From: Geminicoccaceae bacterium
GTDB lineage: Bacteria; Pseudomonadota; Alphaproteobacteria; Geminicoccales; Geminicoccaceae
Reading direction: 5' to 3'
NCBI GenBank assembly: GCA_025999455.1
Contig: AP024683.1
Span: forward strand, 3,350,451-3,414,450
DNA length: 64,000 nt
The position numbers were made by a program, and so were the translations under genes. The notes below the pieces were generated by a model, which saw only the letters and a program-made list of their open reading frames with translations, was not told the DNA's origin and ran no database searches. Below, in pieces: positions 1 to 64,000 of the stretch. Position 1 is the first letter of the stretch. Each line of letters begins with the position of its first letter.

Positions 1-681
1 GGGATGGAGGCCACGGCCTCGCTCTGCCTCCCGGCCGACGCCAACGCCGCGCTGCGGCCGGACCGCGCCGAGACCTTCTTGCGGCGGGCCCTCGACGTGG
101 CGCACGCGATGGGAGCGAAGATCCTCTGCGGGGTGACCTATTCGACGCTCGGCTGGCGCTCCGGCAGCCCGCCGAGCGAGGCCGAGCTCGCCAACGTCGC
201 CGCGGCCTTGAAGCCGGTCGCCCGGCACGCCGCGAGCCTCGGCATGACGCTCGGCATCGAGCCCTGCAACCGTTACGAGACCCACCTCCTCAACACCGCG
301 CGCCAAGCCCGCGCCATGCTCGAGCGGATCGGCGAGCCCAACGTCACGATCCACCTCGACACCTACCACATGAACATCGAGGAGAAGGGCCTCGCCGACG
401 GGTTCCGCGCGGCCGGCCGGCGCTGCTCGTACGTGCACCTCTCCGAGAGCGATCGGGGTGTGCCCGGGACCGGCACGGTCGACTTCGCCGCGGCGTTCCG
501 GACCCTCGCCGAGCTCGGCTTCTCGGGCGATCTCGTGCTCGAAAGCTTCGTGACGCTGCCGCCCGAGATCGCCGCCGCGCTTTCGGTCTGGCGGCCGGTG
601 GCCTCGAGCCCCGAGGAGGTCCTGGAGCGCGGCCTTCCCTATCTCCTCGGCCTCGCCCGCCTGCACGGGCTCGTGCGCTGA
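1..681 (+). CDS. Sugar phosphate isomerase/epimerase, D-tagatose 3-epimerase-like (5' end cut off)
   Basis: This is a TIM-barrel ketose 3-epimerase of the xylose-isomerase-like superfamily, which interconverts ketohexoses at C3 using a divalent metal. The visible part is about 225 residues and the reading frame is open to the window edge. Family members are usually 280-300 residues, so the N-terminus is probably missing. Metal ligands can be placed: Glu in EPCNRYETHLLNTA, Asp in HLDTYHMNIEE, His in VHLSESDRG and the C-terminal Glu in LVLESF. The NRYETHLLNTA and TYHMNIEE motifs favour the D-tagatose/D-psicose 3-epimerase branch over inosose dehydratases. It converges on lptM, which ends 28 bases away. 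The substrate is not determined by the sequence. Confidence 0.8.
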   Translation, partial: GMEATASLCLPADANAALRPDRAETFLRRALDVAHAMGAKILCGVTYSTLGWRSGSPPSEAELANVAAALKPVARHAASLGMTLGIEPCNRYETHLLNTARQARAMLERIGEPNVTIHLDTYHMNIEEKGLADGFRAAGRRCSYVHLSESDRGVPGTGTVDFAAAFRTLAELGFSGDLVLESFVTLPPEIAAALSVWRPVASSPEEVLERGLPYLLGLARLHGLVR

Positions 682-708
682 GGGACGCCGGGCGCGCGCC
701 GCCGCCCT

Positions 709-900
709 TCAGCCGATCTCGAGGCCCGTGGCGCGGGGGGCGCGGCGCTCCGGGGCGGAGCGGCCGGCGGGCGCGGGCGAGGTCGGCGACGAGCCGCCTT
801 CCCCGCCTTCCTCGCGCGAGGGCAGGCGGAGCTTGCCGCGCCGGCCGCAAGCGGCGGGCGCGAGCAGGAGGAGAGCGAGGACCAGACGGCGCCGGCTCAC
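709..900 (-). CDS. lptM: Small LptM (YifL)-type lipoprotein
   Basis: A 63-residue protein starting at a GTG that overlaps the argH stop codon (GTGA). It has a short basic N-terminus (SRRR), a hydrophobic stretch and a lipobox ending AAC at about residue 18, followed by GRRGKLRLP. That post-cysteine motif is characteristic of the LptM/YifL family, which in E. coli binds the LptDE lipopolysaccharide translocon and helps it mature. The gene sits directly downstream of argH, its usual place in Proteobacteria. The lysA gene that commonly follows is absent here; an unrelated epimerase converges instead. The tail is Pro/Ser/Arg-rich and low in complexity. Confidence 0.75.
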
Positions 901-2309
901 GAGCCGCCTTCGCCCAGAAAGCGCGCCCGGGCGGCGGCCACCGCCTCCCGCACCCGCACGGGTGCGGTCCCGCCCAAGCTCGTCCGGCTCGCCACCGACC
1001 GGTCGACGCCCAGGACCTCGCGGACGGCGGGCTCGAGCCTGGGATCGATCGCCGCGAGCTCGGCGTCCTCGAGCTCGTCGAGCTGGCAGCCCCGCTCCTC
1101 GGCCCGGCGCACGGCGCGGGCGGCGATCCCGTGCGCCTCGCGGAACGGCACCCCCTTCACCCGCACGAGCCAATCGGCGAGGTCGGTCGCGGTCGTGTGG
1201 CCGAGACCGGCCGCGGCGCGCAGCCGGGCCAGGTCGAAGCGCGCACCGTCGAGCATGGCCGCGGTGGCGGCGAGGCAGAGCTCGAGCGTGTCGGCGGCGT
1301 CGAAGAGGCCCTCCTTGTCCTCCTGCATGTCCTTCGAATAGGCGAGCGGGAGGCCCTTGAGGACGGTCAGCAGGGCCACGAGGTGGCCGATCACCCGCCC
1401 GCTCTTGCCGCGCACGAGCTCGGCCGCGTCCGGGTTGCGCTTCTGCGGCATGATCGAGCTCCCCGAGGTGAAGGCCTCGGGCAGGACGACGAAACCGAAT
1501 TGCGGGGTGGCCCAGAGCACGAGCTCTTCGGCGAGCCGCGAGAGGTGGACGGCGCAGATCGCGGCCGCCGAGAGGTAATCGAGGGCGAAGTCGCGGTCCG
1601 AGACGGCGTCGATCGAATTGGCCATCGGCCGGTCGAAGCCGAGCTCGCGCGCCGTGGCTTCGCGGTCGATCGGGAAGCTCGTCCCGGCGAGGGCAGCGGC
1701 CCCGAGCGGACACTCGTTCGACCGTCGCCGGGCAGAGGCGAAGCGGTCGCGGTCGCGGCCGAACATCTCGACATAGGCCAGGAGATGGTGGCCGAGGGTG
1801 ACGGGCTGGGCCGCCTGGAGATGGGTGAAGCCGGGCATGACGTCGGCGGCGTGCCGCTCGGCCTTGTCGATCAGCACCGCCTGCAGCGCGCGCAGGAGCG
1901 CCTCCGCGCGGTCGATCGCGCCGCGCACCCAAAGGCGCATGTCGGTCGCGACCTGATCGTTGCGCGAGCGGGCGGTGTGCAGCCGGCGGCCGGCTTCGCC
2001 GATCCGTTCGGTGAGGCGGGCCTCGATGTTGAGGTGGATGTCCTCGAGCTTCGGGTCGAAGACGAAGCGGCCCTCCTCGATCTCGCGGGCGATCGCGTCG
2101 AGCCCGGCCAAGATCGCGTCGCGGTCGGCTGCCGAGACGATGCCGCGGTCGGCGAGCATCCGCGCATGCGCCCGGGAGCCGCGCAGATCCTCGGCCCAGA
2201 GCCGCTTGTCGAAGCCGACCGAGGCGTTAATTCGCTCCATGAGCGGAGCGGCGTCGGTCGCGAAATGCCCGCCCCAGAGCTCGCGGGCGCTCTTGGTCGG
2301 TCCGCTCAT
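897..2309 (-). CDS. argH: Argininosuccinate lyase
   Basis: A 470-residue full-length argininosuccinate lyase of the fumarase/aspartase superfamily. It splits argininosuccinate into arginine and fumarate, the last step of arginine synthesis, in the cytoplasm. The signature loop [15 protein letters not shown] lies near residue 285 and contains the catalytic serine. The N-terminal motif [18 protein letters not shown] and the central [12 protein letters not shown] are also typical. The gene starts at ATG 28 bases from the divergently transcribed TlpA-like gene and overlaps lptM by four bases, so the two are probably co-transcribed. Confidence 0.97.
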
Positions 2310-2338
2310 CCCCTCACCCGCGCCAACGGAGCTGGCTC

Positions 2339-2884
2339 TTGCCGTCGATCCGTGCCCTCACCCTCGTGCTCCTGCTGCTCGCTCCCGGGCCCCTTCGCGC
2401 GGCCGGCTTCCCCATGGTCTGGGCGAGCGAGCCCAAGCCTCTGCCCGAACTCGCCTTCGAGACGCTCGACGGGCGCCCGGCCCGCCTCGCCGATTTGGCG
2501 GGGAAGGTGGTCGTCCTCAATTTCTGGGCCACCTGGTGCGCTCCGTGCCGCGAGGAAATGCCCTCGCTCGATCGTCTGCAGGCCGCGTTCGACCCGGCGC
2601 AGGTCACGGTCGTCGCCCTCTCGGTGGATCGGGCACCGGCCGAGCGGGTCCAGGCCTTCTTGGACGAGATCGGTGTGACGCGGCTCGCCGTCTATCGCGA
2701 CCCCACCGCCGCGACAAGCCGCGCCGTCAAGCTTCCGGGCCTCCCCGGCACGCTCCTGATCGACCGCGAGGGGCGGGAGGTCGGGCGGCTCCTCGGGATC
2801 GCGACCTGGGACGGCCCCGAGGCCGTGGCCGCGGTCCGCCGGGTCCTCGAGGGCGGCGAGACGCGCGGGTCTGCCTTGCGGTGA
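2339..2884 (+). CDS. TlpA-family thiol:disulfide oxidoreductase
   Basis: A 181-residue secreted or membrane-anchored thioredoxin-fold protein. Residues 1-22 form a hydrophobic signal or anchor. The redox motif WCAPC is at residues 66-70 inside [17 protein letters not shown], and the cis-proline loop is in GLPGTLLID. TlpA/ResA proteins reduce disulfides in the periplasm, for example in cytochrome c or oxidase assembly. The start is a TTG, and no upstream ATG fits the frame. The divergent pairing with argH is common in Alphaproteobacteria. The actual partner cannot be told from this window because no cytochrome biogenesis gene is nearby. Confidence 0.9.
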
Positions 2885-2934
2885 ACGCGGGGCCTCCCTA
2901 GTCTCCGCCCCGCGCAACCCACGGGAGGCCTCGG

Positions 2935-3930
2935 ATGAATCGCCGCACGCTGCTCGCGACCACCGCCATCCTCGGTTTCGGCCTGGGTACCGGCGCACCG
3001 TTCGCGCGCGCTCTCGCGGCACCGCCGGCGCACTGGCCGAAATCCTTGACTCTCGGCACCGCCTCGGTCGGTGGGACCTACTACGTCTACGGCCAGGCTT
3101 GGGCGAGCCTCGTCTCCGAGAAGATCGGCGTGCCGATCAGCACCCAGCAGACCCAGGGCCCGAACCAGAACATCATCCTGGTCGAGGACCGCCAGGTCGA
3201 GCTCGGCATGACGACGATGGGAATCGCGCTGCAGGCCTGGGAGGGAACCGGGGCTTGGACGCAGGGGCGCAAGTTCCGCGACATCCGGGCCATGTTCCCG
3301 ATGTACGACACGCCCTTCCACTTCGTCGCGCTCGAGCGGTCGGGGATCAAGAGTGTCGCCCAGCTCGCCGGCAAGCGGGTCGGCGTGGGCCCGCGGGCGG
3401 GCACCCCCGGCACCTACTTCCCGCTCATGTTCGAGGCGCTCGGTCTCAAGGTCACGATCGTCAACGGCCAGGCGGCCGACATGGCGAGCCAGCTCGCCGA
3501 CGGCTTGATCGACTGCTTCGCCTTCGCCGCGGGCCTGCCGATCGCCTCCTTCTCGGAGCTCGAGGCGACCCAGAAAGTGACCTTCTTCAGCTTCACGCGC
3601 GAGGAGATCGCCAAGCTCAAGGCCAAGTTCCCGGAGCTTTCGGACGCCACGATCCCGGCCGGGACCTACAAGACCTTGACGGAGAGCCAGCCGACCCTCG
3701 GCATCTTCAACTTCGCGATCTGCCACAAGAGCCTGCCGAACGACCTCGTGGAGGCGATCGTCCGGGCGATCTTCGAGAACCACGAAGCCCTCGTCAAAGG
3801 CCACGCGGCCGCCAAGGAGACCGTACTCGAGAACGTCTCCCGCAACTCGTTCCTGCCGTTCCACCCGGGGGCGGTGAACTACTACAAGTCCAAGGGCATC
3901 GAGATCCCGGCGAACCTCGTGGGCGCCTGA
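2935..3930 (+). CDS. TAXI-family TRAP transporter solute-binding protein
   Basis: A 331-residue periplasmic binding protein of the TAXI group of TRAP transporters. An export signal spans about residues 1-28; it begins with twin arginines (NRRTLLATT), so Tat export is possible. The mature part contains the typical LTLGTASVGGTYYVYG start and GPNQNIILVEDRQVELG, where members of the group bind glutamate or other carboxylates. A strong ribosome site (GGGAGG) precedes the ATG. The fused permease follows 16 bases later in the same direction, completing the transporter. The ligand is unknown. Confidence 0.93.
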   Translation: MNRRTLLATTAILGFGLGTGAPFARALAAPPAHWPKSLTLGTASVGGTYYVYGQAWASLVSEKIGVPISTQQTQGPNQNIILVEDRQVELGMTTMGIALQAWEGTGAWTQGRKFRDIRAMFPMYDTPFHFVALERSGIKSVAQLAGKRVGVGPRAGTPGTYFPLMFEALGLKVTIVNGQAADMASQLADGLIDCFAFAAGLPIASFSELEATQKVTFFSFTREEIAKLKAKFPELSDATIPAGTYKTLTESQPTLGIFNFAICHKSLPNDLVEAIVRAIFENHEALVKGHAAAKETVLENVSRNSFLPFHPGAVNYYKSKGIEIPANLVGA

Positions 3931-3946
3931 GGCCTCGGGGGCTTCG

Positions 3947-5932
3947 GTGGCGGAGCCCGCGCGACCGAACCGGACGGTCGTCGAGGCCGCGGCCGAAGCC
4001 CCCGCCCTCGCGCCCGAGGTGGCTTCCGGGAACCGAGCCGCCGCGCTCGATCCGGACGAATTCGCGGGCCCACGCCGCAGCCTGCCCCCCTCGTGGTCGC
4101 GGATCGTGCGGGCGGTGGCCGTGCTCTACGCGGTCGGCCACCTCCTCGTCCTCAATCTCTACCCCGTCGACCCCTGGCTCTTCCGGGCCGGCCATCTCTG
4201 CGCCGGCGTCGTGTTGATCCTGCTCCTCTTCCGGCCCGGTCGGCGCGCCGCCGTCGACCGCGTGCCGATCCTCGACCTCGTGCTCGCGGGCGCCGCCGTC
4301 GCCGTGTTCACCTATGTGTGGGTCGAGCTCGACGGGCTCCTGTTCCGCGCCGGGGCGATGTGGACCTGGGGCGACGTCGCGATGGGTGTCGTCGGGACCC
4401 TCCTCGTCCTCGAGGCGACGCGCCGGGTGGCCGGTCTCGCGCTTCCGATCATCGCCCTCGCTTTCGTCCTCTACGCGTTCGTGGGGCCTTGGCTACCGGG
4501 CGTGCTCCATCATCGCGGCTACGACGTGCCGCGCTTCTTCACCTACATTTTCAGCGATCAAGGCATCCTCGGCATCACGACCTCGGTCTCTTCGACATAC
4601 GTCATTTTGTTCGTGACCCTCGGCGCCTTCATGGGCGTGTCGAAGATCAGCGATTATTTCAACGACCTCGCCCTCGCGCTGTTCGGCTGGGCACGCGGGG
4701 GACCGGCCAAGGCGACGGTCGTCTCGGGCGTCCTGTTCGGCTCGATCAGCGGCAGTGCCGTGGCCAACGTCGTGGCCTCGGGGACCTTCACGATCCCGAT
4801 GATGCGGCGGGTCGGCTACGACCGCGCCACCGCCGCCGCGATCGAGGCGACCTCCTCGACCGGCGGCCAGATCACCCCGCCCGTGCTCGGCGCCGGCGCC
4901 TTCTTGATGGCCGAGATGACCGGCATTCCCTACGCGACGATCGCGATCGCCGCGATCCTGCCCTGCTGGCTCTTCTACGTCGCCTGCTACGCGCACGTGG
5001 AACTGCACGCCCGCCGCCACGGCCTCGAGGGTCTGCCGCGCGCCGAGCTGCCCGCGACGGGCGCCGTCCTGAGGAAGCTCTACCTCTTCGCCCCGCTCGC
5101 CGTGCTCGTGGGCGCGCTCTATGCGGGCTTTTCGCCCTTGCGCTCGGCCACCCTCGCGATCCTCGCGACGATCGTCGCGAGCTGGCTCGCCCGCGAAGCC
5201 CCCATGGGACCGCGGCGCATCCTCGACGCGCTCGAGCGTGCGACCCAAGACGTGCTCCAGCTCGTCGCGGTCTGCGGCTGTGCCGGTATCATCGTGGGCG
5301 TCATCGCGCTCACCGGGATCGGCGGCCGGTTCTCGCAATTGCTCTTGGGCCTCGCCGCGGGCCACGCGCTCCTCGCCATGGTCTTCGCCATGGCGATCGC
5401 TCTGATCCTCGGCATGGGCATGCCCACGACCGCGGCCTACGCGATCGCCGCCTCGGTGCTCGCCCCCGGCCTCGCGCGGATGGGGATCGAGCCGCTCGTC
5501 GCCCATTTCTTCATCTTCTACTTCGCCGTGATCTCGGCGATCACCCCACCCGTCGCCCTCGCCTCCTTCGCGGCTGCGACCATGGCCCGCGCCGATCCCT
5601 GGAAGACCTCCTGGATCGCCGTGAAATTGGGCCTCGCCGCCTTCATCGTGCCCTACATGTTCTACACGAGCCCCGTGCTCTTGGCGCAGGGCGATCTCTC
5701 GGCGATCCTGCTCGCGACGGTGACCGCGACGATCGGCGTGATCCTCTTGGCCTGTGCTTCCGACGGCTGGTTGTTCGGAGCCCTTCCGCTCCTGCCGCGG
5801 CTCCTCCTGGCGGCGGCGGCCGGGCTGCTGCTCGTCCCCGAACACGCCACCGATCTCTGGGGGCTCGGGCTCGCGGCCGCCGTGGCGGCATGGCAGCGAT
5901 GGCCGCGCCTCGGTCGCTCGGCCGCCTCGTGA
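3947..5932 (+). CDS. TRAP transporter fused permease (DctQ-DctM type)
   Basis: A 661-residue inner-membrane protein that fuses the small 4-TM and large 12-TM TRAP subunits, the form that partners TAXI binding proteins. The first ~45 residues are hydrophilic. The DctQ-like part spans roughly 45-165 and the DctM-like part roughly 190-600. The large part carries GSISGSAVANVVASGTFTIP and TSSTGGQITPPVLGAGAF, and later LGMGMPTTAAYAIAA and ITPPVALASFAAA, both hallmark re-entrant loops. Transport should be sodium- or proton-driven uptake. The start is GTG, chosen because it directly follows the binding-protein gene. Its 3' end overlaps the extensin-like gene. Confidence 0.94.
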   Translation: MAEPARPNRTVVEAAAEAPALAPEVASGNRAAALDPDEFAGPRRSLPPSWSRIVRAVAVLYAVGHLLVLNLYPVDPWLFRAGHLCAGVVLILLLFRPGRRAAVDRVPILDLVLAGAAVAVFTYVWVELDGLLFRAGAMWTWGDVAMGVVGTLLVLEATRRVAGLALPIIALAFVLYAFVGPWLPGVLHHRGYDVPRFFTYIFSDQGILGITTSVSSTYVILFVTLGAFMGVSKISDYFNDLALALFGWARGGPAKATVVSGVLFGSISGSAVANVVASGTFTIPMMRRVGYDRATAAAIEATSSTGGQITPPVLGAGAFLMAEMTGIPYATIAIAAILPCWLFYVACYAHVELHARRHGLEGLPRAELPATGAVLRKLYLFAPLAVLVGALYAGFSPLRSATLAILATIVASWLAREAPMGPRRILDALERATQDVLQLVAVCGCAGIIVGVIALTGIGGRFSQLLLGLAAGHALLAMVFAMAIALILGMGMPTTAAYAIAASVLAPGLARMGIEPLVAHFFIFYFAVISAITPPVALASFAAATMARADPWKTSWIAVKLGLAAFIVPYMFYTSPVLLAQGDLSAILLATVTATIGVILLACASDGWLFGALPLLPRLLLAAAAGLLLVPEHATDLWGLGLAAAVAAWQRWPRLGRSAAS

Positions 5933-6513
5933 CGGCCGCGCTCCTCGCCTTGCTCGCCGCCTGCGCGCGCGAGCCGCCGCGCCCGCCCCCGCCCGTTTCG
6001 GGATGCTTCGACGCGTTGCGCGCGGCCGGCCTTCGCGTCGAACGCTGGGAGGCGCCCGGAACCGGCGCCTGCCGGGTCGACGAGCCGGTGCGTCTCGCTC
6101 GGAGCGGGCTCGCGCTCGACCCGCCGCTCGAGACGAGCTGCTCCCTCGCCCGCGCCTGGCTCCGCTTCGAGCCCGAGGTCCGGGCGATCGCCCGGCGCGA
6201 GCTCGGCGCGGAGCCGCGGGGGATCGTCCACATGGGCAGCCACGCCTGCCGGCGGATGACGGGCAATGCCGGCCGGGCGAGCCTGCACGCCCGCGCCCTC
6301 GCCCTCGACCTCGCGGGCTTCGAGCTCGCCGACGGGACCCGCGTCACGGTCCTCGAGCACTGGCACGACCGCGGCCCACGTGGGCGCTTCCTGCGCGCGG
6401 TGGCGAAGGCCGCCTGCCGGCACTTCCCGATGGTCTTGACGCCGCGGAGCGATCGGTTCCACCGCGACCACCTCCATCTCGATCTCGGCCCCTTCGCGCG
6501 CTGCGACGCCTGA
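5890..6513 (+). CDS. Extensin-like lipoprotein
   Basis: About 207 residues, matching the bacterial extensin-like C-terminal domain family (named after plant extensins but unrelated in role). A basic N-terminus and hydrophobic run end in LLAAC, a likely lipobox, followed by a Pro-rich linker. The core has SHACRRMTGNAGRASLHA and the C-terminal HRDHLHLDLG, a His/Asp arrangement resembling metal-dependent peptidases such as D-Ala-D-Ala carboxypeptidases, so cell-wall work is plausible but unproven. Starts at 5890, 5899 or the GTG at 5929 (overlapping the permease stop as GTGA) are all possible. The ATGs are preferred because they keep the positive signal-peptide charge. Confidence 0.8.
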   Translation: MAAMAAPRSLGRLVTAALLALLAACAREPPRPPPPVSGCFDALRAAGLRVERWEAPGTGACRVDEPVRLARSGLALDPPLETSCSLARAWLRFEPEVRAIARRELGAEPRGIVHMGSHACRRMTGNAGRASLHARALALDLAGFELADGTRVTVLEHWHDRGPRGRFLRAVAKAACRHFPMVLTPRSDRFHRDHLHLDLGPFARCDA

Positions 6514-6523
6514 GAGACCGCCC

Positions 6524-7483
6524 TTGCGCCTCCTCGACCGCGGCTTCGTCGACCGCTCGTCGCCCTGGCGCGACGCCCACGCGGCGACGATCACCCGCAC
6601 CCCGGACGGGCTCGTCGCCGCCTGGTTCGCGGGCTCGAAGGAAGGCCGCCCCGACGTCGCGATCTGGCTCGCCCGGCGGGAGGGCGGGAGCTGGGGCGAG
6701 CCCGTGCGGCTCTTCGAGGGTCGCGACGGGGCCGGCACGCCGCAGCCCTGCTGGAACCCCGTCCTCCACCAGCGCCGCGGCGGCCCGCTCCTCCTCTTCT
6801 TCAAGGTGGGCCCGCGCCCGCGCCGCTGGTGGGGGATGCTCGCGCGCTCCGAAGACGGCGGGCGTACCTGGGATCGGCCGCGCCGCCTGCCCGACGGGAT
6901 CTTCGGGCCGGTCAAGAACGCGCCGCTCGAGCTGCCCTCGGGAGCGCTGCTCTGTGGCTCCTCCTCAGAGCTCTTCGGCTGGCGCTGCCAGATCGAGCGC
7001 ACCGACGACGGCGGCACGAGCTGGCGTCGGGTGGCGGTCCTGAACCACCCCTTCACGAGCTTGCCGGGCGGGTTCAAGGCCAACCAAGCGACGCTCGTCG
7101 ACCACGGAGGCGGGCGGATCCGGGCGCTCTGTCGGACCAAACAGGGCTTCGTCGCCGAGTGCTGGTCCGAGGACGGGGGCGAGACCTGGTCGGCCATGCG
7201 CGCCACCGACCTCGCGCACCCCAACGCCGCCTTCGACGCCCGCCGGCTCGCCTGTGGCCGCTTCCTGCTCGTCCACCACCCGACCGCAGAAGGTCGCGAC
7301 CGGCTCGTCGCGAGCCTTTCCGAAGACGGCCGGCACTGGCGCACGGTGCTCGAGCTCGAGAACGAGCCCGGCCGGGAGTTCTCCTATCCCTCGATCCACG
7401 AGGATCCGGACGGTCTCGTCCACCTCGTCTATTCCTGGAAGAGGCGGCGGATCGCCCATCTCGTCCTGGACCCGAACGGATGA
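6524..7483 (+). CDS. Sialidase-like BNR/Asp-box protein
   Basis: A 319-residue six-bladed beta-propeller protein of the sialidase (neuraminidase) superfamily. Asp-box motifs SEDGGRTW, TDDGGTSW, SEDGGETW and SEDGRHW occur near residues 108, 160, 215 and 265, one per blade. There is no signal peptide after the TTG start, so it looks cytoplasmic, unlike secreted sialidases. No sialic acid uptake or catabolism gene lies next to it, and related intracellular proteins are often of unknown specificity. It overlaps the next gene by four bases (ATGA), so the two are probably co-expressed. Confidence 0.8.
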   Translation: MRLLDRGFVDRSSPWRDAHAATITRTPDGLVAAWFAGSKEGRPDVAIWLARREGGSWGEPVRLFEGRDGAGTPQPCWNPVLHQRRGGPLLLFFKVGPRPRRWWGMLARSEDGGRTWDRPRRLPDGIFGPVKNAPLELPSGALLCGSSSELFGWRCQIERTDDGGTSWRRVAVLNHPFTSLPGGFKANQATLVDHGGGRIRALCRTKQGFVAECWSEDGGETWSAMRATDLAHPNAAFDARRLACGRFLLVHHPTAEGRDRLVASLSEDGRHWRTVLELENEPGREFSYPSIHEDPDGLVHLVYSWKRRRIAHLVLDPNG

Positions 7484-8025
7484 GCACGGCCGACCGGTTG
7501 GAGCTCCGGCACGCCCGCGGCCCGCACGCCTTCAACCTCGCGGTGTGCGCGGGCCTCGTCCTCTTGTTCGCCCTTCACGCCCTGAGCGGGCAGGAGGGTG
7601 CGCTGGTCCTCCTCCTGCCGGCGGCGATCCTCTTCGGCGGCTTCGGGCTGCAGAGTCTGTTGCGGATCCTCGACCGGCGGCCGGTGGCACTCCTCGACCG
7701 TGAGGGCATCTGGATCCCCGAGCTCATGGTCCGGCCGCTGCCCTGGCGCGAACTCCTCGCCGTCGACGAACGGCGCTTCGGCCGGACCCGGCTCTTCCTC
7801 TACGTCGCCGACACGCGGCCTTGGCTGCGGCCCGAACGGCAGGGCGGCTTCACCCCCGATGCGGCGCTCGGCAAGCTCCTGCCCGGCTTCTCGCGGCCGC
7901 GGATCACCTTCGAGACGCACTGGCTCGACCGCTCGCACCGGGAGATCCGCGAGGCGGTGGCGAGCTTCTGGGGTGCGGCGCGGGCCACCGAGGCGGAGGC
8001 CGGAGCCGAGGCCGAAGCGGGCTAG
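7480..8025 (+). CDS. Small membrane protein, STM3941-like
   Basis: A 181-residue protein with two predicted transmembrane helices (about residues 17-36 and 42-62) followed by a soluble domain of about 110 residues and a Glu/Ala-rich tail. The layout and the phrase LLDREGIWIPELMVRPLPWREL resemble the uncharacterised STM3941 family, in which a PH-like domain follows two helices; this assignment is my inference from layout. The gene starts at an ATG overlapping the stop of the sialidase-like gene and ends overlapping the convergent phnE stop by four bases. Function unknown. Confidence 0.6.
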   Translation: MSTADRLELRHARGPHAFNLAVCAGLVLLFALHALSGQEGALVLLLPAAILFGGFGLQSLLRILDRRPVALLDREGIWIPELMVRPLPWRELLAVDERRFGRTRLFLYVADTRPWLRPERQGGFTPDAALGKLLPGFSRPRITFETHWLDRSHREIREAVASFWGAARATEAEAGAEAEAG

Positions 8026-8837
8026 ATGATGGCGTGGCGGACCTTGGCCGAGACCCACTCGCTCACGAGCACGGTCGCGAGGATCACGAGCAGGATCACC
8101 GTCACCTGCGGCCAGGCGAGCGTGTTCAACGAGGCCTGCAGCTTGAGCCCGATGCCGCCCGCGCCCACGAGGCCGAGCACGGTCGATTCGCGGATGTTGA
8201 TGTCCCAGCGGAAGACCGTGATGCCGGCGAAGGCCGGCAGGACTTGGGGGACGATCGCGTAGTCGAGCACCTGGAGGCGGGAGGCCCCGGTCGCCGTGAC
8301 CGCCTCGACCGGGGCGGGGTCGATCTCCTCGATCGCCTCGTAGAGGAGCTTGCCGATGAAGCCGATCGAGCGGAGCGCGATCGCGAGGATGCCGGCGAGC
8401 GTGCCCGGGCCCACGATCGCGACCAGGAGCAGCCCCCAGATCAAGGAGTTGATCGAGCGCGAGGCGACGATCAGGAGAAGCGCCACCGGGCGGACCAGGA
8501 CCGTGCTGGGCGTGGTGTTGCGCGCGGCACAGAACGCCACCGGCACGGCGAACAGCACGGCGAGCAAGGTCCCGAGCGTGGCGATGTTGAGCGTGTCCCA
8601 GAGCGGCCACCAGAGCTGCTCGAGATAGGACCAGCGCGGCGGCACCATCCGGGAGCCGATGTCGGCCGCCTGGCGCGGCGCGTCGGCCACGAACGCCCAG
8701 ATCGTGTCGCGGGTCATCACCTCCCAGGAGAAGACGGTGAGCGCCACGAGCATGAGCCAGCCGAACCAGAGGGCGAGCTGGGCCCGCGGTGTCCGGTGCC
8801 GCCAGGAGGTCCGGTCCTCGGCACGCAACAGCGGCAT
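8022..8837 (-). CDS. phnE: PhnE-type ABC permease (distal copy)
   Basis: A 271-residue inner-membrane permease of the phosphonate/phosphite/phosphate ABC importer family. The coupling-helix region reads EAVTATGASRLQVLDYAIVP, and ESTVLGLVGAGGIG near the C-terminus is a PhnE hallmark. About six transmembrane segments are visible. The ATG start at 8837 overlaps the stop of the preceding permease gene (ATGA), which fixes it over longer in-frame choices. With the second PhnE it should form a heterodimeric channel energised by PhnC. Confidence 0.92.
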   Translation of the reverse strand: MPLLRAEDRTSWRHRTPRAQLALWFGWLMLVALTVFSWEVMTRDTIWAFVADAPRQAADIGSRMVPPRWSYLEQLWWPLWDTLNIATLGTLLAVLFAVPVAFCAARNTTPSTVLVRPVALLLIVASRSINSLIWGLLLVAIVGPGTLAGILAIALRSIGFIGKLLYEAIEEIDPAPVEAVTATGASRLQVLDYAIVPQVLPAFAGITVFRWDINIRESTVLGLVGAGGIGLKLQASLNTLAWPQVTVILLVILATVLVSEWVSAKVRHAII

Positions 8838-9637
8838 CACTGGACCCATTTGCGGACGTGGCTCGAGCTGTATTCGGCGAGCATCACGATCGCGATGATG
8901 ACGAGCAGGATGGCGGCGGCCGAATCGTACTCGTAGCGGTCCATCGCGGTCTCGAGCGTGGCGCCGATGCCGCCCGCGCCGACGATCCCGATCACCGCCG
9001 ATTCGCGGAAATTGATGTCGAGCCGGTAGAGCGAGAGGCCGATGAGCCGCGGCATGACCTGCGGCTGCACGGCCCAGTTGACGAGCTGCGGCCAAGAGGC
9101 ACCGGTCGAGCGGATCGCCTCGACCTGCGTCTCGTCGATGTCCTCGATGTCCTCGGCCAGGAGCTTGCCCAGAAAGCCGATCGTGTTGAAGGTCAAGGTC
9201 AGGAAGCCGGCGAACGGGCCGAACCCGAACATCGCCACGAAGAAGATCGCCACGATGACTTCCTGGAGTGCCCGCGAGAGCGCGATGAGGCCGCGGCAGA
9301 CCAAATAGATCGGCAGCGGCGCGAGATTGCGGGCGGCCCCGATCCCGATCGGCACCGAGACGAGGATGCCGGCCACGGTCGCGGTGACCGTCATCGTCAA
9401 GCTCTCGATCATCCCCTGCAGGATGTCGGAGCCGCGGGTCGTGAAGTCGGGGCGGAAGAAGCTCTGGACGAAGGCCCAGCCGCGGCCGAGGCCGTCCCAC
9501 ACCCGCGCCCAGTTGACCTCGACGGTCGAGGTCGCGAGCACGAGGTAGAGGAGTGCGCCGCCGTAGAGGAGCCAACGCAACCGCCGATCGGCGACGAGCG
9601 GCGGGCGACGCCAGGTCCGGCGGACGGCCGTGGCCAT
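8837..9637 (-). CDS. phnE: PhnE-type ABC permease (proximal copy)
   Basis: A 266-residue permease paralogous to its downstream neighbour. It shares EAIRSTGASWPQLVNWAVQP in the cytoplasmic coupling loop and ESAVIGIVGAGGIG near the end. The long periplasmic stretch before the second helix (VNWARVWDGLGRGWAFVQSFF) is typical of PhnE. It overlaps phnC and the second phnE by single ATGA junctions, so translation is probably coupled. Two different permease genes in one operon suggest a heterodimer, seen in some phosphonate and phosphite importers. Confidence 0.92.
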   Translation of the reverse strand: MATAVRRTWRRPPLVADRRLRWLLYGGALLYLVLATSTVEVNWARVWDGLGRGWAFVQSFFRPDFTTRGSDILQGMIESLTMTVTATVAGILVSVPIGIGAARNLAPLPIYLVCRGLIALSRALQEVIVAIFFVAMFGFGPFAGFLTLTFNTIGFLGKLLAEDIEDIDETQVEAIRSTGASWPQLVNWAVQPQVMPRLIGLSLYRLDINFRESAVIGIVGAGGIGATLETAMDRYEYDSAAAILLVIIAIVMLAEYSSSHVRKWVQ

Positions 9638-10470
9638 CAGGCGAGCCCCTCGAGCCGTTCCTCGTCGAGGGCTTCGAGGCGGGCCTCGGCCGCCGCGCGG
9701 CGGCGCACCGCGGTCCAGTCCTCCTCGCCGTAGATCCGGGTCAAGGCGGCATCGTCGAGGGCCTCGGCCGGTCCGTCGAAGACGATCCGGCCGGCGCGCA
9801 AGCCGACGATCCGCTCGACGAATTGCTGCGCCAAGACCACGTCGTGGATGTTGATGATAGCGGGCAGGCGCCGCTCTTCGCAGATCTCGCGGATGAGGCG
9901 CATGATCTGCCGCGAGGTCTTGGGGTCGAGGGCGGCGGTCGGCTCGTCGATCAACAAGAGATCGGGCTCCTGGGCGAGCGCTCGGGCGATCCCGACCCGC
10001 TGACGCTGGCCGCCCGAGAGCGCATCCGCGCGCTTGTCGGCGTGCTCGACGAGGCCCACGCGCTCGAGCAGCGCGAAGGCCCGCTCGATGTCGGCGGGTG
10101 GGAAGCGGCGGGTGAAGCTCTGCCAGAAGGAGACGTAGCCGAGCCGGCCGGAAAGCACGTTCTCCATGACCGTGAGCCGTTCGACGAGCGCGAACTCCTG
10201 GAAGATCATGCCGATCCGCCGGCGGGCACGGCGCAGCTCCGCCCCACCCAGCGCGGTGAGCTCGAGATCGCCGAGGAACACCCGGCCGGCAGTCGGCTCG
10301 ACCAGGCGGTTGATGCAGCGGATGAGGGTCGACTTCCCCGCGCCCGAGGGGCCGATCAGCCCCACGACCTGGCCTGCCGGGAGGGCGAGCGAGACGCCCT
10401 TGAGCGCCTCGTCGCCGGTCTTGTAGCGCTTGACGAGCCCCTCGACCCGCAGCGCGGGTGCGGCGCTCAT
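9637..10470 (-). CDS. phnC: PhnC-type ABC transporter ATP-binding protein
   Basis: A 277-residue ATPase subunit. Walker [10 protein letters not shown] is at residues 40-48, the signature LSGGQRQRV near 146, Walker [13 protein letters not shown] near 165, and the switch histidine lies in [13 protein letters not shown]. The wording [16 protein letters not shown] and the helical insert around [13 protein letters not shown] are typical of PhnC. The start at ATG 10470 overlaps the phnD stop (ATGA) and is preferred over an in-frame start 18 codons upstream. The C-terminal ~30 residues are a charged extension rich in Glu and Arg. Confidence 0.93.
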
Positions 10471-11426
10471 TTGCAGTCGTACTTGACGCCCATCGCCTTG
10501 TCGACGTCGCGCACGATCGCCCAATGTTCCTTGAAGGAGATCGGGATGAACTTCTCCTGCGGCGGATCGGACTTCTCGAACTCCTTCAAGAGCTCGCTGC
10601 CCGTCCAGTCGAAGCTGAAGAAGGCCTCGCGGACTTTCCGGGCGAGCTCGGGCTCGAGATTGTAGACGTGGCCGTAGGCCGTGGTCGGGAACCGCTCCGA
10701 CCGGTAGATCGTGACGATCTGCTCGGGCTTGGGGTTGCCGCGCGCCATCATCCGCTTCATCACGGAATTGGCGATCGAGGCCGCCGGGTAATCCTTGTTG
10801 GCGACCCCGAGGATCGAGTTGTCGTGCTTGCCCGAGAACACGGGCTCGTAGTCACGCCCGGGCTCGAGGCCGAACTTGTCGCGCAAGAGGGCGGAAGGTG
10901 CTTTGTATCCCGAGTTCGAGGTCTCGGCCGTGAAGGCCATCTTCTTGCCCTTGATGTCCTCGACCTTGGTGATGCCACTGCCCGGGTAGGTGATGATCTC
11001 CATGTTGTAGCCGAAGTCCCCGGACTTCGAGGCCATCATGGCGAACGGCACGAAGCCCGCGCAGTTCACGGCGAGCGGTGTCGAGCCCGTGTTGTAACCC
11101 GCGACGTGGAGGCGGCCGGCGCGCATCGCCTCGATCTGCGCGGCGTTCGACTGCACCGGGAAGAATTGGACGCGCTTGCCGGTGACCTTCGCCAGGTGGT
11201 CGAGGAAACCTTGCCAGACCTTCACGTAGACCGCCGGATCCTCGACCGGCGTGTAGGCGAAGATCAGCACGGGCGGGTCGACCCAGTCCTTCGGATCGGC
11301 CGGCGGATCGGCGACGAGGTCGCCGTCGGCGTCCTCGAAGCGGGGATCCATCGCCCAGCCCGGCGCACCGGCCCCGAGGAGGAGAGCGGCCCCGAGCGCG
11401 CAACCGAGGAAGCGGCGGGTGTTCAT
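10467..11426 (-). CDS. phnD: PhnD-type periplasmic binding protein (copy 1)
   Basis: A 319-residue binding protein of the phosphate/phosphite/phosphonate ABC family. A signal peptide covers about residues 1-25. It is followed by an acidic [11 protein letters not shown] segment resembling a calcium-binding loop, then [16 protein letters not shown]. The ligand-binding signatures [16 protein letters not shown] and [20 protein letters not shown] are clear. The ATG at 11426 is chosen because a GGACC-type ribosome site precedes it and it starts the signal peptide. The gene has its own 93-base upstream gap containing a Pho-box-like site, so it can be transcribed separately from the upstream paralogue. 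Confidence 0.92.
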
Positions 11427-11470
11427 GGGAGGTCCTTTTTTCGCTGACGACGCCTCCGGCGCGGTCATCG

Positions 11471-11498
11471 ATGACAAATTCGTGACGATCTGTCGACC
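11471..11498 (-). promoter_or_regulatory. Pho-box-like direct repeats upstream of phnD copy 1
   Basis: Read on the minus strand, TCGTCAC-GAAT-TTGTCAT (11488 to 11471) closely matches the PhoB box CTGTCAT-N4-CTGTCAT: the second unit matches 6 of 7 and the first keeps GTCA. A third, weaker GTC unit lies 11 bases further upstream, so the GTC cores repeat at 11-base steps, the spacing PhoB needs. The site ends 45 bases before the phnD start. This suggests induction under phosphate limitation. Confidence 0.6.
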
Positions 11499-11519
11499 AC
11501 CCCGGCACCCGCCCGGCCC

Positions 11520-12500
11520 TCAACGGCATTCGTAGCGGACGCCCAAGGCCCGATCGATCTCGCGGACGATGGCGTAGGTCTCGGCGAAGCGGATCGGCAC
11601 GAAGCGCTCGAGCGGCGGGTCGTGCTTGGCGAACTCGCGCGCGAACTCCGTGCCTTCCCAAGGGAAGTCGAACAACGCCTCGCCGATCCGCCGGGCGAGC
11701 TCGGGATGGAGATCGTGGGCGTGGCCGAAGGCGCTCGTCGGGAAGGGATCGGAGCGGAAGATCACGACGAGATCCTCGGCGCGGATCATGTTGCGGGCGA
11801 TCATCCGGTTGCGGATCGAATCGGCGATCGCCGCTGCCGGATAGTCGCGGTGCACGACGCCCAGGATCGAATTGTCGTGCTTGCCGGAGAAGACCGGCGT
11901 GTAGTCACGCCCGGCCACGAGCCCGAAGCGGTCGCGCAAAATCGCCGAAGGTGCCTTGTAGCCCGAATTCGAGGTCTCGGCGGTGAAGGCGAGCGTCTTG
12001 CCACGCAGGTCCTCGACCTTCGTGATCCCGCTTCCCGGATGGGTCACGATCTCCATCCGGTAGCCGAACGAGCCGTCCCTGGCCGCCATCATGGCGAAGG
12101 GGACGAAGCCCGCGCAGGCGACCGCGAGCGGCGTGGTGCCCGGGTTGAAGCCCGCCACGTGGAGGCGGCCGGCGCGCATCGCCTCGACCATGGCGGCGTT
12201 CGACTGCACCTGCAGGAACTGGACCTTGCGCCCGGTCCGCCGCGCCAGGTGGTCGACGAGCTCGGCGAAGATCCGCGCGTAGAGCGAGGGATCCTCGGCC
12301 GGGGTGTAGGTGAAGACGAGGGTCGGCGGGTCGACCCAGCGAGCCGGATCCTCGGGTGGATCGGCCACGAGATCACCGTCGGCGTCGCGATAGCGGGAAT
12401 CGAGCGCGGCGGCGCCCGGCGCCCAGCCGAGCCCGGCCAGGAGCGCCGAAAGCGCGAGCAGCGCGGCACCGAGGGGCCGACGGCCCGTACGGTCGAGCAT
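11520..12500 (-). CDS. phnD: PhnD-type periplasmic binding protein (copy 2, paralogue)
   Basis: A 326-residue binding protein strongly similar along its whole length to the downstream copy. It has the same [14 protein letters not shown] acidic loop, [31 protein letters not shown] and [21 protein letters not shown] signal peptide spans about residues 1-35. A good ribosome site (GGAGGA) precedes ATG 12500. The two copies differ mainly in the last third and in charged surface residues, which suggests duplication followed by a change of ligand or affinity. The gene lies divergent from the AtuA-like gene across 70 bases. I see no Pho-box-like repeat in front of it. Confidence 0.9.
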   Translation of the reverse strand: MLDRTGRRPLGAALLALSALLAGLGWAPGAAALDSRYRDADGDLVADPPEDPARWVDPPTLVFTYTPAEDPSLYARIFAELVDHLARRTGRKVQFLQVQSNAAMVEAMRAGRLHVAGFNPGTTPLAVACAGFVPFAMMAARDGSFGYRMEIVTHPGSGITKVEDLRGKTLAFTAETSNSGYKAPSAILRDRFGLVAGRDYTPVFSGKHDNSILGVVHRDYPAAAIADSIRNRMIARNMIRAEDLVVIFRSDPFPTSAFGHAHDLHPELARRIGEALFDFPWEGTEFAREFAKHDPPLERFVPIRFAETYAIVREIDRALGVRYECR

Positions 12501-12570
12501 GCGAGGTCCTCCAGCGAAAGCCGCCCCCGCCCTTGCGCGGGGTCGGGGCGCGCGGCAGGGTGCGGCCGCG

Positions 12571-13926
12571 ATGGTGCAGCGCAGCGGCGCAGCGAACAGT
12601 ACCAAGCTCGCGATCGGCTGCGGGGCCGGCTTCGCCTCCGACCGGCTGGACGCCGCGGTCGAGCTCGTCGAGCGGGTCGCGCTCGATTGGCTCGTCCTCG
12701 AATGTCTCGGCGAGCGGACCCTCGCCTTCGCCCATCGCGACCGCCGCGCCGACCCGCGCCGCGGCTACGACCCCTTGCTCGAGCGGCGGATGCGCGCCCT
12801 CCTCCCGCGGTGCCGGGCGCGTGGTACCCGACTCCTCTCGAACATGGGCGCGGCGAACCCGCTCGCCGCCGCCGAGGCGACCGTCGCGATCGCCCGCACG
12901 CTCGGCCTTGCGGGCCTGAAGGTCGCGGTTCTCCTGGGCGACGAGGTGACCGACCTCCTCGCACCCGACACGCCGCTCCACGAGGGCGGGACGGTCGGCG
13001 CACGCGGCACGCTCGTCGGCGCCAACGCCTATCTCGGGTGCGAAGCGCTCTTGCCGGCGATCGAGAGCGGGGCGGAGGTGATCCTCACCGGCCGGGTCGC
13101 CGATCCCTCGCTCTTCCTGGCACCCATGCTCGCGCGCTTCGGCTGGGCCCTCGACGACTGGCAAAGGCTCGCGGCCGGCACGGTCGTGGGCCATCTCCTC
13201 GAATGCGGCATGCAGGTCTCGGGCGGCTATTTCGCCGATCCGGGCAAGAAGGACGTGCCCGACCTCGCCCGCTGCGGCTTTCCCTGGGCCGAGGTGAGCG
13301 AAGCGGGCGAGGCGATCCTCTCGAAGACGCCGGGTTCGGGCGGGCTCGTGAACGCGCGGACCGTGGCCGAGCAGCTCTTCTACGAGGTCCACGATCCGAC
13401 ATCGTATCTCACCCCGGACGTCGTGGCCGATTTCTCGACCGTGCGGATCGAGGAGATCGGGGCGGACCGGGTCCGGGTCGCGGGTGCTCGCGGCGCGCCA
13501 CGGCCGGCCACGCTCAAGGTCACGGTCGGCTTCGACGGCGGTTTCCTCGCCGAGGCCGAGATCTCCTATGCCGGCCCCAACGCCGCGCCGCGCGCCCGGC
13601 TCGCCCGTTCGGTCCTCGAGGAGCGGATGCGCCGCGTCCACGGCTTCGCGGGGCCGCTCCGGATCGACCTCGTGGGCCTGCGCTCGCTCCACGCCACGGC
13701 CCTGCCCGAGCCGGCGGAGGCCGAGGACGTCAGGCTCCGCGCCGCCCTTCGAGCGCCCGAACGGGAGACGGGCGAGCTCCTCCTGTGGGAGGTCGAAGCG
13801 CTCCTGACCTGCGGGCCGGCCGGTGGCGGCGGCTATCGCGGGCGGATCGTGCCGCAGGTGACGACCGCCTCGGCGAGCCTCCCGCGCGAGCGGGTCCGCA
13901 CCCGCGTCGAGGTCTTCGAGGCATGA
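12571..13926 (+). CDS. AtuA-family protein (DUF1446)
   Basis: A 451-residue protein of the AtuA/DUF1446 family, named after a Pseudomonas gene for acyclic terpene (citronellol) use; its biochemical activity is not established. Conserved segments visible are IGCGAGFASDRLDAAVEL, SNMGAANPLAAAEA, DEVTDLLA, GANAYLGCEALLPAIESGA, ILTGRVADPSLFLAP and GHLLECGMQVSGGYFADPG. ATG 12571 is used; an in-frame ATG further upstream would run into the phnD leader. The gene overlaps the small AtuA-C-like gene by four bases, so the two products probably work together. Confidence 0.85.
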   Translation: MVQRSGAANSTKLAIGCGAGFASDRLDAAVELVERVALDWLVLECLGERTLAFAHRDRRADPRRGYDPLLERRMRALLPRCRARGTRLLSNMGAANPLAAAEATVAIARTLGLAGLKVAVLLGDEVTDLLAPDTPLHEGGTVGARGTLVGANAYLGCEALLPAIESGAEVILTGRVADPSLFLAPMLARFGWALDDWQRLAAGTVVGHLLECGMQVSGGYFADPGKKDVPDLARCGFPWAEVSEAGEAILSKTPGSGGLVNARTVAEQLFYEVHDPTSYLTPDVVADFSTVRIEEIGADRVRVAGARGAPRPATLKVTVGFDGGFLAEAEISYAGPNAAPRARLARSVLEERMRRVHGFAGPLRIDLVGLRSLHATALPEPAEAEDVRLRAALRAPERETGELLLWEVEALLTCGPAGGGGYRGRIVPQVTTASASLPRERVRTRVEVFEA

Positions 13927-14267
13927 GCCGCCGGGTCCGTCTGCACACGATCGCGCACGCCCGGGCCGGCGACAAGGGCGACACCTCCAACGTCTGCCTC
14001 TTCGCCTACGACCCGCGGCACTATCCGACGCTCCTGCGCGCGCTCGAGCCGGCGCGGCTCGCGGCCGCCTTCCCGAAGCTCTTCCGGGGGCCGATCCGAC
14101 GCTACGAGCTGCCGCATCTTTCGGGCGTCAACCTCGTCCTCGAGAACGCGCTCGAGGGCGGGGTCAATGCGAGCCTCAACCTCGACGGCCACGGCAAGAG
14201 CTGGAGCTACCTGCTGCTCGCGCTCGAGGTCGAGCTGCTCCCGGACGAGCCCGACCCGGGGAGCTAG
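13923..14267 (+). CDS. AtuA-related small ferredoxin-fold-like protein
   Basis: A 114-residue protein corresponding to the small C-terminal domain that often accompanies AtuA/DUF1446 proteins, here as a separate gene. Typical segments are HTIAHARAGDKGDTSNVCLFA near the start and LPHLSGVNLVLENALEGG in the middle, with the DGHGKSWSYLLL end. It starts at an ATG overlapping the AtuA stop (ATGA). Its 3' end overlaps the stop region of the convergent deacetylase gene by four bases. It is probably a partner subunit; no reaction can be assigned from the sequence. Confidence 0.8.
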   Translation: MSRRVRLHTIAHARAGDKGDTSNVCLFAYDPRHYPTLLRALEPARLAAAFPKLFRGPIRRYELPHLSGVNLVLENALEGGVNASLNLDGHGKSWSYLLLALEVELLPDEPDPGS

Positions 14268-15136
14268 GGCGGGCCGGCCGTGCCGGCGCGCAGGCGCGCC
14301 CGCAGCGCGCGCATGCCGGAGAGCTCCACGCCCTGCTCGCGCAGGAAACCCGCGAAGGCCGGATCGGCGAGGATCCGGTACTCGTCGGTCCGCCAATGCG
14401 CGCGGTCGGGCACGATCGTCTCGATGTCGCCGGGCGCGTTGGCGTGGAGCGAGAGGAAGGTGACGCCCGGCGGGAGCTCGGCGATCAGCCGGCGATAGGT
14501 CGCCTCGGCCTCGGCCGAGGGCACGCCCGGGGTCATGCGGAAGCGGTCGACGAACTGGGCAGCTTCGGCCTCGAGTGCCTCGAGCCAGGGACGATAGTCC
14601 TCGGGCCGTACCGCGCCGAGCTTCAGAACGTCGAGATAACTTTCGATCTCGCGCGGCAAGAGCACCGGCAGACGATAGTCGCGGCCGAGGCGGAGATAGA
14701 TAGCGACGAGCTCGGGCACCGCGGCGGCACCCATGTGCGTGTCGAGATGCGTGACGTCGAGACCGGCCGAGAGCGCCGTCTCGATCTGCGCGCGCAGCTC
14801 CTCTTCGGCGGCCACCGGATCGACGTGTCGGCGCAGGAGCACGCAATTGCGCCACATGTACCCGTCGTCGTCGACCAGCCCACCCTTGCGCGAGCAACCG
14901 GTCAAGGGCCGCCAGCGATAGCCCTGCCACTCGCTCGTGAGCGTCAAGTGCACGCCGAGGTCGAGGTCGCGCCGGGTGCGGTAGGCCTGGGCGATCTCGG
15001 GGAACCAGGGGCAGGGCACCATGACCGAGCCGCAGGTGAGCACCCCCGCGCGCGAGAGCTCGAGCATCGCCCGGTTGGCGCCGTGGCACATCCCGACGTC
15101 GTCGAGGTGCGGGATCAGGATCCGGCGGTCGTCCAT
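14264..15136 (-). CDS. ChbG/HpnK-family (YdjC-like) deacetylase
   Basis: A 290-residue metal-dependent carbohydrate deacetylase of the YdjC/ChbG/HpnK family. The N-terminal HLDDVGMCHGANRAMLEL holds the Asp-Asp metal pair, LGVHLTLTSEW and VTHLDTHMGAA carry the metal histidines, and FLSLHANAPGDIE is near the end. E. coli ChbG deacetylates chitooligosaccharides and HpnK acts on an N-acetylglucosaminyl hopanoid. No chitobiose or hopanoid genes are adjacent, so the substrate is open. The protein lacks a signal peptide. Confidence 0.85.
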   Translation of the reverse strand: MDDRRILIPHLDDVGMCHGANRAMLELSRAGVLTCGSVMVPCPWFPEIAQAYRTRRDLDLGVHLTLTSEWQGYRWRPLTGCSRKGGLVDDDGYMWRNCVLLRRHVDPVAAEEELRAQIETALSAGLDVTHLDTHMGAAAVPELVAIYLRLGRDYRLPVLLPREIESYLDVLKLGAVRPEDYRPWLEALEAEAAQFVDRFRMTPGVPSAEAEATYRRLIAELPPGVTFLSLHANAPGDIETIVPDRAHWRTDEYRILADPAFAGFLREQGVELSGMRALRARLRAGTAGPP

Positions 15137-15196
15137 GCGGCAGGTCCGAGCCAGGGCCGGGCGGAAGGTGCCTCCCCCACCCCGCCCTGTCGAGAC

Positions 15197-16333
15197 TCAG
15201 ACGACCGCCGCGATCGTCTTGCGGAAGCGCAAAAGCGCGAAGCTCGCGAAGGCGGCCGCCATCGCCGCCATGGCGAGGAGATGCGGCCAGAGGTGGCCGA
15301 TCCCCGCCCCGCGGAAGAGCACGCCTTGGGCGAAGGCCACGAGATGCGTCGTGGGCGAGAACTGCATCGCGAGCTGCAGCCAGCGCGGCATGCTCTCGAG
15401 GGGCGTGAAGCCGCCCGAGAGCAGGTTCAAGATCACGAAGACCGGGATCGACAGGAGCCCGAAGCGCGGCATGGTCGTGGCCACGGTCGAGAGCATGACG
15501 CCCAAGGCCGTGACCGCGAGCAAGTAGATGGCAGCACCGAGCGCGAAGAGGGCGAGCGAGCCCGCGATCGGCACGCCGAGCACCCCACCCACGACGGCGC
15601 GCAGGGAGAGAAGGGCCGCTGCGAGCACGAGCAGACCGTTGGCCCAGAGCTTGGCGGCCACGACCTCGAACGGCCCGAGCGGAAGCGTGAGCAGATGCTC
15701 GAGCGTGCCGTGCTCGCGCTCGCGGATCACGGCCGCGCCGGCGAGCACGATCGCGAGGATCGTCAAATTGTTGACGAGTTGGGTGACGGCGAGGAAGCGG
15801 GCGGCCTCGAGGTTCGGGTTGAAGCGGGCGCGGACCTCGAGCCGGATCGGAGCCTCGCGGGACGCGGCCTCGCGGCCGAGGAAGCGGGCGATCTCCTGCT
15901 CGAGGATCGCCCGCGCGTAGGCGGCGCCGTTGCCGGCGAGCGTCATGGCCGTGGCATCGACGAGAAGGGCGAGCTCGGGCCCGCGCTCGGCCAGAAGCTC
16001 GGCCTCGAAGCCGGCCGGGATCTGGAGCACGAAGGTCGCTTCGCCGCGCTCCAGGACCCGCTCGACCTCGTCGAGGCCGACGGCGCGCGCGGGCTTGAAC
16101 CAGGGCGGCAAGAACGCCTCGGCGAGCCGGACGGAGATCAGCGAGCCGTCGAGGTCGACGACCGCGATCGCGGCGTCGCGGACCTCGGTGCGGACGCCGC
16201 GCGCGACCGCGACGATCGCGACCGTGAAGGTGTAGGCGACGAGCGCCAGGAGCACGGGATCGCGCAGCACCGCCCAGAGCTCCTTGAGCCCGAGCCGGAA
16301 GACGATCCGCAGCCGCGCCACGGGGCTCAGCAC
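15197..16333 (-). CDS. yhhJ: ABC-2-type permease, YhhJ-like
   Basis: A 378-residue ABC-2-type membrane permease. An N-terminal helix (about residues 25-45) is followed by a periplasmic domain of about 130 residues, then five helices. The phrases IREREHGTLEHLLTLPLGPFE and VILNLLSGGFTPLESMPRWLQ are typical of the YhhJ/DrrB group. The GTG start at 16333 overlaps the 3' end of rbbA, and the operon order yhiI-rbbA-yhhJ matches enterobacteria. With RbbA it likely forms the membrane channel of an exporter; the substrate is unknown. Confidence 0.88.
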   Translation of the reverse strand: MLSPVARLRIVFRLGLKELWAVLRDPVLLALVAYTFTVAIVAVARGVRTEVRDAAIAVVDLDGSLISVRLAEAFLPPWFKPARAVGLDEVERVLERGEATFVLQIPAGFEAELLAERGPELALLVDATAMTLAGNGAAYARAILEQEIARFLGREAASREAPIRLEVRARFNPNLEAARFLAVTQLVNNLTILAIVLAGAAVIREREHGTLEHLLTLPLGPFEVVAAKLWANGLLVLAAALLSLRAVVGGVLGVPIAGSLALFALGAAIYLLAVTALGVMLSTVATTMPRFGLLSIPVFVILNLLSGGFTPLESMPRWLQLAMQFSPTTHLVAFAQGVLFRGAGIGHLWPHLLAMAAMAAAFASFALLRFRKTIAAVV

Positions 16334-19053
16334 TCCTGTTCGGGAAGGAGGAGGACGGCGAGCGTCCAGAACAGGAGGACGAAGCCCGCGAGGGCGAGGA
16401 GGTCGGGAGCGAGGACGTCGAAGCCCAGGCCCTTGTTGATCACGCCTGCGGTGATCCGCTGGAAGTAGAGGGCCGGGAAGGCCTCGCCGATCGCCCGCGA
16501 GACGGGATCGAGGGTGGAGACCGGGTAGAGCATACCCGAGAAGTTGACGGTCGGGATCATGCAGAGGATCGCGGTCGCGAAGATCGCCGCGATCTGCGAA
16601 CGGACGAAGGCCGAAACGACGAGGCCGAAGGCGGTGGTCGCGGTGACGAAGAGGAGCGCACCCGAAACGAGCGCGAGCGGATCACCCCGGAGGCGATTGT
16701 CGAACACGAGGATCACGAGCGCGAGCAAGGAGGCGAAGCTCACGAACGCCGTGAGCACATAGGGGAGCTGCTTGCCGAGCAGGAACTCGAGGCGGGTCGC
16801 GGGCGTGGTCCAGAGATTGACGATCGAGCCGAGCTCTTTCTCCCGGACGACCGCGAGAGCGGCGAGCATGGCCGGGATCATGACGAGCTGCATCATCATG
16901 ACCCCGGGCGGGACCGCGGCGGCGGAAAGGAAGGCCTGGTTGTAGCGGAAGCGGGTCTCGAGGCGGAAAGGCGGGCCGGTCGCGACGTCCGGCGCGAGGT
17001 CGCGCAAAGCCCGCTCGACCACGCCCAGGACGTAGCCTCGGGCGGTTTCCGCGCGGGTCGTGTTGGCACCGTCGAGCCAGACGGCCAGTTCCGGCTGCCG
17101 GCCGGCCAAGAGATCGCGCCCGAAGCCCGGCGGGATCGCGACGACGAGGGCAGCGCGGGCAGCTTCGAGGAGCCGATCGGCTTCGGCGAGCGTCGCGACC
17201 TCGCCCACCGGCTCGAAATAGCGCGAGCCTTCGAGGGCTCGAACCACCTCGCGGCTCTCGAAGGTCCGATCGCGGTCGAGCACCGCGAAGCGGAGATTCT
17301 CGACGTCGAAGGAGATGCCGAAGCCCATCGTCAACAGGAGTACGATCGGGCCCAGGAGCGCGAAGCCGAGCCGGATCGGGTCGGCGAGGAGCTCGGCCGC
17401 CTCGCGCCGGGCGAAGGCCGCGGCCCGGGCGAGCGAGAAGCCCGGCCGCGCAGCCGCCTCGTCGGGCGGATCGGGCAAGAGGACGGGCGAAGCCCGGGGT
17501 TCGTCCGGTCGCGCCGCACGCTCCGCCTCGGCCAGGAGGTCGACGAAGGCCGCCTCGAGATCGCCCCCGTGTCCGCGCGCGATCGCCTCGGGCTCGCCCA
17601 CCGCGAGGACCCGGCCGGCGTGCATGAGCGAGATGCGATCGCAGCGCTCGGCCTCGTTCATGAAATGGGTGGAGAGGAAGATCGTGACGCCGCGCTCGCG
17701 CGACAGCCCGATCAAGATCTCCCAGAACCGGTCGCGGGCGATGGGGTCGACCCCGCTCGTGGGCTCGTCGAGGATCAAGATCTCGGGATCGTGGAGGGTC
17801 GCGACCGCGAGCTGCAGGCGCTGGCGAACCCCCAAGGGCAGGGCGGGCGGCCGTTCTTCGGCGACCGCGCCGAGCTCGAACCGGTCGAGCTGGTCGTGCA
17901 CCCGCCGCCGCCGCTCGTTCCGGCCGAGGCCGTAGATCGCGGCGTGCAGCTCGAGGTTCTGGCGGACCGTGAGCTCCTCGTAGAGCGAGAAGGCTTGCGA
18001 CATGTAGCCGATGCGTCGGCGCGCCGCGAGCGAATCCACGCCGGCCGGCTCGCCGAGCACGAAGGCCTCGCCGGCCGTGGGCTCGAGCAAGCCCACGAGC
18101 ATCTTCATGGTCGTGGTCTTGCCGCAGCCGTTCGAGCCCAAGAAGCCGAAGATCTCGCCGCGGCCGATCGCGAAATGCACACCGTCGACGGCGGTCAACC
18201 CGTCGAACCGCTTGGTGAGGCCGCGCGCCTCGATCACCGGCGGTTCGCCCGGGGCGTCGCGTCGCGGGAGGCGCCGGATCGGCCGGTGATCGCGCCGCCG
18301 CTCGGCCGGCAGGAGCGCCACGAAAGCCTCGTCGAGTCGAGCCGTGCCGGTGCGGGCGCAGAGCTCGGCGGGCGTGCCCTCCCCGAGGATCCGGCCGGAA
18401 TCCATCGCGACGACCCGGTCGAACCGCTCGGCCTCGGCCATGTAGGCGGTCGCGAAGAGGATCGTCATGCCCGGCCGCGCGCGCCGGATCGCCGCCAAGA
18501 GCTCGAAGAACCGCCGCCGCGAGAGCGGGTCGACGCCGGTCGTGGGCTCGTCGAGGATCAAAAGGTCGGGATCGTGGATCAAGGCGCAGGCGAGCGCGAG
18601 CTTCTGCTTCATGCCGCCCGAGAGCTTGCCCGCCGGCCGTTCGAGGAACGGCGCGAGCCCCGTCGCGGCCGCGAGCGCCGTGATCCGCCGCTCGGCGTCG
18701 GCCGGGGAAAGACCGTAGAGGCGGGCGAAGAAGGCGAGATTGCTCGCGACCGAAAGGGTCGGGTAGAGGTTCCGCCCGAGCCCTTGCGGCATGTAGGCCA
18801 CCCGGGTGGCGAGGCCGGTCCGGTCGGCGCGCCGGGAGGGGTCGAGCCCGAGCACGCGGAGCTCGCCCGCTTGCACCCGCTTGGCGCCGGCGACGAGCGC
18901 CAGGAGCGTCGATTTCCCCACCCCGTCCGGGCCCACGAAGCCCACGAGCGCGCCCGCTCGGATCTCGAGCGTCACCTCCTCGAGTGCACGGGTCCGGCCG
19001 TAGCGGTGGGCGAGGCCCCGGCAGCGGACGGCGGGCTCAGCTCCGCGGGACAT
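16327..19053 (-). CDS. rbbA: RbbA-like fused double ABC ATPase and ABC-2 permease
   Basis: A 908-residue fusion of two ATP-binding cassettes and an ABC-2 permease. Cassette 1 has Walker A GPDGVGKST at 41-49 and a normal LSGGMKQKL signature. Cassette 2 has GSNGCGKTT near 305 and a degenerate signature, LPLGVRQRL near 404, in place of LSGG. The segment STHFMNEAERCDRISLMHAG matches E. coli RbbA (YhiH), described as a ribosome-bound ATPase. The permease part begins near residue 545, with a large periplasmic loop and a cluster of helices after about 715. It overlaps both neighbours and is surely co-transcribed with yhiI and yhhJ. Confidence 0.9.
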   Translation of the reverse strand: MSRGAEPAVRCRGLAHRYGRTRALEEVTLEIRAGALVGFVGPDGVGKSTLLALVAGAKRVQAGELRVLGLDPSRRADRTGLATRVAYMPQGLGRNLYPTLSVASNLAFFARLYGLSPADAERRITALAAATGLAPFLERPAGKLSGGMKQKLALACALIHDPDLLILDEPTTGVDPLSRRRFFELLAAIRRARPGMTILFATAYMAEAERFDRVVAMDSGRILGEGTPAELCARTGTARLDEAFVALLPAERRRDHRPIRRLPRRDAPGEPPVIEARGLTKRFDGLTAVDGVHFAIGRGEIFGFLGSNGCGKTTTMKMLVGLLEPTAGEAFVLGEPAGVDSLAARRRIGYMSQAFSLYEELTVRQNLELHAAIYGLGRNERRRRVHDQLDRFELGAVAEERPPALPLGVRQRLQLAVATLHDPEILILDEPTSGVDPIARDRFWEILIGLSRERGVTIFLSTHFMNEAERCDRISLMHAGRVLAVGEPEAIARGHGGDLEAAFVDLLAEAERAARPDEPRASPVLLPDPPDEAAARPGFSLARAAAFARREAAELLADPIRLGFALLGPIVLLLTMGFGISFDVENLRFAVLDRDRTFESREVVRALEGSRYFEPVGEVATLAEADRLLEAARAALVVAIPPGFGRDLLAGRQPELAVWLDGANTTRAETARGYVLGVVERALRDLAPDVATGPPFRLETRFRYNQAFLSAAAVPPGVMMMQLVMIPAMLAALAVVREKELGSIVNLWTTPATRLEFLLGKQLPYVLTAFVSFASLLALVILVFDNRLRGDPLALVSGALLFVTATTAFGLVVSAFVRSQIAAIFATAILCMIPTVNFSGMLYPVSTLDPVSRAIGEAFPALYFQRITAGVINKGLGFDVLAPDLLALAGFVLLFWTLAVLLLPEQEC

Positions 19054-20032
19054 CGGGCAGCCGCACGGCGAGCCGTTCGGGCCAGACCGGGTCGGGATCG
19101 ACCGCCAGATAGACCGTGCCGGGGACGCCGGTCTTCACGACGTCCGCGTGCGCGCGGAGAAGTTCGGGCGGGATCCGGACCTGAACCCGGAACATGAGCT
19201 TCTCGCGCTCGGCTTCGGTCTCGACGTAGCGCGGGGTGAACTGCGCCTCGGCGGCGACGAAGCTCACCTGCGCCGGGACGACCCAGCGCGGCGCGGCGTC
19301 GAACACGATCCGCGCCTCGGCGCCGTAGCGTAGCCGCCCGGCGACCGCGGTCGGCACGAAGACGACCATGTAGACGTCCTCGAGGTCGAGGAGCGAGACG
19401 ACCCGGGCCCCCGGGGCCAGCACCTCGCCCGGCTCGGCGAGCCGATATTGCACGCGGCCGGCGCGCGGGGCGCGGAGCGTGTACTCGGCGAGGTCGCTCC
19501 GGATCCGAGCCACGGTCGCCTGGGCGGCGGCGATCGCCGCCTCGGCGCGCTGGACGCCGGCCCGTGCCGCCGCGAGGGCGGCTTCCGCGGTGGCCTTCTG
19601 GGTGCGCCGCAGATCGACCACCTGGCTCGGTGTGAAGCCGCGCTCGCCCAGGCTCTGGGCGCGTTCGAGCTCGTGGATCGCGAAGGCGAGCTCGCTCTCG
19701 CGCTGCCGCTCGAGCGCCTGCGCCTCGCGCAGGACTTGCTCGGCCTGGTGCAGCGCCGCCTCGGCCTCGCGCAGCCGGGCCTCGACCTCGCTCGCCTCGA
19801 TCCGGGCGACGACCTGGCCGGCCTCGACCCGGTCACCTTCGCGCACGAGCACCTCGACGAGCCGGCCGCCGAACCGGGTGGCGACGTCGATCCGCCGTGC
19901 CTCGCTCCGCCCGTGGGTCCGCCAGATCCCCTCGGGAAGCGGCTCCTCGCGTGCGAAGCGCCAAAAGCTCGCGCCGCCGGCGGCGGCGACCGCGACGAGG
20001 AGGAAAGCGAGGAACAAAGTTCGTCTGGCCAA
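19037..20032 (-). CDS. yhiI: HlyD-family membrane fusion protein, YhiI-like
   Basis: A 331-residue periplasmic adaptor with one N-terminal membrane anchor (about residues 5-25). The biotinyl-lipoyl-like half-motifs flank a long alpha-helical hairpin: GRLVEVLVREGDRVEAGQVV lies before the coiled-coil region at about 65-165, and RAPRAGRVQYRLAEPGEVL follows it. The start is a TTG, with no better in-frame codon. It overlaps rbbA by 17 bases and is the first gene of the yhiI-rbbA-yhhJ operon, where it should link the inner-membrane ABC unit to the periplasm. No outer-membrane TolC gene is nearby. Confidence 0.9.
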   Translation of the reverse strand: MARRTLFLAFLLVAVAAAGGASFWRFAREEPLPEGIWRTHGRSEARRIDVATRFGGRLVEVLVREGDRVEAGQVVARIEASEVEARLREAEAALHQAEQVLREAQALERQRESELAFAIHELERAQSLGERGFTPSQVVDLRRTQKATAEAALAAARAGVQRAEAAIAAAQATVARIRSDLAEYTLRAPRAGRVQYRLAEPGEVLAPGARVVSLLDLEDVYMVVFVPTAVAGRLRYGAEARIVFDAAPRWVVPAQVSFVAAEAQFTPRYVETEAEREKLMFRVQVRIPPELLRAHADVVKTGVPGTVYLAVDPDPVWPERLAVRLPDVPRS

Positions 20033-20215
20033 GTCGGATCGATCCTCCGCCGCGAAGCCGGGGGCCCCGCTGCTCGCCCCGGGACCTCGGAGGTCTACAC
20101 CAGCCGGGCGACGGGTGCATGCGCCCCGAGAGCGAGGCCGATCGCGGCGCGGCGCCCGCGACGCCGGCCCGCGAAGCGACTAGCGTCCGGCCCGCGTGCG
20201 AGGACGGGCAACGGG

Positions 20216-21556
20216 ATGAACGAGGGATCGGCGGCGGGCCGCGCGGCGCGGCTCGTGGGTGCGGGGCGGGTTCTGCTCTGGGCGCTCTGGGCGAGCGAGC
20301 TCGCCGCCCTGCTCACCGGCTCGACCGTCGCCAACCTGCTGGGCCGCCCGCTCCTCCTCGCCTACGGCGCCGTGGCCTTGCGGCTCGTGGGCCCCGCGAG
20401 TCGGCGCTTGGCGCTCGGGCTCGCGATCCCGGCTCTGGCGCTCGCGCTGCTCGACGGCCGGCCGGCGCTCCTGCTCGAGGGGCTCGACCAGGCCCTCCTC
20501 TACCCCGCCTTCCTCGGCACGATCGCCCTCGTCCGGGCCCTCGCCGCGGTCCATCCGGCGGTCGCGCGCGCCCGCGAGCGGGCCGAACGGTTGCCGAACG
20601 AGGCCAGGGCACTCGGCTTCTTCCTGGGTGGTCATCTCTTCGGCGCGGTGCTCACCGCCGGCAGCTTCGCGGTCTTGGCGCCCCTCGCCGAGCCGCGGGC
20701 GAGCGAGGCGGAACGCGCCCGGCTCGCCTCGATGGCGCTGCGCGGCTCCTGCCTCGCCGTGCTCTGGTCACCCTTCTTCGTGGGCATGGCGCTCGTCACC
20801 CGCCACCTGCCCGAGCTGCCGCTCTGGCAGGTCACGCTCTCGGGCCTCGCGCTCTCGCTCCTCGCTCTCCTCCTCACCCTCGCCCAGGACGCCCGCGGCG
20901 CGGCTCGGTTCCTCGCGCCCACGCTTGCCGCCCTCGCCCCGCTCCTGCCGCCGGTCGGGGGTGCGGCGGCGGCGATCGTGCTCGTGGCGAGCCTCTCGGG
21001 CCTGCCGAGCCTGGCAGCCGTCTTGCTCGTGACGCCGCCCGCGGCGGTGCTCTGGCTCGCCACCCGACCGCGCGGCACGGCCCGCACCGTCGCCACGCGG
21101 ACCTTCGAGCTCACGGGGAAGCTCGCCGAGGAGATGCTGCTCGTGGGGGTGGTGACCGTGCTCGGCCGGGTGCTCGCGGCCTCGAGCTGGACGGCCGCGC
21201 TCGCGGGCCCGCTCCTTTCGGGTGCCGTCCCGGGTTGGCTGCTCCTGGGGGGTGCCCTCGCGCTGATCGTCCTCCTCGCGGTCGTGGGCCTCCACCCGCT
21301 CGCCACGGTCACCATCACCATGGCCCTCTTGACCGAAGGCCCACCACCGGTGACACCGCTCGCCCTCGCCGGCCTCGGGCTTTTGGGCTGGGCGCTCGGG
21401 ACCATGCTCGGCTCGACCTCCTTGAGCCTCCTGGTCGCGCGGAGCGCCTTCGAGCTGCCCGCCCGCGCCCTCTCGCCCGGGCCCAACGGCCGGTTCGTGC
21501 TCCGGTTCGGAGCCCTGTCGGTGGCGTTCTTGGCGCTCTTGGACGCGCTCGAATGA
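20216..21556 (+). CDS. Unidentified multi-spanning membrane protein
   Basis: A 446-residue, very hydrophobic protein with roughly 11-12 transmembrane segments and a Leu/Ala-rich composition. I do not recognise the family. Recognisable pieces are STVANLLGRPLLLAYGAVAL near the start, AVVGLHPLATVTITMALL near residue 370 and GTMLGSTSLSLLVARSAFEL near 405. The general layout resembles secondary ion/organic-anion carriers with two inverted halves, but no diagnostic motif is visible. The ATG at 20216 is preceded by a weak purine-rich site. The gene runs in the same direction as the following acetyltransferase gene, 38 bases away, so the two may be co-transcribed. Confidence 0.7.
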   Translation: MNEGSAAGRAARLVGAGRVLLWALWASELAALLTGSTVANLLGRPLLLAYGAVALRLVGPASRRLALGLAIPALALALLDGRPALLLEGLDQALLYPAFLGTIALVRALAAVHPAVARARERAERLPNEARALGFFLGGHLFGAVLTAGSFAVLAPLAEPRASEAERARLASMALRGSCLAVLWSPFFVGMALVTRHLPELPLWQVTLSGLALSLLALLLTLAQDARGAARFLAPTLAALAPLLPPVGGAAAAIVLVASLSGLPSLAAVLLVTPPAAVLWLATRPRGTARTVATRTFELTGKLAEEMLLVGVVTVLGRVLAASSWTAALAGPLLSGAVPGWLLLGGALALIVLLAVVGLHPLATVTITMALLTEGPPPVTPLALAGLGLLGWALGTMLGSTSLSLLVARSAFELPARALSPGPNGRFVLRFGALSVAFLALLDALE

Positions 21557-21594
21557 CCCCGTCCCGAGCGGACGGGAGGGAGGGAGGACCTGCG

Positions 21595-22191
21595 ATGGCT
21601 TCGGAGATCCGGATCGAGCGGCTCGTGGGCGAGGCGATCCGCCGGCACCTTCCGGCGATCGCCCGGCTGCGGATCGTCGTCTTCCGCGAATGGCCCTATC
21701 TCTACGACGGCGAGGAGGATTACGAACGCCGCTACCTCCAGCGCTACGTCGAGGAGCCGCGGGCGGTCGTGGTCGGTGCCTTCGACGGCGAGGAGCTCGT
21801 GGGGGCTTCGACCGCCCTGCCGCTCGCGGCCGAGCCGCCCGAGCTTTCCGAGCCCGTGGCGAAGGCCGGCCTGCCCATCGCCAGGACCTTCTATTTCGGC
21901 GAGTCGGTCCTGTTGCGGGCCTATCGCGGCCGTGGGCTCGGCGTGCGTTTCTTCGCCGAACGCGAGGACCACGCACGGAGCTTCGGCGAGTACGACTATG
22001 CCTGCTTCTGCGGCGTGATCCGCGATCCGAACGATCCGCGCAAACCGGCCGACTACGTTCCGCTCGACGCGTTCTGGACCAAGCGCGGCTACCGCAAGCT
22101 CGAAGGTGCCGTCGGCACGATCGCCTGGAAGGAGATCGGCGAGACCGAGGAGACGCCGAAGCGCCTCCAGTTCTGGTACAAGAAGCTCTGA
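21595..22191 (+). CDS. GNAT-family N-acetyltransferase
   Basis: A 198-residue GCN5-related acetyltransferase. The acetyl-CoA binding motif is seen in ESVLLRAYRGRGLGVRFFAER at about residues 102-122, preceded by the typical strand VVGAFDGEELVGASTALPL. The C-terminal WTKRGYRKLEGAVGTIAW is also typical. The ATG at 21595 follows a strong GGGAGGA ribosome site. The substrate is unknown; the ending ETPKRLQFWYKKL recurs in a subgroup of uncharacterised GNATs. It follows the unidentified membrane protein and converges on an MFS gene ten bases away. Confidence 0.85.
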   Translation: MASEIRIERLVGEAIRRHLPAIARLRIVVFREWPYLYDGEEDYERRYLQRYVEEPRAVVVGAFDGEELVGASTALPLAAEPPELSEPVAKAGLPIARTFYFGESVLLRAYRGRGLGVRFFAEREDHARSFGEYDYACFCGVIRDPNDPRKPADYVPLDAFWTKRGYRKLEGAVGTIAWKEIGETEETPKRLQFWYKKL

Positions 22192-22201
22192 GCCGCGGCG
22201 A

Positions 22202-23374
22202 TCAGCGCGTCGGGACCGAGGTCGCGGCGCGCCGCTTGGCGCGGGCGAAGGCCGGGCCGATCAGGAGGAGGGCCGCGGCGGCGAGGAGAAAGCCGCCGCG
22301 ATAGCCCAGGAGCGGCAGGGCCAGGCCGAAGAGTGCTGCGCCCACCGCCTGGCCCACGAAGAGGCCGAAAGCGAAGAGCGCGATCGCGGCCGAGCGGTCG
22401 AAGGGCGCCATCTGCGTGGCGTTGGTCTGCAGCGTGTTGTGCAGCATGTAATAGCCGAGGCCGCAGAGGCCCGTGGCAGGCGCGGCGAGCCAGGAGGCGG
22501 GGGCAGCGGCGAGCGAGAGGAAAGCCGCGGCCATGAGGCAGCCGCCCGCGGCGGCGAGCCCGACCTCACCGAGCGCGGCGAGCAATCGTCGAACCGAGAG
22601 GGCGTAGAGGAGCCCGCCGAGCCCGAAGGCCGCGAGCACGAGCCCGATGAGCGCGTAGGACAGGGCGAAGCTCTCGCGCAGGAACGCGCCGACATAGGCG
22701 ACCGCACCGAAGCAGAAGAGCCCCTCGAGCGTGACCGTGAGGAGGACGACGCGCGCCCAAGGGACCTGCAGCACCCGCGCATATTGCAGGAGCGGGCTCG
22801 CGGTGACCTCGCTCGGCCGGCCGGATGCGCCGCCGCGGGCGAGTTCGCGGGCGAGCAGTGCTGCCACGAGCGCGAAGCCCGCGGCGAGGACGAGGAACAC
22901 GGCGCGCCAGCTCAGGAGTTCGGCCAGGAGACCGGCCGCCGCCTGGCCCGCGATCAGGCCGGAAATGTGGCCGGTGAGGAAGCGGGCGAGCACCGGTTGA
23001 CGCTGCTCGTAGGCCACCGTGTCGCCGATGTAGGCCATCGACATCGGGATGATCGCGGCACAGGTGAGGCCCGCGACGAGCCGGGCGACCGCGAGCCAGA
23101 CGAGTGTGGGGGCGAGCGCCGAAAGCGCGGTCGTGAAGGCCGTGAGCCCGGTCGCGAGCGCGACCGTGCGGTAGGTGCCGATCCTCGCCCCGACCGGTCC
23201 GTAGAGGAGCTGGAAGAGCCCGTAGGCGAAGGTGAAGGCGGTGATCGCGACGGCGGCTTCGGGGATCGAAACCGCGAAGCTCGCAGCGATGTCGGGCAAG
23301 AGCGCGTCGGTGACCCGCGTCGTCCCGGCGGCGAAGAAGCCGGCCGCGGCGAGGAGCAGGACGGCGCGGTTCAC
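22202..23374 (-). CDS. MFS-family transporter
   Basis: A 390-residue major facilitator with about 12 transmembrane helices. The loop between helices 2 and 3 reads YGPVGARIGTYRTVALA, a match to the family motif. The phrases TRVTDALLPDIAASFAVSIP and ITAFTFAYGLFQLLYGP place it among drug/sugar efflux-like carriers. The GTG start overlaps the stop of the DUF3553 gene (GTGA), showing it is the second gene of a short minus-strand operon. The substrate is not predictable. Confidence 0.88.
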   Translation of the reverse strand: MNRAVLLLAAAGFFAAGTTRVTDALLPDIAASFAVSIPEAAVAITAFTFAYGLFQLLYGPVGARIGTYRTVALATGLTAFTTALSALAPTLVWLAVARLVAGLTCAAIIPMSMAYIGDTVAYEQRQPVLARFLTGHISGLIAGQAAAGLLAELLSWRAVFLVLAAGFALVAALLARELARGGASGRPSEVTASPLLQYARVLQVPWARVVLLTVTLEGLFCFGAVAYVGAFLRESFALSYALIGLVLAAFGLGGLLYALSVRRLLAALGEVGLAAAGGCLMAAAFLSLAAAPASWLAAPATGLCGLGYYMLHNTLQTNATQMAPFDRSAAIALFAFGLFVGQAVGAALFGLALPLLGYRGGFLLAAAALLLIGPAFARAKRRAATSVPTR

Positions 23375-23559
23375 CGCCCCGGCTCGCGCGCCGGCTGTAC
23401 GACCTCGAGCGTGACGTGGCGGGTGTCGACCACGACCTTGCCGTGGTGCTCGAAGTTCACCGTCACCCTCGTGCCGACCACCGATTGGACCTGGCCGATG
23501 CCCCACTCCGGGCAGCGCGGGTGCCGCACGAAGGCGCCGGGTACGAGGCCGGGGTCCAA
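23371..23559 (-). CDS. DUF3553 small protein
   Basis: A 62-residue protein matching the DUF3553 family, common in Alphaproteobacteria and of unknown role. The pattern GAFVRHPRCPEWGIGQVQS followed by VTVNFEHHGKVVVD is diagnostic and resembles the small beta-barrel CarD/RapA-type interaction fold seen in RNA-polymerase-linked proteins; the functional link is inference. The TTG at 23559 gives the usual family length. It overlaps the MFS start by four bases. The gene is divergent from formate dehydrogenase across 155 bases. Confidence 0.75.
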   Translation of the reverse strand: MDPGLVPGAFVRHPRCPEWGIGQVQSVVGTRVTVNFEHHGKVVVDTRHVTLEVVQPAREPGR

Positions 23560-23714
23560 AGCCGCGCTCCCCTCGCTCCGATCGAGCTCCGCTGCTAAGG
23601 GTATCGGTGGCCGACCGCAACCGGGCCGAACGGAGCTTAGCGGCGCGCCCGCCGGTCTTGCCGGACCCTCCCCCGGCCGCCATGATCCGGTGGCGGAGTG
23701 TGCGGGGAGGAAGA

Positions 23715-25451
23715 ATGGCGACCGTTTCGCTGGTCCCACCGGGCGTTGCATCGCGGCGCGGTCGCGGCCGTCCCCACCCCAAGGGTAGGCAAGTCGAGCC
23801 CGGGGCGCTGGCCGAGGTCCGCGCGCTTCTGGGCGAGCGGCCGCGCGACCCCGAACTCCTGATCGAGCACCTCCATCTCCTGCAGGACCGGTTCGGCCAT
23901 CTCTCGGCGGCGCACCTCGCCGCGCTCGCGGAAGAATTGAAGCTCGCGCAAGCGGAGGTCTTCGAGGTCGCCACCTTCTACGCCCATTTCGACGTGCGGC
24001 GCGAAGGCGAGCCGGCGCCGCCCGCGATGACGCTCCGGGTCTGCGACAGCGTCGCCTGCATGCTCGCGGGTGCGGAAGCCCTACGCGCCGAGCTCGAGCG
24101 CGGGCTCGATCCGACGCGCGTGCGCGTCGTCCACGCCCCCTGCATGGGCGCTTGCGACCGGGCACCCGCGGCGATGCTCGGGCAGCGCCTGTTGGCGCCG
24201 GTCTCGCTCGAGGTGGCGCGCGCGGCGGTCGCCGACCGGGCGGTCGAGCCGGAGCTCCCCGAGGCTCAGGACCTGCGCGCCTATCTCGCCGAGGGCGGCC
24301 ATCGGCAGCTCCGGACGCTGCGGACCGCGACCGATCCCGAAGCGGCGATCGAGCGGGTGCTCGGCGAGCTCGACCGGGCGGGGTTGCGCGGGCTCGGCGG
24401 GGCCGGCTTCCCGACCGCGCGGAAATGGCGGATCGTCCGCTCCTACCCCGGACCGCGCGAGCTCTGCGTCAACGCCGACGAGGGCGAGCCCGGGACCTTC
24501 AAGGACGGCTGGCACCTCGCCCGCCACCCGCACCGCTTCCTCGAGGGCATGCTGATCGCCGGCCACGTGGTGGCGGCCGAGCGGATGTGGATCTATCTCA
24601 GGGACGAGTACCCGCACATCCGGCTCCTGCTCGCGCGCGCGATCGGCGAGCTCGAGGCCGAGGGCCTGGTCGAGCCCGGCCGGATCGTGCTCCGGCGCGG
24701 GGCCGGGGCCTACATCTGCGGCGAAGAATCGGCGCTCATCGAGAGCCTCGAGGGCAAGCGCGGCCTGCCCCGCCACCGGCCGCCCTACGTCGCCGAGCGC
24801 GGCCTGTTCGGCCGGCCGACCCTCGTCAACAACGTCGAGACCTTGAGCTGGGTCCCGGTCATCCTGGACAAGGGTGGCGACTGGTTCGCGAGCCAGGGCC
24901 GGCGTGGTGCCAAGGGCCTGCGCTCCTTCTCGGTCTCCGGGCGGGTCCGCGAGCCCGGCGTGAAGATCGCGCCGGCCGGGATCACGCTGCGCGAGCTCGT
25001 CGACGAGTTCTGCGGCGGGATGGCGCCGGGGCACGAGCTCGCCGCCTATCTGCCGGGCGGTGCTTCGGGCGGCATCCTGCCGGCCCGGCTCGCCGATCTG
25101 CCGCTCGATTTCGGGACCCTCGAGCGCGAGGGCTGCTTCGTCGGCAGCCACGCCGTCGTCGTGTTCTCGAAGTCCGACGATCTGCGCGCCGTGGCGCGCA
25201 ACCTCCTGGCCTTCTTCGCCGACGAATCTTGCGGCCAGTGTACGCCCTGCCGGGTCGGCACCGAGAAGGCCTCGGCGCTCCTCGAACGGCCGCGCTGGGA
25301 CGGCGCGCTCCTCGCCGAACTCGCCCAGGCGATGCGCGACGCCTCGATCTGCGGCCTCGGCCAGGCGGCCCCCAACCCGTTCGAGAGCTTGTTCCGCCAT
25401 TTCCCCGAACTCTTCGCGGCCGACGAGCTGCCGCGGCGTGCGGAGGCCTGA
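23715..25451 (+). CDS. fdh1B: NAD-linked formate dehydrogenase beta subunit (NuoE-NuoF fusion)
   Basis: A 578-residue diaphorase subunit that fuses a NuoE-like and a NuoF-like protein. The NuoE part (about residues 25-165) holds the 2Fe-2S ligands in CDSVAC near 110 and CMGAC near 145. The NuoF part has the FMN/NADH site GAGAYICGEESALIESLEGKR, and 4Fe-4S ligands SCGQCTPCR near 502-510 plus SICGLG near 545. The fused form matches the beta subunit of Methylobacterium FDH1, a tungsten enzyme; many relatives have two genes. ATG 23715 follows GGGGAGGAAG. It passes electrons from the alpha subunit to NAD+. Confidence 0.92.
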   Translation: MATVSLVPPGVASRRGRGRPHPKGRQVEPGALAEVRALLGERPRDPELLIEHLHLLQDRFGHLSAAHLAALAEELKLAQAEVFEVATFYAHFDVRREGEPAPPAMTLRVCDSVACMLAGAEALRAELERGLDPTRVRVVHAPCMGACDRAPAAMLGQRLLAPVSLEVARAAVADRAVEPELPEAQDLRAYLAEGGHRQLRTLRTATDPEAAIERVLGELDRAGLRGLGGAGFPTARKWRIVRSYPGPRELCVNADEGEPGTFKDGWHLARHPHRFLEGMLIAGHVVAAERMWIYLRDEYPHIRLLLARAIGELEAEGLVEPGRIVLRRGAGAYICGEESALIESLEGKRGLPRHRPPYVAERGLFGRPTLVNNVETLSWVPVILDKGGDWFASQGRRGAKGLRSFSVSGRVREPGVKIAPAGITLRELVDEFCGGMAPGHELAAYLPGGASGGILPARLADLPLDFGTLEREGCFVGSHAVVVFSKSDDLRAVARNLLAFFADESCGQCTPCRVGTEKASALLERPRWDGALLAELAQAMRDASICGLGQAAPNPFESLFRHFPELFAADELPRRAEA

Positions 25452-25455
25452 GCCC

Positions 25456-28227
25456 GTGAGCGAGCCCCTTCTCTTCACCCTCGACGGTCGGCAGGTCCAG
25501 GCCCGGCCGGGCGAGACGATCTGGCAGGTCGCCGAACGCCACGGGATCACGATCCCGCATCTCTGCTGGCTGCCCGAGCCCGGCTACCGCGCCGACGGCA
25601 ATTGCCGCGCCTGCATGGTCGAGATCGAGGGCGAGCGCACGCTCGCCGCCTCCTGCATCCGCAAGCCCACACCCGGGATGGTCGTGCGCACGGCCTCGGA
25701 CCGCGCGGTGCGGGCGCGCAAGCTCGTCTTGGAGCTCCTGCTCGCCGACCAGCCGCCGCGCGCCGACGCCCACGACCGGACGAGCCGGCTCTGGCGCTGG
25801 GCCGAGCGGATCGGGGTCGAGACGAGCCGCTTCCCCGCCCGCGCCGAGAAGCCCGCGGCCGACTGGTCGCATCCGGCGATGGCCGTGCAACTCGACGCCT
25901 GCATCCAGTGCAATCTCTGCGTGCGCGCCTGCCGCGAGGTGCAGGTCAACGACGTGATCGGCATGGCCTATCGCGGCGCCGGGGCGAAGATCGTCTTCGA
26001 TCAGGACGATCCGATGGGGGCCTCGACCTGCGTGGCGTGCGGCGAGTGCGTCCAGGCCTGCCCGACCGGGGCCTTGATGCCGGCCACGCTCGTCGACCGC
26101 GCGACGGGCCGCGGCGCCTACGGGGCGGATCGGTCGGTCGAGAGCGTGTGCCCCTATTGCGGGGTGGGCTGCCGCGTCACCTTCCACGTCCGCGACGACA
26201 AGATCGCCTACGTGACCGGGGCGAAGGGCCCGGCCAACGAGAACCGGCTCTGCGTCAAGGGCCGCTTCGGCTTCGACTACGTCCGCAGCCCCGAGCGCTT
26301 GACCGTGCCGCTCGTCCGCCGGCCGGATGCGCCCAAGACGGTCGATCCGCGGATCGATCCCGCGAATCCCTGGACGCATTTCCGCCCGGCGAGCTGGGAG
26401 GAGGCGCTCGACCTCGCCGCGTCCGGGCTGCGGCGCATCAAGGAGCGCTGGGGGGCCGGGGCCCTCGCCGGCTTCGGCTCGGCCAAGGGCTCGAACGAGG
26501 AGGCCTATCTCTTCCAGAAGCTCGTCCGCACCGCGTTCGGGACGAACAATGTCGACCACTGCACGCGGCTCTGCCACGCCTCCTCGGTCGCGGCCCTCAT
26601 GGAGGGCATCGGCACGGGTGCGGTGACCGCGCCCTTCACCGAGGCGCTCAATGCCGATCTGATCGTCGTGATCGGCGCCAACCCGACCGAGAACCACCCC
26701 GTCGCCGCCACTTACATCAAGCAGGCGGTGGCGCGCGGTGCCAAGCTCGTCGTCATGGACCCGCGCGGCCAAGCCCTTCGCCGGCACGCGACCTGGATGC
26801 TGCAGTTCACCCCCGGCAGCGACGTGGCGCTCTTGACCGCCCTCTTGAACGTCGTCGTGACCGAAGAGCTCTACGATCGGCAATACGTCGCCGCGCACGT
26901 CCAGGGCTTCGAGGAGCTCGCCGCGCACGTGCGCGCCTTCCCGCCCGAGGCGATGGCGCCCCTCTGCGGCATCCCGGCCGAGACCTTGCGCGAGGTGGCC
27001 CGGGCCTTCGCGAGGGCACGGGCGGCGATCGTCTTCTGGGGCATGGGCGTGTCCCAGCACACCCACGGCACCGACAATTGCCGGGCCTTGATCGCCTTGA
27101 CCTTGATCTGCGGCCATGTCGGCCGGCCGGGCACGGGCCTGCATCCGCTGCGCGGGCAGAACAACGTCCAAGGCGCGTCCGACGCCGGGCTCATCCCCAT
27201 GGTCTTCCCGGACTATCACCGGGTCGGCGACGCCGCCTGGCGCAAGAAGCTCGAGGAGCTCTGGGGCCACCCGCTCGACCCGGCACCCGGGCTCACCGTC
27301 GTCGAGATCGTCGAAGCGGCCGCCGCCGGGGCGATCAAGGGCATGTACATCATGGGCGAGAACCCGGCCATGTCCGACCCGGACAGCCACCATGCCCGGA
27401 TGGCCCTCGCCCGGCTCGAGCATCTCGTCGTCCAGGACATCTTCTTGACCGAGACGGCGATGTACGCGGACGTCGTCCTGCCGGCCTCGGCCTGGCCCGA
27501 GAAGTGGGGCACCGTCACGAACACCAACCGCCAAGTGCAGCTCGGCCGGCCGGCCCTCGATCCGCCGGGCGAGGCGCGTCAGGATTGGTGGATCGTCCAG
27601 GAGATGGCGCGCCGGCTCGGGCTCGATTGGAACTATCGCGGCCCGGCCGACGTCTTCGCCGAGATGAAGCAGGTGATGCCCTCGCTCGACAACATCACCT
27701 GGGAGCGCCTCGAGCGCGAGGGCTCGATCGCCTATCCCTGCCCCGCCCCCGACCATCCCGGGCAGGGCGTGATCTTCGCCGACCGCTTCCCGACCGCCGA
27801 CGGCCGCGCCCGCCTCGTGCCGGTTTCGCCCGTGCCGCCCTCCGAACAGCCCGACGAAGACTATCCCTTCGTCTTGATCACCGGGCGCACGCTCGAACAT
27901 TGGCACACGGGGGCGATGACCCGGCGGGCCACCGTGCTCGACGCGCTCGAGCCCGAGCCCTTCTGCGCCATGGCGCGCGCCGATCTCGAGCGGCTCGGCC
28001 TTTCGCCCGGCGACCGGTTGCGGCTCTCGACCCGCCGCGGGACGATCGAGCTCATGGCGCGCGAGGATCCGGCGATCGCACCCGGCACGGTGTTCGTGCC
28101 GTTCTGCTACGTCGAGGCGGCGGCCAACCTCCTCACCCGGCCCGAACTCGACCCCTGGGGCAAGATCCCCGAGTTCAAATATTCGGCGGCCCGGGTCGAG
28201 CCGGTCCGCGCGGCGGTCCCGGCCTGA
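25456..28227 (+). CDS. fdh1A: Formate dehydrogenase alpha subunit, Mo/W-bisMGD type
   Basis: A 923-residue catalytic subunit that oxidises formate to CO2 (reversible in relatives). An N-terminal 2Fe-2S domain (Cys near 37, 48, 51, 65) is followed by two 4Fe-4S motifs, CIQCNLCVRAC near 155 and CVACGECVQACPTG near 195, then the molybdopterin domain starting at CPYCGVGC near 235. The metal ligand is the second cysteine of DHCTRLCHASS (near 372), so this is a Cys rather than a selenocysteine enzyme. The next residue is the catalytic His. The GTG start lies five bases after fdh1B. No fdsC/fdhD chaperone or fdsD follows. Confidence 0.94.
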   Translation: MSEPLLFTLDGRQVQARPGETIWQVAERHGITIPHLCWLPEPGYRADGNCRACMVEIEGERTLAASCIRKPTPGMVVRTASDRAVRARKLVLELLLADQPPRADAHDRTSRLWRWAERIGVETSRFPARAEKPAADWSHPAMAVQLDACIQCNLCVRACREVQVNDVIGMAYRGAGAKIVFDQDDPMGASTCVACGECVQACPTGALMPATLVDRATGRGAYGADRSVESVCPYCGVGCRVTFHVRDDKIAYVTGAKGPANENRLCVKGRFGFDYVRSPERLTVPLVRRPDAPKTVDPRIDPANPWTHFRPASWEEALDLAASGLRRIKERWGAGALAGFGSAKGSNEEAYLFQKLVRTAFGTNNVDHCTRLCHASSVAALMEGIGTGAVTAPFTEALNADLIVVIGANPTENHPVAATYIKQAVARGAKLVVMDPRGQALRRHATWMLQFTPGSDVALLTALLNVVVTEELYDRQYVAAHVQGFEELAAHVRAFPPEAMAPLCGIPAETLREVARAFARARAAIVFWGMGVSQHTHGTDNCRALIALTLICGHVGRPGTGLHPLRGQNNVQGASDAGLIPMVFPDYHRVGDAAWRKKLEELWGHPLDPAPGLTVVEIVEAAAAGAIKGMYIMGENPAMSDPDSHHARMALARLEHLVVQDIFLTETAMYADVVLPASAWPEKWGTVTNTNRQVQLGRPALDPPGEARQDWWIVQEMARRLGLDWNYRGPADVFAEMKQVMPSLDNITWERLEREGSIAYPCPAPDHPGQGVIFADRFPTADGRARLVPVSPVPPSEQPDEDYPFVLITGRTLEHWHTGAMTRRATVLDALEPEPFCAMARADLERLGLSPGDRLRLSTRRGTIELMAREDPAIAPGTVFVPFCYVEAAANLLTRPELDPWGKIPEFKYSAARVEPVRAAVPA

Positions 28228-28249
28228 CCCGCCGTCGCTCGGTCCACCC

Positions 28250-29008
28250 TCACCCGGTCGCGGCCGCATCGCGCTCGGCGCCGAGGAGGAGGCGGGCGAG
28301 CTCCTCGATGTCGGCCGCGGCCGGGGCGGTCGGATGGCGGGCGAGGAGCGGTCGCTGCCGGGCGATCGCGTCGGCCACCCGCGGGTCGCGGCGGACGATG
28401 CCGAGGAGCGGCAGGTCGCGGCCCAGGAAACGGCGGGTGGTCGTGGCGAGGGTCCGCGCCGCACCGGCCCCCTCGGCACGATCCTCCGCCATGTTGACGA
28501 CCAGGCCGAGCCCGGCATGGTCGCGCAGCCCGACCTTGAGGAGCGCATAAGTGTCGGTGAGCGCGGTCGGCTCCGGTGTGGCGACCAGGAGGACGCGGCG
28601 GGCGAGCCGGGCGAGGCGGAGCGTCCGCGCCCCGATGCCGGCCGGCAGGTCGAGCAAGGTGACGTCGTAGGCGCGGCTCGCGAGCTCGATCTCCGCGGCG
28701 AGCCGCTCGAGCGCCTCGCCGTCGAGCGCGGCCAGGCTCCGCCAACCCGAGGGACCGAGCAGGAGATCGAGGCCGGTCGTCTCCTCGCGCAGGATCATCT
28801 CGGCGAGTGGCCGGCCTTCGGCCAAGGCGCGACCCAGATGGCGATCGTCGACGAGGCCGAGCTGGACGTCGACATTGGCGAGGCCGAGATCGGCATCGAC
28901 CAGGAGGACGCGCGCGCCGGCCCGGACGAGCGCGTGGCCGAGGCTCACGGCCAGCACGGTCTTGCCGACGCCGCCCTTGCCGGAAGCGAGTGCGAGCATG
29001 CCGATCAT
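28250..29008 (-). CDS. flhG: FlhG/FleN MinD-like ATPase
   Basis: A 252-residue ParA/MinD-family ATPase that, with FlhF, controls number and placement of flagella. The deviant Walker A SGKGGVGKT is at residues 9-17, DADLGLANVDVQLGL follows, and the switch region reads LLDLPAGIG. Compared with typical FlhG the protein is short, and Gly replaces the usual Gly-rich DTGAG pattern in the switch. The ATG at 29008 overlaps the flhF stop (ATGA). It is the last gene of the flagellar run and converges on fdh1A. Confidence 0.88.
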   Translation of the reverse strand: MIGMLALASGKGGVGKTVLAVSLGHALVRAGARVLLVDADLGLANVDVQLGLVDDRHLGRALAEGRPLAEMILREETTGLDLLLGPSGWRSLAALDGEALERLAAEIELASRAYDVTLLDLPAGIGARTLRLARLARRVLLVATPEPTALTDTYALLKVGLRDHAGLGLVVNMAEDRAEGAGAARTLATTTRRFLGRDLPLLGIVRRDPRVADAIARQRPLLARHPTAPAAADIEELARLLLGAERDAAATG

Positions 29009-29937
29009 GCCACGTCTCCCGGACGGCCACCGGCGCGCGCGAGCAGGAGTCGGGCGAGGCCCGCGGCACTCCAGGGGAGGAGCGGTTTGCCGATGAGCGG
29101 GCTCGTGGCGGCCATGGTGAGCTCGAGGCCGAGTTCGGCCGCGGCGAGGATACCGCCCAGGCGGCGGGCGGCGTCGAGCCGCGTGGTGATCATCCGACGG
29201 ACCCCCATGACGTGGAAGTTGGCGGCGAGCTCGGCGCAATCCTCGGGATCGAGCCCGGCCGGGAGCACGAGCACCGGCTCGCAGGGGACGCGGCGCAGGA
29301 GGGCGGAAAGGGCCACCATCTCGTCGCGTCGGAACGGGTTGACGCCCGGGCCGTCGACGAAGAGCGGACGGCGCGGGGCGACGGGCGGCGGAGCTTCGCC
29401 GAGCGGCCGCGGCTCGAGGCCGAGCGGAGCCAAGAGCGCGCGCAGCTGGTCGAGCCCACCCGCTCGCTCCAGGTCGGCGCTCGCGACCTCGGGCGTCTCG
29501 CCGGCCAAGCGGGCGGCGGCGGCGAGCCGTGCCACCACCGCCGTCTTGCCGGCCCCGGGGGGACCGACCAGGACCAGCGCCGGACCCGGCGGCGCGCCGT
29601 CGGGCGGGAAGCGGTAGCGCCGCGCCAAGATTTCGGCGAGCAGGACCGCCGGATCGAGCGCCCCCACCTGCGGAGCGGCCGCGAGCAGGGCCGCGCTTCG
29701 TGCCTCGTCCAGACCGTGGTGGCGGAGCGCCGAACGGACCACCTCGAGCGCCGGGCTCGCCGCCGGTCGCGCGAGCAGCTGGTCGAGATCGGGCTCCTCG
29801 GTGTCGGCCGCGGCGGTGAGCCGGACCGCACCCGGCTCCTCGCGGGTGGCGACGATCACCGCGTCGGGGCCGAGGGCCGCGCGCATCCGCGCGAGCGCCT
29901 CCTGCATGGTCGGGGCCTCGAAGATCCGCAGTCGCAT
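29005..29937 (-). CDS. flhF: FlhF, SRP-type flagellar GTPase
   Basis: A 310-residue SRP-like GTPase that recruits early flagellar parts to the pole. The N-terminus MRLRIFEAPTMQEALARMR and EALGPDAV-type phrasing are the family's B-domain start. Walker A VGPPGAGKTAVVARLA is near residue 125. It is shorter than Vibrio or Bacillus FlhF (360-500), mostly in the B domain, as in other Alphaproteobacteria. It sits between flhA (three bases upstream) and flhG, the standard order. Confidence 0.88.
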   Translation of the reverse strand: MRLRIFEAPTMQEALARMRAALGPDAVIVATREEPGAVRLTAAADTEEPDLDQLLARPAASPALEVVRSALRHHGLDEARSAALLAAAPQVGALDPAVLLAEILARRYRFPPDGAPPGPALVLVGPPGAGKTAVVARLAAAARLAGETPEVASADLERAGGLDQLRALLAPLGLEPRPLGEAPPPVAPRRPLFVDGPGVNPFRRDEMVALSALLRRVPCEPVLVLPAGLDPEDCAELAANFHVMGVRRMITTRLDAARRLGGILAAAELGLELTMAATSPLIGKPLLPWSAAGLARLLLARAGGRPGDVA

Positions 29938-29940
29938 GGC

Positions 29941-32030
29941 TCACACCTGACCGAGCGCCTTGAGGCGCGCCTTGGGGTGGATCTCGTTGTGCGAGAGCAC
30001 GATGGTCGAGGGCCGGAAGCGCTCGACGATCGAGCGGACATAGGGCCGGATCGGCGGGCTCGTGACCAGGACCGGCAGCTCGCCCTTGATGGCCTGGGCC
30101 TCGAAGGCGTCGCGGGCCGCCCGGATGAACTCTTGCAGGCGGGCCGGCGACATGGCGAGCTGGCGCTCCTCGCCCTGGCCCACGAGCGCCTCGGCGAAGG
30201 CCTGCTCCCACTCGGCGGAGAGGGTGAGGATCGGGATGTAGCCACCCGGCCCGGTCGCCATCGTGCTGATCTGGCGGGCGAGTCGGGCCCGCACGTGCTC
30301 GACGACGAGCATGGTGTTCTGGGTGTGCCCGACCGCCTCGGCGATCGCCTCCAGAATGAGCTTCAAGTCGCGGATCGAGACCCGCTCGGCCAAGAGCCCC
30401 TGCAGGACGCGCTGGATCCCGCCCGTGGTGATCCGCGACGGGACGATGTCGGCCAAGAGCTTCTGATAGTCCTCGCCGAGTTCCTTCAAAAGCTTCTGCG
30501 TCTCGGCGAAGGACAGGAGCTCGGCCAGGTGCTCCTTGATCACCTCGGTGAGGTGGGTGGTGACGACGGTCGCCGGATCGACGACGGTGAGACCGCGGAG
30601 GACCGCTTCCTCGCGGAGCGCCGGGACGATCCAGCTCGCCTGCAGACCGAAAGTCGGCTCGGTCGTGGGCTCGCCCGGCAGATCGATCGGCCGGCCGAGC
30701 GGGTCCATGACCAGGAGCATGGCCGGGCGGACCTCGCCGCGACCGCCTTCGAGCTCTTTGATCCGGACGACGTAGGTGGTCGAAGGCAGCTGGATGTTGT
30801 CCTGGATGCGGACCGAGGGCAGGACGAAGCCCAGCTCCTGGGCGAGCTGCCGGCGCAGGGCACGGATCTGTTCGGCGAGCCGGCCGCCCTGCGCCTCGTC
30901 GATGAGCGGCAGGAGCCCGTAGCCGAGCTCGAGGCGGATCGGGTCGATCGCGAGGGCCGCCGCGACCGTCTCGTCGCTCGCCGGCTGCGGCCGGGCCGGG
31001 CTCGTGGCCTTGGTCGCGGCGGTGGTTTCTTCGGCCGGCTTCGGGCGGACCCGCCAGGCGAGCCAGCCGGCACCGGCGCCGAGCGCCAAGAACGGCAGAG
31101 CCGGCAGCCCGGGGAGGAGGGCCAGGGCCGTGGCGAGGGCACCCGTGACGCCGAAGGCGCGGGGAAAGGCGCCGAGCTGCGCCAGGAGTGCCTGGTCGGC
31201 GCGGCCGGTCACGCCGGCCTTGGTCACGAGGAGGCCGGCGGCCATCGAGACGAAGAGAGCCGGAATCTGCGAGACGAGCCCGTCGCCGACCGTGAGCAGC
31301 GAATAGGTTCGTGCCGCCTCGACGAGGCTCAGCCCTTCCTGGGCGACGCCGATCAGGAGCCCGCCCACGAGGTTGATCGCGGTGATCAAGAGCCCGGCGA
31401 TCGCGTCGCCGCGGACGAACTTGGCGGCACCGTCCATGGCGCCGAAGAAGGCACTCTCTTCCTCGAGCGTGCGGCGGCGGGCCCGGGCGGTCGCCTCGTC
31501 GATCAGCCCGGCCGAGAGGTCGGCATCGATCGCCATCTGCTTGCCCGGCATGGCGTCGAGCGAGAAGCGGGCGGCGACCTCGGCGATCCGACCCGAACCC
31601 TTGGTGATCACGACGAAGTTCACGATCACCAGGATCGAAAACACGATCAAACCAATGATGAAATTGCCCTGCATGATGAAGCCGCCGAAGGCGGCGATGA
31701 CCTGTCCGGCCGCCTCCGGCCCCCCGTGCCCCTCGGCCAGGATCAGCCGCGTGGAGGCGAGGTTGAGGGCCAAGCGCAGCATCGTCGCGATCAAGAGAAC
31801 GGTCGGGAACGAATTGAATTCGAGCGGCCGTTCGATGAAGAGCGCGGTCAAGAGGATCAAGACCGAGAAGGTGATCGACACCGCGAGCAAAAGGTCGAGC
31901 AGGACGGGCGGCAAAGGCAGGATCAAGACGACCAGGATCGCGACGACGCCGAGCCCGAGCAGGACCTCGCCCTGGCGGAGCGAGCGCGCGAGGCCGGGCC
32001 AGCCGCCGGCGAAGGCGCCTCGGACGGCGG

Positions 32031-32037
<7 letters not shown>
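29941..32037 (-). CDS. flhA: FlhA, flagellar type III export gate
   Basis: A 698-residue export-gate protein of the flagellar secretion system. About eight transmembrane helices occupy residues 20-330, with the conserved FHIPEP-region equivalents VRGDAIAGLLITAINLVGG and SQIPALFVSMAAGLLVTK. The large cytoplasmic domain (about 360-698) contains RIQDNIQLPSTTYVVRIK and the end domain with NEIHPKARLKALGQV. The GTG start overlaps the flbD stop by seven bases. It forms the nonameric ring that receives substrate-chaperone complexes. Confidence 0.96.
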
Positions 32038-33367
<1,330 letters not shown>

Positions 33368-33386
<19 letters not shown>

Positions 33387-33652
33387 GCCCCGCTCTCCAC
33401 GACCCGCTCCGTCGAGCCCGCGAGACCCGCGACCACCACCGCTCGGCTCGTTCCGCCGACACCTCGCCGGGGCGCCGGGTGCCTTCGGGCGCACGGGACC
33501 CGCTTCGGGATGGACCGGGCGCCCGCCCAGGCCCGACGGCCCGCGACCCGCTCTTCGGCCGGCCGATCGCGCGTCTCGAAGCTCGGCTCCTCCCCGCGTG
33601 CGGACCCGGTGCCGAGGCCCGCGCGTTCGATTCGGTGCAGCGCTCGGCTCAT
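33368..33652 (-). CDS. Doubtful 94-residue ORF between fliN and flbD
   Basis: The only ORF filling the largest gap of the window. Its ATG overlaps the fliN stop as ATGA, like true junctions here, and its end overlaps flbD by 19 bases. Third codon positions are about 85 percent G or C, near that of real genes. Against it, the product is Arg/Gly-rich with no recognisable domain, no coiled coil and no membrane segment, and the usual Alphaproteobacterial order has nothing between fliN and flbD. It may be a small unknown protein or simply chance in GC-rich DNA. Confidence 0.3.
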
Positions 33653-33978
33653 GACGCGCTCTTGACGATCTCGGTCATGGTCACGCCGAGCCGGTCCTCG
33701 ACCACGAGGATCTCGCCGCGCGCCACGAGCCGATTGTTGACGTAGATGTCGACCGGGTCGCCGACCTTGCGGTCGAGCTCGACGACCGCGCCACGGCCGA
33801 GGCGGAGCAATCGGCTCACCGGCATGGTCGTCCGGCCGATGACGGCGGAGAGCTGCAGGGGCACGTCGTAGACGGCGCTCAACCGTTCCGGCCCGAGCGG
33901 GCCGGACGGCTCGCCCCGTTCGCGGCCCGCCGGATCCTCGGCGGGTGCCACCTCGAGCTCGGTTCGGTTCTCACCCAT
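33649..33978 (-). CDS. fliN: FliN, flagellar motor switch C-ring protein
   Basis: A 109-residue C-ring protein. A variable acidic N-terminus of about 40 residues precedes the SpoA domain: YDVPLQLSAVIGRTTMPVSR, LLRLGRGAVVELDRKVGDPV and VYVNNRLVARGEIL-like segments follow in the normal order. The ATG at 33978 is chosen because upstream in-frame residues would lie inside fliH. It overlaps fliH by eight bases. It binds FliH and FliM; fliM is not in this window. Confidence 0.93.
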   Translation of the reverse strand: MGENRTELEVAPAEDPAGRERGEPSGPLGPERLSAVYDVPLQLSAVIGRTTMPVSRLLRLGRGAVVELDRKVGDPVDIYVNNRLVARGEILVVEDRLGVTMTEIVKSAS

Positions 33979-34732
33979 CGGTTTCCTCCACGTCTTCGGT
34001 CGGTGTGCATGCCGAGGTTTCGACGGCCGCACGGACGCGCTCGCAGACTGCTGCGGCCCAGGCGGCCGCATCGAGCTCGGCCCAGAGGTCGCCGCAGACG
34101 AGACGGAAGACCTCGCCCTCGGGGACCGGTCGGATTTCGAAGCCGCCCTCGAACCCGGCTTCGGCCAAGAGCGTCGGCACGCGTGCGGCGAGCGCCGGGA
34201 CGTCGCGCTCGGGCAGCTCCAGGATCAACGTCGCCGACGGCTGCCGTTCACCGATCGCGACGGAAAGGAGCCGCTCGAGGGCGGCCGCCGCTCGCGCCGT
34301 GCGCAGCGCCGGAACCAAGGCTTCGAGTGCTGCTGCAACGAGCTGCGCCACGGCGGTCCGGAGCAGCTCGTCGCGTCGGCCGATCTCGGCTCGGAGGGCT
34401 TCGACGGCGGTCGCGAGCCTCTCGCGGAGGAGAAGGTCGCCCGCCGCCCAGCGTTCGGCGGCGGCCGCTTCGGCGGCGCGCGCCGCCGCGACCGCCGCCG
34501 CGGCACAGGCCCGGGCGAGCTCGGCCTCGTCGAAGGTGAGCGGTCGCTCGCCCGCCCGCTCGGCGCGCGGCGTCGGGGCCGAGGGGTCCGCGGGCGCTGC
34601 CGCTCGCTCGCCGAGCTCCACGAGCTCGAGGGGGCGGCGAGCGGGTCGTCCGGCCGCGGGGCGGGCGGCGGACGGCCAGGTTCGGCCCGGCCCGGTGCCC
34701 AGCGGCTCGAATGGTTCGAGGACCGCCGACAC
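33971..34732 (-). CDS. fliH: FliH-like (FlbE) flagellar export regulator
   Basis: A 253-residue protein in the fliH position. It has a long Pro/Ala-rich N-terminus, an Ala/Glu/Arg-rich helical middle (about 70-150) that is probably a coiled coil, and a globular end near 165-240 (LILELPERDVPALAARV). Similarity is mainly compositional, as is normal for FliH, and the call leans on order: it lies between fliG and fliN, where Caulobacter has flbE. FliH regulates the FliI ATPase of the export apparatus. The start is a GTG. Confidence 0.75.
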   Translation of the reverse strand: MSAVLEPFEPLGTGPGRTWPSAARPAAGRPARRPLELVELGERAAAPADPSAPTPRAERAGERPLTFDEAELARACAAAAVAAARAAEAAAAERWAAGDLLLRERLATAVEALRAEIGRRDELLRTAVAQLVAAALEALVPALRTARAAAALERLLSVAIGERQPSATLILELPERDVPALAARVPTLLAEAGFEGGFEIRPVPEGEVFRLVCGDLWAELDAAAWAAAVCERVRAAVETSACTPTEDVEETDG

Positions 34733-34735
34733 GGC

Positions 34736-35749
34736 TCAGTACACCATCTGCTCTTCCTTGCCGTCGGCAAGGAAGATCTCGCCGGCCGCGGCCAATTCCT
34801 TGGCCATGTTGACGAGGAACTGCTGAGCCTCCTCGACGTCGCGGAGCCGGATCGGCCCCATCGCCTCCATCTCTTCGCGCAAGATCTTGGCCGCGCGTTC
34901 CGACATGTTGGAGAAGAAGAGGTTCTTGATCTGCTCGCTCGCCCCTTTGAGGGCGACGGCGATGCGGGCGTTGCCGGCGTTGCGGATCAGGAGCTGGATG
35001 CCGGGCCCGTCGAGCCGGCTCAGGTCCTCGAAGGTGAACATCGAGGCCTTGATCCGCTCGGCGGCCTCCCGATCCCGCTCCTCGAGACCCGCCATGAGCC
35101 GGCTCTCCGTGGACCGGTCGAAATGGTTGAAGATCTCGGCCATCGCCTCGTGGCCGTCGCGCCGACCGCTGCGACTGCGGTCGGCCATGAACTCGGCGAG
35201 CAAGGTCCGCTCGACGTCGGCCAGTACCTCGGGCCGGACTTCGTCGAGGCGCAGCATGCGGGTGATCGTCTCGACCGCGAGCTCGTCCGGGAGTTTCGAG
35301 AGGACGCGGGCGACCTGGGCCGGCTCCAGCCGGGAGAGGACCAAGGCCACGGTCTGCGGATGTTCGTTGCGGAGATAGCCGGCGAGGGCCGTATCCTCCA
35401 CCTTCGCGAGACCGTCCCAGACCGTCCTCGCGGCCGGCCCGCGGATCTCGTCGAGGATCGCTTCGACCTTCTCTTTGTCGAGGAACCGAGCGAGGAGCTT
35501 CTCGGTCGTCTCGAGCCCGCCCGCCACGTCGCTGGGGCTCTCCAGCCGCTCGCCGAACTCGGCGAGGACCCGCTCGACCAGCCCCGCCTCGACTCGGCCG
35601 AGGCGGGCGATCGTCTGCGACAGCTCCTTGATCTCCGGCAGCTCCAGACCGGCGAGGAGCTTGGCGCTCGCCTCTTCGCCCAAGGCGAGGACCAGGACCG
35701 CCGCCTTCTCCGGCCCCGTCAGAACCCGCTCGTGCGCGATCTCGACCAA
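34736..35749 (-). CDS. fliG: FliG, flagellar motor switch protein
   Basis: A 337-residue rotor protein. The N-terminal domain begins LTGPEKAAVLVLALGEEASAK, the middle domain carries LRNEHPQTVALVLSRLEP (EHPQ motif near 128), and the C-terminal torque domain includes MFTFEDLSRLDGPGIQLLI with its charged residues. It sits on FliF and transmits MotA force. The start is a TTG at 35749, 13 bases after fliF; no ATG fits before the conserved start. Confidence 0.96.
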   Translation of the reverse strand: MVEIAHERVLTGPEKAAVLVLALGEEASAKLLAGLELPEIKELSQTIARLGRVEAGLVERVLAEFGERLESPSDVAGGLETTEKLLARFLDKEKVEAILDEIRGPAARTVWDGLAKVEDTALAGYLRNEHPQTVALVLSRLEPAQVARVLSKLPDELAVETITRMLRLDEVRPEVLADVERTLLAEFMADRSRSGRRDGHEAMAEIFNHFDRSTESRLMAGLEERDREAAERIKASMFTFEDLSRLDGPGIQLLIRNAGNARIAVALKGASEQIKNLFFSNMSERAAKILREEMEAMGPIRLRDVEEAQQFLVNMAKELAAAGEIFLADGKEEQMVY

Positions 35750-35762
35750 GGAACCGACCTCC

Positions 35763-37457
35763 TCAGCGCTCGTTCAACCAACCGCGGACGACCCGGATCG
35801 CCTCCTCGGGCCGCTCGGCCACGATCGTCGCGACCTGCCGCAGCAGGGCGTCGCGCGCCGGCTCGCCGTTCCCGGGCACCGGGGCGAGCTCGCCCGCCGC
35901 CGCGCTCACCGGCTCGGCCGTGGGCGCCGGCAGCTGGCCGGTCGGCGAGCCGGGCAGCGCCGCCGTCCCGCCCGGGCCGGCGAGCGCCGGCTCGGCCGTG
36001 GATGCGGGCGGGCGCAGGCTGCGCAGGAGCGGCCGGACGCCGAAGATCAGAACCGCGGCGGCGAGCAGAGCCAGGCCGCCGAGCTCGATCAGGCGCAGGA
36101 GATCTTCGCGGGTCAGCTCGAACAGGCCGGGCTCGGCCGCGGGCTCGGGCTCGGGCTGGACGAAGGGCCGGGACACCACCTCGACGACGTCGCCCCGCTC
36201 CTCGTCGACCCCGGCGGCGCTGCGGACGAGCGCAGCGATCTGCTGGAGCTCTTCCGCGGGCCGTGGGCTGTAGTCGCGGCGGCCGTCCGGCGTGGTCGTC
36301 CAGATGCCGTCGACCTGAACGGCGATCGACAAGCGCCGCAATTGCCCGGGTTTGCGGACTTGGCTTCGGACCGTTCGCGAAATCTCGTAGTTGACGGTCT
36401 CTTCGCTGCGGGAGGTCCGCTCGCTGCTCGTGCCGGCGTCCTGCGTGCCCGCCCGCTCGGTCGGAAGATTGTTGGCGACGGTCAGACCACCGCCTTCCCC
36501 GTCGCGCCGCAGGCCGCTCTCCTCGACCGTTTGGGTGCTGCGTGCGACCTGGCCGTTCGGATCGTATTGCTCGGCGGTCGTCGTGACCTCGTCGAGGTCG
36601 AGATCGGCCGTGACCTCGGCTTCGACCCGCCCCGGCCCGATCGTCCGCTCGAGCAGTTGGAGGATCTTGCCGCGCAGTCGCTGCTCGAGGGCGACCCGCT
36701 GCTCGTCGAGGTCGGTGGCGGCGAGCCCGGCTTGCGGACCGTCGCCGCCGCGGGCCAGCAGGTTGCCGCGATCGTCGACGATCGTGACCCGCCCGACCTC
36801 GAGCCCCGGCACCGCCGCGGCGACGAGGTTGCGGATGCCTTGGACCTGGCGCCGGTCGAGCGCGCCCGGGGCGGCGAGGCTCAAGACCACCGAGGCCGAG
36901 GCCGGGTGGCGCTCCCGCTCGAACAGCTCCCGGCGCGGCAGGACGAGGTGGACGCGCGCCGCCCGCACCGCGCGGATCGCGGCGATCGTGCGCGCGAGCT
37001 CACCTTCGAGGGCGCGCCGCAGATTGACGTTGGCGAGGAAGTCGGAGGTGCCGAGCGGGCCCGTCTTGTCGAACACCTCGTAGCCGACCGAACCGCCCGA
37101 GGGCAGGCCCTGTTCGGCGAGGTCCATCCGCAAGCGGAGCGCCCGGTCGGCCGGGACGAGGATCGCGTCGCCCGTGGGGCTCAGCCGATAGGGGACGGCT
37201 GCGGCCTCCAGCCGCTCGACGATCCGACGGGCATCGTCGGGGGCGAGGCCGCCGAAGAGCAGCGTGTAGGAGGGCTCGAGCGTACGGGCGACGACGAAAG
37301 CGAAGAAGGCGGCGAGCGCCACGGCGACCGCACCGAGCGCCAAGATCCGCCCGGTGCCGAGCGAGCGGATCTGGTCGAGGAGCCCCGCGGGTGCTCTCTC
37401 ACCCGCCGGGCGGTCACCCTCGACCCTGTCGTCGAACGTCTGGACCTCGCTGGCCAT
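35763..37457 (-). CDS. fliF: FliF, flagellar MS-ring protein
   Basis: A 564-residue MS-ring protein. One transmembrane helix is near residues 35-55 and a second near 455-475; between them are the YscJ-like ring domains with LFGGLAPDDARRIVERL, RVHLVLPRR and EAEVTADLDLDEVTTTAEQYD. The C-terminus contacts FliG. Two Pro/Ala/Glu-rich linkers are present. A CtrA-type box lies 53 bases upstream of the ATG, so fliF probably heads the operon fliF-fliG-fliH-fliN-flbD-flhA-flhF-flhG. Confidence 0.96.
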   Translation of the reverse strand: MASEVQTFDDRVEGDRPAGERAPAGLLDQIRSLGTGRILALGAVAVALAAFFAFVVARTLEPSYTLLFGGLAPDDARRIVERLEAAAVPYRLSPTGDAILVPADRALRLRMDLAEQGLPSGGSVGYEVFDKTGPLGTSDFLANVNLRRALEGELARTIAAIRAVRAARVHLVLPRRELFERERHPASASVVLSLAAPGALDRRQVQGIRNLVAAAVPGLEVGRVTIVDDRGNLLARGGDGPQAGLAATDLDEQRVALEQRLRGKILQLLERTIGPGRVEAEVTADLDLDEVTTTAEQYDPNGQVARSTQTVEESGLRRDGEGGGLTVANNLPTERAGTQDAGTSSERTSRSEETVNYEISRTVRSQVRKPGQLRRLSIAVQVDGIWTTTPDGRRDYSPRPAEELQQIAALVRSAAGVDEERGDVVEVVSRPFVQPEPEPAAEPGLFELTREDLLRLIELGGLALLAAAVLIFGVRPLLRSLRPPASTAEPALAGPGGTAALPGSPTGQLPAPTAEPVSAAAGELAPVPGNGEPARDALLRQVATIVAERPEEAIRVVRGWLNER

Positions 37458-37509
37458 GACCTCGCGCCACCGTCGCGTCCTCGCGCGACGGCACGCTAGG
37501 CCGGCACGG

Positions 37510-37524
37510 TAAAGGCCAGGTTAA
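37510..37524 (-). promoter_or_regulatory. CtrA-type box upstream of fliF
   Basis: On the minus strand, TTAA-CCTGGCC-TTTA, matching the CtrA site TTAA-N7-TTAA at 7 of 8 fixed positions. It lies 53 bases before the fliF ATG, where CtrA sites overlap the -35 region in Caulobacter class II promoters. A weak sigma-54-like pattern overlaps it, but the -12 half is poor, so CtrA control is favoured. Confidence 0.6.
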
Positions 37525-37545
37525 CGCCCGCGCACCTTTTTCGCG

Positions 37546-37818
37546 TCAACGGAACTCTTGCAGCCGCGTGATCCGCAGCCCCACGAGCCCGTGCCGGTCG
37601 ATCAGCCGCTCCCAAGACGCGTATTCCTCGGCCGAAAGGTTGTAGCGGCGGCAGGCTTCCTCGAGCGTGAGGAGGCCGCCGCGCACCGCCGCCACGACCT
37701 CGGCCTTGCGGCGGGCGACCCAGCGCCGCGTCGACGGCGACGGCAGGTCCTCGAGGCGCAACGGCGTCCCGTTGGGGCCGACCACGACCGGCGCTTGCTC
37801 CCTCTCCTGCTCCGACAT
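37546..37818 (-). CDS. sciP: SciP-type CtrA inhibitor (DUF1153)
   Basis: A 90-residue helix-turn-helix protein of the DUF1153/SciP family. Diagnostic text: VVVGPNGTPLRLEDLPSP, RRKAEVVAAVRGGLLTLEEA, YNLSAEEYASWERL and GLVGLRITRLQEFR at the C-terminus. In Caulobacter SciP binds CtrA-activated promoters and blocks them in the swarmer cell. The second ATG (37818) is preferred over 37824 because the GGAG ribosome site sits six bases before it, while it touches the first. It lies between flgE and fliF as in Caulobacter. Confidence 0.92.
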   Translation of the reverse strand: MSEQEREQAPVVVGPNGTPLRLEDLPSPSTRRWVARRKAEVVAAVRGGLLTLEEACRRYNLSAEEYASWERLIDRHGLVGLRITRLQEFR

Positions 37819-37887
37819 CGACATCTCCGTCCCGTCCTTCAGGCGATCCCTCTTCGCGGGTGCTGGCCCGATCCTGGTCGGGGCCGC

Positions 37888-37902
37888 TTAATGTCCAGCT
37901 AA
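37888..37902 (-). promoter_or_regulatory. CtrA-type box upstream of sciP
   Basis: On the minus strand, TTAG-CTGGACA-TTAA, which fits TTAA-N7-TTAA at 7 of 8 positions. It lies about 70 bases before the sciP start in the 146-base gap between flgE and sciP. Together with the box before fliF, it suggests that CtrA drives both its own inhibitor and the basal-body operon. Confidence 0.5.
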
Positions 37903-37964
37903 AGCGGTTGCAGAAGCGCGACTCGATGCATCGAAGTACAGCTCGAGACGCGGAAGATCAGCGA

Positions 37965-39293
37965 TCAGCGCCGGAGCCGGATCAGCTCGTCGAGCATCTC
38001 GTCGGTCGTGGAGATCACCCGGGCGTTGGCCGAATAGGCGCGTTGGGTGATGATCATCTTGGTGAACTCGTCGGCGATGTCGACGTTCGAGGCTTCGAGC
38101 GCGGAGGGTGTCAGCCGGCCGGCACCACCCTCCCCCGGCGCCCGCAGCACGTACTCGCCCGACTGGTCGGAGGCGGCGTAGACGTTGCCGGTGCGCGGAT
38201 CGAGCCCGGCCGGGTTGGGGAAGGTCGCGAGCGCCAGGCGGTAGAGCCGCCGCTGCTGACCGTTGGTGAAGGAAGCGACGACGTAGCCGTCCTCGTCGAT
38301 CGCCACCGAATTGAGCGTGCCGACCTCGGCACCGTTCTGCGAGACGAAGGCGATGCTCGTCGGGCTCGCGAACTGGGCGAGCCCGTCGGTCGTGCCCGGC
38401 TCGCCGAGATCGATGACGATGTCGCTCGGATCGGCCCCGCTGGCGGCGAGCCAGGTGATCGCAGCCCCCTGGGCGCCGGCCACGAGCGGGGTCACGGCGT
38501 TGGTGGCGAGCGTCCCGTCGCCGTTGAAGCTGATCTGGCCGGAAGCGACGAGCCCGTTCGGATGCACGCCGAGGTCGACATCGGCCGGGTCGGCGACGAT
38601 CTCGACGTTCCACACGTTGGCCGCGGGATCTTTCAAGAAGGCGAAGGTGAGATCGTGCGGCCTGCCGAGGCTGTCGTAGATCTGGACGGCGCGGGTGAAG
38701 TGCGGGGCGACACCGCCACCGCCCGCGAGATTGGCCGCCATGTCGCCGGGGTTGTAGGCGCCGACGAAGGGCGCTTGATCGGCATCGAGATTGGCCCCGA
38801 TCGCGACGCGGGTCGACGCGAGGGCGACGCCGTTGACGATGTTCACGTTGACCGTCTCGAGTTGGTTGACGTTCACGGGCGCGCCGTTGAGGTCGAGCCG
38901 CCAGCCCTGCACGTAGAAACCCGAGGGTGTGCGGAGATTGCCGAGGGCGTCGGCCGCGAAATCACCCGCGCGCGCGAAGAACGGCTGGCCGCTGCCGTCG
39001 GGAGCCGGGTTCACGACGAAGAAGCCTTGCCCCACGATCGCCACGTCGGTCGACGAGCTGCTCGACTGGATGAGGCCTTGACTGCCGATCGTGTAGAAGG
39101 CCTGGGCGGAGACTCCGCCGGGCCGATAGGTGCGCGACCCCGGCTCACGGGCGACGAGGCTCGTGAACTGGGCCTCGGCGAGTTTGTAGGCGGTAGTGTT
39201 CACGTTCGCGACATTGTCCGAGATGATGCTCATCGACCGGCTCTGCGCGGCGAGCCCGGTCACCCCGGTGAACAGCGAACCGAACAAGGTCAT
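37965..39293 (-). CDS. flgE: FlgE, flagellar hook protein
   Basis: A 442-residue hook subunit. The N-terminal rod motif SLFTGVTGLAAQSRSMSIISDNVANVNT and the C-terminal EFTKMIITQRAYSANARVIST (both abridged to known conserved parts) form the axial core, with the variable D1/D2 region between about residues 80 and 370. Start at ATG 39293 after a GAGGAG site. It follows flgD by 39 bases and is probably co-transcribed with fliK and flgD from the sigma-54 promoter upstream. The protein is of ordinary length for an alphaproteobacterial hook. Confidence 0.96.
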   Translation of the reverse strand: MTLFGSLFTGVTGLAAQSRSMSIISDNVANVNTTAYKLAEAQFTSLVAREPGSRTYRPGGVSAQAFYTIGSQGLIQSSSSSTDVAIVGQGFFVVNPAPDGSGQPFFARAGDFAADALGNLRTPSGFYVQGWRLDLNGAPVNVNQLETVNVNIVNGVALASTRVAIGANLDADQAPFVGAYNPGDMAANLAGGGGVAPHFTRAVQIYDSLGRPHDLTFAFLKDPAANVWNVEIVADPADVDLGVHPNGLVASGQISFNGDGTLATNAVTPLVAGAQGAAITWLAASGADPSDIVIDLGEPGTTDGLAQFASPTSIAFVSQNGAEVGTLNSVAIDEDGYVVASFTNGQQRRLYRLALATFPNPAGLDPRTGNVYAASDQSGEYVLRAPGEGGAGRLTPSALEASNVDIADEFTKMIITQRAYSANARVISTTDEMLDELIRLRR

Positions 39294-39332
39294 GGAGGCG
39301 TTCTCCTCGAAGGCGCCGCACGGCCGCGACGC

Positions 39333-40001
39333 TCAACTTTCACTCGTGGGAAGGGGACGTACGGCCTCGGCGGCGATCGGCACGCCGTCGGCCACGAGGA
39401 CGAGACCGCTCTCGCGGGTCTCGAGCGAGTCGATCCGGGTCGTCCGCTCGAGCACGGCTTCGATCGGGCGGCCGGCCGCGTCGAGCGCGGTGACGGTGAT
39501 CCGGTAGAGGCCGGTTGCCGCCCGGCTATCGTCGAGCCGCTTGCCGTCCCAGAAGAAGCGGTTGGAACCGGCCTCGGTGCCGCCGACCGCGCTGTGGATC
39601 AGCCGACCGTCGGCATCGAAGATCCGCACCGTGACGCTCGCCGCGCGCTCGGGCAGCTCGTAGATCGTGGCGCCGCCCTGGGCGTCGACCAACATCCGGC
39701 TGCCGTCGACCCGGACCTCGCGCCCGACCATGCCGAGGGCTGCGCTCGCCGCGCTCGTACGGGTCAAGCTCACGAGCTGCTCGAGCTGGCGATTGGTCTT
39801 CAAGGCCTGCTCGACGGCCGAGAACTGCACGAGCTGGCTCGTGAAGCGCTCGGTGTCCATGGGCGAGAGCGGATCCTGATTCTTCAATTGCGTCGTGAGC
39901 AACTGCAAGAACGTTTCGAAATTGCTCGCGAGGCCGGTCTCCTCGGGCGCGCGCGGACGCGCGACCGGCTGGGAGGGGGCACTCACGGGGGTCGTCGGCA
40001 T
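39333..40001 (-). CDS. flgD: FlgD, hook-capping (scaffold) protein
   Basis: A 222-residue hook cap protein. The start region has ASNFETFLQLLTTQLKNQDPL and DTERFTSQLVQFSAVEQ, the motif that caps the growing hook; VRIFDADGRLI and FFWDGKRLDDSRAATGLYR come from the FlgD tudor/Ig-like domains. ATG 40001 is used because a CGGAG ribosome site precedes it by a few bases; a TTG at 40022 would extend it by seven residues. It lies between fliK and flgE. Confidence 0.93.
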   Translation of the reverse strand: MPTTPVSAPSQPVARPRAPEETGLASNFETFLQLLTTQLKNQDPLSPMDTERFTSQLVQFSAVEQALKTNRQLEQLVSLTRTSAASAALGMVGREVRVDGSRMLVDAQGGATIYELPERAASVTVRIFDADGRLIHSAVGGTEAGSNRFFWDGKRLDDSRAATGLYRITVTALDAAGRPIEAVLERTTRIDSLETRESGLVLVADGVPIAAEAVRPLPTSES

Positions 40002-40018
40002 CGGAGGCTCCGTTCGGC

Positions 40019-41491
40019 TCAAACCACGAGGTCGAGCAGGCGCAATTCGAGGAGGCGTGCCGGGGCCGGCGCGCTCGGCCGGAGCTCCGGCCCGGCTCCG
40101 ACCGCCTCGGCCCGCGACGACGCGAACCTGCCGCCGCGATGCTCACCGTCCCGCCGCAGACCGAGCTCGAACCCGCCGGCCTCGAGCTCAAGACCGCTCG
40201 CGGTGAAGATCCGCTCGAGCGTCTGCTGCTCGCGCTGGAGCAGCTCGAGCGTTTCCGGACGATCGACCAGCACGAGGGCGCGCGCCTTGCGGCGGCCCTC
40301 GCTCGTGAGCGTGACCTCGACGCCGCCGAGCTCGGCCGGCTGGAGGGCGATCCGCAGCCGTTCGACCGGAACCCCGTCACGCTGCCAAAGCGCGGCCGCG
40401 ATCTGCACGCTCGCGGGCGGTGGTGTCGGGGCGTAGGGCCGTGGCAGTGCGGCGGCGTCACCCGACGGCCGGCCGCTGCCGATCTCGGCACCGGGTGCGG
40501 GATCGACCGACAGCGCGGCGTCCACTGCCAGGGGATCGGACGGCGCCGCCGGATCGAGAACGGCGCCGGGCTCTTCCGGAGCCGACGACGTGTCGGTTCC
40601 TGACGGGGCGGGTGAGCCCTCGCGCCGCGACGGGAAGACTTGGCCGATCGCGGCGGGCGCGGCGGGTGGGTCGATCGTGACGGACGCGGTTCCGACCAGG
40701 GCCGCTCTTCCGGCAGGCTCGTCCTTCGGCGTGGCGTTCGCCGTGGAGGTGCCCTCGATCGGGTGGAGCGGGTCGGCCGCGAACGCGTCCGCATCGTTGC
40801 GATCCGGCCGCACGAGCGGCCCGCCGGGTTCAGGTCGAGGCGGGCTCGTACCCGAGAACGACAGCGACGCTTCTTCACGTCCCGCAGTGGCCGAAGCGAG
40901 GGCCTCGCCGCCGGGCTTCTCCGGGGTGCCCGGCGCAGGATGCCGGAGGCGATCGGCCTCGATCGCGGCCGTGGCTGCCGGATCCGGATCGATCGGCGGC
41001 GCCTCGGCCGGGGCGGAGATCGGAACTGCGCTCGACGGGGCGTGCGCGATCGGGCTCGCGGCCGACGTCGAGGACGAGGCGGGCGCGCCGAACCGCCAGG
41101 GTCCAGCGGGATCGGCGGAAAGCGGCGCGTCGGCCGGGATCGGCCCCGACCCGGCCCGGGAGGGGGCCGAAGCGGCGGGCGAAGAGTGAAGCGGGGCCGC
41201 CGCGAAGGCGTCGCGCGCACCCGGCGATCGCACGGGCGACGGCCCCGAGAGCGGCATCTCGGGCGGCACCTGCCCGGCCGTGACCAACGTGCCGAGCGAT
41301 CCCGCGACGACGTTCTTGACCGGCTGCGTCGTCGCCGACGGCCCGCTGTCCGGCGGCTCGGGGTTCGCCCCGGCGCCGGGGCCCGCGACGGTCGCCGCGC
41401 CCAGGAGCGCGAGGAGCAGGGCGAAGCCGTCGGCGCCGGCCTCGCGGTCGTGGACGCGGGACCCGGCCGAGGTCGGCGGGGTCGTGGGCAT
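40019..41491 (-). CDS. fliK: FliK-like hook-length control protein
   Basis: A secreted hook-length ruler of about 490 residues. Most of it is low-complexity Ala/Pro/Gly/Ser sequence, typical of FliK. The conserved C-terminal switch domain (about the last 110 residues) has ALWQRDGVPVERLRIALQPAE and LGGVEVTLTSEG, then a basic end. Three in-frame starts exist: 41539 lies inside the sigma-54 promoter and can be excluded, and 41515 would leave a leader of about five bases. ATG 41491 is therefore preferred. It is first in the fliK-flgD-flgE operon. Confidence 0.82.
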   Translation of the reverse strand: MPTTPPTSAGSRVHDREAGADGFALLLALLGAATVAGPGAGANPEPPDSGPSATTQPVKNVVAGSLGTLVTAGQVPPEMPLSGPSPVRSPGARDAFAAAPLHSSPAASAPSRAGSGPIPADAPLSADPAGPWRFGAPASSSTSAASPIAHAPSSAVPISAPAEAPPIDPDPAATAAIEADRLRHPAPGTPEKPGGEALASATAGREEASLSFSGTSPPRPEPGGPLVRPDRNDADAFAADPLHPIEGTSTANATPKDEPAGRAALVGTASVTIDPPAAPAAIGQVFPSRREGSPAPSGTDTSSAPEEPGAVLDPAAPSDPLAVDAALSVDPAPGAEIGSGRPSGDAAALPRPYAPTPPPASVQIAAALWQRDGVPVERLRIALQPAELGGVEVTLTSEGRRKARALVLVDRPETLELLQREQQTLERIFTASGLELEAGGFELGLRRDGEHRGGRFASSRAEAVGAGPELRPSAPAPARLLELRLLDLVV

Positions 41492-41530
41492 CGGTGCTGC
41501 GGTCGGCTCGAGCATGGCGCCGACCGGGTC

Positions 41531-41546
41531 GCAAGCCACGTGCCAA
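41531..41546 (-). promoter_or_regulatory. Near-consensus sigma-54 promoter before fliK
   Basis: On the minus strand the site reads TTGGCACG-TGGC-TTGC (41546 to 41531), a perfect match to the core TGGCACG-N4-TTGC with the exact GG-N10-GC spacing of the -24/-12 elements. Transcription would begin near 41519. It is in the gap after the hydroxyacid dehydrogenase gene and points at fliK-flgD-flgE. FlbD, a GAFTGA-type activator, is encoded about 8 kb downstream in the same cluster. Confidence 0.88.
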
Positions 41547-41656
41547 CGGCGCAGAGCCGCGATTTCCCGCGCCGGGGCCGCCCGGAGCCGGTCCGCGACC
41601 GGGAAGCTTCTGCCGTACCGGGAAAATTTCGCCGAGCGCGGACGTCGCCGAGCGGC

Positions 41657-42643
41657 TCAGAGCATGCTCGGCAACACCCGGTCCGGGGGGCGGTGACCGT
41701 CGACGAAGGTCTTGATGTTGATGATGACCTTCTCGCCCATGTCGAGCCGGCCCTCGATCGTCGAGGAGCCCATGTGCGGCAACAGCACGACGTTGTCGAG
41801 CTGGCGGAGCTTCGGGTTGATCGCCGGTTCGTGCTCGAACACGTCGAGGCCGGCGCCGGCGATCTCCTTGTCGCGCAGCATGCGGGTGAGGGCCGCCTCG
41901 TCGATCACCTCGCCCCGGCTCGTGTTCACGATGATCGCGTGCTTCTGCAAGAGCTTGAGCCGTCGCGCCGAGAGCAGGTGATAGGTCGCGGGGGTGTGCG
42001 GGCAATTGACGCTCACGATGTCGACCCGGGCGAGCATCTGATCGAGGCTCTCCCAATAGGTCGCCTCGAGCTCGGCCTCGATCGATTCGTGGACCCGCCG
42101 GCGGTTGTGGTAATGGATCGAGAGGCCGAAGCCACGCGCCCGGCGGGCGACCGCGGTGCCGATCCGGCCCATGCCCACGATGCCGAGCCGCTTGCCCCAG
42201 ATCCGATGACCCAGCATGGCCGTGGGCGCCCAGCCCTGCCACTCGCCGGAGCGCGCGAGCCGCTCGCCTTCGACGAGCCGGCGGGCGACGGCGAGGATGA
42301 GCGCCATCGTCATGTCGGCGGTGTCCTCGGTCAGCACACCCGGCGTGTTGGTGACCGTGATCCCGCGTTTGTAGGCGGCGTCCACGTCGATGTTGTCGAC
42401 ACCCGTGCCGTAATTGGCGATGAGCCGCAGCCGCTCGCCGGCCTGCGCCAGGATCGAAGCGTCGATCTTGTCGGTCACGGTCGGAACGAGCACGTCGCAG
42501 CTCTGCACGGCCTCGACGAGCTGGGCGCGGGTGAAGGGCCGGTCGGTGGCGTTCAAGCGCGTGTCGAAGAGCTCCATCATCCGCGCTTCGATGGGCTCGG
42601 GGAGCTTGCGGGTGACGATCACGACGGGGCGGGGACGCGGCAT
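41657..42643 (-). CDS. D-2-hydroxyacid dehydrogenase (glyoxylate/hydroxypyruvate reductase-like)
   Basis: A 328-residue NAD(P)-dependent D-2-hydroxyacid dehydrogenase. The Rossmann motif GIVGMGRIGTAVARRARGFG is near 150-170, and the catalytic Arg, Glu and His are in NTSRGEVID, DVFEHEPAIN and LLPHMGSSTIEG. The full wording NYGTGVDNIDVDAA suits the glyoxylate reductase/D-glycerate dehydrogenase group. ATG 42643 is used because a GGAG site precedes it. The gene is divergent from an SH3 protein; the exact substrate cannot be told. Confidence 0.92.
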   Translation of the reverse strand: MPRPRPVVIVTRKLPEPIEARMMELFDTRLNATDRPFTRAQLVEAVQSCDVLVPTVTDKIDASILAQAGERLRLIANYGTGVDNIDVDAAYKRGITVTNTPGVLTEDTADMTMALILAVARRLVEGERLARSGEWQGWAPTAMLGHRIWGKRLGIVGMGRIGTAVARRARGFGLSIHYHNRRRVHESIEAELEATYWESLDQMLARVDIVSVNCPHTPATYHLLSARRLKLLQKHAIIVNTSRGEVIDEAALTRMLRDKEIAGAGLDVFEHEPAINPKLRQLDNVVLLPHMGSSTIEGRLDMGEKVIINIKTFVDGHRPPDRVLPSML

Positions 42644-42760
42644 CGCGGGCTCCGGCGAGGGGCTGTGCTCCGGCACCCTGTCGGCTAGCAGAAATGGCGG
42701 GCCCGCTCAAATCACCCGTCCCCCTGGACGAAAAGTGTGGGTGGCGAGTAGGAGGGGACG

Positions 42761-43288
42761 ATGCTTCGTGCTCCGGACCTGCTCCCCGCGCGCCGCGCCC
42801 GGCGCTGGCGCGCCGTCCTGTTGGCGCTCGCGATGGTCGCACCGGCCGCGGCCACGGCCCAGACCGTCGGACCGAGCGGTCTTCCTTTGCCGCGCTTCGT
42901 CTCGCTCGCCGGCGAATCGATCAACGTGCGCAGCGGGCCGAGCAAGAGTTACCCGATCCGCTGGGTCTACACCCGGCTCGGCTTGCCGGTGAAGATCGTC
43001 GAGGAGTTCGACGCCTGGCGGAAGATCGTCGACCACGAGGGCGACGAGGGTTGGATCCACGGCAGCCTGCTCTCGAAGCGGCGGACCGTCGTCGTCACGG
43101 CCGAACTCCTCGAGCTGCGCCGCACGCCCGACCCCGGCGCTCGGGTCCTGCTCAAGGCCGAGCGCGGGGTGATCGGTCGGCTGCTCGACTGCGACGCCCG
43201 CTGGTGCTTCCTCGACATCGCCGGCCGGCGCGGCTGGGCCGAGCGGAGCGCGATCTGGGGCGTGCTCGAGGACGAGATGCGCGAGTGA
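42761..43288 (+). CDS. Secreted SH3-domain protein
   Basis: A 175-residue protein with a signal peptide (about residues 1-34, ending AAATA) and two bacterial SH3-like repeats: SINVRSGPSKSYPIRWVY then LPVKIVEEFDAWRKI with DEGWIHGSLLS, and a second from about residue 107 (LELRRTPDPGARVLLKAE, WCFLDIAGRRGWAER). Proteins of this DUF1058/SH3_4 group bind the cell wall or partner proteins in the periplasm. A GGAGGGG site precedes the ATG. It has no enzymatic motif. Confidence 0.85.
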   Translation: MLRAPDLLPARRARRWRAVLLALAMVAPAAATAQTVGPSGLPLPRFVSLAGESINVRSGPSKSYPIRWVYTRLGLPVKIVEEFDAWRKIVDHEGDEGWIHGSLLSKRRTVVVTAELLELRRTPDPGARVLLKAERGVIGRLLDCDARWCFLDIAGRRGWAERSAIWGVLEDEMRE

Positions 43289-43315
43289 GCGGGGCGGCAG
43301 GCCGCCCCGCTGCCC

Positions 43316-44722
43316 TCAATAGCCCGTGAGGATGCGCTGCACGAGCTGCCGCACGGTCGGCACGAAGCCGTTCGCATAGAACGGGTCCTCGCGGAACTTG
43401 TAGGCGTTGTGACCCGAGAACATGAGCTGGTCCTCGATCGGGTCGCCGCGGCCGTGGGCGATCTCCTGCAGCGTCTTCTGGATGCAGAAGGAGCGCGGGT
43501 CGGGGAGCTTGCCCGTCGTGTGGTCGTCGCGGTCCTTCCAGTTCGAGAAGTTGCAATGGCTCAAGCAGCCCATGCAATCCGACTGGTCGCGGCGGATCTG
43601 GCGGTGCTCCTCGGGGCTCACGAAGACGAGCGTGCGGTCGGGTGTGCGCATCGGCTGGGTGAAGCCTTCGGCGATCCAGCCTTCCACCCGCGCGTGATCG
43701 GCCTCCGTCACGTAGACCGTCTTGCGGCCGTAGGCGACCGGGCGGGTGAAGCCCGCCGCCTCGTCGCGCTCCTCGCGGAATTCGACTTGCCTGGAGGAGC
43801 GGGCGATCAGCCGGTCGAGGAACCGGTTCTTGACCGCCGAGCTGTAGAAGCCCGTGGGGCTGAAGCGGTGCAGGATGACGTCGCCGGGCAGGAGCTCGAG
43901 GAGCTTCTTCTTCCAGCTCTCGGGGATCGGGCTCTCCTTGGTGAGGAGCGGCCTCGTGCCGAACTGGAAGGCGATCGGGCCCAACTCGCGCGAGCCGATC
44001 CAGTCCTTCCAATCCTTGAGGTGCCAGACCCCGCCCGCCATCACGATCGGGACCTCGCCGAGCCCGAAGCTGCGCATGAGCTTGCGGAGCTCCAGAACGC
44101 GCGGATAGGGCGCTTCGGGCTTGCGCGGATCCTCGCTGTTCGAAAGGCCGTTGTGGCCACCGGCGAGCCAGGGGTCCTCGTAGACGACCGCCCCGAGCCA
44201 TTCCTGGAACTTGTGATAGGCGCGCTTCCAGAGCGCGTTGAAGGCCCGTGCCGAGGAGACGATCGGGTAATAGTAGACCTGGTAGCGGGCGCAGATCTCG
44301 GCCAGCCGATAGGGCATGCCGGCGCCGCAGGTCACGCCGTGGATCAGGCCTTTCGCGCCTTCGAGCACGCCTTGCAGCACGCGCTCGCAGGCCGCCATCT
44401 CCCAGAGCACGTTCATGTGGATCCGCCCCTCGCCCTTGCGGGTCTCGTGGGCGATCCGCGCCTGGCTGATCCCGGCCTTGATCGAATAGTCGATGAGTTC
44501 CTCGTGGCGGGCCTTGCGGTCGCGGCCCTTGAAGACGAGCGGCACGTATTCGCCGTTCTCGTCGATCAGGTCGGGATTGACGCCCGAGAACGTCCCGACG
44601 CCGCCGGCGGCGGCCCAGGCCCCGCTCGAGCGGCCGTTGCTCACGGCGACCCCCTTGCCCCCCTCGATCAAGGGCCAGACTTCGGCCCCCGAAATGACCA
44701 TCGGCTGAACTGCAGCACTCAT
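43316..44722 (-). CDS. Nitronate-monooxygenase-like flavoprotein
   Basis: A 468-residue TIM-barrel FMN enzyme of the nitronate monooxygenase (2-nitropropane dioxygenase) family. It has ISGAEVWPLIEGGKGVAVSN, GLIHGVTCGAGMPYR and VPIVMAGGVWHLKDW. It is about 120 residues longer than typical members. The extra C-terminal part carries DCMGCLSHCNF (CxxCxxxC, near residue 380) followed by a further Cys, suggesting a metal or Fe-S site; that is inference. ATG 44722 begins the MSAAVQPMVIS frame. Confidence 0.82.
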   Translation of the reverse strand: MSAAVQPMVISGAEVWPLIEGGKGVAVSNGRSSGAWAAAGGVGTFSGVNPDLIDENGEYVPLVFKGRDRKARHEELIDYSIKAGISQARIAHETRKGEGRIHMNVLWEMAACERVLQGVLEGAKGLIHGVTCGAGMPYRLAEICARYQVYYYPIVSSARAFNALWKRAYHKFQEWLGAVVYEDPWLAGGHNGLSNSEDPRKPEAPYPRVLELRKLMRSFGLGEVPIVMAGGVWHLKDWKDWIGSRELGPIAFQFGTRPLLTKESPIPESWKKKLLELLPGDVILHRFSPTGFYSSAVKNRFLDRLIARSSRQVEFREERDEAAGFTRPVAYGRKTVYVTEADHARVEGWIAEGFTQPMRTPDRTLVFVSPEEHRQIRRDQSDCMGCLSHCNFSNWKDRDDHTTGKLPDPRSFCIQKTLQEIAHGRGDPIEDQLMFSGHNAYKFREDPFYANGFVPTVRQLVQRILTGY

Positions 44723-44873
44723 AACCCAGGCTCCGGGTGCGGGGTTGCGACCGGCCCCGCCCTCCTGTCGGCGCGCCGCGCGGTCGGGGCCGCCCGGCCG
44801 ATCGGCCGGCCGGTGTCCGCTCGCGGGCCCGCTCGTTCTCGTTGTCGGTCGGACACCGACCTCGCGCTGCCCC

Positions 44874-47066
44874 TCAAAGCGGTGCCCGCTGGCGGCGCCG
44901 ACCGTCGCCCCGTTCGCGATCCCGCTCGCGCGGCGGCTCGCCCTCGGGCCGCGACGGCCGCGGCGGGACGGGCAGCTCGGCCCCGGTCGTCTGATCGACG
45001 GCCCGCATCGACAGCTTGATCTTGCCGCGATCGTCGATCGCCAGGACCTTGACCTTGACCTGGTCACCTTCCTTGACGACGTCGGTGACCTTGTTGACGC
45101 GCTCGTTCGACAATTCGGAGATGTGGCAAAGGCCGTCCTGATTGCCGAGGAAGTTGACGAACGCGCCGAAATCGACCACTCGGACGACTTTGCCCGTGTA
45201 GATCGCGCCCACCTCCGGGGTCGCGGTGAGCCCGCGGATCCAATCGATCGCCCGCTGGGTGGCCGCCGGGTCGGTCGAGGCGATCTTGACCGTGCCGTCG
45301 TCCTCGATGTCGATCTTGGTGCCGGTGGTCTCGGTGATCTCGCGGATGACTTTGCCGCCCGGCCCGATCACCGCGCCGATCTTGTCGGTCGGGATCTGGA
45401 TCGTCACGACCCGCGGCACCGTCTCGCGCAGCTCCTCACGCGCCCGACCGATCGCTTTCGCCATCTCGGCGAGGATGTGCATGCGGCCGACCCGCGCCTG
45501 TTCGAGCGCGACTCGCATGATCTCCTCGGTGATCCCGGCGATCTTGATGTCCATCTGCAGCGAGGTGACGCCGCGTTCGGTGCCGGCCACCTTGAAGTCC
45601 ATGTCGCCCAGATGGTCCTCGTCGCCGAGGATGTCGGAGAGGACGGCGTAGCGATCGCCCTCCTTGATGAGCCCCATGGCGATCCCGGCCACCGGACGCG
45701 CGATCGGGATCCCGGCGTCCATCATGGCGAGCGACGCCCCGCACACCGTCGCCATCGACGAGCTGCCGTTGCTCTCGGTGATCTCCGAGACCACCCGGAT
45801 CGTGTAGGGGAACTTGTCCTTGGGCGGCAGGAGCGGGTGGGTCGCCCGCCAGGCGAGCTTGCCGTGGCCGACCTCGCGCCGGCCGGGTGAGCCGATCCTC
45901 CCGGTCTCACCGACCGAATAGGGGGGGAAATTGTAGTGGAGCATGTAGTGCTCCCGGGCGTCGCCCTCGAGCGCGTCGATGATCTGCTCGTCCTGGCCGG
46001 TGCCGAGCGTGGCGACGACGAGGGCCTGCGTCTCGCCGCGGGTGAAGAGCGCCGAGCCGTGGACCCGCGGCAGCACGCCGACCGCCGCCTCGATCGGCCG
46101 GATGCTCTTGGTGTCGCGGCCGTCGATCCGCCGCCCCTCGTCGAGGATGCGGGAGCGCACGACCTTGGCCTCGAGCTCCTTGAAGCGCTCGGCCACGGCG
46201 AGCGCCTTGGCCGGATCCTCGCCGGCAAGCTCGGCGAGGGCTTTGGCCTTGATCGCGCCGACCTTCTCGTGGCGGGCCTGCTTGACGGGCTCGAGATAGG
46301 CTTCCGCGAGCTCCGCCCGGTAGCGGGCTTCGAGCTCCGCATCGAGGGCCGAATGGTCGGGCGGGGTGAACTCCCAAGGATCCTTGGCGGCCTCCTCGGC
46401 GAGGCGGAGGATGAGGTCGATCGCCGGTTGGAAGCCCCGGTGGCCGAACATGACGGCCTCGAGCATCTGCTCTTCGGAGAGCTCGTGGGCTTCCGATTCG
46501 ACCATCATGACGGCGTCGCGGGTGCCGGCCACGACGAGCTCGAGCTTGCCCCGCTTGACCTGCTCGATCGTCGGGTTGAGGACGAGCTTGTCGTCGACCA
46601 AGCCGACCTTGGCCGCACCGATCGGGCCGAGGAACGGGATGCCGGAGATCGTGAGGGCCGCCGAGGCGCCGATCATCGCGACGATGTCGGGATCCGTCTC
46701 GCCGTCGTGGGCGAGCACGGTGCAGATGATCTGCGTCTCGTTCTTGAAGCCCTCGGGGAAGAGCGGCCGGATCGGCCGGTCGATGAGGCGCGAGACCAGG
46801 GTCTCCTTCTCCGACGGCCGGCCCTCGCGGCGGAAGAAGCCGCCCGGGATCTTCCCGGCGGCGAACGCCTTCTCTTGGTAGTTGACGGTGAGCGGGAAGA
46901 AGTCCTGCCCCGGCTTGACCGTGCGGGCGGCGACGACGGTGCACAGCACCACCGTCTCGCCGAGCGAGGCGAGCACCGCGCCGTCGGCCTGCCGCGCGAG
47001 CCGGCCGGTCTCGAGCGCGAGCCGCTTGCCGGCCCACATGGTTTCCTTACGCGTGATCGTGAACAT
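44874..47066 (-). CDS. pnp: Polynucleotide phosphorylase
   Basis: A 730-residue 3'-5' exoribonuclease, part of the RNA degradosome. Two RNase PH domains (about 5-220 and 320-545) flank an all-helical linker; catalytic text includes [21 protein letters not shown]. The KH domain [20 protein letters not shown] is near 565 and the S1 domain [21 protein letters not shown] near 640. The ATG at 47066 gives the family start MFTITRKE. It follows rpsO by 66 bases, the standard rpsO-pnp pair, with a small hairpin in between. Confidence 0.97.
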
Positions 47067-47084
47067 CGTGATTTCGCCTTTCAC

Positions 47085-47101
47085 CGCGCCGTTCGGGCGC
47101 G
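47085..47101 (-). other. Short hairpin before pnp
   Basis: On the minus strand a perfect six-base stem CGCGCC / GGCGCG with a five-base loop (CGAAC) lies 19 bases before pnp, between rpsO and pnp. There is no U-run, so it is not a terminator. In enterobacteria a processed hairpin in this place mediates pnp autoregulation; here it is only a candidate. Confidence 0.35.
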
Positions 47102-47132
47102 CATGTCCGCTGCGGCCGGCGGTCGGAGCACC

Positions 47133-47402
47133 TCAGCGGCGCAGGCCGAGCCGATCGATCAGCTTTTGATAGCGGCCCTGGTCGCGCCGCTTGAGATAGT
47201 CCAGGAGCCGGCGCCGCTGGCCGACCATCATGAGCAAGCCGCGCCGCGAGGCGTAGTCCTTCTTGTGCGTCTTGAGATGCTCGGTGAGGTTGGCGATCCG
47301 CTCCGAGAGCAGCGCCACCTGCACCTCCGGCGAGCCGGTGTCGCCGGCTCCGGTCGCGAATTCCTCGATGAGAGCTCTCTTGCGCTCGACGGTGATCGAC
47401 AT
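47133..47402 (-). CDS. rpsO: Ribosomal protein S15
   Basis: An 89-residue 30S subunit protein, exact family length. Conserved segments: [41 protein letters not shown] and [19 protein letters not shown]. It binds the 16S rRNA central domain. Located between truB (6 bases upstream) and pnp, as in most Proteobacteria. Confidence 0.98.
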
Positions 47403-47407
47403 CGGCC

Positions 47408-48355
47408 TTACTCCCGGGCCCGGGCGGCGACGCCGCCCTCGAGGTTGAACACCCGCAGCGGGCTGAGCTCGGCGCCCTCGAGGCGGGCGAGCGCCACGAG
47501 CTCGCCGCCCCGGGTCACCTTGATCGTGGCCCCGTCGACCGCGTCCTCGCCCAGAAGGCGGGGCACGATGCGGATCGGTTGGCCACTGCGGAGCCGCAGC
47601 GCCTGCGGCTCGGTGACGGCGAGCGCCGGGATGCCGGCCAACGCCGTCGCCACCGAGATCAGCGCCTGGGGCAGCGAGTCGTCCTCGACCAGCCGCGCCA
47701 AGGCGTCCAAAGAGATCGCGCGATCGAGGCCGAACGGCCCGACCGCGGTGCGGCGGAGCTCCGCCACGTGGGCGTAGCAGCCGAGCGCTTCGCCGAGGTC
47801 CCGGGCGAGCGCACGGACATAGGCGCCCTTGCCGCAGGTCATGACGAAGCGCGCGTGATCGGCGTCGGGCCGGCCCACGAGCCGCAGCTCGTCGATGCGC
47901 ACCGGCCGCGGCTCCAGCACGACGGGCTCGCCGCGCCGGGCGAGATCGTAGGCCCGCTCGCCTTGCACCTTGACCGCGGCATAGGCCGGCGGCCGCTGCA
48001 GGATCTCGCCGCGGAAGGCGTCGAGCGCGGCCTCGATCTCGGCGTCCGAAGGGCGGCGGTCGCTCGTCGCCACGACGCGGCCTTCGGCATCGTCGGTGTC
48101 GCGCGCCTCGCCCAAGCGGAGCGTGAAGACGTAGCTCTTGCGGGCGTCCATGACGTACTGGACGGTCTTGGTCGCCTCGCCGAGCGCCACCGGCAGGACC
48201 CCGGTCGCGAGCGGGTCGAGGGTGCCGCCGTGGCCCACTTTCTGCGCCTGGGTCAACCGCTTGACCTGGTTGACGACCTCGGTCGAGGTCATGCCCCGGG
48301 CTTTGTCGACGACGAGCCAGCCGTGGATCGGCCGGCCCTTACGCGCGCGACTCAT
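47408..48355 (-). CDS. truB: tRNA pseudouridine(55) synthase
   Basis: A 315-residue enzyme that makes pseudouridine-55 in tRNA. The catalytic Asp is in [18 protein letters not shown] (near residue 45). [13 protein letters not shown] at the start and [19 protein letters not shown] near 175 are also conserved, with a PUA-like end domain. ATG 48355 follows GGAGGACG. It overlaps rbfA by 17 bases. Confidence 0.96.
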
Positions 48356-48776
48356 CGTCCTCCTCCCGGGGCGGAAGATGGAGCCGCGCCCGCTCCTCGG
48401 CCAAGAGTCGCTCGACCCGATCAGCTTCGTCGAACAGGGCATCCGCCACGAACCGCAGCCGCGGCGCGTATTTGAGATGCATCTCGCGGGCGAGCCGCCC
48501 GGCGAGCATCGGCGCCGCGCGCTCCAGGGCGGCGTGGGCGTCCGCCGAGAGCGGCCGGCCGAGTTCGGTCGCGAACACGGTCGCGTGCTTGAGGTCGCGG
48601 CTCACCCGCACCTCGGCCACGGTGATGCTCGCGGCCTCGAGCCGGACGTCGTGGACCTCGCCGCGCATCAGGGTCTCGGCCAAGAGATGGCGCATGCGTT
48701 CGGCGACCCGCAGCTGGCGCTGCGAGGGCTCGCCACCGCCGGCCCGGCCGATCGTCTGCTCAGAGCGTGCGCGCAA
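48339..48776 (-). CDS. rbfA: Ribosome-binding factor A
   Basis: A 145-residue KH-like 30S maturation factor. The segments [38 protein letters not shown] and [18 protein letters not shown] match RbfA. The start is a TTG inside the last codons of infB (overlap 17 bases), as no in-frame ATG precedes the conserved RQLRVAE start. The end is acidic. Confidence 0.9.
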
Positions 48777-51700
48777 CCTCTTGCACCTCGTAAACCTCGA
48801 TCACGTCGCCCTGACGGATGTCGTTGTAGCCCTCGATCGACATGCCGCACTCGAAGCCTTCCTTGACCTCGCGCACGTCCTCCTTGAACCGCTTCAAGGA
48901 GCCGAGGACACCTTCGAACACGACCACGTCGTCGCGCAACAGTCGGACCTTGGCCCCGCGCTTGACCACACCGTCGGTGACCATGCAGCCGGCCACTTTG
49001 CCGACCTTGGTGATGTTGAAGACCTCGCGGATCTCGGCGCGGCCGAGGACGACTTCCTTCGACTCCGGGGCGAGCATGCCCGAGAGCAGGTTCTTCACCT
49101 CGTCCAAGAGCTCGTAGATGATCGAATAGTAGCGGATCTCGATGCCCGCCCGCTTGGCGAGCTCGCGGGCCGGCGCGTTGGCGCGCACGTTGAAGCCCAA
49201 GATCACGGCCTTGCTCGCTTGGGCGAGGATCACGTCGCTCTCGGTGATGGCCCCCACCCCGCCGTGCAGGACGCGCACGCCGACCTCCTCGGTTTTGAGC
49301 TTCTCGAGGCCGGCCGTGATCGCCTCGAGCGAGCCGTGCACGTCCGATTTCACGACGACGGGCAGCTCCTTGAGCGTGCCCTCCTTGATGCCCTTGAACA
49401 TCTCCTCGAGCGAGGTCGGCTTCGCCGCACCGGCGGCGAGCTGCTGCTGCTCGCGCTTCTTGCGCTGGCGGTATTCGGCGATGTCGCGGGCCCGCTTCTC
49501 GCTCTCGACGACCTGCAGCCGGTCACCGGGCTCGGGCACGCGGTCGAGCCCCAGGATCTCGACCGGCATGGACGGACCGGCCGATTCGACCGGCACGCCG
49601 CGGTCGTCGATCAAGGCCCGGACCCGGCCCCACTGGGCGCCGGCGATCACGATGTCGCCGACCTTGAGGGTGCCGTTCTGCACGAGCACGGTGCAGACCG
49701 CGCCGCGGCCGCGGTCGAGCTTCGCCTCGATGATCGTGCCGCGCGCCTCGCGGTTCGGGTTGGCCTTGAGGTCCAAGATCTCGGCTTGCAGCTGGATCGC
49801 CTCGATCAGCCTGTCGAGGCCGATCTTCTTGACCGCGCTCACCGGCACCGAGAGCACGTCGCCGCCGTAATCTTCGACCACGACCTCGTGGGCGAGCAGC
49901 TCCTGCTTGACCCGGTCGGGATTGGCCTCGGGTTTGTCGATCTTGTTGATCGCCACGACGATCGGGACCTTGGCCGCCTTGGCGTGCCGGATCGCCTCGA
50001 TCGTCTGCGGCATGACACCGTCGTCGGCGGCGACGACGAGCACGACGATGTCGGTCACCGAGGCGCCGCGGGCGCGCATCGCGGTGAACGCGGCGTGGCC
50101 CGGCGTGTCGATGAAGGTGACCGGCATGCCCGAGCCGATGTCGACCCGATAGGCGCCGATGTGCTGGGTGATCCCGCCCGCCTCGGAGGCCGCCACGTTG
50201 GCGTGGCGCAAGGCGTCGAGCAGCGAGGTCTTGCCGTGGTCGACGTGGCCCATGACGGTCACGACGGGCGGCCGCGGCACGAGGTCCTCCGGCCGGTCGG
50301 CGGCCCCCTCGATGCCCTCCTCGACGTCGGCCTCCGACACCCGCTTCACCTTGTGGCCGAACTCCACGACGATGAGCTCGGCCGTGTCGGCGTCGATCAC
50401 CTGGTTGATCGTCGCGAGCACGCCGTTCTTCATGAGCGCCTTGATGACCTCGGCGCCGCGCACCGCCATGCGGTTGGCGAGCTCTTGAACGGTGATGCTC
50501 TCCGGCAACACGACCTCGCGGGTGACGGGTTCGCTCGTCGTGACCTGCTGACGCTGGCGCTGCTGGTGCCGGCGGAGCGAGGCCAGGCTGCGGACCCGCT
50601 CCTCCTCCTCCCCGTCGAGCACGACGCGGATCGGTCGCGATTTCTCCTCGCGCACCGGCTTGAGGGTCGGTCGGCCGGCCTTGGCCTTGAGCCGCCCGGC
50701 GCGCTCCCGCTCCTCTTCCTCGAGCTCGGCGAGGGTCCGCTCGGGCCGGACACCCTTGCGCGCCGCTTCGGCCTTCTTGGCCTCGGCTTCGGCCGCGCTC
50801 GGGCCCTTGCCCGCTTTCTCGGCCTCGCGCGCCCGCCGCCCCTCCTCTTCGAGCAGCTTGCGGGCCTGCTCCTCGGCCCGCCGACGCGCCTCTTCTTCGG
50901 CCCGCTTCCGGGCCTCTTCCTCGGCCTTGCGCTTGGCGGCGGCCTCTTCCTCGGCCTTGCGACGAGCCTGCTCCTCGGCGGCGCGGCGCGCCAGCTCCTC
51001 GGCCCGCCGGCGCGCCTCCTCCTCGGCCTTGCGGGCCTCGGCGAGCGCCTTGGCGCGGGCCGCCTTCTCCTCTTCGGTCAAGGGCTTGAGCACGACGTGC
51101 CGACGCACCCCGGCGGGCGGGGCGGCGGGCGGCGCCGGCTGCGGCGCCCGGGCTTCGACGGTCGGGCGTGGCCGGGCCGGGGCGGGCTGGGCCGCAGCCT
51201 TGGGCGCCGCGGCGGCGGGTGCCGCCGCCGTGGGTGCTGCAGCCGTGAGCGCCGCTGTGGCCGGCGGCGTGGCCGCTCCCGGCGCTGCGGTCGGGGCCGG
51301 ACGCTCCGCGGCCTCGGCCGTGGGCGCGGCCGGTTGGGCGGGTGCCGGAGCCGGCGCCGCGGCAGCCGGAGCGGGCGTCGCCGGAGCCGGGCGTGGTGCG
51401 GCGGCCGGTGGTGCGGCCGGTTGCACGGCGGCCGGGCGCGGTGCGGCGGTCGGAGTCGGGGCCGCCGGCGCCGGGCGCGGTGCCGCGGCGGGCGGTGTGG
51501 CCGGTGGGGCCGGAGCCGGACGCGGCGCAGCGGCCGGGGCCGGGGCGGCCGCGGCCGGGCGCGGCGCGGCGCCGGGCGCCGGTGCGGTCGGCGCAGCCGG
51601 CGCGGCGGCCGGCGGTGCCGCGGTCGGGCCCGTCCGGCCGACGATCGGCCGGCTGCGCTTGACCTCGACCGCCACCGTCTTGCTCCGACCGTGGCTGAAG

Positions 51701-51810
51701 CTCTGCCGGACCACGCCGCTTTCGACGGTCTTCTTGAGCTCGATCCGCGGCGCGGTCGGCCGGACGATGCCGATCCGCGGGTTCTTGTCCTCGCCCTTGA
51801 CGTCCGTCAT
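48760..51810 (-). CDS. infB: Translation initiation factor IF-2
   Basis: A 1016-residue initiation GTPase that places fMet-tRNA on the 30S subunit. A long N-terminal region (about 55-240) is Ala/Pro-rich repeats, and a charged helical region (about 245-400) rich in Glu, Arg and Ala follows. The IF2N domain reads [24 protein letters not shown] motifs: GHVDHGKTS near 520, DTPGH near 567, NKID near 621. The N-terminal repeat makes its DNA low-complexity. The C-terminal domains 2-4 are complete. Confidence 0.97.
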
Positions 51811-52457
51811 CGATCGTCACCGCCCCGTTGCGTTCCGCTCCCGCCCGGCGTCGAGGGCCGGGTTTCCCGGGCGAGCCCGTCGAGCCGGACGAGCTCGCGC
51901 TCGAGCTTGCGGGCGAGGCCACCCGGCCCGACCGCCACGTAGACGAGCTCGTCGCGCCCGAGGGCCCGTCCGAGCTCGCCGCGCTCGAGATTGGCGAAGA
52001 AGGGAAGCTCGCCGGCCAGCCGCCGGAGCTTCGCCGCTTGGCTCGCGGCGTCGCGCGCGACGAGCACGAGCGCGACCCCGCCTTCCTTCAAGGCCGCCTC
52101 GACCTGATCGAAGCCGGCCACCACCGCACCGGCCCGCCTGGCGAGGCCCAGGAGGTCGAGGCAGCGCCGGCGAAGGGCCGCCTCGACCCGCTCGACCAGG
52201 TCGGCCGGCGGGCGCGCGGCGGCTCCGGCGGCCTTGGCGAAGAGATTGCGCCGCACCGCTTCGACCAGCGCCGACCGGTCGGCCGCGACCCAGAGGCCAC
52301 GGCCGGGCAGCCGCTCGTCGACGTCGGGCACGACCGTGCCGTCCGGGCCCAGCACGAACCGGACCATGCGGGCCCGTTCGCCCGCCGCGCGCGCGACGAG
52401 GCAGCGCCGGCGACCGCCGACCGGCTCGAGCTCGATGGGAAGGGTCTCGCCGCTCAC
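51807..52457 (-). CDS. YlxR-L7Ae-like RNA-binding protein
   Basis: A 216-residue protein combining a YlxR (DUF448) domain (about 10-85; [37 protein letters not shown]) and an L7Ae-like RNA-binding domain (about 100-190; [21 protein letters not shown]). This fusion is common between nusA and infB in Alphaproteobacteria. In relatives YlxR binds RNase P or acts as a regulator; the function here is not certain. The GTG start overlaps the nusA stop (GTGA), and its own stop overlaps the infB ATG. Confidence 0.87.
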
Positions 52458-54001
52458 GCCGATGTCGCGGCCTCCCGCTCGTCGGCCGCCGCCGGCGGCT
52501 CGATCCAACCCAGACGGACGCGCGCGTCCATCACGATCTCGCCCGCCGCCGCGGCGTCGAGACCCGAGCCGGGCAGCATCTCGGCGAGCTCGTCGCCGGC
52601 GAGATCCGCCAGATCCTCGAGCGACTTCACGCCCTGGCGGGCGAGCTTGACGACGCTCTCGAGGTCGAGCCGGTCGTAGGTCAAGAGATCCTCGGCCACG
52701 CCGAGCTCGCGGGCCTCGGCCTCGAGCGCCTGACGACGCTCCTCGAGCCAGCTCGAGGCGCGCTCCTTCAAGGCCGCCGCGATCTCCTCGTCGAAGCCCT
52801 CGATCTGGGCGAGCTCGTCTTCGGGGATCATGGCCAGCTCCTCGATCGAGGTGATCCCCTCCGAGGCGAGCAGCTGGGCGATGACCTCGTCGACGTTGAG
52901 CGCGTTCGTGAAGAGCTCGGTGAGCTCCTTGAACTCGCGCTGGCGGCGCTCGGAATCCTCGCTCTCCGAGACGATGTCGATGTCCCAGCCGGTGAGCTGG
53001 CTCGCGAGCCGCACGTTCTGGCCGCGCCGGCCGATCGCGATGTGCTGCATGTGGTCGGGAACGATGACCTCGATCCGTTTGGCGTCCGGATCGAGCACGA
53101 CCTTCGAGACCTCGGCGGGCGCGAGCGCGTTGCACACGAAGGTCGCGGGATCGGGCGACCAGGGGATGATGTCGACCTTCTCCCCGCCCAGCTCTTGGAC
53201 GACCGCCTGGACGCGCGAGCCGCGCATGCCGACGCACGCCCCCACCGGGTCGATGCTGCTGTCCTTCGAATAGACCGCGATCTTGGCGCGCGAGCCCGGG
53301 TCGCGGGCGCAGGCCTTGATCTCGATGATCCCGTCGTAGATCTCCGGCACTTCCTGCTCGAAGAGCTTGATCATGAAGCCCGGATGGGTGCGGGACAGGA
53401 AGATCTGCGGGCCGCGGCTCTCGTGGCGCACGTCGTAGACGTAGGCCCGGATGCGGTCCTTCATGTGGAAGATTTCGCGCGGGATGAGCTCGTCCTGGCG
53501 GATGAAGGCCTCGGCCCGGCCGAGGTCGACGAGGATCCCGGAGCGCTCGACGCGCTTGACCTCGCCCACCACGATCTCGCCGATGCGGTCCTTGAAGTCG
53601 TTGTATTGGCGCTCGCGCTCGGCGTCGCGCACCTTCTGGACGATGACCTGCTTGGCGCTCTGGGCGGCGATCCGCCCGAGATCGATGGGCGGCAAGGGCT
53701 CCAGGATGTGGTCGCCCACCTGGGCGGCCGGGTTGCGCTCGCGCGCCTCCTCGAGGGTGATCTGCTTGGCCGGATCTTCGACCGTCTCGACCACCTCGAG
53801 CTCGCGATAGAGACGGATCTCGCCCGTCCGCCGGTCGATCTCGGCGACGATCTCGTGCTCCTGGCCGTATTTGCGGCGCGCGGCCGTCTGCACGGCCTGC
53901 TCCATCGCCGCCACGACCTCGCTCGTGCTGATGCCCTTCTCCTGGGCGACCGCCTCGGCCACCCGCAACAGCTCGCCGCGGCCGAATCCGGTGCTCTCCA
54001 T
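52454..54001 (-). CDS. nusA: Transcription termination/antitermination factor NusA
   Basis: A 515-residue RNA-polymerase-bound factor. It has an N-terminal RNAP-binding domain (about 1-130), S1 (about 135-200, [19 protein letters not shown]), two KH domains (about 205-345; [20 protein letters not shown] and [20 protein letters not shown]) and two C-terminal helix-hairpin-helix acidic repeats. Complete. Lies 15 bases downstream of rimP, the conserved order. Confidence 0.97.
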
Positions 54002-54016
54002 GCGTCCCTCTCTCCC

Positions 54017-54520
54017 TCACCCGGTCCGCCGGCGCGTCCGCGCCGCGGCCGGCCCGGGCTCGGCCACCAATTTCGCCCGTCGCACCGCGGCGAGCGGCAC
54101 GGCGACCGGCCCGTCCTCGATCTCGATCGTCACGGTCGTGCCGTCGCAGTCCACGAGCCTGCCGGTGAACCGCCGCCGTCCCGCGATCGGCTCCTCCGTC
54201 TCGATCCGCGCCCGCTCGCCGGCGAACCGCTGGAAATGCTCGGCCGTGACGAGCGGGCGCTCGATCCCAGGCGAGCTCACCTCCAACCGATAGGCTTGCG
54301 GGATCGGGTCCGCCACGTCGAGGACGGCCGAGACGGCGTGGCTGATCGCCGCGCAATCCTCGACCGTCATCGGTCGGCTGTGGTCGCGCGGCTCGGCGGT
54401 CACCTGCAGGGTCGGCCGGCCGCCGCCCAGAAGGCGTACTTGGACGAGCTCGAAGCCCATCGCAGTGAGCGTCGGCTCGATGAGCGCGGCGAGGTCGGTC
54501 GAGGACGAGATCCCTGTCAA
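54017..54520 (-). CDS. rimP: Ribosome maturation factor RimP
   Basis: A 167-residue 30S maturation factor. The N-terminal domain has LAALIEPTLTAMGFELVQVRL, MTVEDCAAISHAVSAVLDVAD and YRLEVSSPGIERPLVTAEHF; the SH3-like end domain follows. The start is a TTG that also reads TTGACA; I see no ribosome site before it, but two stacked hairpins lie just upstream. First gene of the long rimP-nusA-...-pnp operon. Confidence 0.93.
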   Translation of the reverse strand: MTGISSSTDLAALIEPTLTAMGFELVQVRLLGGGRPTLQVTAEPRDHSRPMTVEDCAAISHAVSAVLDVADPIPQAYRLEVSSPGIERPLVTAEHFQRFAGERARIETEEPIAGRRRFTGRLVDCDGTTVTIEIEDGPVAVPLAAVRRAKLVAEPGPAAARTRRRTG

Positions 54521-54533
54521 ACGGACACGCCAA

Positions 54534-54581
54534 AGAGAGCGGGCGACAACCCACTCTCTCCTGAAGCAGTCGGAGTAGGAG
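54534..54581 (-). promoter_or_regulatory. rimP leader: two stacked hairpins
   Basis: On the minus strand, hairpin 2 (54559-54534) is a 10-pair stem AGAGAGTGGG / CCCGCTCTCT (one T-G) with loop TTGTCG. Hairpin 1 (54581-54558) is CTCCT / AGGAG with a 14-base loop. They share two bases, so they may compete. Hairpin 2 ends 13 bases before the rimP start and is followed by TTT only, so it is not a classical terminator. It may act as an attenuator or translation control of the nusA operon. Confidence 0.5.
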
Positions 54582-54587
54582 CTGGCC

Positions 54588-54618
54588 TCTATATGGCGCC
54601 GAACCGCCCCTCAGGCAA
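54588..54618 (-). promoter_or_regulatory. Candidate sigma-70 promoter of rimP operon
   Basis: On the minus strand, TTGCCT (-35, 54618-54613) and TATAGA (-10, 54593-54588) are separated by 19 bases. The expected start, near 54581, coincides with the first base of the leader hairpins. Spacing is longer than optimal, so support is moderate. Confidence 0.4.
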
Positions 54619-55405
54619 GCCCGCTCGGCACGTTTTCGCGCCGCCGGCAGCGGAAATAAAAGGGCCGACGACCGGCTGCCACGGCCTTCGCTTCGTAGCG
54701 GGTCACCGGCCGGTCGGGCCAGGGGGTGCGCCAGTCGGCCGCCCGCTCGGCGAGCCATTCGAGCCGCGGCTCGCCGAGGATCGCCGCGAGCATCCAGCGG
54801 GCATAGCCGGGATCGTCGGTCGCGAGCCGCAGCTCCCCGCCCGGAACCAGGACCCGCGCCATCTCGGCGAGCGTCGCCGGGGCCACGATCCGTCGCTTGT
54901 GGTGCCGCGCCTTCGGCCAGGGATCGGGGAACAAGACGTCGATCCGGGCGAGGCACGCATCCGGCAGGGCCGCGAGCAGAAGGCGCGCGTCGTCGACGAG
55001 GATGCGGACATTGTCGAGGCCGCGCGCCTCGATCCCGGCGAGCAGCCGCGCCACCCCGGCGAGGAAGGGCTCGACGCCCAAGAAACCCTGCTCGGGATGC
55101 GCGGCCGCCTCGGCTTCGAGATGCTCACCGCCGCCGAAGCCGATCTCGAGCCGCACCGCTTCGACCGGTCGCGGAAAGAGCGATCGCGGCTCCAGCCGGC
55201 CGACCTCGGGCAACGGGACGGCGAGCTGCGGCAGGAGCGTCTCGAGCAGACGCTTGCGCCCCGGCCGCAGCCTCGGCCCCGTGCGCCGGCCGTAGAGCAG
55301 CCGTCGGCGAACGGGCGCCGCGCCGACCGCGGCGTCGCGCTCGTCTCCCGGGCTGCCCGGGTCGACCGCCGGCTCGGTCTCAGTCGAAGGCGCGACGGAG
55401 CTCAT
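54611..55405 (-). CDS. trmB: tRNA (guanine-N7)-methyltransferase
   Basis: A 264-residue SAM-dependent enzyme that methylates G46 of tRNA. The SAM site is in [16 protein letters not shown], followed by [31 protein letters not shown] is the family's catalytic/tRNA motif, and [11 protein letters not shown] follows. The ATG 55405 overlaps metK by 26 bases. The first ~40 residues before [11 protein letters not shown] are variable. It follows metK as usual. Confidence 0.92.
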
Positions 55406-56555
55406 CCACGAGGTCGCGGCGCTCCCAGGAGAAGCCGCCGTCGCTGTCGGGCTGGCGCCCGAAATGACCGTAGGCCGCGGTGCGCGCGTAGATCGGCCGA
55501 GAAAGGCCGAGATGCTGGCGGATCCCCCGCGGCGAGAGATCGACGAGCTCGCGCAGCACCCGGGAGAGCCGCTGCTCGTCGACCTCACCGGTCCCGAGCG
55601 TGTCGACGTAGACCGAGAGCGGCTTCGAAACGCCGATCGCGTAAGCGAGCTGGATCAAGCATTTGCGTGCGAGGCCCGCGGCCACGACGTTCTTCGCGAG
55701 GTAGCGCGCGGCATAGGCCGCGGAACGGTCGACCTTGGTCGGATCCTTGCCCGAGAAGGCACCGCCCCCGTGCGGGGCCGCCCCGCCATAGGTGTCGACG
55801 ATGATCTTCCGGCCGGTGAGCCCGGCATCGCCGTCCGGCCCGCCGATCACGAATTTGCCGGTCGGGTTCACGTAGAACTCGTCCTCTGGGCACATCCAGC
55901 CCTCGGGCAGGGCGGCGAGCACGTAGGGGCGGACGATCTCCTTCACGTCCGCGGGCCGGAGGCCCTCTTTGTGCTGCGTGGAAACGACGATCGCCGTGGC
56001 GCCGACCGGTTTGCCGTTCACGTAGCGCAGTGTCACCTGGCTCTTCGCGTCCGGCCCGAGCTCCGGCAGCTTCCCGGCGTGGCGTGCGGCGGCCAGGCGC
56101 CGCAAGATGTCGTGGGCGTAGTGGATCGGCGCCGGCATGAGTTCGGGCGTTTCGTCGCAGGCGTAGCCGAACATGATCCCTTGATCGCCGGCCCCCTCGT
56201 CCTTGCCCTCGGCCGCGTCGACCCCCCGTGCGATGTCGGGTGACTGCTCGTGGAGCAGCACGTCGATCTGCGCTTCGTGCCAGTGGAAGCCCTTCTGCTC
56301 GTAGCCGATCGCCTTGATCGCCATGCGCGCGACGTGGCGGATGAGATCGGGCGTGATCCGGCTGTTCGGCCCCGGCCGGCATTCGCCCGCGATCACCACG
56401 CGGTTCGTGGTGGCGAGGGTCTCGCAGGCGACCCGGGCCTCGGGATATTCGGCGAGGAACAGATCGACGACCTCGTCCGAGATCCGGTCGCAGACCTTGT
56501 CCGGGTGGCCTTCGGAGACGGATTCGCTCGTGAACAGGTAATCGGACGCCGGCAT
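55380..56555 (-). CDS. metK: S-adenosylmethionine synthetase
   Basis: A 391-residue methionine adenosyltransferase. Signature hexapeptide-like [16 protein letters not shown] and the glycine-rich [19 protein letters not shown] are present; [20 protein letters not shown] is the start. ATG 56555 is used; longer frames upstream run through the promoter. Its promoter candidate lies in the 92-base gap after the HTH gene, and no recognisable SAM riboswitch is visible there. Confidence 0.97.
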
Positions 56556-56623
56556 CGGGGGGCGGTCTCCAGAAAACGGGTCGCAGCGATCCAACGGGCG
56601 GCCCGGGCGGACCGTCCGCGCGG

Positions 56624-56651
56624 ATAAGACAGGAACCGCCCGGCCGGTCAA
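56624..56651 (-). promoter_or_regulatory. Candidate sigma-70 promoter of metK
   Basis: On the minus strand, TTGACC (56651-56646) and TCTTAT (56629-56624) are 16 bases apart, giving 5/6 and 4/6 matches to consensus. The -35 overlaps the stop codon of the upstream HTH gene. The start would be near 56617, leaving a leader of about 60 bases. Confidence 0.45.
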
Positions 56652-57145
56652 GCCGAGCCGCGTTCGCCTGCACTCAAAGCCGTACTCGCCGCGCTCACCG
56701 CCCGCACGAGCTCGTAGAGGCGCCGGCGCAGCAGTGGATCGGGGATCGCGTTGAAGGCGCGGACGAGCTCCAAGGTCTCCCGCCGGTCCACGTTCGGCGG
56801 CGCGGCGGATGCGGCGGGCCGCCGCTCCGGCTCGAACACGAACCCCACACCCGGCTCGGCGAGGCCCGGCGGCAGGAGGGGCGAGCGGGTCTCGTCCTCG
56901 AGATCCTCGAAGAACCAGGCGACCGGGACGCCCAGAATGCGCGCCAACCGCCAGAGCCGACCGGCGCCGATGCGGTTCGCGCCCCGCTCGTATTTCTGGA
57001 TCTGCTGGAAGGTCACACCCAGAAGCTCGCCGAGGCGTTCCTGGCTCAAGCCCATGAGGGCCCGGCGCAAACGGAGACGACGCCCGACCTGCCGGTCGAC
57101 CGCGTCCACCTCCTCTAGGTTCCGCGCTCCCGCTCGCCGCCCCAT
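56648..57145 (-). CDS. XRE-family helix-turn-helix regulator
   Basis: A 165-residue Cro/XRE-type DNA-binding protein. The HTH (about residues 22-75) reads [19 protein letters not shown] then [19 protein letters not shown]; the rest is a linker and a helical tail. This gene stands between lnt and metK in many Rhodospirillales-type genomes. It overlaps lnt by 31 bases with ATG 57145. A strikingly AT-rich stretch about 53-78 bases upstream (inside lnt) may hold its promoter. Target unknown. Confidence 0.85.
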
Positions 57146-58701
57146 GGCCGGGCCCGTCCCGCCGCGCCGCCGCACCGGAAATGCCACACCAGCGCGGAAA
57201 ATACAACCAAAAATAGAATATTTGCCGATGACGCCCCCGTTTTCCGGTAGAGCGGCGGATCCGCGAGGCGGCCGGGAAGTGCCGTGTCGAGGACCCCCGT
57301 CACGCCGAGGCCGAGCCGCGCCACCTCGCGACCGAACGCGTCGGTCACGAGCGAGATCCCGGTGTTGGCAGCCCGCACGAGAGGCAAACCCTCCTCGACG
57401 GCGCGCAGCATCGCCATCGACGCGTGCTGATGGGGCCCGGAGCTGTGCCCGAACCAGGCGTCGTTCGTGACGTTCAAGAGGAAGGCGGGTCGGTCGGTCG
57501 GGTCGATGGCGCGACCGGGGAAGATCGCCTCGTAGCAGACGAGCGGGCCGAAGGCGGGGAAGCCCGGAAGGCGGATCGTCCGCCGCCCCGGCCCCGGGAC
57601 GAAGTCGATCGTGCCGTGGGTCAGCTTCTCGAGGCCGATCCGCTCGAGCAGCGGCCGGAAGGGGAGATACTCGCCGAACGGGACGAGGTCGACCTTGTCG
57701 TAGCGGCCGACGATCGTCCCGGCCTCGTCCAGGACGAACACGGCGTTGGCGGCGAGCGGCGGTTCGCGGTCGAGCTCGAACCGATCGCCGCCCGTGACGA
57801 GATAGCCGCCGCGCGGCGCCGCCTTCCCCAAGAGCTCGCGCACGACCGGCTCGCGCTCGATCTGGTAGGGGACCGCGCTCTCGGGCCACACCACGAGGTC
57901 GATCGGCCCGTCGGTGGGCGCGGCGGAGAGCTCGAGGTGCCGACGGAACCAAGCAGCCCGCTTGTCCGGATCCCATTTGTGATGCTGCTCGATGTTGGCC
58001 TGGACGATCCGGATCCGGGGGCCGGGCGGCGGCTCCGGCCGGACGAGCGCGAGCCGCGCCGCCCCCGACCCCGCGAGCAGGAGGAGCAGGAGGGCGGCGA
58101 GCCCGGGCCCGACGCGCGGCCGCGGACCGGGCGCCAGGAGTGCCGCACCCGGCAGGATCGCGATCGCCGCGGTCCAGAGCGTGAGCCCGGGGCTGCCGAT
58201 CCACGCCGCGGGCTGGAGAAGCGCGGGCCAAGGCGCCCAGACGATCGAAAGCGGGTTCCAGGTGAAGCCCAAGAGGACCGTCTCGCGCAGGCCGTCGGTC
58301 ACCGTCCAGGCGAGCGCGAAGGCCAGGGCCGTGGCGAGCGGCGCGCGGCGCGGCAAGAGCACCACGACCCCGGCCGCGAGCATCGGGAAGAGCGCGTTGA
58401 GGGTGGCGAGCCCGAGGACCGCCGGCACGGCGAAGGCGCCGAACCGTTCGGGGTCGGTGAAGAAGGCGATCCCGATCCAATAGAGACCGGCCAGATGCCA
58501 ACCGAGGCCGAAGGCGAAGCCGCGGGCCGCCGCGGCCGGCACGCTTTCGGCCCGGGCGACGAGCGCGAACCAGAGCGCGAAAGCGAGGAGCGCCGGTGCC
58601 AGATGGACCGGGGGAAGGGCCAGCGTCGCGACCGCGCCGAGCGCGAAACAGGCGAGGAGAGGCCGGAGGGCGCCCGCCCCGGCCGAACGGGCCTCGCTCA
58701 A
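57115..58701 (-). CDS. lnt: Apolipoprotein N-acyltransferase
   Basis: A 528-residue inner-membrane enzyme that adds the third acyl chain to lipoproteins. Six or more N-terminal helices are followed by the nitrilase-like domain with the triad Glu ([14 protein letters not shown]), Lys ([15 protein letters not shown]) and Cys ([12 protein letters not shown]). The last helix ([16 protein letters not shown]) is encoded by codons very unlike the rest of the gene (see the AT-rich island). The TTG start overlaps the corC stop. Confidence 0.94.
57198..57223 (-). promoter_or_regulatory. AT-rich island inside lnt, upstream of HTH gene
   Basis: Of 26 bases, 22 are A or T in a window that is otherwise very GC-rich. 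Eleven consecutive lnt codons here (TCA to TTT) end in A or T with only two exceptions, while lnt elsewhere uses C/G-ending codons. It lies 53-78 bases before the HTH start. TATTCT and TATTTT hexamers could serve as -10 elements. It may be a promoter or a site for an AT-binding protein such as MucR. Confidence 0.5.
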
Positions 58702-59612
58702 GCGGCCGGCCGGGCGAGCTCGCCCCCCGCCTCACCGGCGTTCGGGCGGCGCACGCAGACCCGCTTGATCCGCCGCGGGTCGGCATCGAGGACCTCGAAG
58801 CGCAGGCCCGAGGGATGCTCGACGACCTCGCCGCGCGCCGGCACCCGGTCGACCAGGGCGAAGATGAGGCCGGCCACCGTATCGGCCTCGTCGCGCTCGT
58901 CTTCGGCCAGGAGCTGGAGCCCCAGCCGCTCCTCGAGCTCCTCGAGGTCGAGCCGGCCGTCGACCTCGAGGCTGCCGTCCGGCCGTTCGACGAGCTGCGG
59001 CGTTTCCTGGGCGGCCCGCTCGTCGGCGATCTCGCCCAAGAGCTCGCTCACCACGTCCTCGAGCGTGACGAGCCCGTCGGTGCCGCCGAACTCGTCGACC
59101 ACGACGGCCAGATGCTGGCGGCTCGTGCGCAACTCCAAGAGCAGCTCCAGAACGCGCATCGAGGGCGGCACGACCGGCACCTGGCGGACGATCCGCTCGA
59201 GCGCGAACGCCGCCCCGTCGCCCCAATAGTCGAGCAGGTCCTTGAGGTGGACGATGCCGATGACCTCGTCGAGCGTGTCGCGGTAGACGAGGAGGCGGGA
59301 ATGGCCGGCGGCCCGCATCGCCGCCACGACCTCGGCGAGGCTCGCCTCGACTGGCACGGCCTTGATGTCCGAGCGCGGCACCATGATGTCGGCGACCTCG
59401 AGCTCGCCGAACGCGAGCGCCCGCTGGACGAGCGCCCGCTCCTCCGGCGAGAGCCGGCGGTCCTCCCCACCCTCGGTCTCCTCGAGGATTTCTTCGAGCG
59501 TCCGGCGCAGCGAGCCCTCCTGCTCGGGGCCGAGGGCGAGCTCGCGGATCCGCCGCAACAAGCCTTCGAGGAGCGAGGGCGGCGGACCGTCGCGGCGTGG
59601 CGCGGGCCTCAC
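58698..59612 (-). CDS. corC: CorC/YbeX CBS-domain protein
   Basis: A 304-residue protein with two CBS domains (about 75-195; VADIMVPRSDIKAVP and VIGIVHLKDLLDY) and a C-terminal CorC/HlyC transporter-associated domain (about 215-295). It lacks the N-terminal membrane DUF21 part, as CorC/YbeX does. Role: linked to Mg/Co efflux or to ribosome metabolism in E. coli; not proven here. The GTG start overlaps the ybeY stop. Confidence 0.92.
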   Translation of the reverse strand: MRPAPRRDGPPPSLLEGLLRRIRELALGPEQEGSLRRTLEEILEETEGGEDRRLSPEERALVQRALAFGELEVADIMVPRSDIKAVPVEASLAEVVAAMRAAGHSRLLVYRDTLDEVIGIVHLKDLLDYWGDGAAFALERIVRQVPVVPPSMRVLELLLELRTSRQHLAVVVDEFGGTDGLVTLEDVVSELLGEIADERAAQETPQLVERPDGSLEVDGRLDLEELEERLGLQLLAEDERDEADTVAGLIFALVDRVPARGEVVEHPSGLRFEVLDADPRRIKRVCVRRPNAGEAGGELARPAA

Positions 59613-60118
59613 GACACGACCTCCGCCGCGTAGGGATCGGCGATCCCGAGGCCGGCCAAGATCCGCCGCTCGAGCGCTTCCATCACCTCCGCCGCGGCGG
59701 GCTCCTCGTGATCGTGGCCCAAGAGGTGGAGCGTGCCGTGCACGACCAGATGGGCGAGATGGTCGGCGAGCGGCTTGCCGGCGGCCGCCGCGTCGCGGGC
59801 CGAGGTCTCGAGCGCGATCGCGATGTCGCCCAAGGGCCAGGGCTGATCGGCGGGGACGCCGGGGGCGCGCGGACCGGCCGGGAAGGAGAGCACGTCGGTC
59901 GGGGCATCCTTGCCGCGGAAGGCGCGGTTGAGCGCGCGGATCGCGCCATCGTCCGTCAACAAGACGGTGACCTCGGCGGGGGAACCCGGCGGCCCCGCCG
60001 CGTCGAGGGCGGCGGCCACGGCACGCCGGCAGATCGTTTCCGGATCGGTGACGGCCGCGTACCAGCCTTCCGCTTCGACCGTCACCTCGGTCGGGTGCGA
60101 ACTACTGTCGTTGTCCAT
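59609..60118 (-). CDS. ybeY: Endoribonuclease YbeY (rRNA maturation)
   Basis: A 169-residue zinc endoribonuclease for 16S rRNA processing. The zinc motif HGTLHLLGHDH (H-x3-H-x5-H) is near residues 125-135, preceded by the LNRAFRGKDAPTDVLSFP segment. ATG 60118 overlaps the phoH 3' end by 17 bases. Standard miaB-phoH-ybeY-corC-lnt order. Confidence 0.96.
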   Translation of the reverse strand: MDNDSSSHPTEVTVEAEGWYAAVTDPETICRRAVAAALDAAGPPGSPAEVTVLLTDDGAIRALNRAFRGKDAPTDVLSFPAGPRAPGVPADQPWPLGDIAIALETSARDAAAAGKPLADHLAHLVVHGTLHLLGHDHEEPAAAEVMEALERRILAGLGIADPYAAEVVS

Positions 60119-61151
60119 CGTTCGGGTCGGACGCCCGCCGCGGGCGTCGTCTCTCTCCCTCCTGCTGCGGCCCGCCGGGCGGCGGGCCTTCGTAAGCCTC
60201 GATGATCGGCGTCACGAGCGGATGGCGCACGATGTCACTGCGGTCGAAATGGACCATGGCGATCCCGGGCACGTGGGCCAGCCGCGCGACCGCGTCGGCG
60301 AGCCCCGAGGGCGTGCCGGGCGGCAGGTCGGTCTGGGTCGGATCGCCCGTGACGACCATCCGCGAGCCCTCGCCCATCCGGGTGAGGAACATCTTGAGCT
60401 GGGCGGGCGTGGTGTTCTGCGCCTCGTCGAGGATGACGAAGGCGTGGCTCAAGGTCCGCCCGCGCATGTAGGCCAAAGGCGCGATCTCGATCTGGCCGCT
60501 TTCGATCTTGAGCTGGACCTTGCCCTCGGGGAGCATGTCGCGGAGCGCGTCGTAGAGCGGCCGGAGATAGGGGTCGACCTTCTCCTTCATGTCGCCCGGC
60601 AGGAAGCCGAGCCGTTCGCCCGCCTCGACGGCCGGGCGGGAAAGGATCAGCCGCTCGACCCTGTGCTGGCGCAAGAAGGCCACGGCCATCGCGACCGCGA
60701 GATAGGTCTTGCCGGTGCCGGCCGGACCGATGGCGAAGACGAGCTCGAACCGCTCGAGCGCCCGCAGATAGGCGAGCTGGTTCGCCGAGCGGGCGACGAT
60801 CAGCTTGCGGTCGGTCCGGATCGCGTGGTGCTCGGCGCGATCGCCCGGGCCGAGCTCGCTGCGGCGCATGCGCAAGGCCGCGTCGACCTCGTCGCGACCG
60901 ATCACGAGGCCACGGCGGAGCTGGCCGTAGAGATCTTCGAGGACGGCGGCGGCCGCCTGCACGTCGGCGTCGCTGTCGCCCTGGATGAACACCTCGTTGC
61001 CCCGGCTGACGATCGTCACCGGCAGCTTCTGTTCGATCCGTGCCAGGTTGACGTGGTGCTGGCCGAACAGCACGGCACAAGCGGCGTTGTCGTCGAAGCG
61101 GACGCGTCGGCTGGCGCCGCGCGGGTTGTCGAGCGGGCTCGCGGTCTTCAG
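60102..61151 (-). CDS. phoH: PhoH-family ATPase
   Basis: About 349 residues, a PhoH/YbeZ ATPase linked to YbeY. Walker [16 protein letters not shown] near residue 140, Walker [18 protein letters not shown], and [11 protein letters not shown] follow. An N-terminal segment [20 protein letters not shown] is typical of the family but lies before the first GTG (61073) in frame. No ATG, GTG or TTG occurs between that segment and the upstream gene. A CTG at 61151 overlaps the miaB stop (CTGA) with a GGAGG site seven bases before it; I use this start. Confidence 0.85.
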
Positions 61152-62506
61152 GCGCGACCCTCCACGGTTGCGCCGGCCGCCCTCCGGCCGGCGAGGCTGT
61201 GCGGATGAGAGCCGGTGATCGTGACGATCACGAGATCACCGGGTTGAAGTCCCGTGCCGTCGAGATGCACGGGTTGTTGCCAAGGCGTGCGGCCGACGAG
61301 CTGGCCCGGATGACGGCCGGGCCCGTCGATCAGGACCGGCACGGTGCGGCCGACCGTGGCCTCGTTGAAGGCGCGCGCCTGCTCGACGAGGAGGGCCTGG
61401 AGGCGCTGCAACCGTTCGGCTTTGACCGCCTCCTTCACCTGGCCCCGCATCGAGGCGGCGGGCGTTCCCGGCCGGGCCGAGAATTTGAAGGAATAGGCCT
61501 GGGCGAAGCCGACCGCGCGGACGAGCTCCATCGTCGCCTCGAAATCGGCCTCGCGCTCGCCCGGGAAGCCGACGATGAAGTCGGAGGAGAGCGCGATGTC
61601 GGGACGGACCGCGCGCAGGCGGTCGACGATGCGCCGGTAATCGGCGGCCGTGTAGCCGCGGTTCATGGCCTCGAGGACGGCGTCCGAGCCCGACTGGACC
61701 GGCAGGTGCAGATAAGGCGCGAGCTGCGGGATGCGCCCGTGCGCCTCGATGAGATCCTCGCTCATGTCGCGCGGGTGCGAGGTCGTGTAGCGCAGCCGCA
61801 CCACGCCATCGAGCTCGGCGAGGGCCTCCAGGAGCCGAGCGAGCGACCAGATCCGCCCGTCCGGCCCCTCGCCGTGATAGGCGTTCACGTTCTGGCCCAG
61901 GAGCACGAGCTCCTTGGCCCCGCCGGCCAGGAGCTGGCGGGCCTCGGCTAGGATGGCGGCGACCGGCCGACTCACTTCGGCGCCGCGGGTGTAGGGCACG
62001 ACGCAGAAGGTGCAGAACTTGTCGCAGCCTTCCTGCACGGTGAGATAGGCCGAGACCGGGCTCGGGCCCGAACGTTCGGGCAGATGGTCGAACTTGCTTT
62101 CGACCGGGAAGTCGGTGGCGAGCGCCGTACCCTCGGCGCGGGCGCGCCGGGCCAAGAGTTCCGGGAGGCGGTGATAGGCTTGTGGGCCCACGACCAGGTC
62201 GAGGAACGGCGCGCGCTCGAGCATCGCCTCGCCCTCGGCCTGGGCGACGCAACCGGCGACCGCGAGCAGCATGGTCTCGCCGCGCGCCGTGCGCTCCTCC
62301 CGCAAGCGGCGCAGTCGGCCGAGCTCGGAATAGACCTTCTCGGCCGCCTTCTCGCGGATGTGGCAGGTGTTGAGGACGACGAGATCGGCCTCTTCGGGCG
62401 ACTCGACGCGCGTCCAGCCGTGCGGCGCCAACGACTCCGCCATGCGGTCGGAGTCGTAGACGTTCATCTGGCAGCCGTAGGTTCGGATGAAGAGACGCTT
62501 GCTCAC
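61148..62506 (-). CDS. miaB: tRNA methylthiotransferase MiaB
   Basis: A 452-residue radical-SAM enzyme that adds methylthio to i6A37 of tRNA. Three N-terminal cysteines ([21 protein letters not shown]) bind one cluster. [11 protein letters not shown] near 160 holds the radical-SAM cluster, and the C-terminal TRAM domain (about 375-440) binds RNA. The GTG start is preceded by a promoter candidate at 62584-62612. Confidence 0.97.
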
Positions 62507-62583
62507 CGGCCGGCCGTTTCGGGCATCGGGCCTCGCCTTGGAGATGGGCCCCGATCGCCGAGGATCAACGGCCCCCTTGCGCT

Positions 62584-62612
62584 TTTATAGCCCCGAAAGC
62601 CGGTCGCGCGAA
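62584..62612 (-). promoter_or_regulatory. Candidate sigma-70 promoter of miaB
   Basis: On the minus strand TATAAA (62589-62584, 5/6 match) with a weak -35 TTCGCG (62612-62607) 17 bases upstream. The start would be near 62577, giving a leader of about 70 bases. It sits in the 147-base gap after mucR and is probably the head of the miaB-phoH-ybeY-corC-lnt run. Confidence 0.45.
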
Positions 62613-62653
62613 GCCCGCCGGCCGACACCCGATGGCGCCGGCCGGCGTCCGCC

Positions 62654-63085
62654 TCAGGCGGCCGGCCGACGGCCGCGGGCTCGCGGCTTGGTGCCGAGGC
62701 CGATCTTCTTGGCCAGCGTCGAGCGCTGCTCGGCGTAGGCCGGCGCCACCATCGGATAGTCGTCGGGCAAGCCCCAGCGCTTGCGGTACTCGTCCGGCGT
62801 CATGTTGTATTTCGTCTTGAGGTGGCGCTTGAGCATCTTGAGCTTCTTGCCGTCCTCGAGACAGATGATGTAGTCGGGCATCACCGATTTCTTGATCGGC
62901 ACGGCGGGCACGGGTTTCTCGGGAGCTTCCTTCTGCTCCTCGACACCTTGCGTCGCCAAGCTCGTGTACACGAGCTTGATGAGCTGCGGGATGTCGGCCA
63001 CCGCGACCGTGTTGTTGGAGAGGTGGGCGGACACGATCTCGGTGGTCATGGACAACAGCTCGTTCGGGCTTATCTTCTCGGTCAT
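62654..63085 (-). CDS. mucR: MucR/Ros-family regulator
   Basis: A 143-residue regulator. LSMTTEIVSAHLSNNTVAV starts the oligomerisation part. The zinc-finger-like core reads DYIICLEDGKKLKMLKRHLK then YNMTPDEYRKRWGLPDDYPM, the family's hallmark. The second Cys of Ros is replaced by Asp and the second His by Asn, as in some MucR proteins. The C-terminus is basic (KPRARGRRP). MucR proteins bind AT-rich DNA and repress surface, motility and cell-cycle genes. Confidence 0.92.
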   Translation of the reverse strand: MTEKISPNELLSMTTEIVSAHLSNNTVAVADIPQLIKLVYTSLATQGVEEQKEAPEKPVPAVPIKKSVMPDYIICLEDGKKLKMLKRHLKTKYNMTPDEYRKRWGLPDDYPMVAPAYAEQRSTLAKKIGLGTKPRARGRRPAA

Positions 63086-63130
63086 TCCAGCGGATCCCCA
63101 CAAGCCGAGTAAACCGGCGGTCGCGTTCGC

Positions 63131-63158
63131 ACCATATTGGGGCCGCAGCAAACCGCAA
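63131..63158 (-). promoter_or_regulatory. Candidate sigma-70 promoter of mucR
   Basis: On the minus strand TTGCGG (63158-63153) and TATGGT (63136-63131), 16 bases apart. The start would lie near 63124, 39 bases before the ATG. The region between mucR and the TusA-like gene is unusually AT-rich (a T6 run at 63163-63168), fitting MucR autoregulation, though that is inference. Confidence 0.4.
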
Positions 63159-63196
63159 GGGCTTTTTTGACCTGCGCGCAAGAAGGTCGAAGAGAA

Positions 63197-63445
63197 GTGA
63201 GCGAGACGACGCACGAACTCGACATCACCGGCGAGGTTTGCCCGATGACCTTCGTCCGAACCAAACTTCGCCTGGAGCGGATGGCCGAAGGCGAGATCCT
63301 CCGCATAAGGCTGCGCAACGGCGAGCCCTTGGAGAACGTGCCGCGCGCGCTCGTGGATCACGGCCACGAGATCCTGCGGCTCGAAGCCGTCGACGAGCGG
63401 GTCTGGCTGCTCGAGGTCAGGAAGCGGGGCCGGCCGCCGCGTTGA
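63197..63445 (+). CDS. TusA-family sulfur-carrier protein
   Basis: An 82-residue small protein of the TusA/SirA/YeeD fold. The persulfide-carrying Cys lies in ITGEVCPMTFVRTKLRLERM (Cys-Pro near residue 15). It starts at a GTG preceded by GAAGAGA. Family members carry sulfur to tRNA thiolation, molybdopterin or other paths; here no partner sulfurtransferase is adjacent. Divergent from mucR, and its 3' end overlaps the rimI 3' end. Confidence 0.88.
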   Translation: MSETTHELDITGEVCPMTFVRTKLRLERMAEGEILRIRLRNGEPLENVPRALVDHGHEILRLEAVDERVWLLEVRKRGRPPR

Positions 63446-63986
63446 GGGGCGCGCCCACGATCGCGGGCCCGCCGGAGGCGAAGACCCGATCGAGCTCGCA
63501 GCGCATGGTGTGGGCGCCGACCCGGCTGCCGTCGGCGCGCTGGTAATAATCGGGCCGGAGCCCCACGATCTCGAAGCCGTGAGCGGCGTAGAGCCGCTGC
63601 GCGGCCGTGTTGTCGACCGCGACCTCGAGGAACATCAAGCTCGCGCCGGCCTCGTACGACCGGGCCATGGCGGCGCGCAGGAGTGCCGCCCCGATGCGCC
63701 GTCCCCGCCAAGGCGGCGCCACACCGAGGGAGAGGAGCTCGGCCTCGTCGCGGGTGACCCGGCCGATCGCGAAACCCACGCCGCGCAACGCGTCGAACCC
63801 GCCGAGCCCGCCTTCGTAGACCCGAGCGATGAGCCCGAAGCCGCCGGGGAGCGCCAAGAGATGGGCGAGATCGGCACGGCTCCAGGGCTCGGCGAAGCAG
63901 CGCCGGTGCAGACGCGCGAGCCGACCCAGGTCGAACGGCCCCACGGGCTTGACGGCGATCGTGCCGGGGCGTCGCAGACCGAGCAT
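63417..63986 (-). CDS. rimI: RimI-like ribosomal-protein-alanine acetyltransferase
   Basis: A 189-residue GNAT. LSLGVAPPWRGRRIGAALLRAAM near 90-112 is the acetyl-CoA motif, and EVAVDNTAAQRLYAAHGFEIVG with YYQRADGSR near the end are typical of RimI, which acetylates S18. It has longer N- and C-termini than E. coli RimI (148). A stop codon (63990-63988) just upstream, in the minus sense, marks the end of another gene, usually tsaB in this order. Confidence 0.87.
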   Translation of the reverse strand: MLGLRRPGTIAVKPVGPFDLGRLARLHRRCFAEPWSRADLAHLLALPGGFGLIARVYEGGLGGFDALRGVGFAIGRVTRDEAELLSLGVAPPWRGRRIGAALLRAAMARSYEAGASLMFLEVAVDNTAAQRLYAAHGFEIVGLRPDYYQRADGSRVGAHTMRCELDRVFASGGPAIVGAPLNAAAGPAS

Positions 63987-64000
63987 CTCAGCCCGCGGTC

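Follow-up and report, generated by a model that had tools for sequence, protein, structure and literature searches.

The upstream region of fliK very likely carries a promoter at 41546-41531 (minus strand) that would be driven by RpoN and FlbD, with translation of fliK starting at ATG 41515 on a leaderless or near-leaderless message. The promoter, its conservation, the position of the ATG and the register of the reading frame were derived from sequence analysis and comparison of genomes. The arrangement of promoter and activator is already known; the new part is probably the near-leaderless fliK.

Sigma-54 promoter upstream of fliK

The sequence at 41546-41531 of the minus strand is TTGGCACGTGGCTTGC. 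This is a sigma-54 core promoter (-24/-12) of the form TTGGCACG-TGGC-TTGC (41531..41546), matching TGGCACG-N4-TTGC exactly and with the spacing GG-N10-GC. No other exact match to this core was found in the window, that is, the whole stretch of 64,000 nt that was analysed. The genome encodes RpoN (PF04552, E 2.5e-62). In the complete genome (a single contig of 3,762,466 bases) there are four exact matches, all intergenic and each facing a downstream gene on the same strand, as judged with our own simple gene caller. Downstream of the four sites are fliK and genes for a urtA-like periplasmic binding protein, an ABC ATPase and a DUF4332 protein, the last at a distance of 168 nt. Thus the genome scan that had been proposed as a check for other late flagellar genes did recover four exact sites, that of fliK included, but the other three are non-flagellar. 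The site upstream of the binding protein gene (L004, G000:C1:3332145-3332159, minus strand; PF13433, urtA-like by eye) reads TGGCACGTGGTTTGC and differs from the fliK site in one base; this gene is perhaps under nitrogen control.

The motif by itself is weak evidence for a promoter. In an order-1 Markov model trained on the composition of the window, 1.03 exact matches are expected per genome, and 1.5e-5 on the correct strand of the 110-nt gap upstream of fliK. With at most two mismatches the window contains 16 matches versus 18.33 expected, and with at most one mismatch the genome contains 63 matches versus 69 for the reversed pattern. As the core is not enriched at the latter level, the case has to be argued from position, context and conservation, not from counts.

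Among the genomes compared, the taxonomic order to which the window belongs is represented by this family only, with 28 genomes at least 85% complete. The flgD gene was found in 25 of the 31 Geminicoccaceae genomes, and 23 loci were examined besides the window. In 24 of the 31 genomes fliK is preceded by a sigma-54 site at the corresponding position, namely in this genome, in 20 of the 23 loci, and in G012, G021 and G030. The automatic search detected 19 of these 24; the other five are G005 and G010, which were added separately, G012, whose weaker site ending in TTGG was recognized by eye, and G021 and G030, found by pattern. In G021 and G030 the contig breaks off within the gene, leaving 327 and 53 codons, respectively, and these genes were therefore named fliK from the N-terminus and the setting; the 327-codon fragment of G021 has no Pfam match. 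No sigma-54 site was found before fliK of G026, and among the 31 genomes G006, G011, G016, G022, G025 and G027 gave no assessable locus. In G022, which belongs to the same genus and is 99% complete, flgD was not found, so the flagellum may have been lost within the genus.

In other Alphaproteobacteria, a scored site, mostly of the TGGCCCG type, was found before the gene preceding flgD in 53 of 75 loci (80 named loci minus five duplicates of family genomes); several of the 22 loci with no scored site are cut by the contig end ahead of the fliK start. All 72 frames from the two sets match PF02120 at E <=0.01, as do the frames of G005, G010 and G012. The identical search with the reversed core yielded none of the 24 family loci and three of the 75 others, and 20 permuted cores yielded at most three loci in either set, compared to 19 family and 53 other loci for the true core. 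The near matches, being no commoner than those of the reversed pattern, would fit a chance origin of the fliK site. However, given its repeated occurrence at the same position, the behavior of the controls and the tiny expectation in the gap, coincidence is hardly credible. Judged by its sequence and conservation, the sigma-54 promoter before fliK is real, and it is ordinary for its class.

The gene upstream of the gap of about 110 nt encodes a dehydrogenase (41657-42643) and lies on the same strand. One possibility is that fliK is mainly transcribed from farther upstream, for instance by read-through from this gene, on a message with a long leader, the sigma-54 promoter being secondary. The short gap and the common strand would allow that. 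However, the sigma-54 site stays beside fliK while the upstream gene changes between genomes: G021 and G023 have a dehydrogenase gene there, G012 has dksA, and so, as judged by eye, has G030. This makes read-through as the main source of the fliK message very unlikely, and transcription from the sigma-54 promoter itself is the preferred reading.

The hook operon and candidate FlbD sites

The genes fliK-flgD-flgE are a Caulobacter-type hook operon. They encode the hook-length control protein FliK (40019..41515, minus strand; PF02120; 498 aa from ATG 41515), the hook cap FlgD (39333..40001, minus strand; PF03963, PF13860) and the hook protein FlgE (37965..39293, minus strand; PF07559, PF06429, NF004242 over the cut-off). 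They are followed by sciP, encoding the CtrA inhibitor (37546-37824, minus strand; NF051866 over the cut-off), which lies in the flagellar cluster between flgE and fliF, and then by fliF, fliG and a fliN-type gene (PF01052). Further downstream are flbD, flhA, an flhF-like gene and a gene for a ParA/MinD-type ATPase. The gene order of this cluster is presumably that of Caulobacter.

The likely activator of the fliK-flgD-flgE promoter, as suggested by sequence, is FlbD (32031..33386, minus strand). It contains the sigma-54 activator domain PF00158, PF02954 (HTH_8) and GAFTGA at residue 195; no receiver-domain match was found in it. Its best NCBIfam match is NF050807 (FlbD), covering residues 1-439 at 698.2 bits versus the cut-off of 750. 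Four strong sigma-54 activator domains were found in the genome, and in the window PF00158 was found at flbD only (G000:C1:3382979-3383473), in agreement with the first-pass annotation, where FlbD was named as the sole sigma-54 activator of the window and a member of the same cluster. The genome also encodes FliX (PF10768, 99.6 bits versus the cut-off of 25).

The region upstream of the promoter contains a direct repeat, D2, whose two copies are read as putative FlbD sites. The first FlbD/ftr-like site, CGGCAGAAGCTTCCCGGT (41598..41615, minus strand), has a counterpart in most family promoters; the second, CGGCGAAATTTTCCCGGT (41617..41634, minus strand), is 19 nt from the first. The repeats themselves, CGGCAGAAGCTTCCCGG and CGGCGAAATTTTCCCGG, lie upstream of the promoter at distances of 70 and 89 nt. 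Many relatives have a fuller palindrome CGGCA-N5-TGCCG in the equivalent region. The palindrome or its asymmetric variant was found in 18 of 21 family promoters, versus a mean of 1.14 and a maximum of 5 in the Markov control; neither form was found in the promoters of G014, G010 and G008. Among 60 pieces of coding DNA, nine contain the strict form and none the asymmetric one. With at most three mismatches, the asymmetric pattern has 220 matches in the genome versus 413 for the control. It is thus unspecific genome-wide, and the FlbD-like sites are argued from position and comparison only.

Five late flagellar sigma-54 sites were chosen as sites with at most one mismatch before a flagellar gene, those of fliK, two flagellins, flgF (named by its place before flgG) and flgI. 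An FlbD-like repeat is present upstream of all five, and upstream of one of the three non-flagellar exact sites, the urtA-like one. In five congeners the right half of the FlbD-like site of fliK is of the TTCC(C/G) type and not TGCCG, whereas other late promoters of the genome have a fuller palindrome. The TTCC(C/G)-type half is perhaps a feature of a weaker, fliK-specific enhancer. The two flagellin genes (L007, L008) are about 2.4 kb apart, and both of their sigma-54 sites have one mismatch.

These observations suggest the following scheme, in which FlbD binding and FliX control are predicted. The RpoN holoenzyme would bind the -24/-12 element at 41546-41531, and FlbD would activate it from the paired sites about 70-90 nt upstream, in the style of Caulobacter class III promoters. 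FliX would tune FlbD once the early flagellar parts have been assembled.

Start codon and leader of fliK

In Caulobacter, the RpoN motif of spmX is described at -26 of the mapped transcript start (PMC4287350). If -26 is the first base of the motif, then +1 lies 13 nt past the GC, and by this rule the A of the fliK ATG would be at +4 in this genome and at +1 in G002. According to the same report, Caulobacter RpoN motifs range from -35 to -25 relative to mapped starts (PMC4287350), and thus +1 may vary. Here transcription would begin about 12-13 nt past the -12 GC, at approximately 41518. This would place ATG 41515 at the 5' end or within about 5 nt of it, hence the leaderless or near-leaderless reading. 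The fliK leader predicted from the promoter position is 0-5 nt.

The first-pass annotation held that the promoter settles the gene start as ATG 41491. Its premises are correct: GTG 41539 does fall inside the promoter, ATG 41515 and ATG 41491 are both in the fliK frame, and ATG 41515 is only a few bases (about 4) past the expected transcript start. However, its dismissal of ATG 41515 as too near the 5' end is countered by the many leaderless mRNAs mapped in Alphaproteobacteria. There are 375 of them in the report on Caulobacter crescentus (PMC4117421) and 171 in that on Sinorhizobium meliloti, every one of the latter with an AUG start (PMC3616915). A review likewise places the AUG of leaderless mRNAs at the 5' end or close to it (PMC9031893).

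The most likely fliK start codon is ATG 41515 (41513..41515, minus strand), 15 nt past the -12 GC. Of the 24 family genomes with a site, 19 have an in-frame ATG 12-16 nt past the -12 GC (16 from the main comparison, plus G012, G021 and G030), and the start codon is ATG in all 19. In the remaining five the distance from GC to ATG is longer: 35 nt in G004 and G005, 47 in G007, 46 in G008, and 51 or 60 in G009. In all five readable species of the genus, this one included, numbering from the position of ATG 41515 puts DGFA, the earliest conserved motif of FliK, at residue 29. Thus the length of the N-terminus is unchanged, although the intervening residues differ.

ATG 41491 (41489..41491, minus strand) is probably internal codon 9. 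In the four other readable congeners this codon is CTG, ATC, CTT and CTC (Leu, Ile, Leu, Leu), whereas here it encodes Met. In G020, the nearest relative, the next in-frame ATG, GTG or TTG after the conserved ATG is codon 200. The Phe of the DGFA motif (residue 31) is identical in all 72 aligned FliK frames. Its distance from the start, counted by hand in leadered relatives, is 31 in G004, 31 in L101 and 34 in L098, versus 23 from ATG 41491. This invariant Phe31, part of an FxxLL-type motif in the otherwise poorly conserved FliK, perhaps belongs to an export signal.

Translation from ATG 41491, driven by the same promoter, would imply a leader of about 27 nt. This codon is 39 nt past the GC, close to what is usual for the best-pairing start outside the family (median 41 nt past the GC, quartiles 36-47, 53 loci), and in five family genomes the leader is indeed longer. 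As this species has both ATGs, dual use is conceivable. However, besides being replaced in all four congeners and lying outside the 12-16 nt range of the conserved ATG, ATG 41491 is preceded by weak anti-Shine-Dalgarno pairing, -2.5 kcal/mol versus a median of -5.8 outside the family, the latter taking, at each locus, the best-pairing start among as many as four. Such energies were set aside for starts very near the promoter, as they include untranscribed bases. The conserved ATG, the DGFA register, codon 9 and the spacing of Phe31 are together hard to reconcile with ATG 41491 as the only start, and we consider this alternative unlikely. Thus the assignment of the start to ATG 41491 should be reversed in favor of ATG 41515, which comparison of the genomes makes the most likely start of fliK.

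Judged by the median of 41 nt, other Alphaproteobacteria mostly keep a fliK leader. Outside the family, an in-frame ATG is found 11-17 nt past the GC in two of the 53 loci (L144 from Hyphomonadaceae and L165 from Elioraea). Two further loci have an ATG just beyond this range, at 10 nt in L126 and 18 nt in L127, each with a later, better-pairing GTG. In the genome analysed here, with +1 set 13 nt past the GC and starts taken from our own gene caller, the leaders of the other late flagellar genes are about 80 nt for the two flagellins, 13 nt for flgF and 50 nt for flgI. All four have a Shine-Dalgarno-like sequence before the start, and among the five late genes fliK alone has neither leader nor Shine-Dalgarno sequence. 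The flagellin leaders are long enough that they could allow FlbT-like control. The ATG codons of flgD and flgE are preceded by GGAG and GAGGAG, respectively. The predicted mode of translation is thus one in which fliK would be translated without a Shine-Dalgarno sequence, and flgD and flgE of the same operon would use their own Shine-Dalgarno-like sequences.

A search of the 31 family genomes for a sigma-54 site followed by 12-16 nt and an ATG gave 28 matches, versus none for the control. Thirteen of these are fliK, those of G021 and G030 plus eleven already known. The remaining 15 include nine with a frame shorter than 100 codons and one (L186) inside a called gene. In L182, L184, L187 and L189 the frame runs into a longer gene with a later called start, and in L188 the ATG is the called start. 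In the latter, from G024, a permease gene (PF02653, urtB-like by eye) begins 13 nt past an exact sigma-54 site. Thus a few other near-leaderless sigma-54 genes, L188 included, may exist in the family.

In a midpoint-rooted tree of FlgE and FlgD, for which 44 of 77 loci were usable, among them 22 of 24 family loci (L081 and L082 are absent), the family loci cluster together. The near-leaderless form is spread over the family, the basal G001 included; longer leaders occur in genera g5 and g6, the g6 genome G008 being absent from the tree. On the simplest reading, near-leaderless fliK would have arisen once, close to the family's root, with leaders extended twice later. In most of the family, the sigma-54 transcript of fliK is probably leaderless or nearly so.

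Comparison with known systems

Our estimate only leans towards the stronger evolutionary statement, that in Geminicoccaceae the fliK promoter has come to lie no more than one or two codons from the gene and FliK would therefore be made from a leaderless sigma-54 transcript. No description of a leaderless fliK was found in the titles and abstract openings of the literature searched, which was covered in part. If the statement holds, fliK would escape translational control based on a Shine-Dalgarno sequence or a leader, and FliK and the hook protein, although encoded by the same mRNA, would be supplied separately. In Caulobacter, an excess of FliK is reported to reduce motility and flagellin, and Lon to keep FliK in check (PMC8545394). 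By analogy, the harm done there by an excess makes separate control of FliK supply plausible. The family, with 19 near-leaderless and five leadered fliK genes, provides a natural comparative set for the effect of the leader on the amount of FliK. Besides correcting a gene start, the case is a warning not to exclude start codons for their proximity to a predicted transcript start, as in Alphaproteobacteria such codons can be genuine.

The predicted fliK message resembles the leaderless mRNAs of C. crescentus and S. meliloti in having AUG, not GUG or UUG, at or near the expected 5' end and no Shine-Dalgarno sequence. The 5' ends of those mRNAs were mapped by sequencing, whereas that of fliK is derived from the promoter and corresponds to a leader of 0-5 nt, not strictly 0.

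The closest parallel is the hook operon (fliK/flbG) of C. crescentus. A fliK-lacZ fusion is described there as a class III reporter whose expression is lowered in the absence of fliX (PMC3096577), and FlbD is reported to bind ftr sites (PMC3930126). As in that operon, there is a sigma-54 site here, along with an FlbD-like activator and FliX, and sciP adjoins the hook genes. Unlike most loci outside the family, the Caulobacter hook operon being compared by its description, the ATG of fliK lies here 15 nt past the GC of the promoter.
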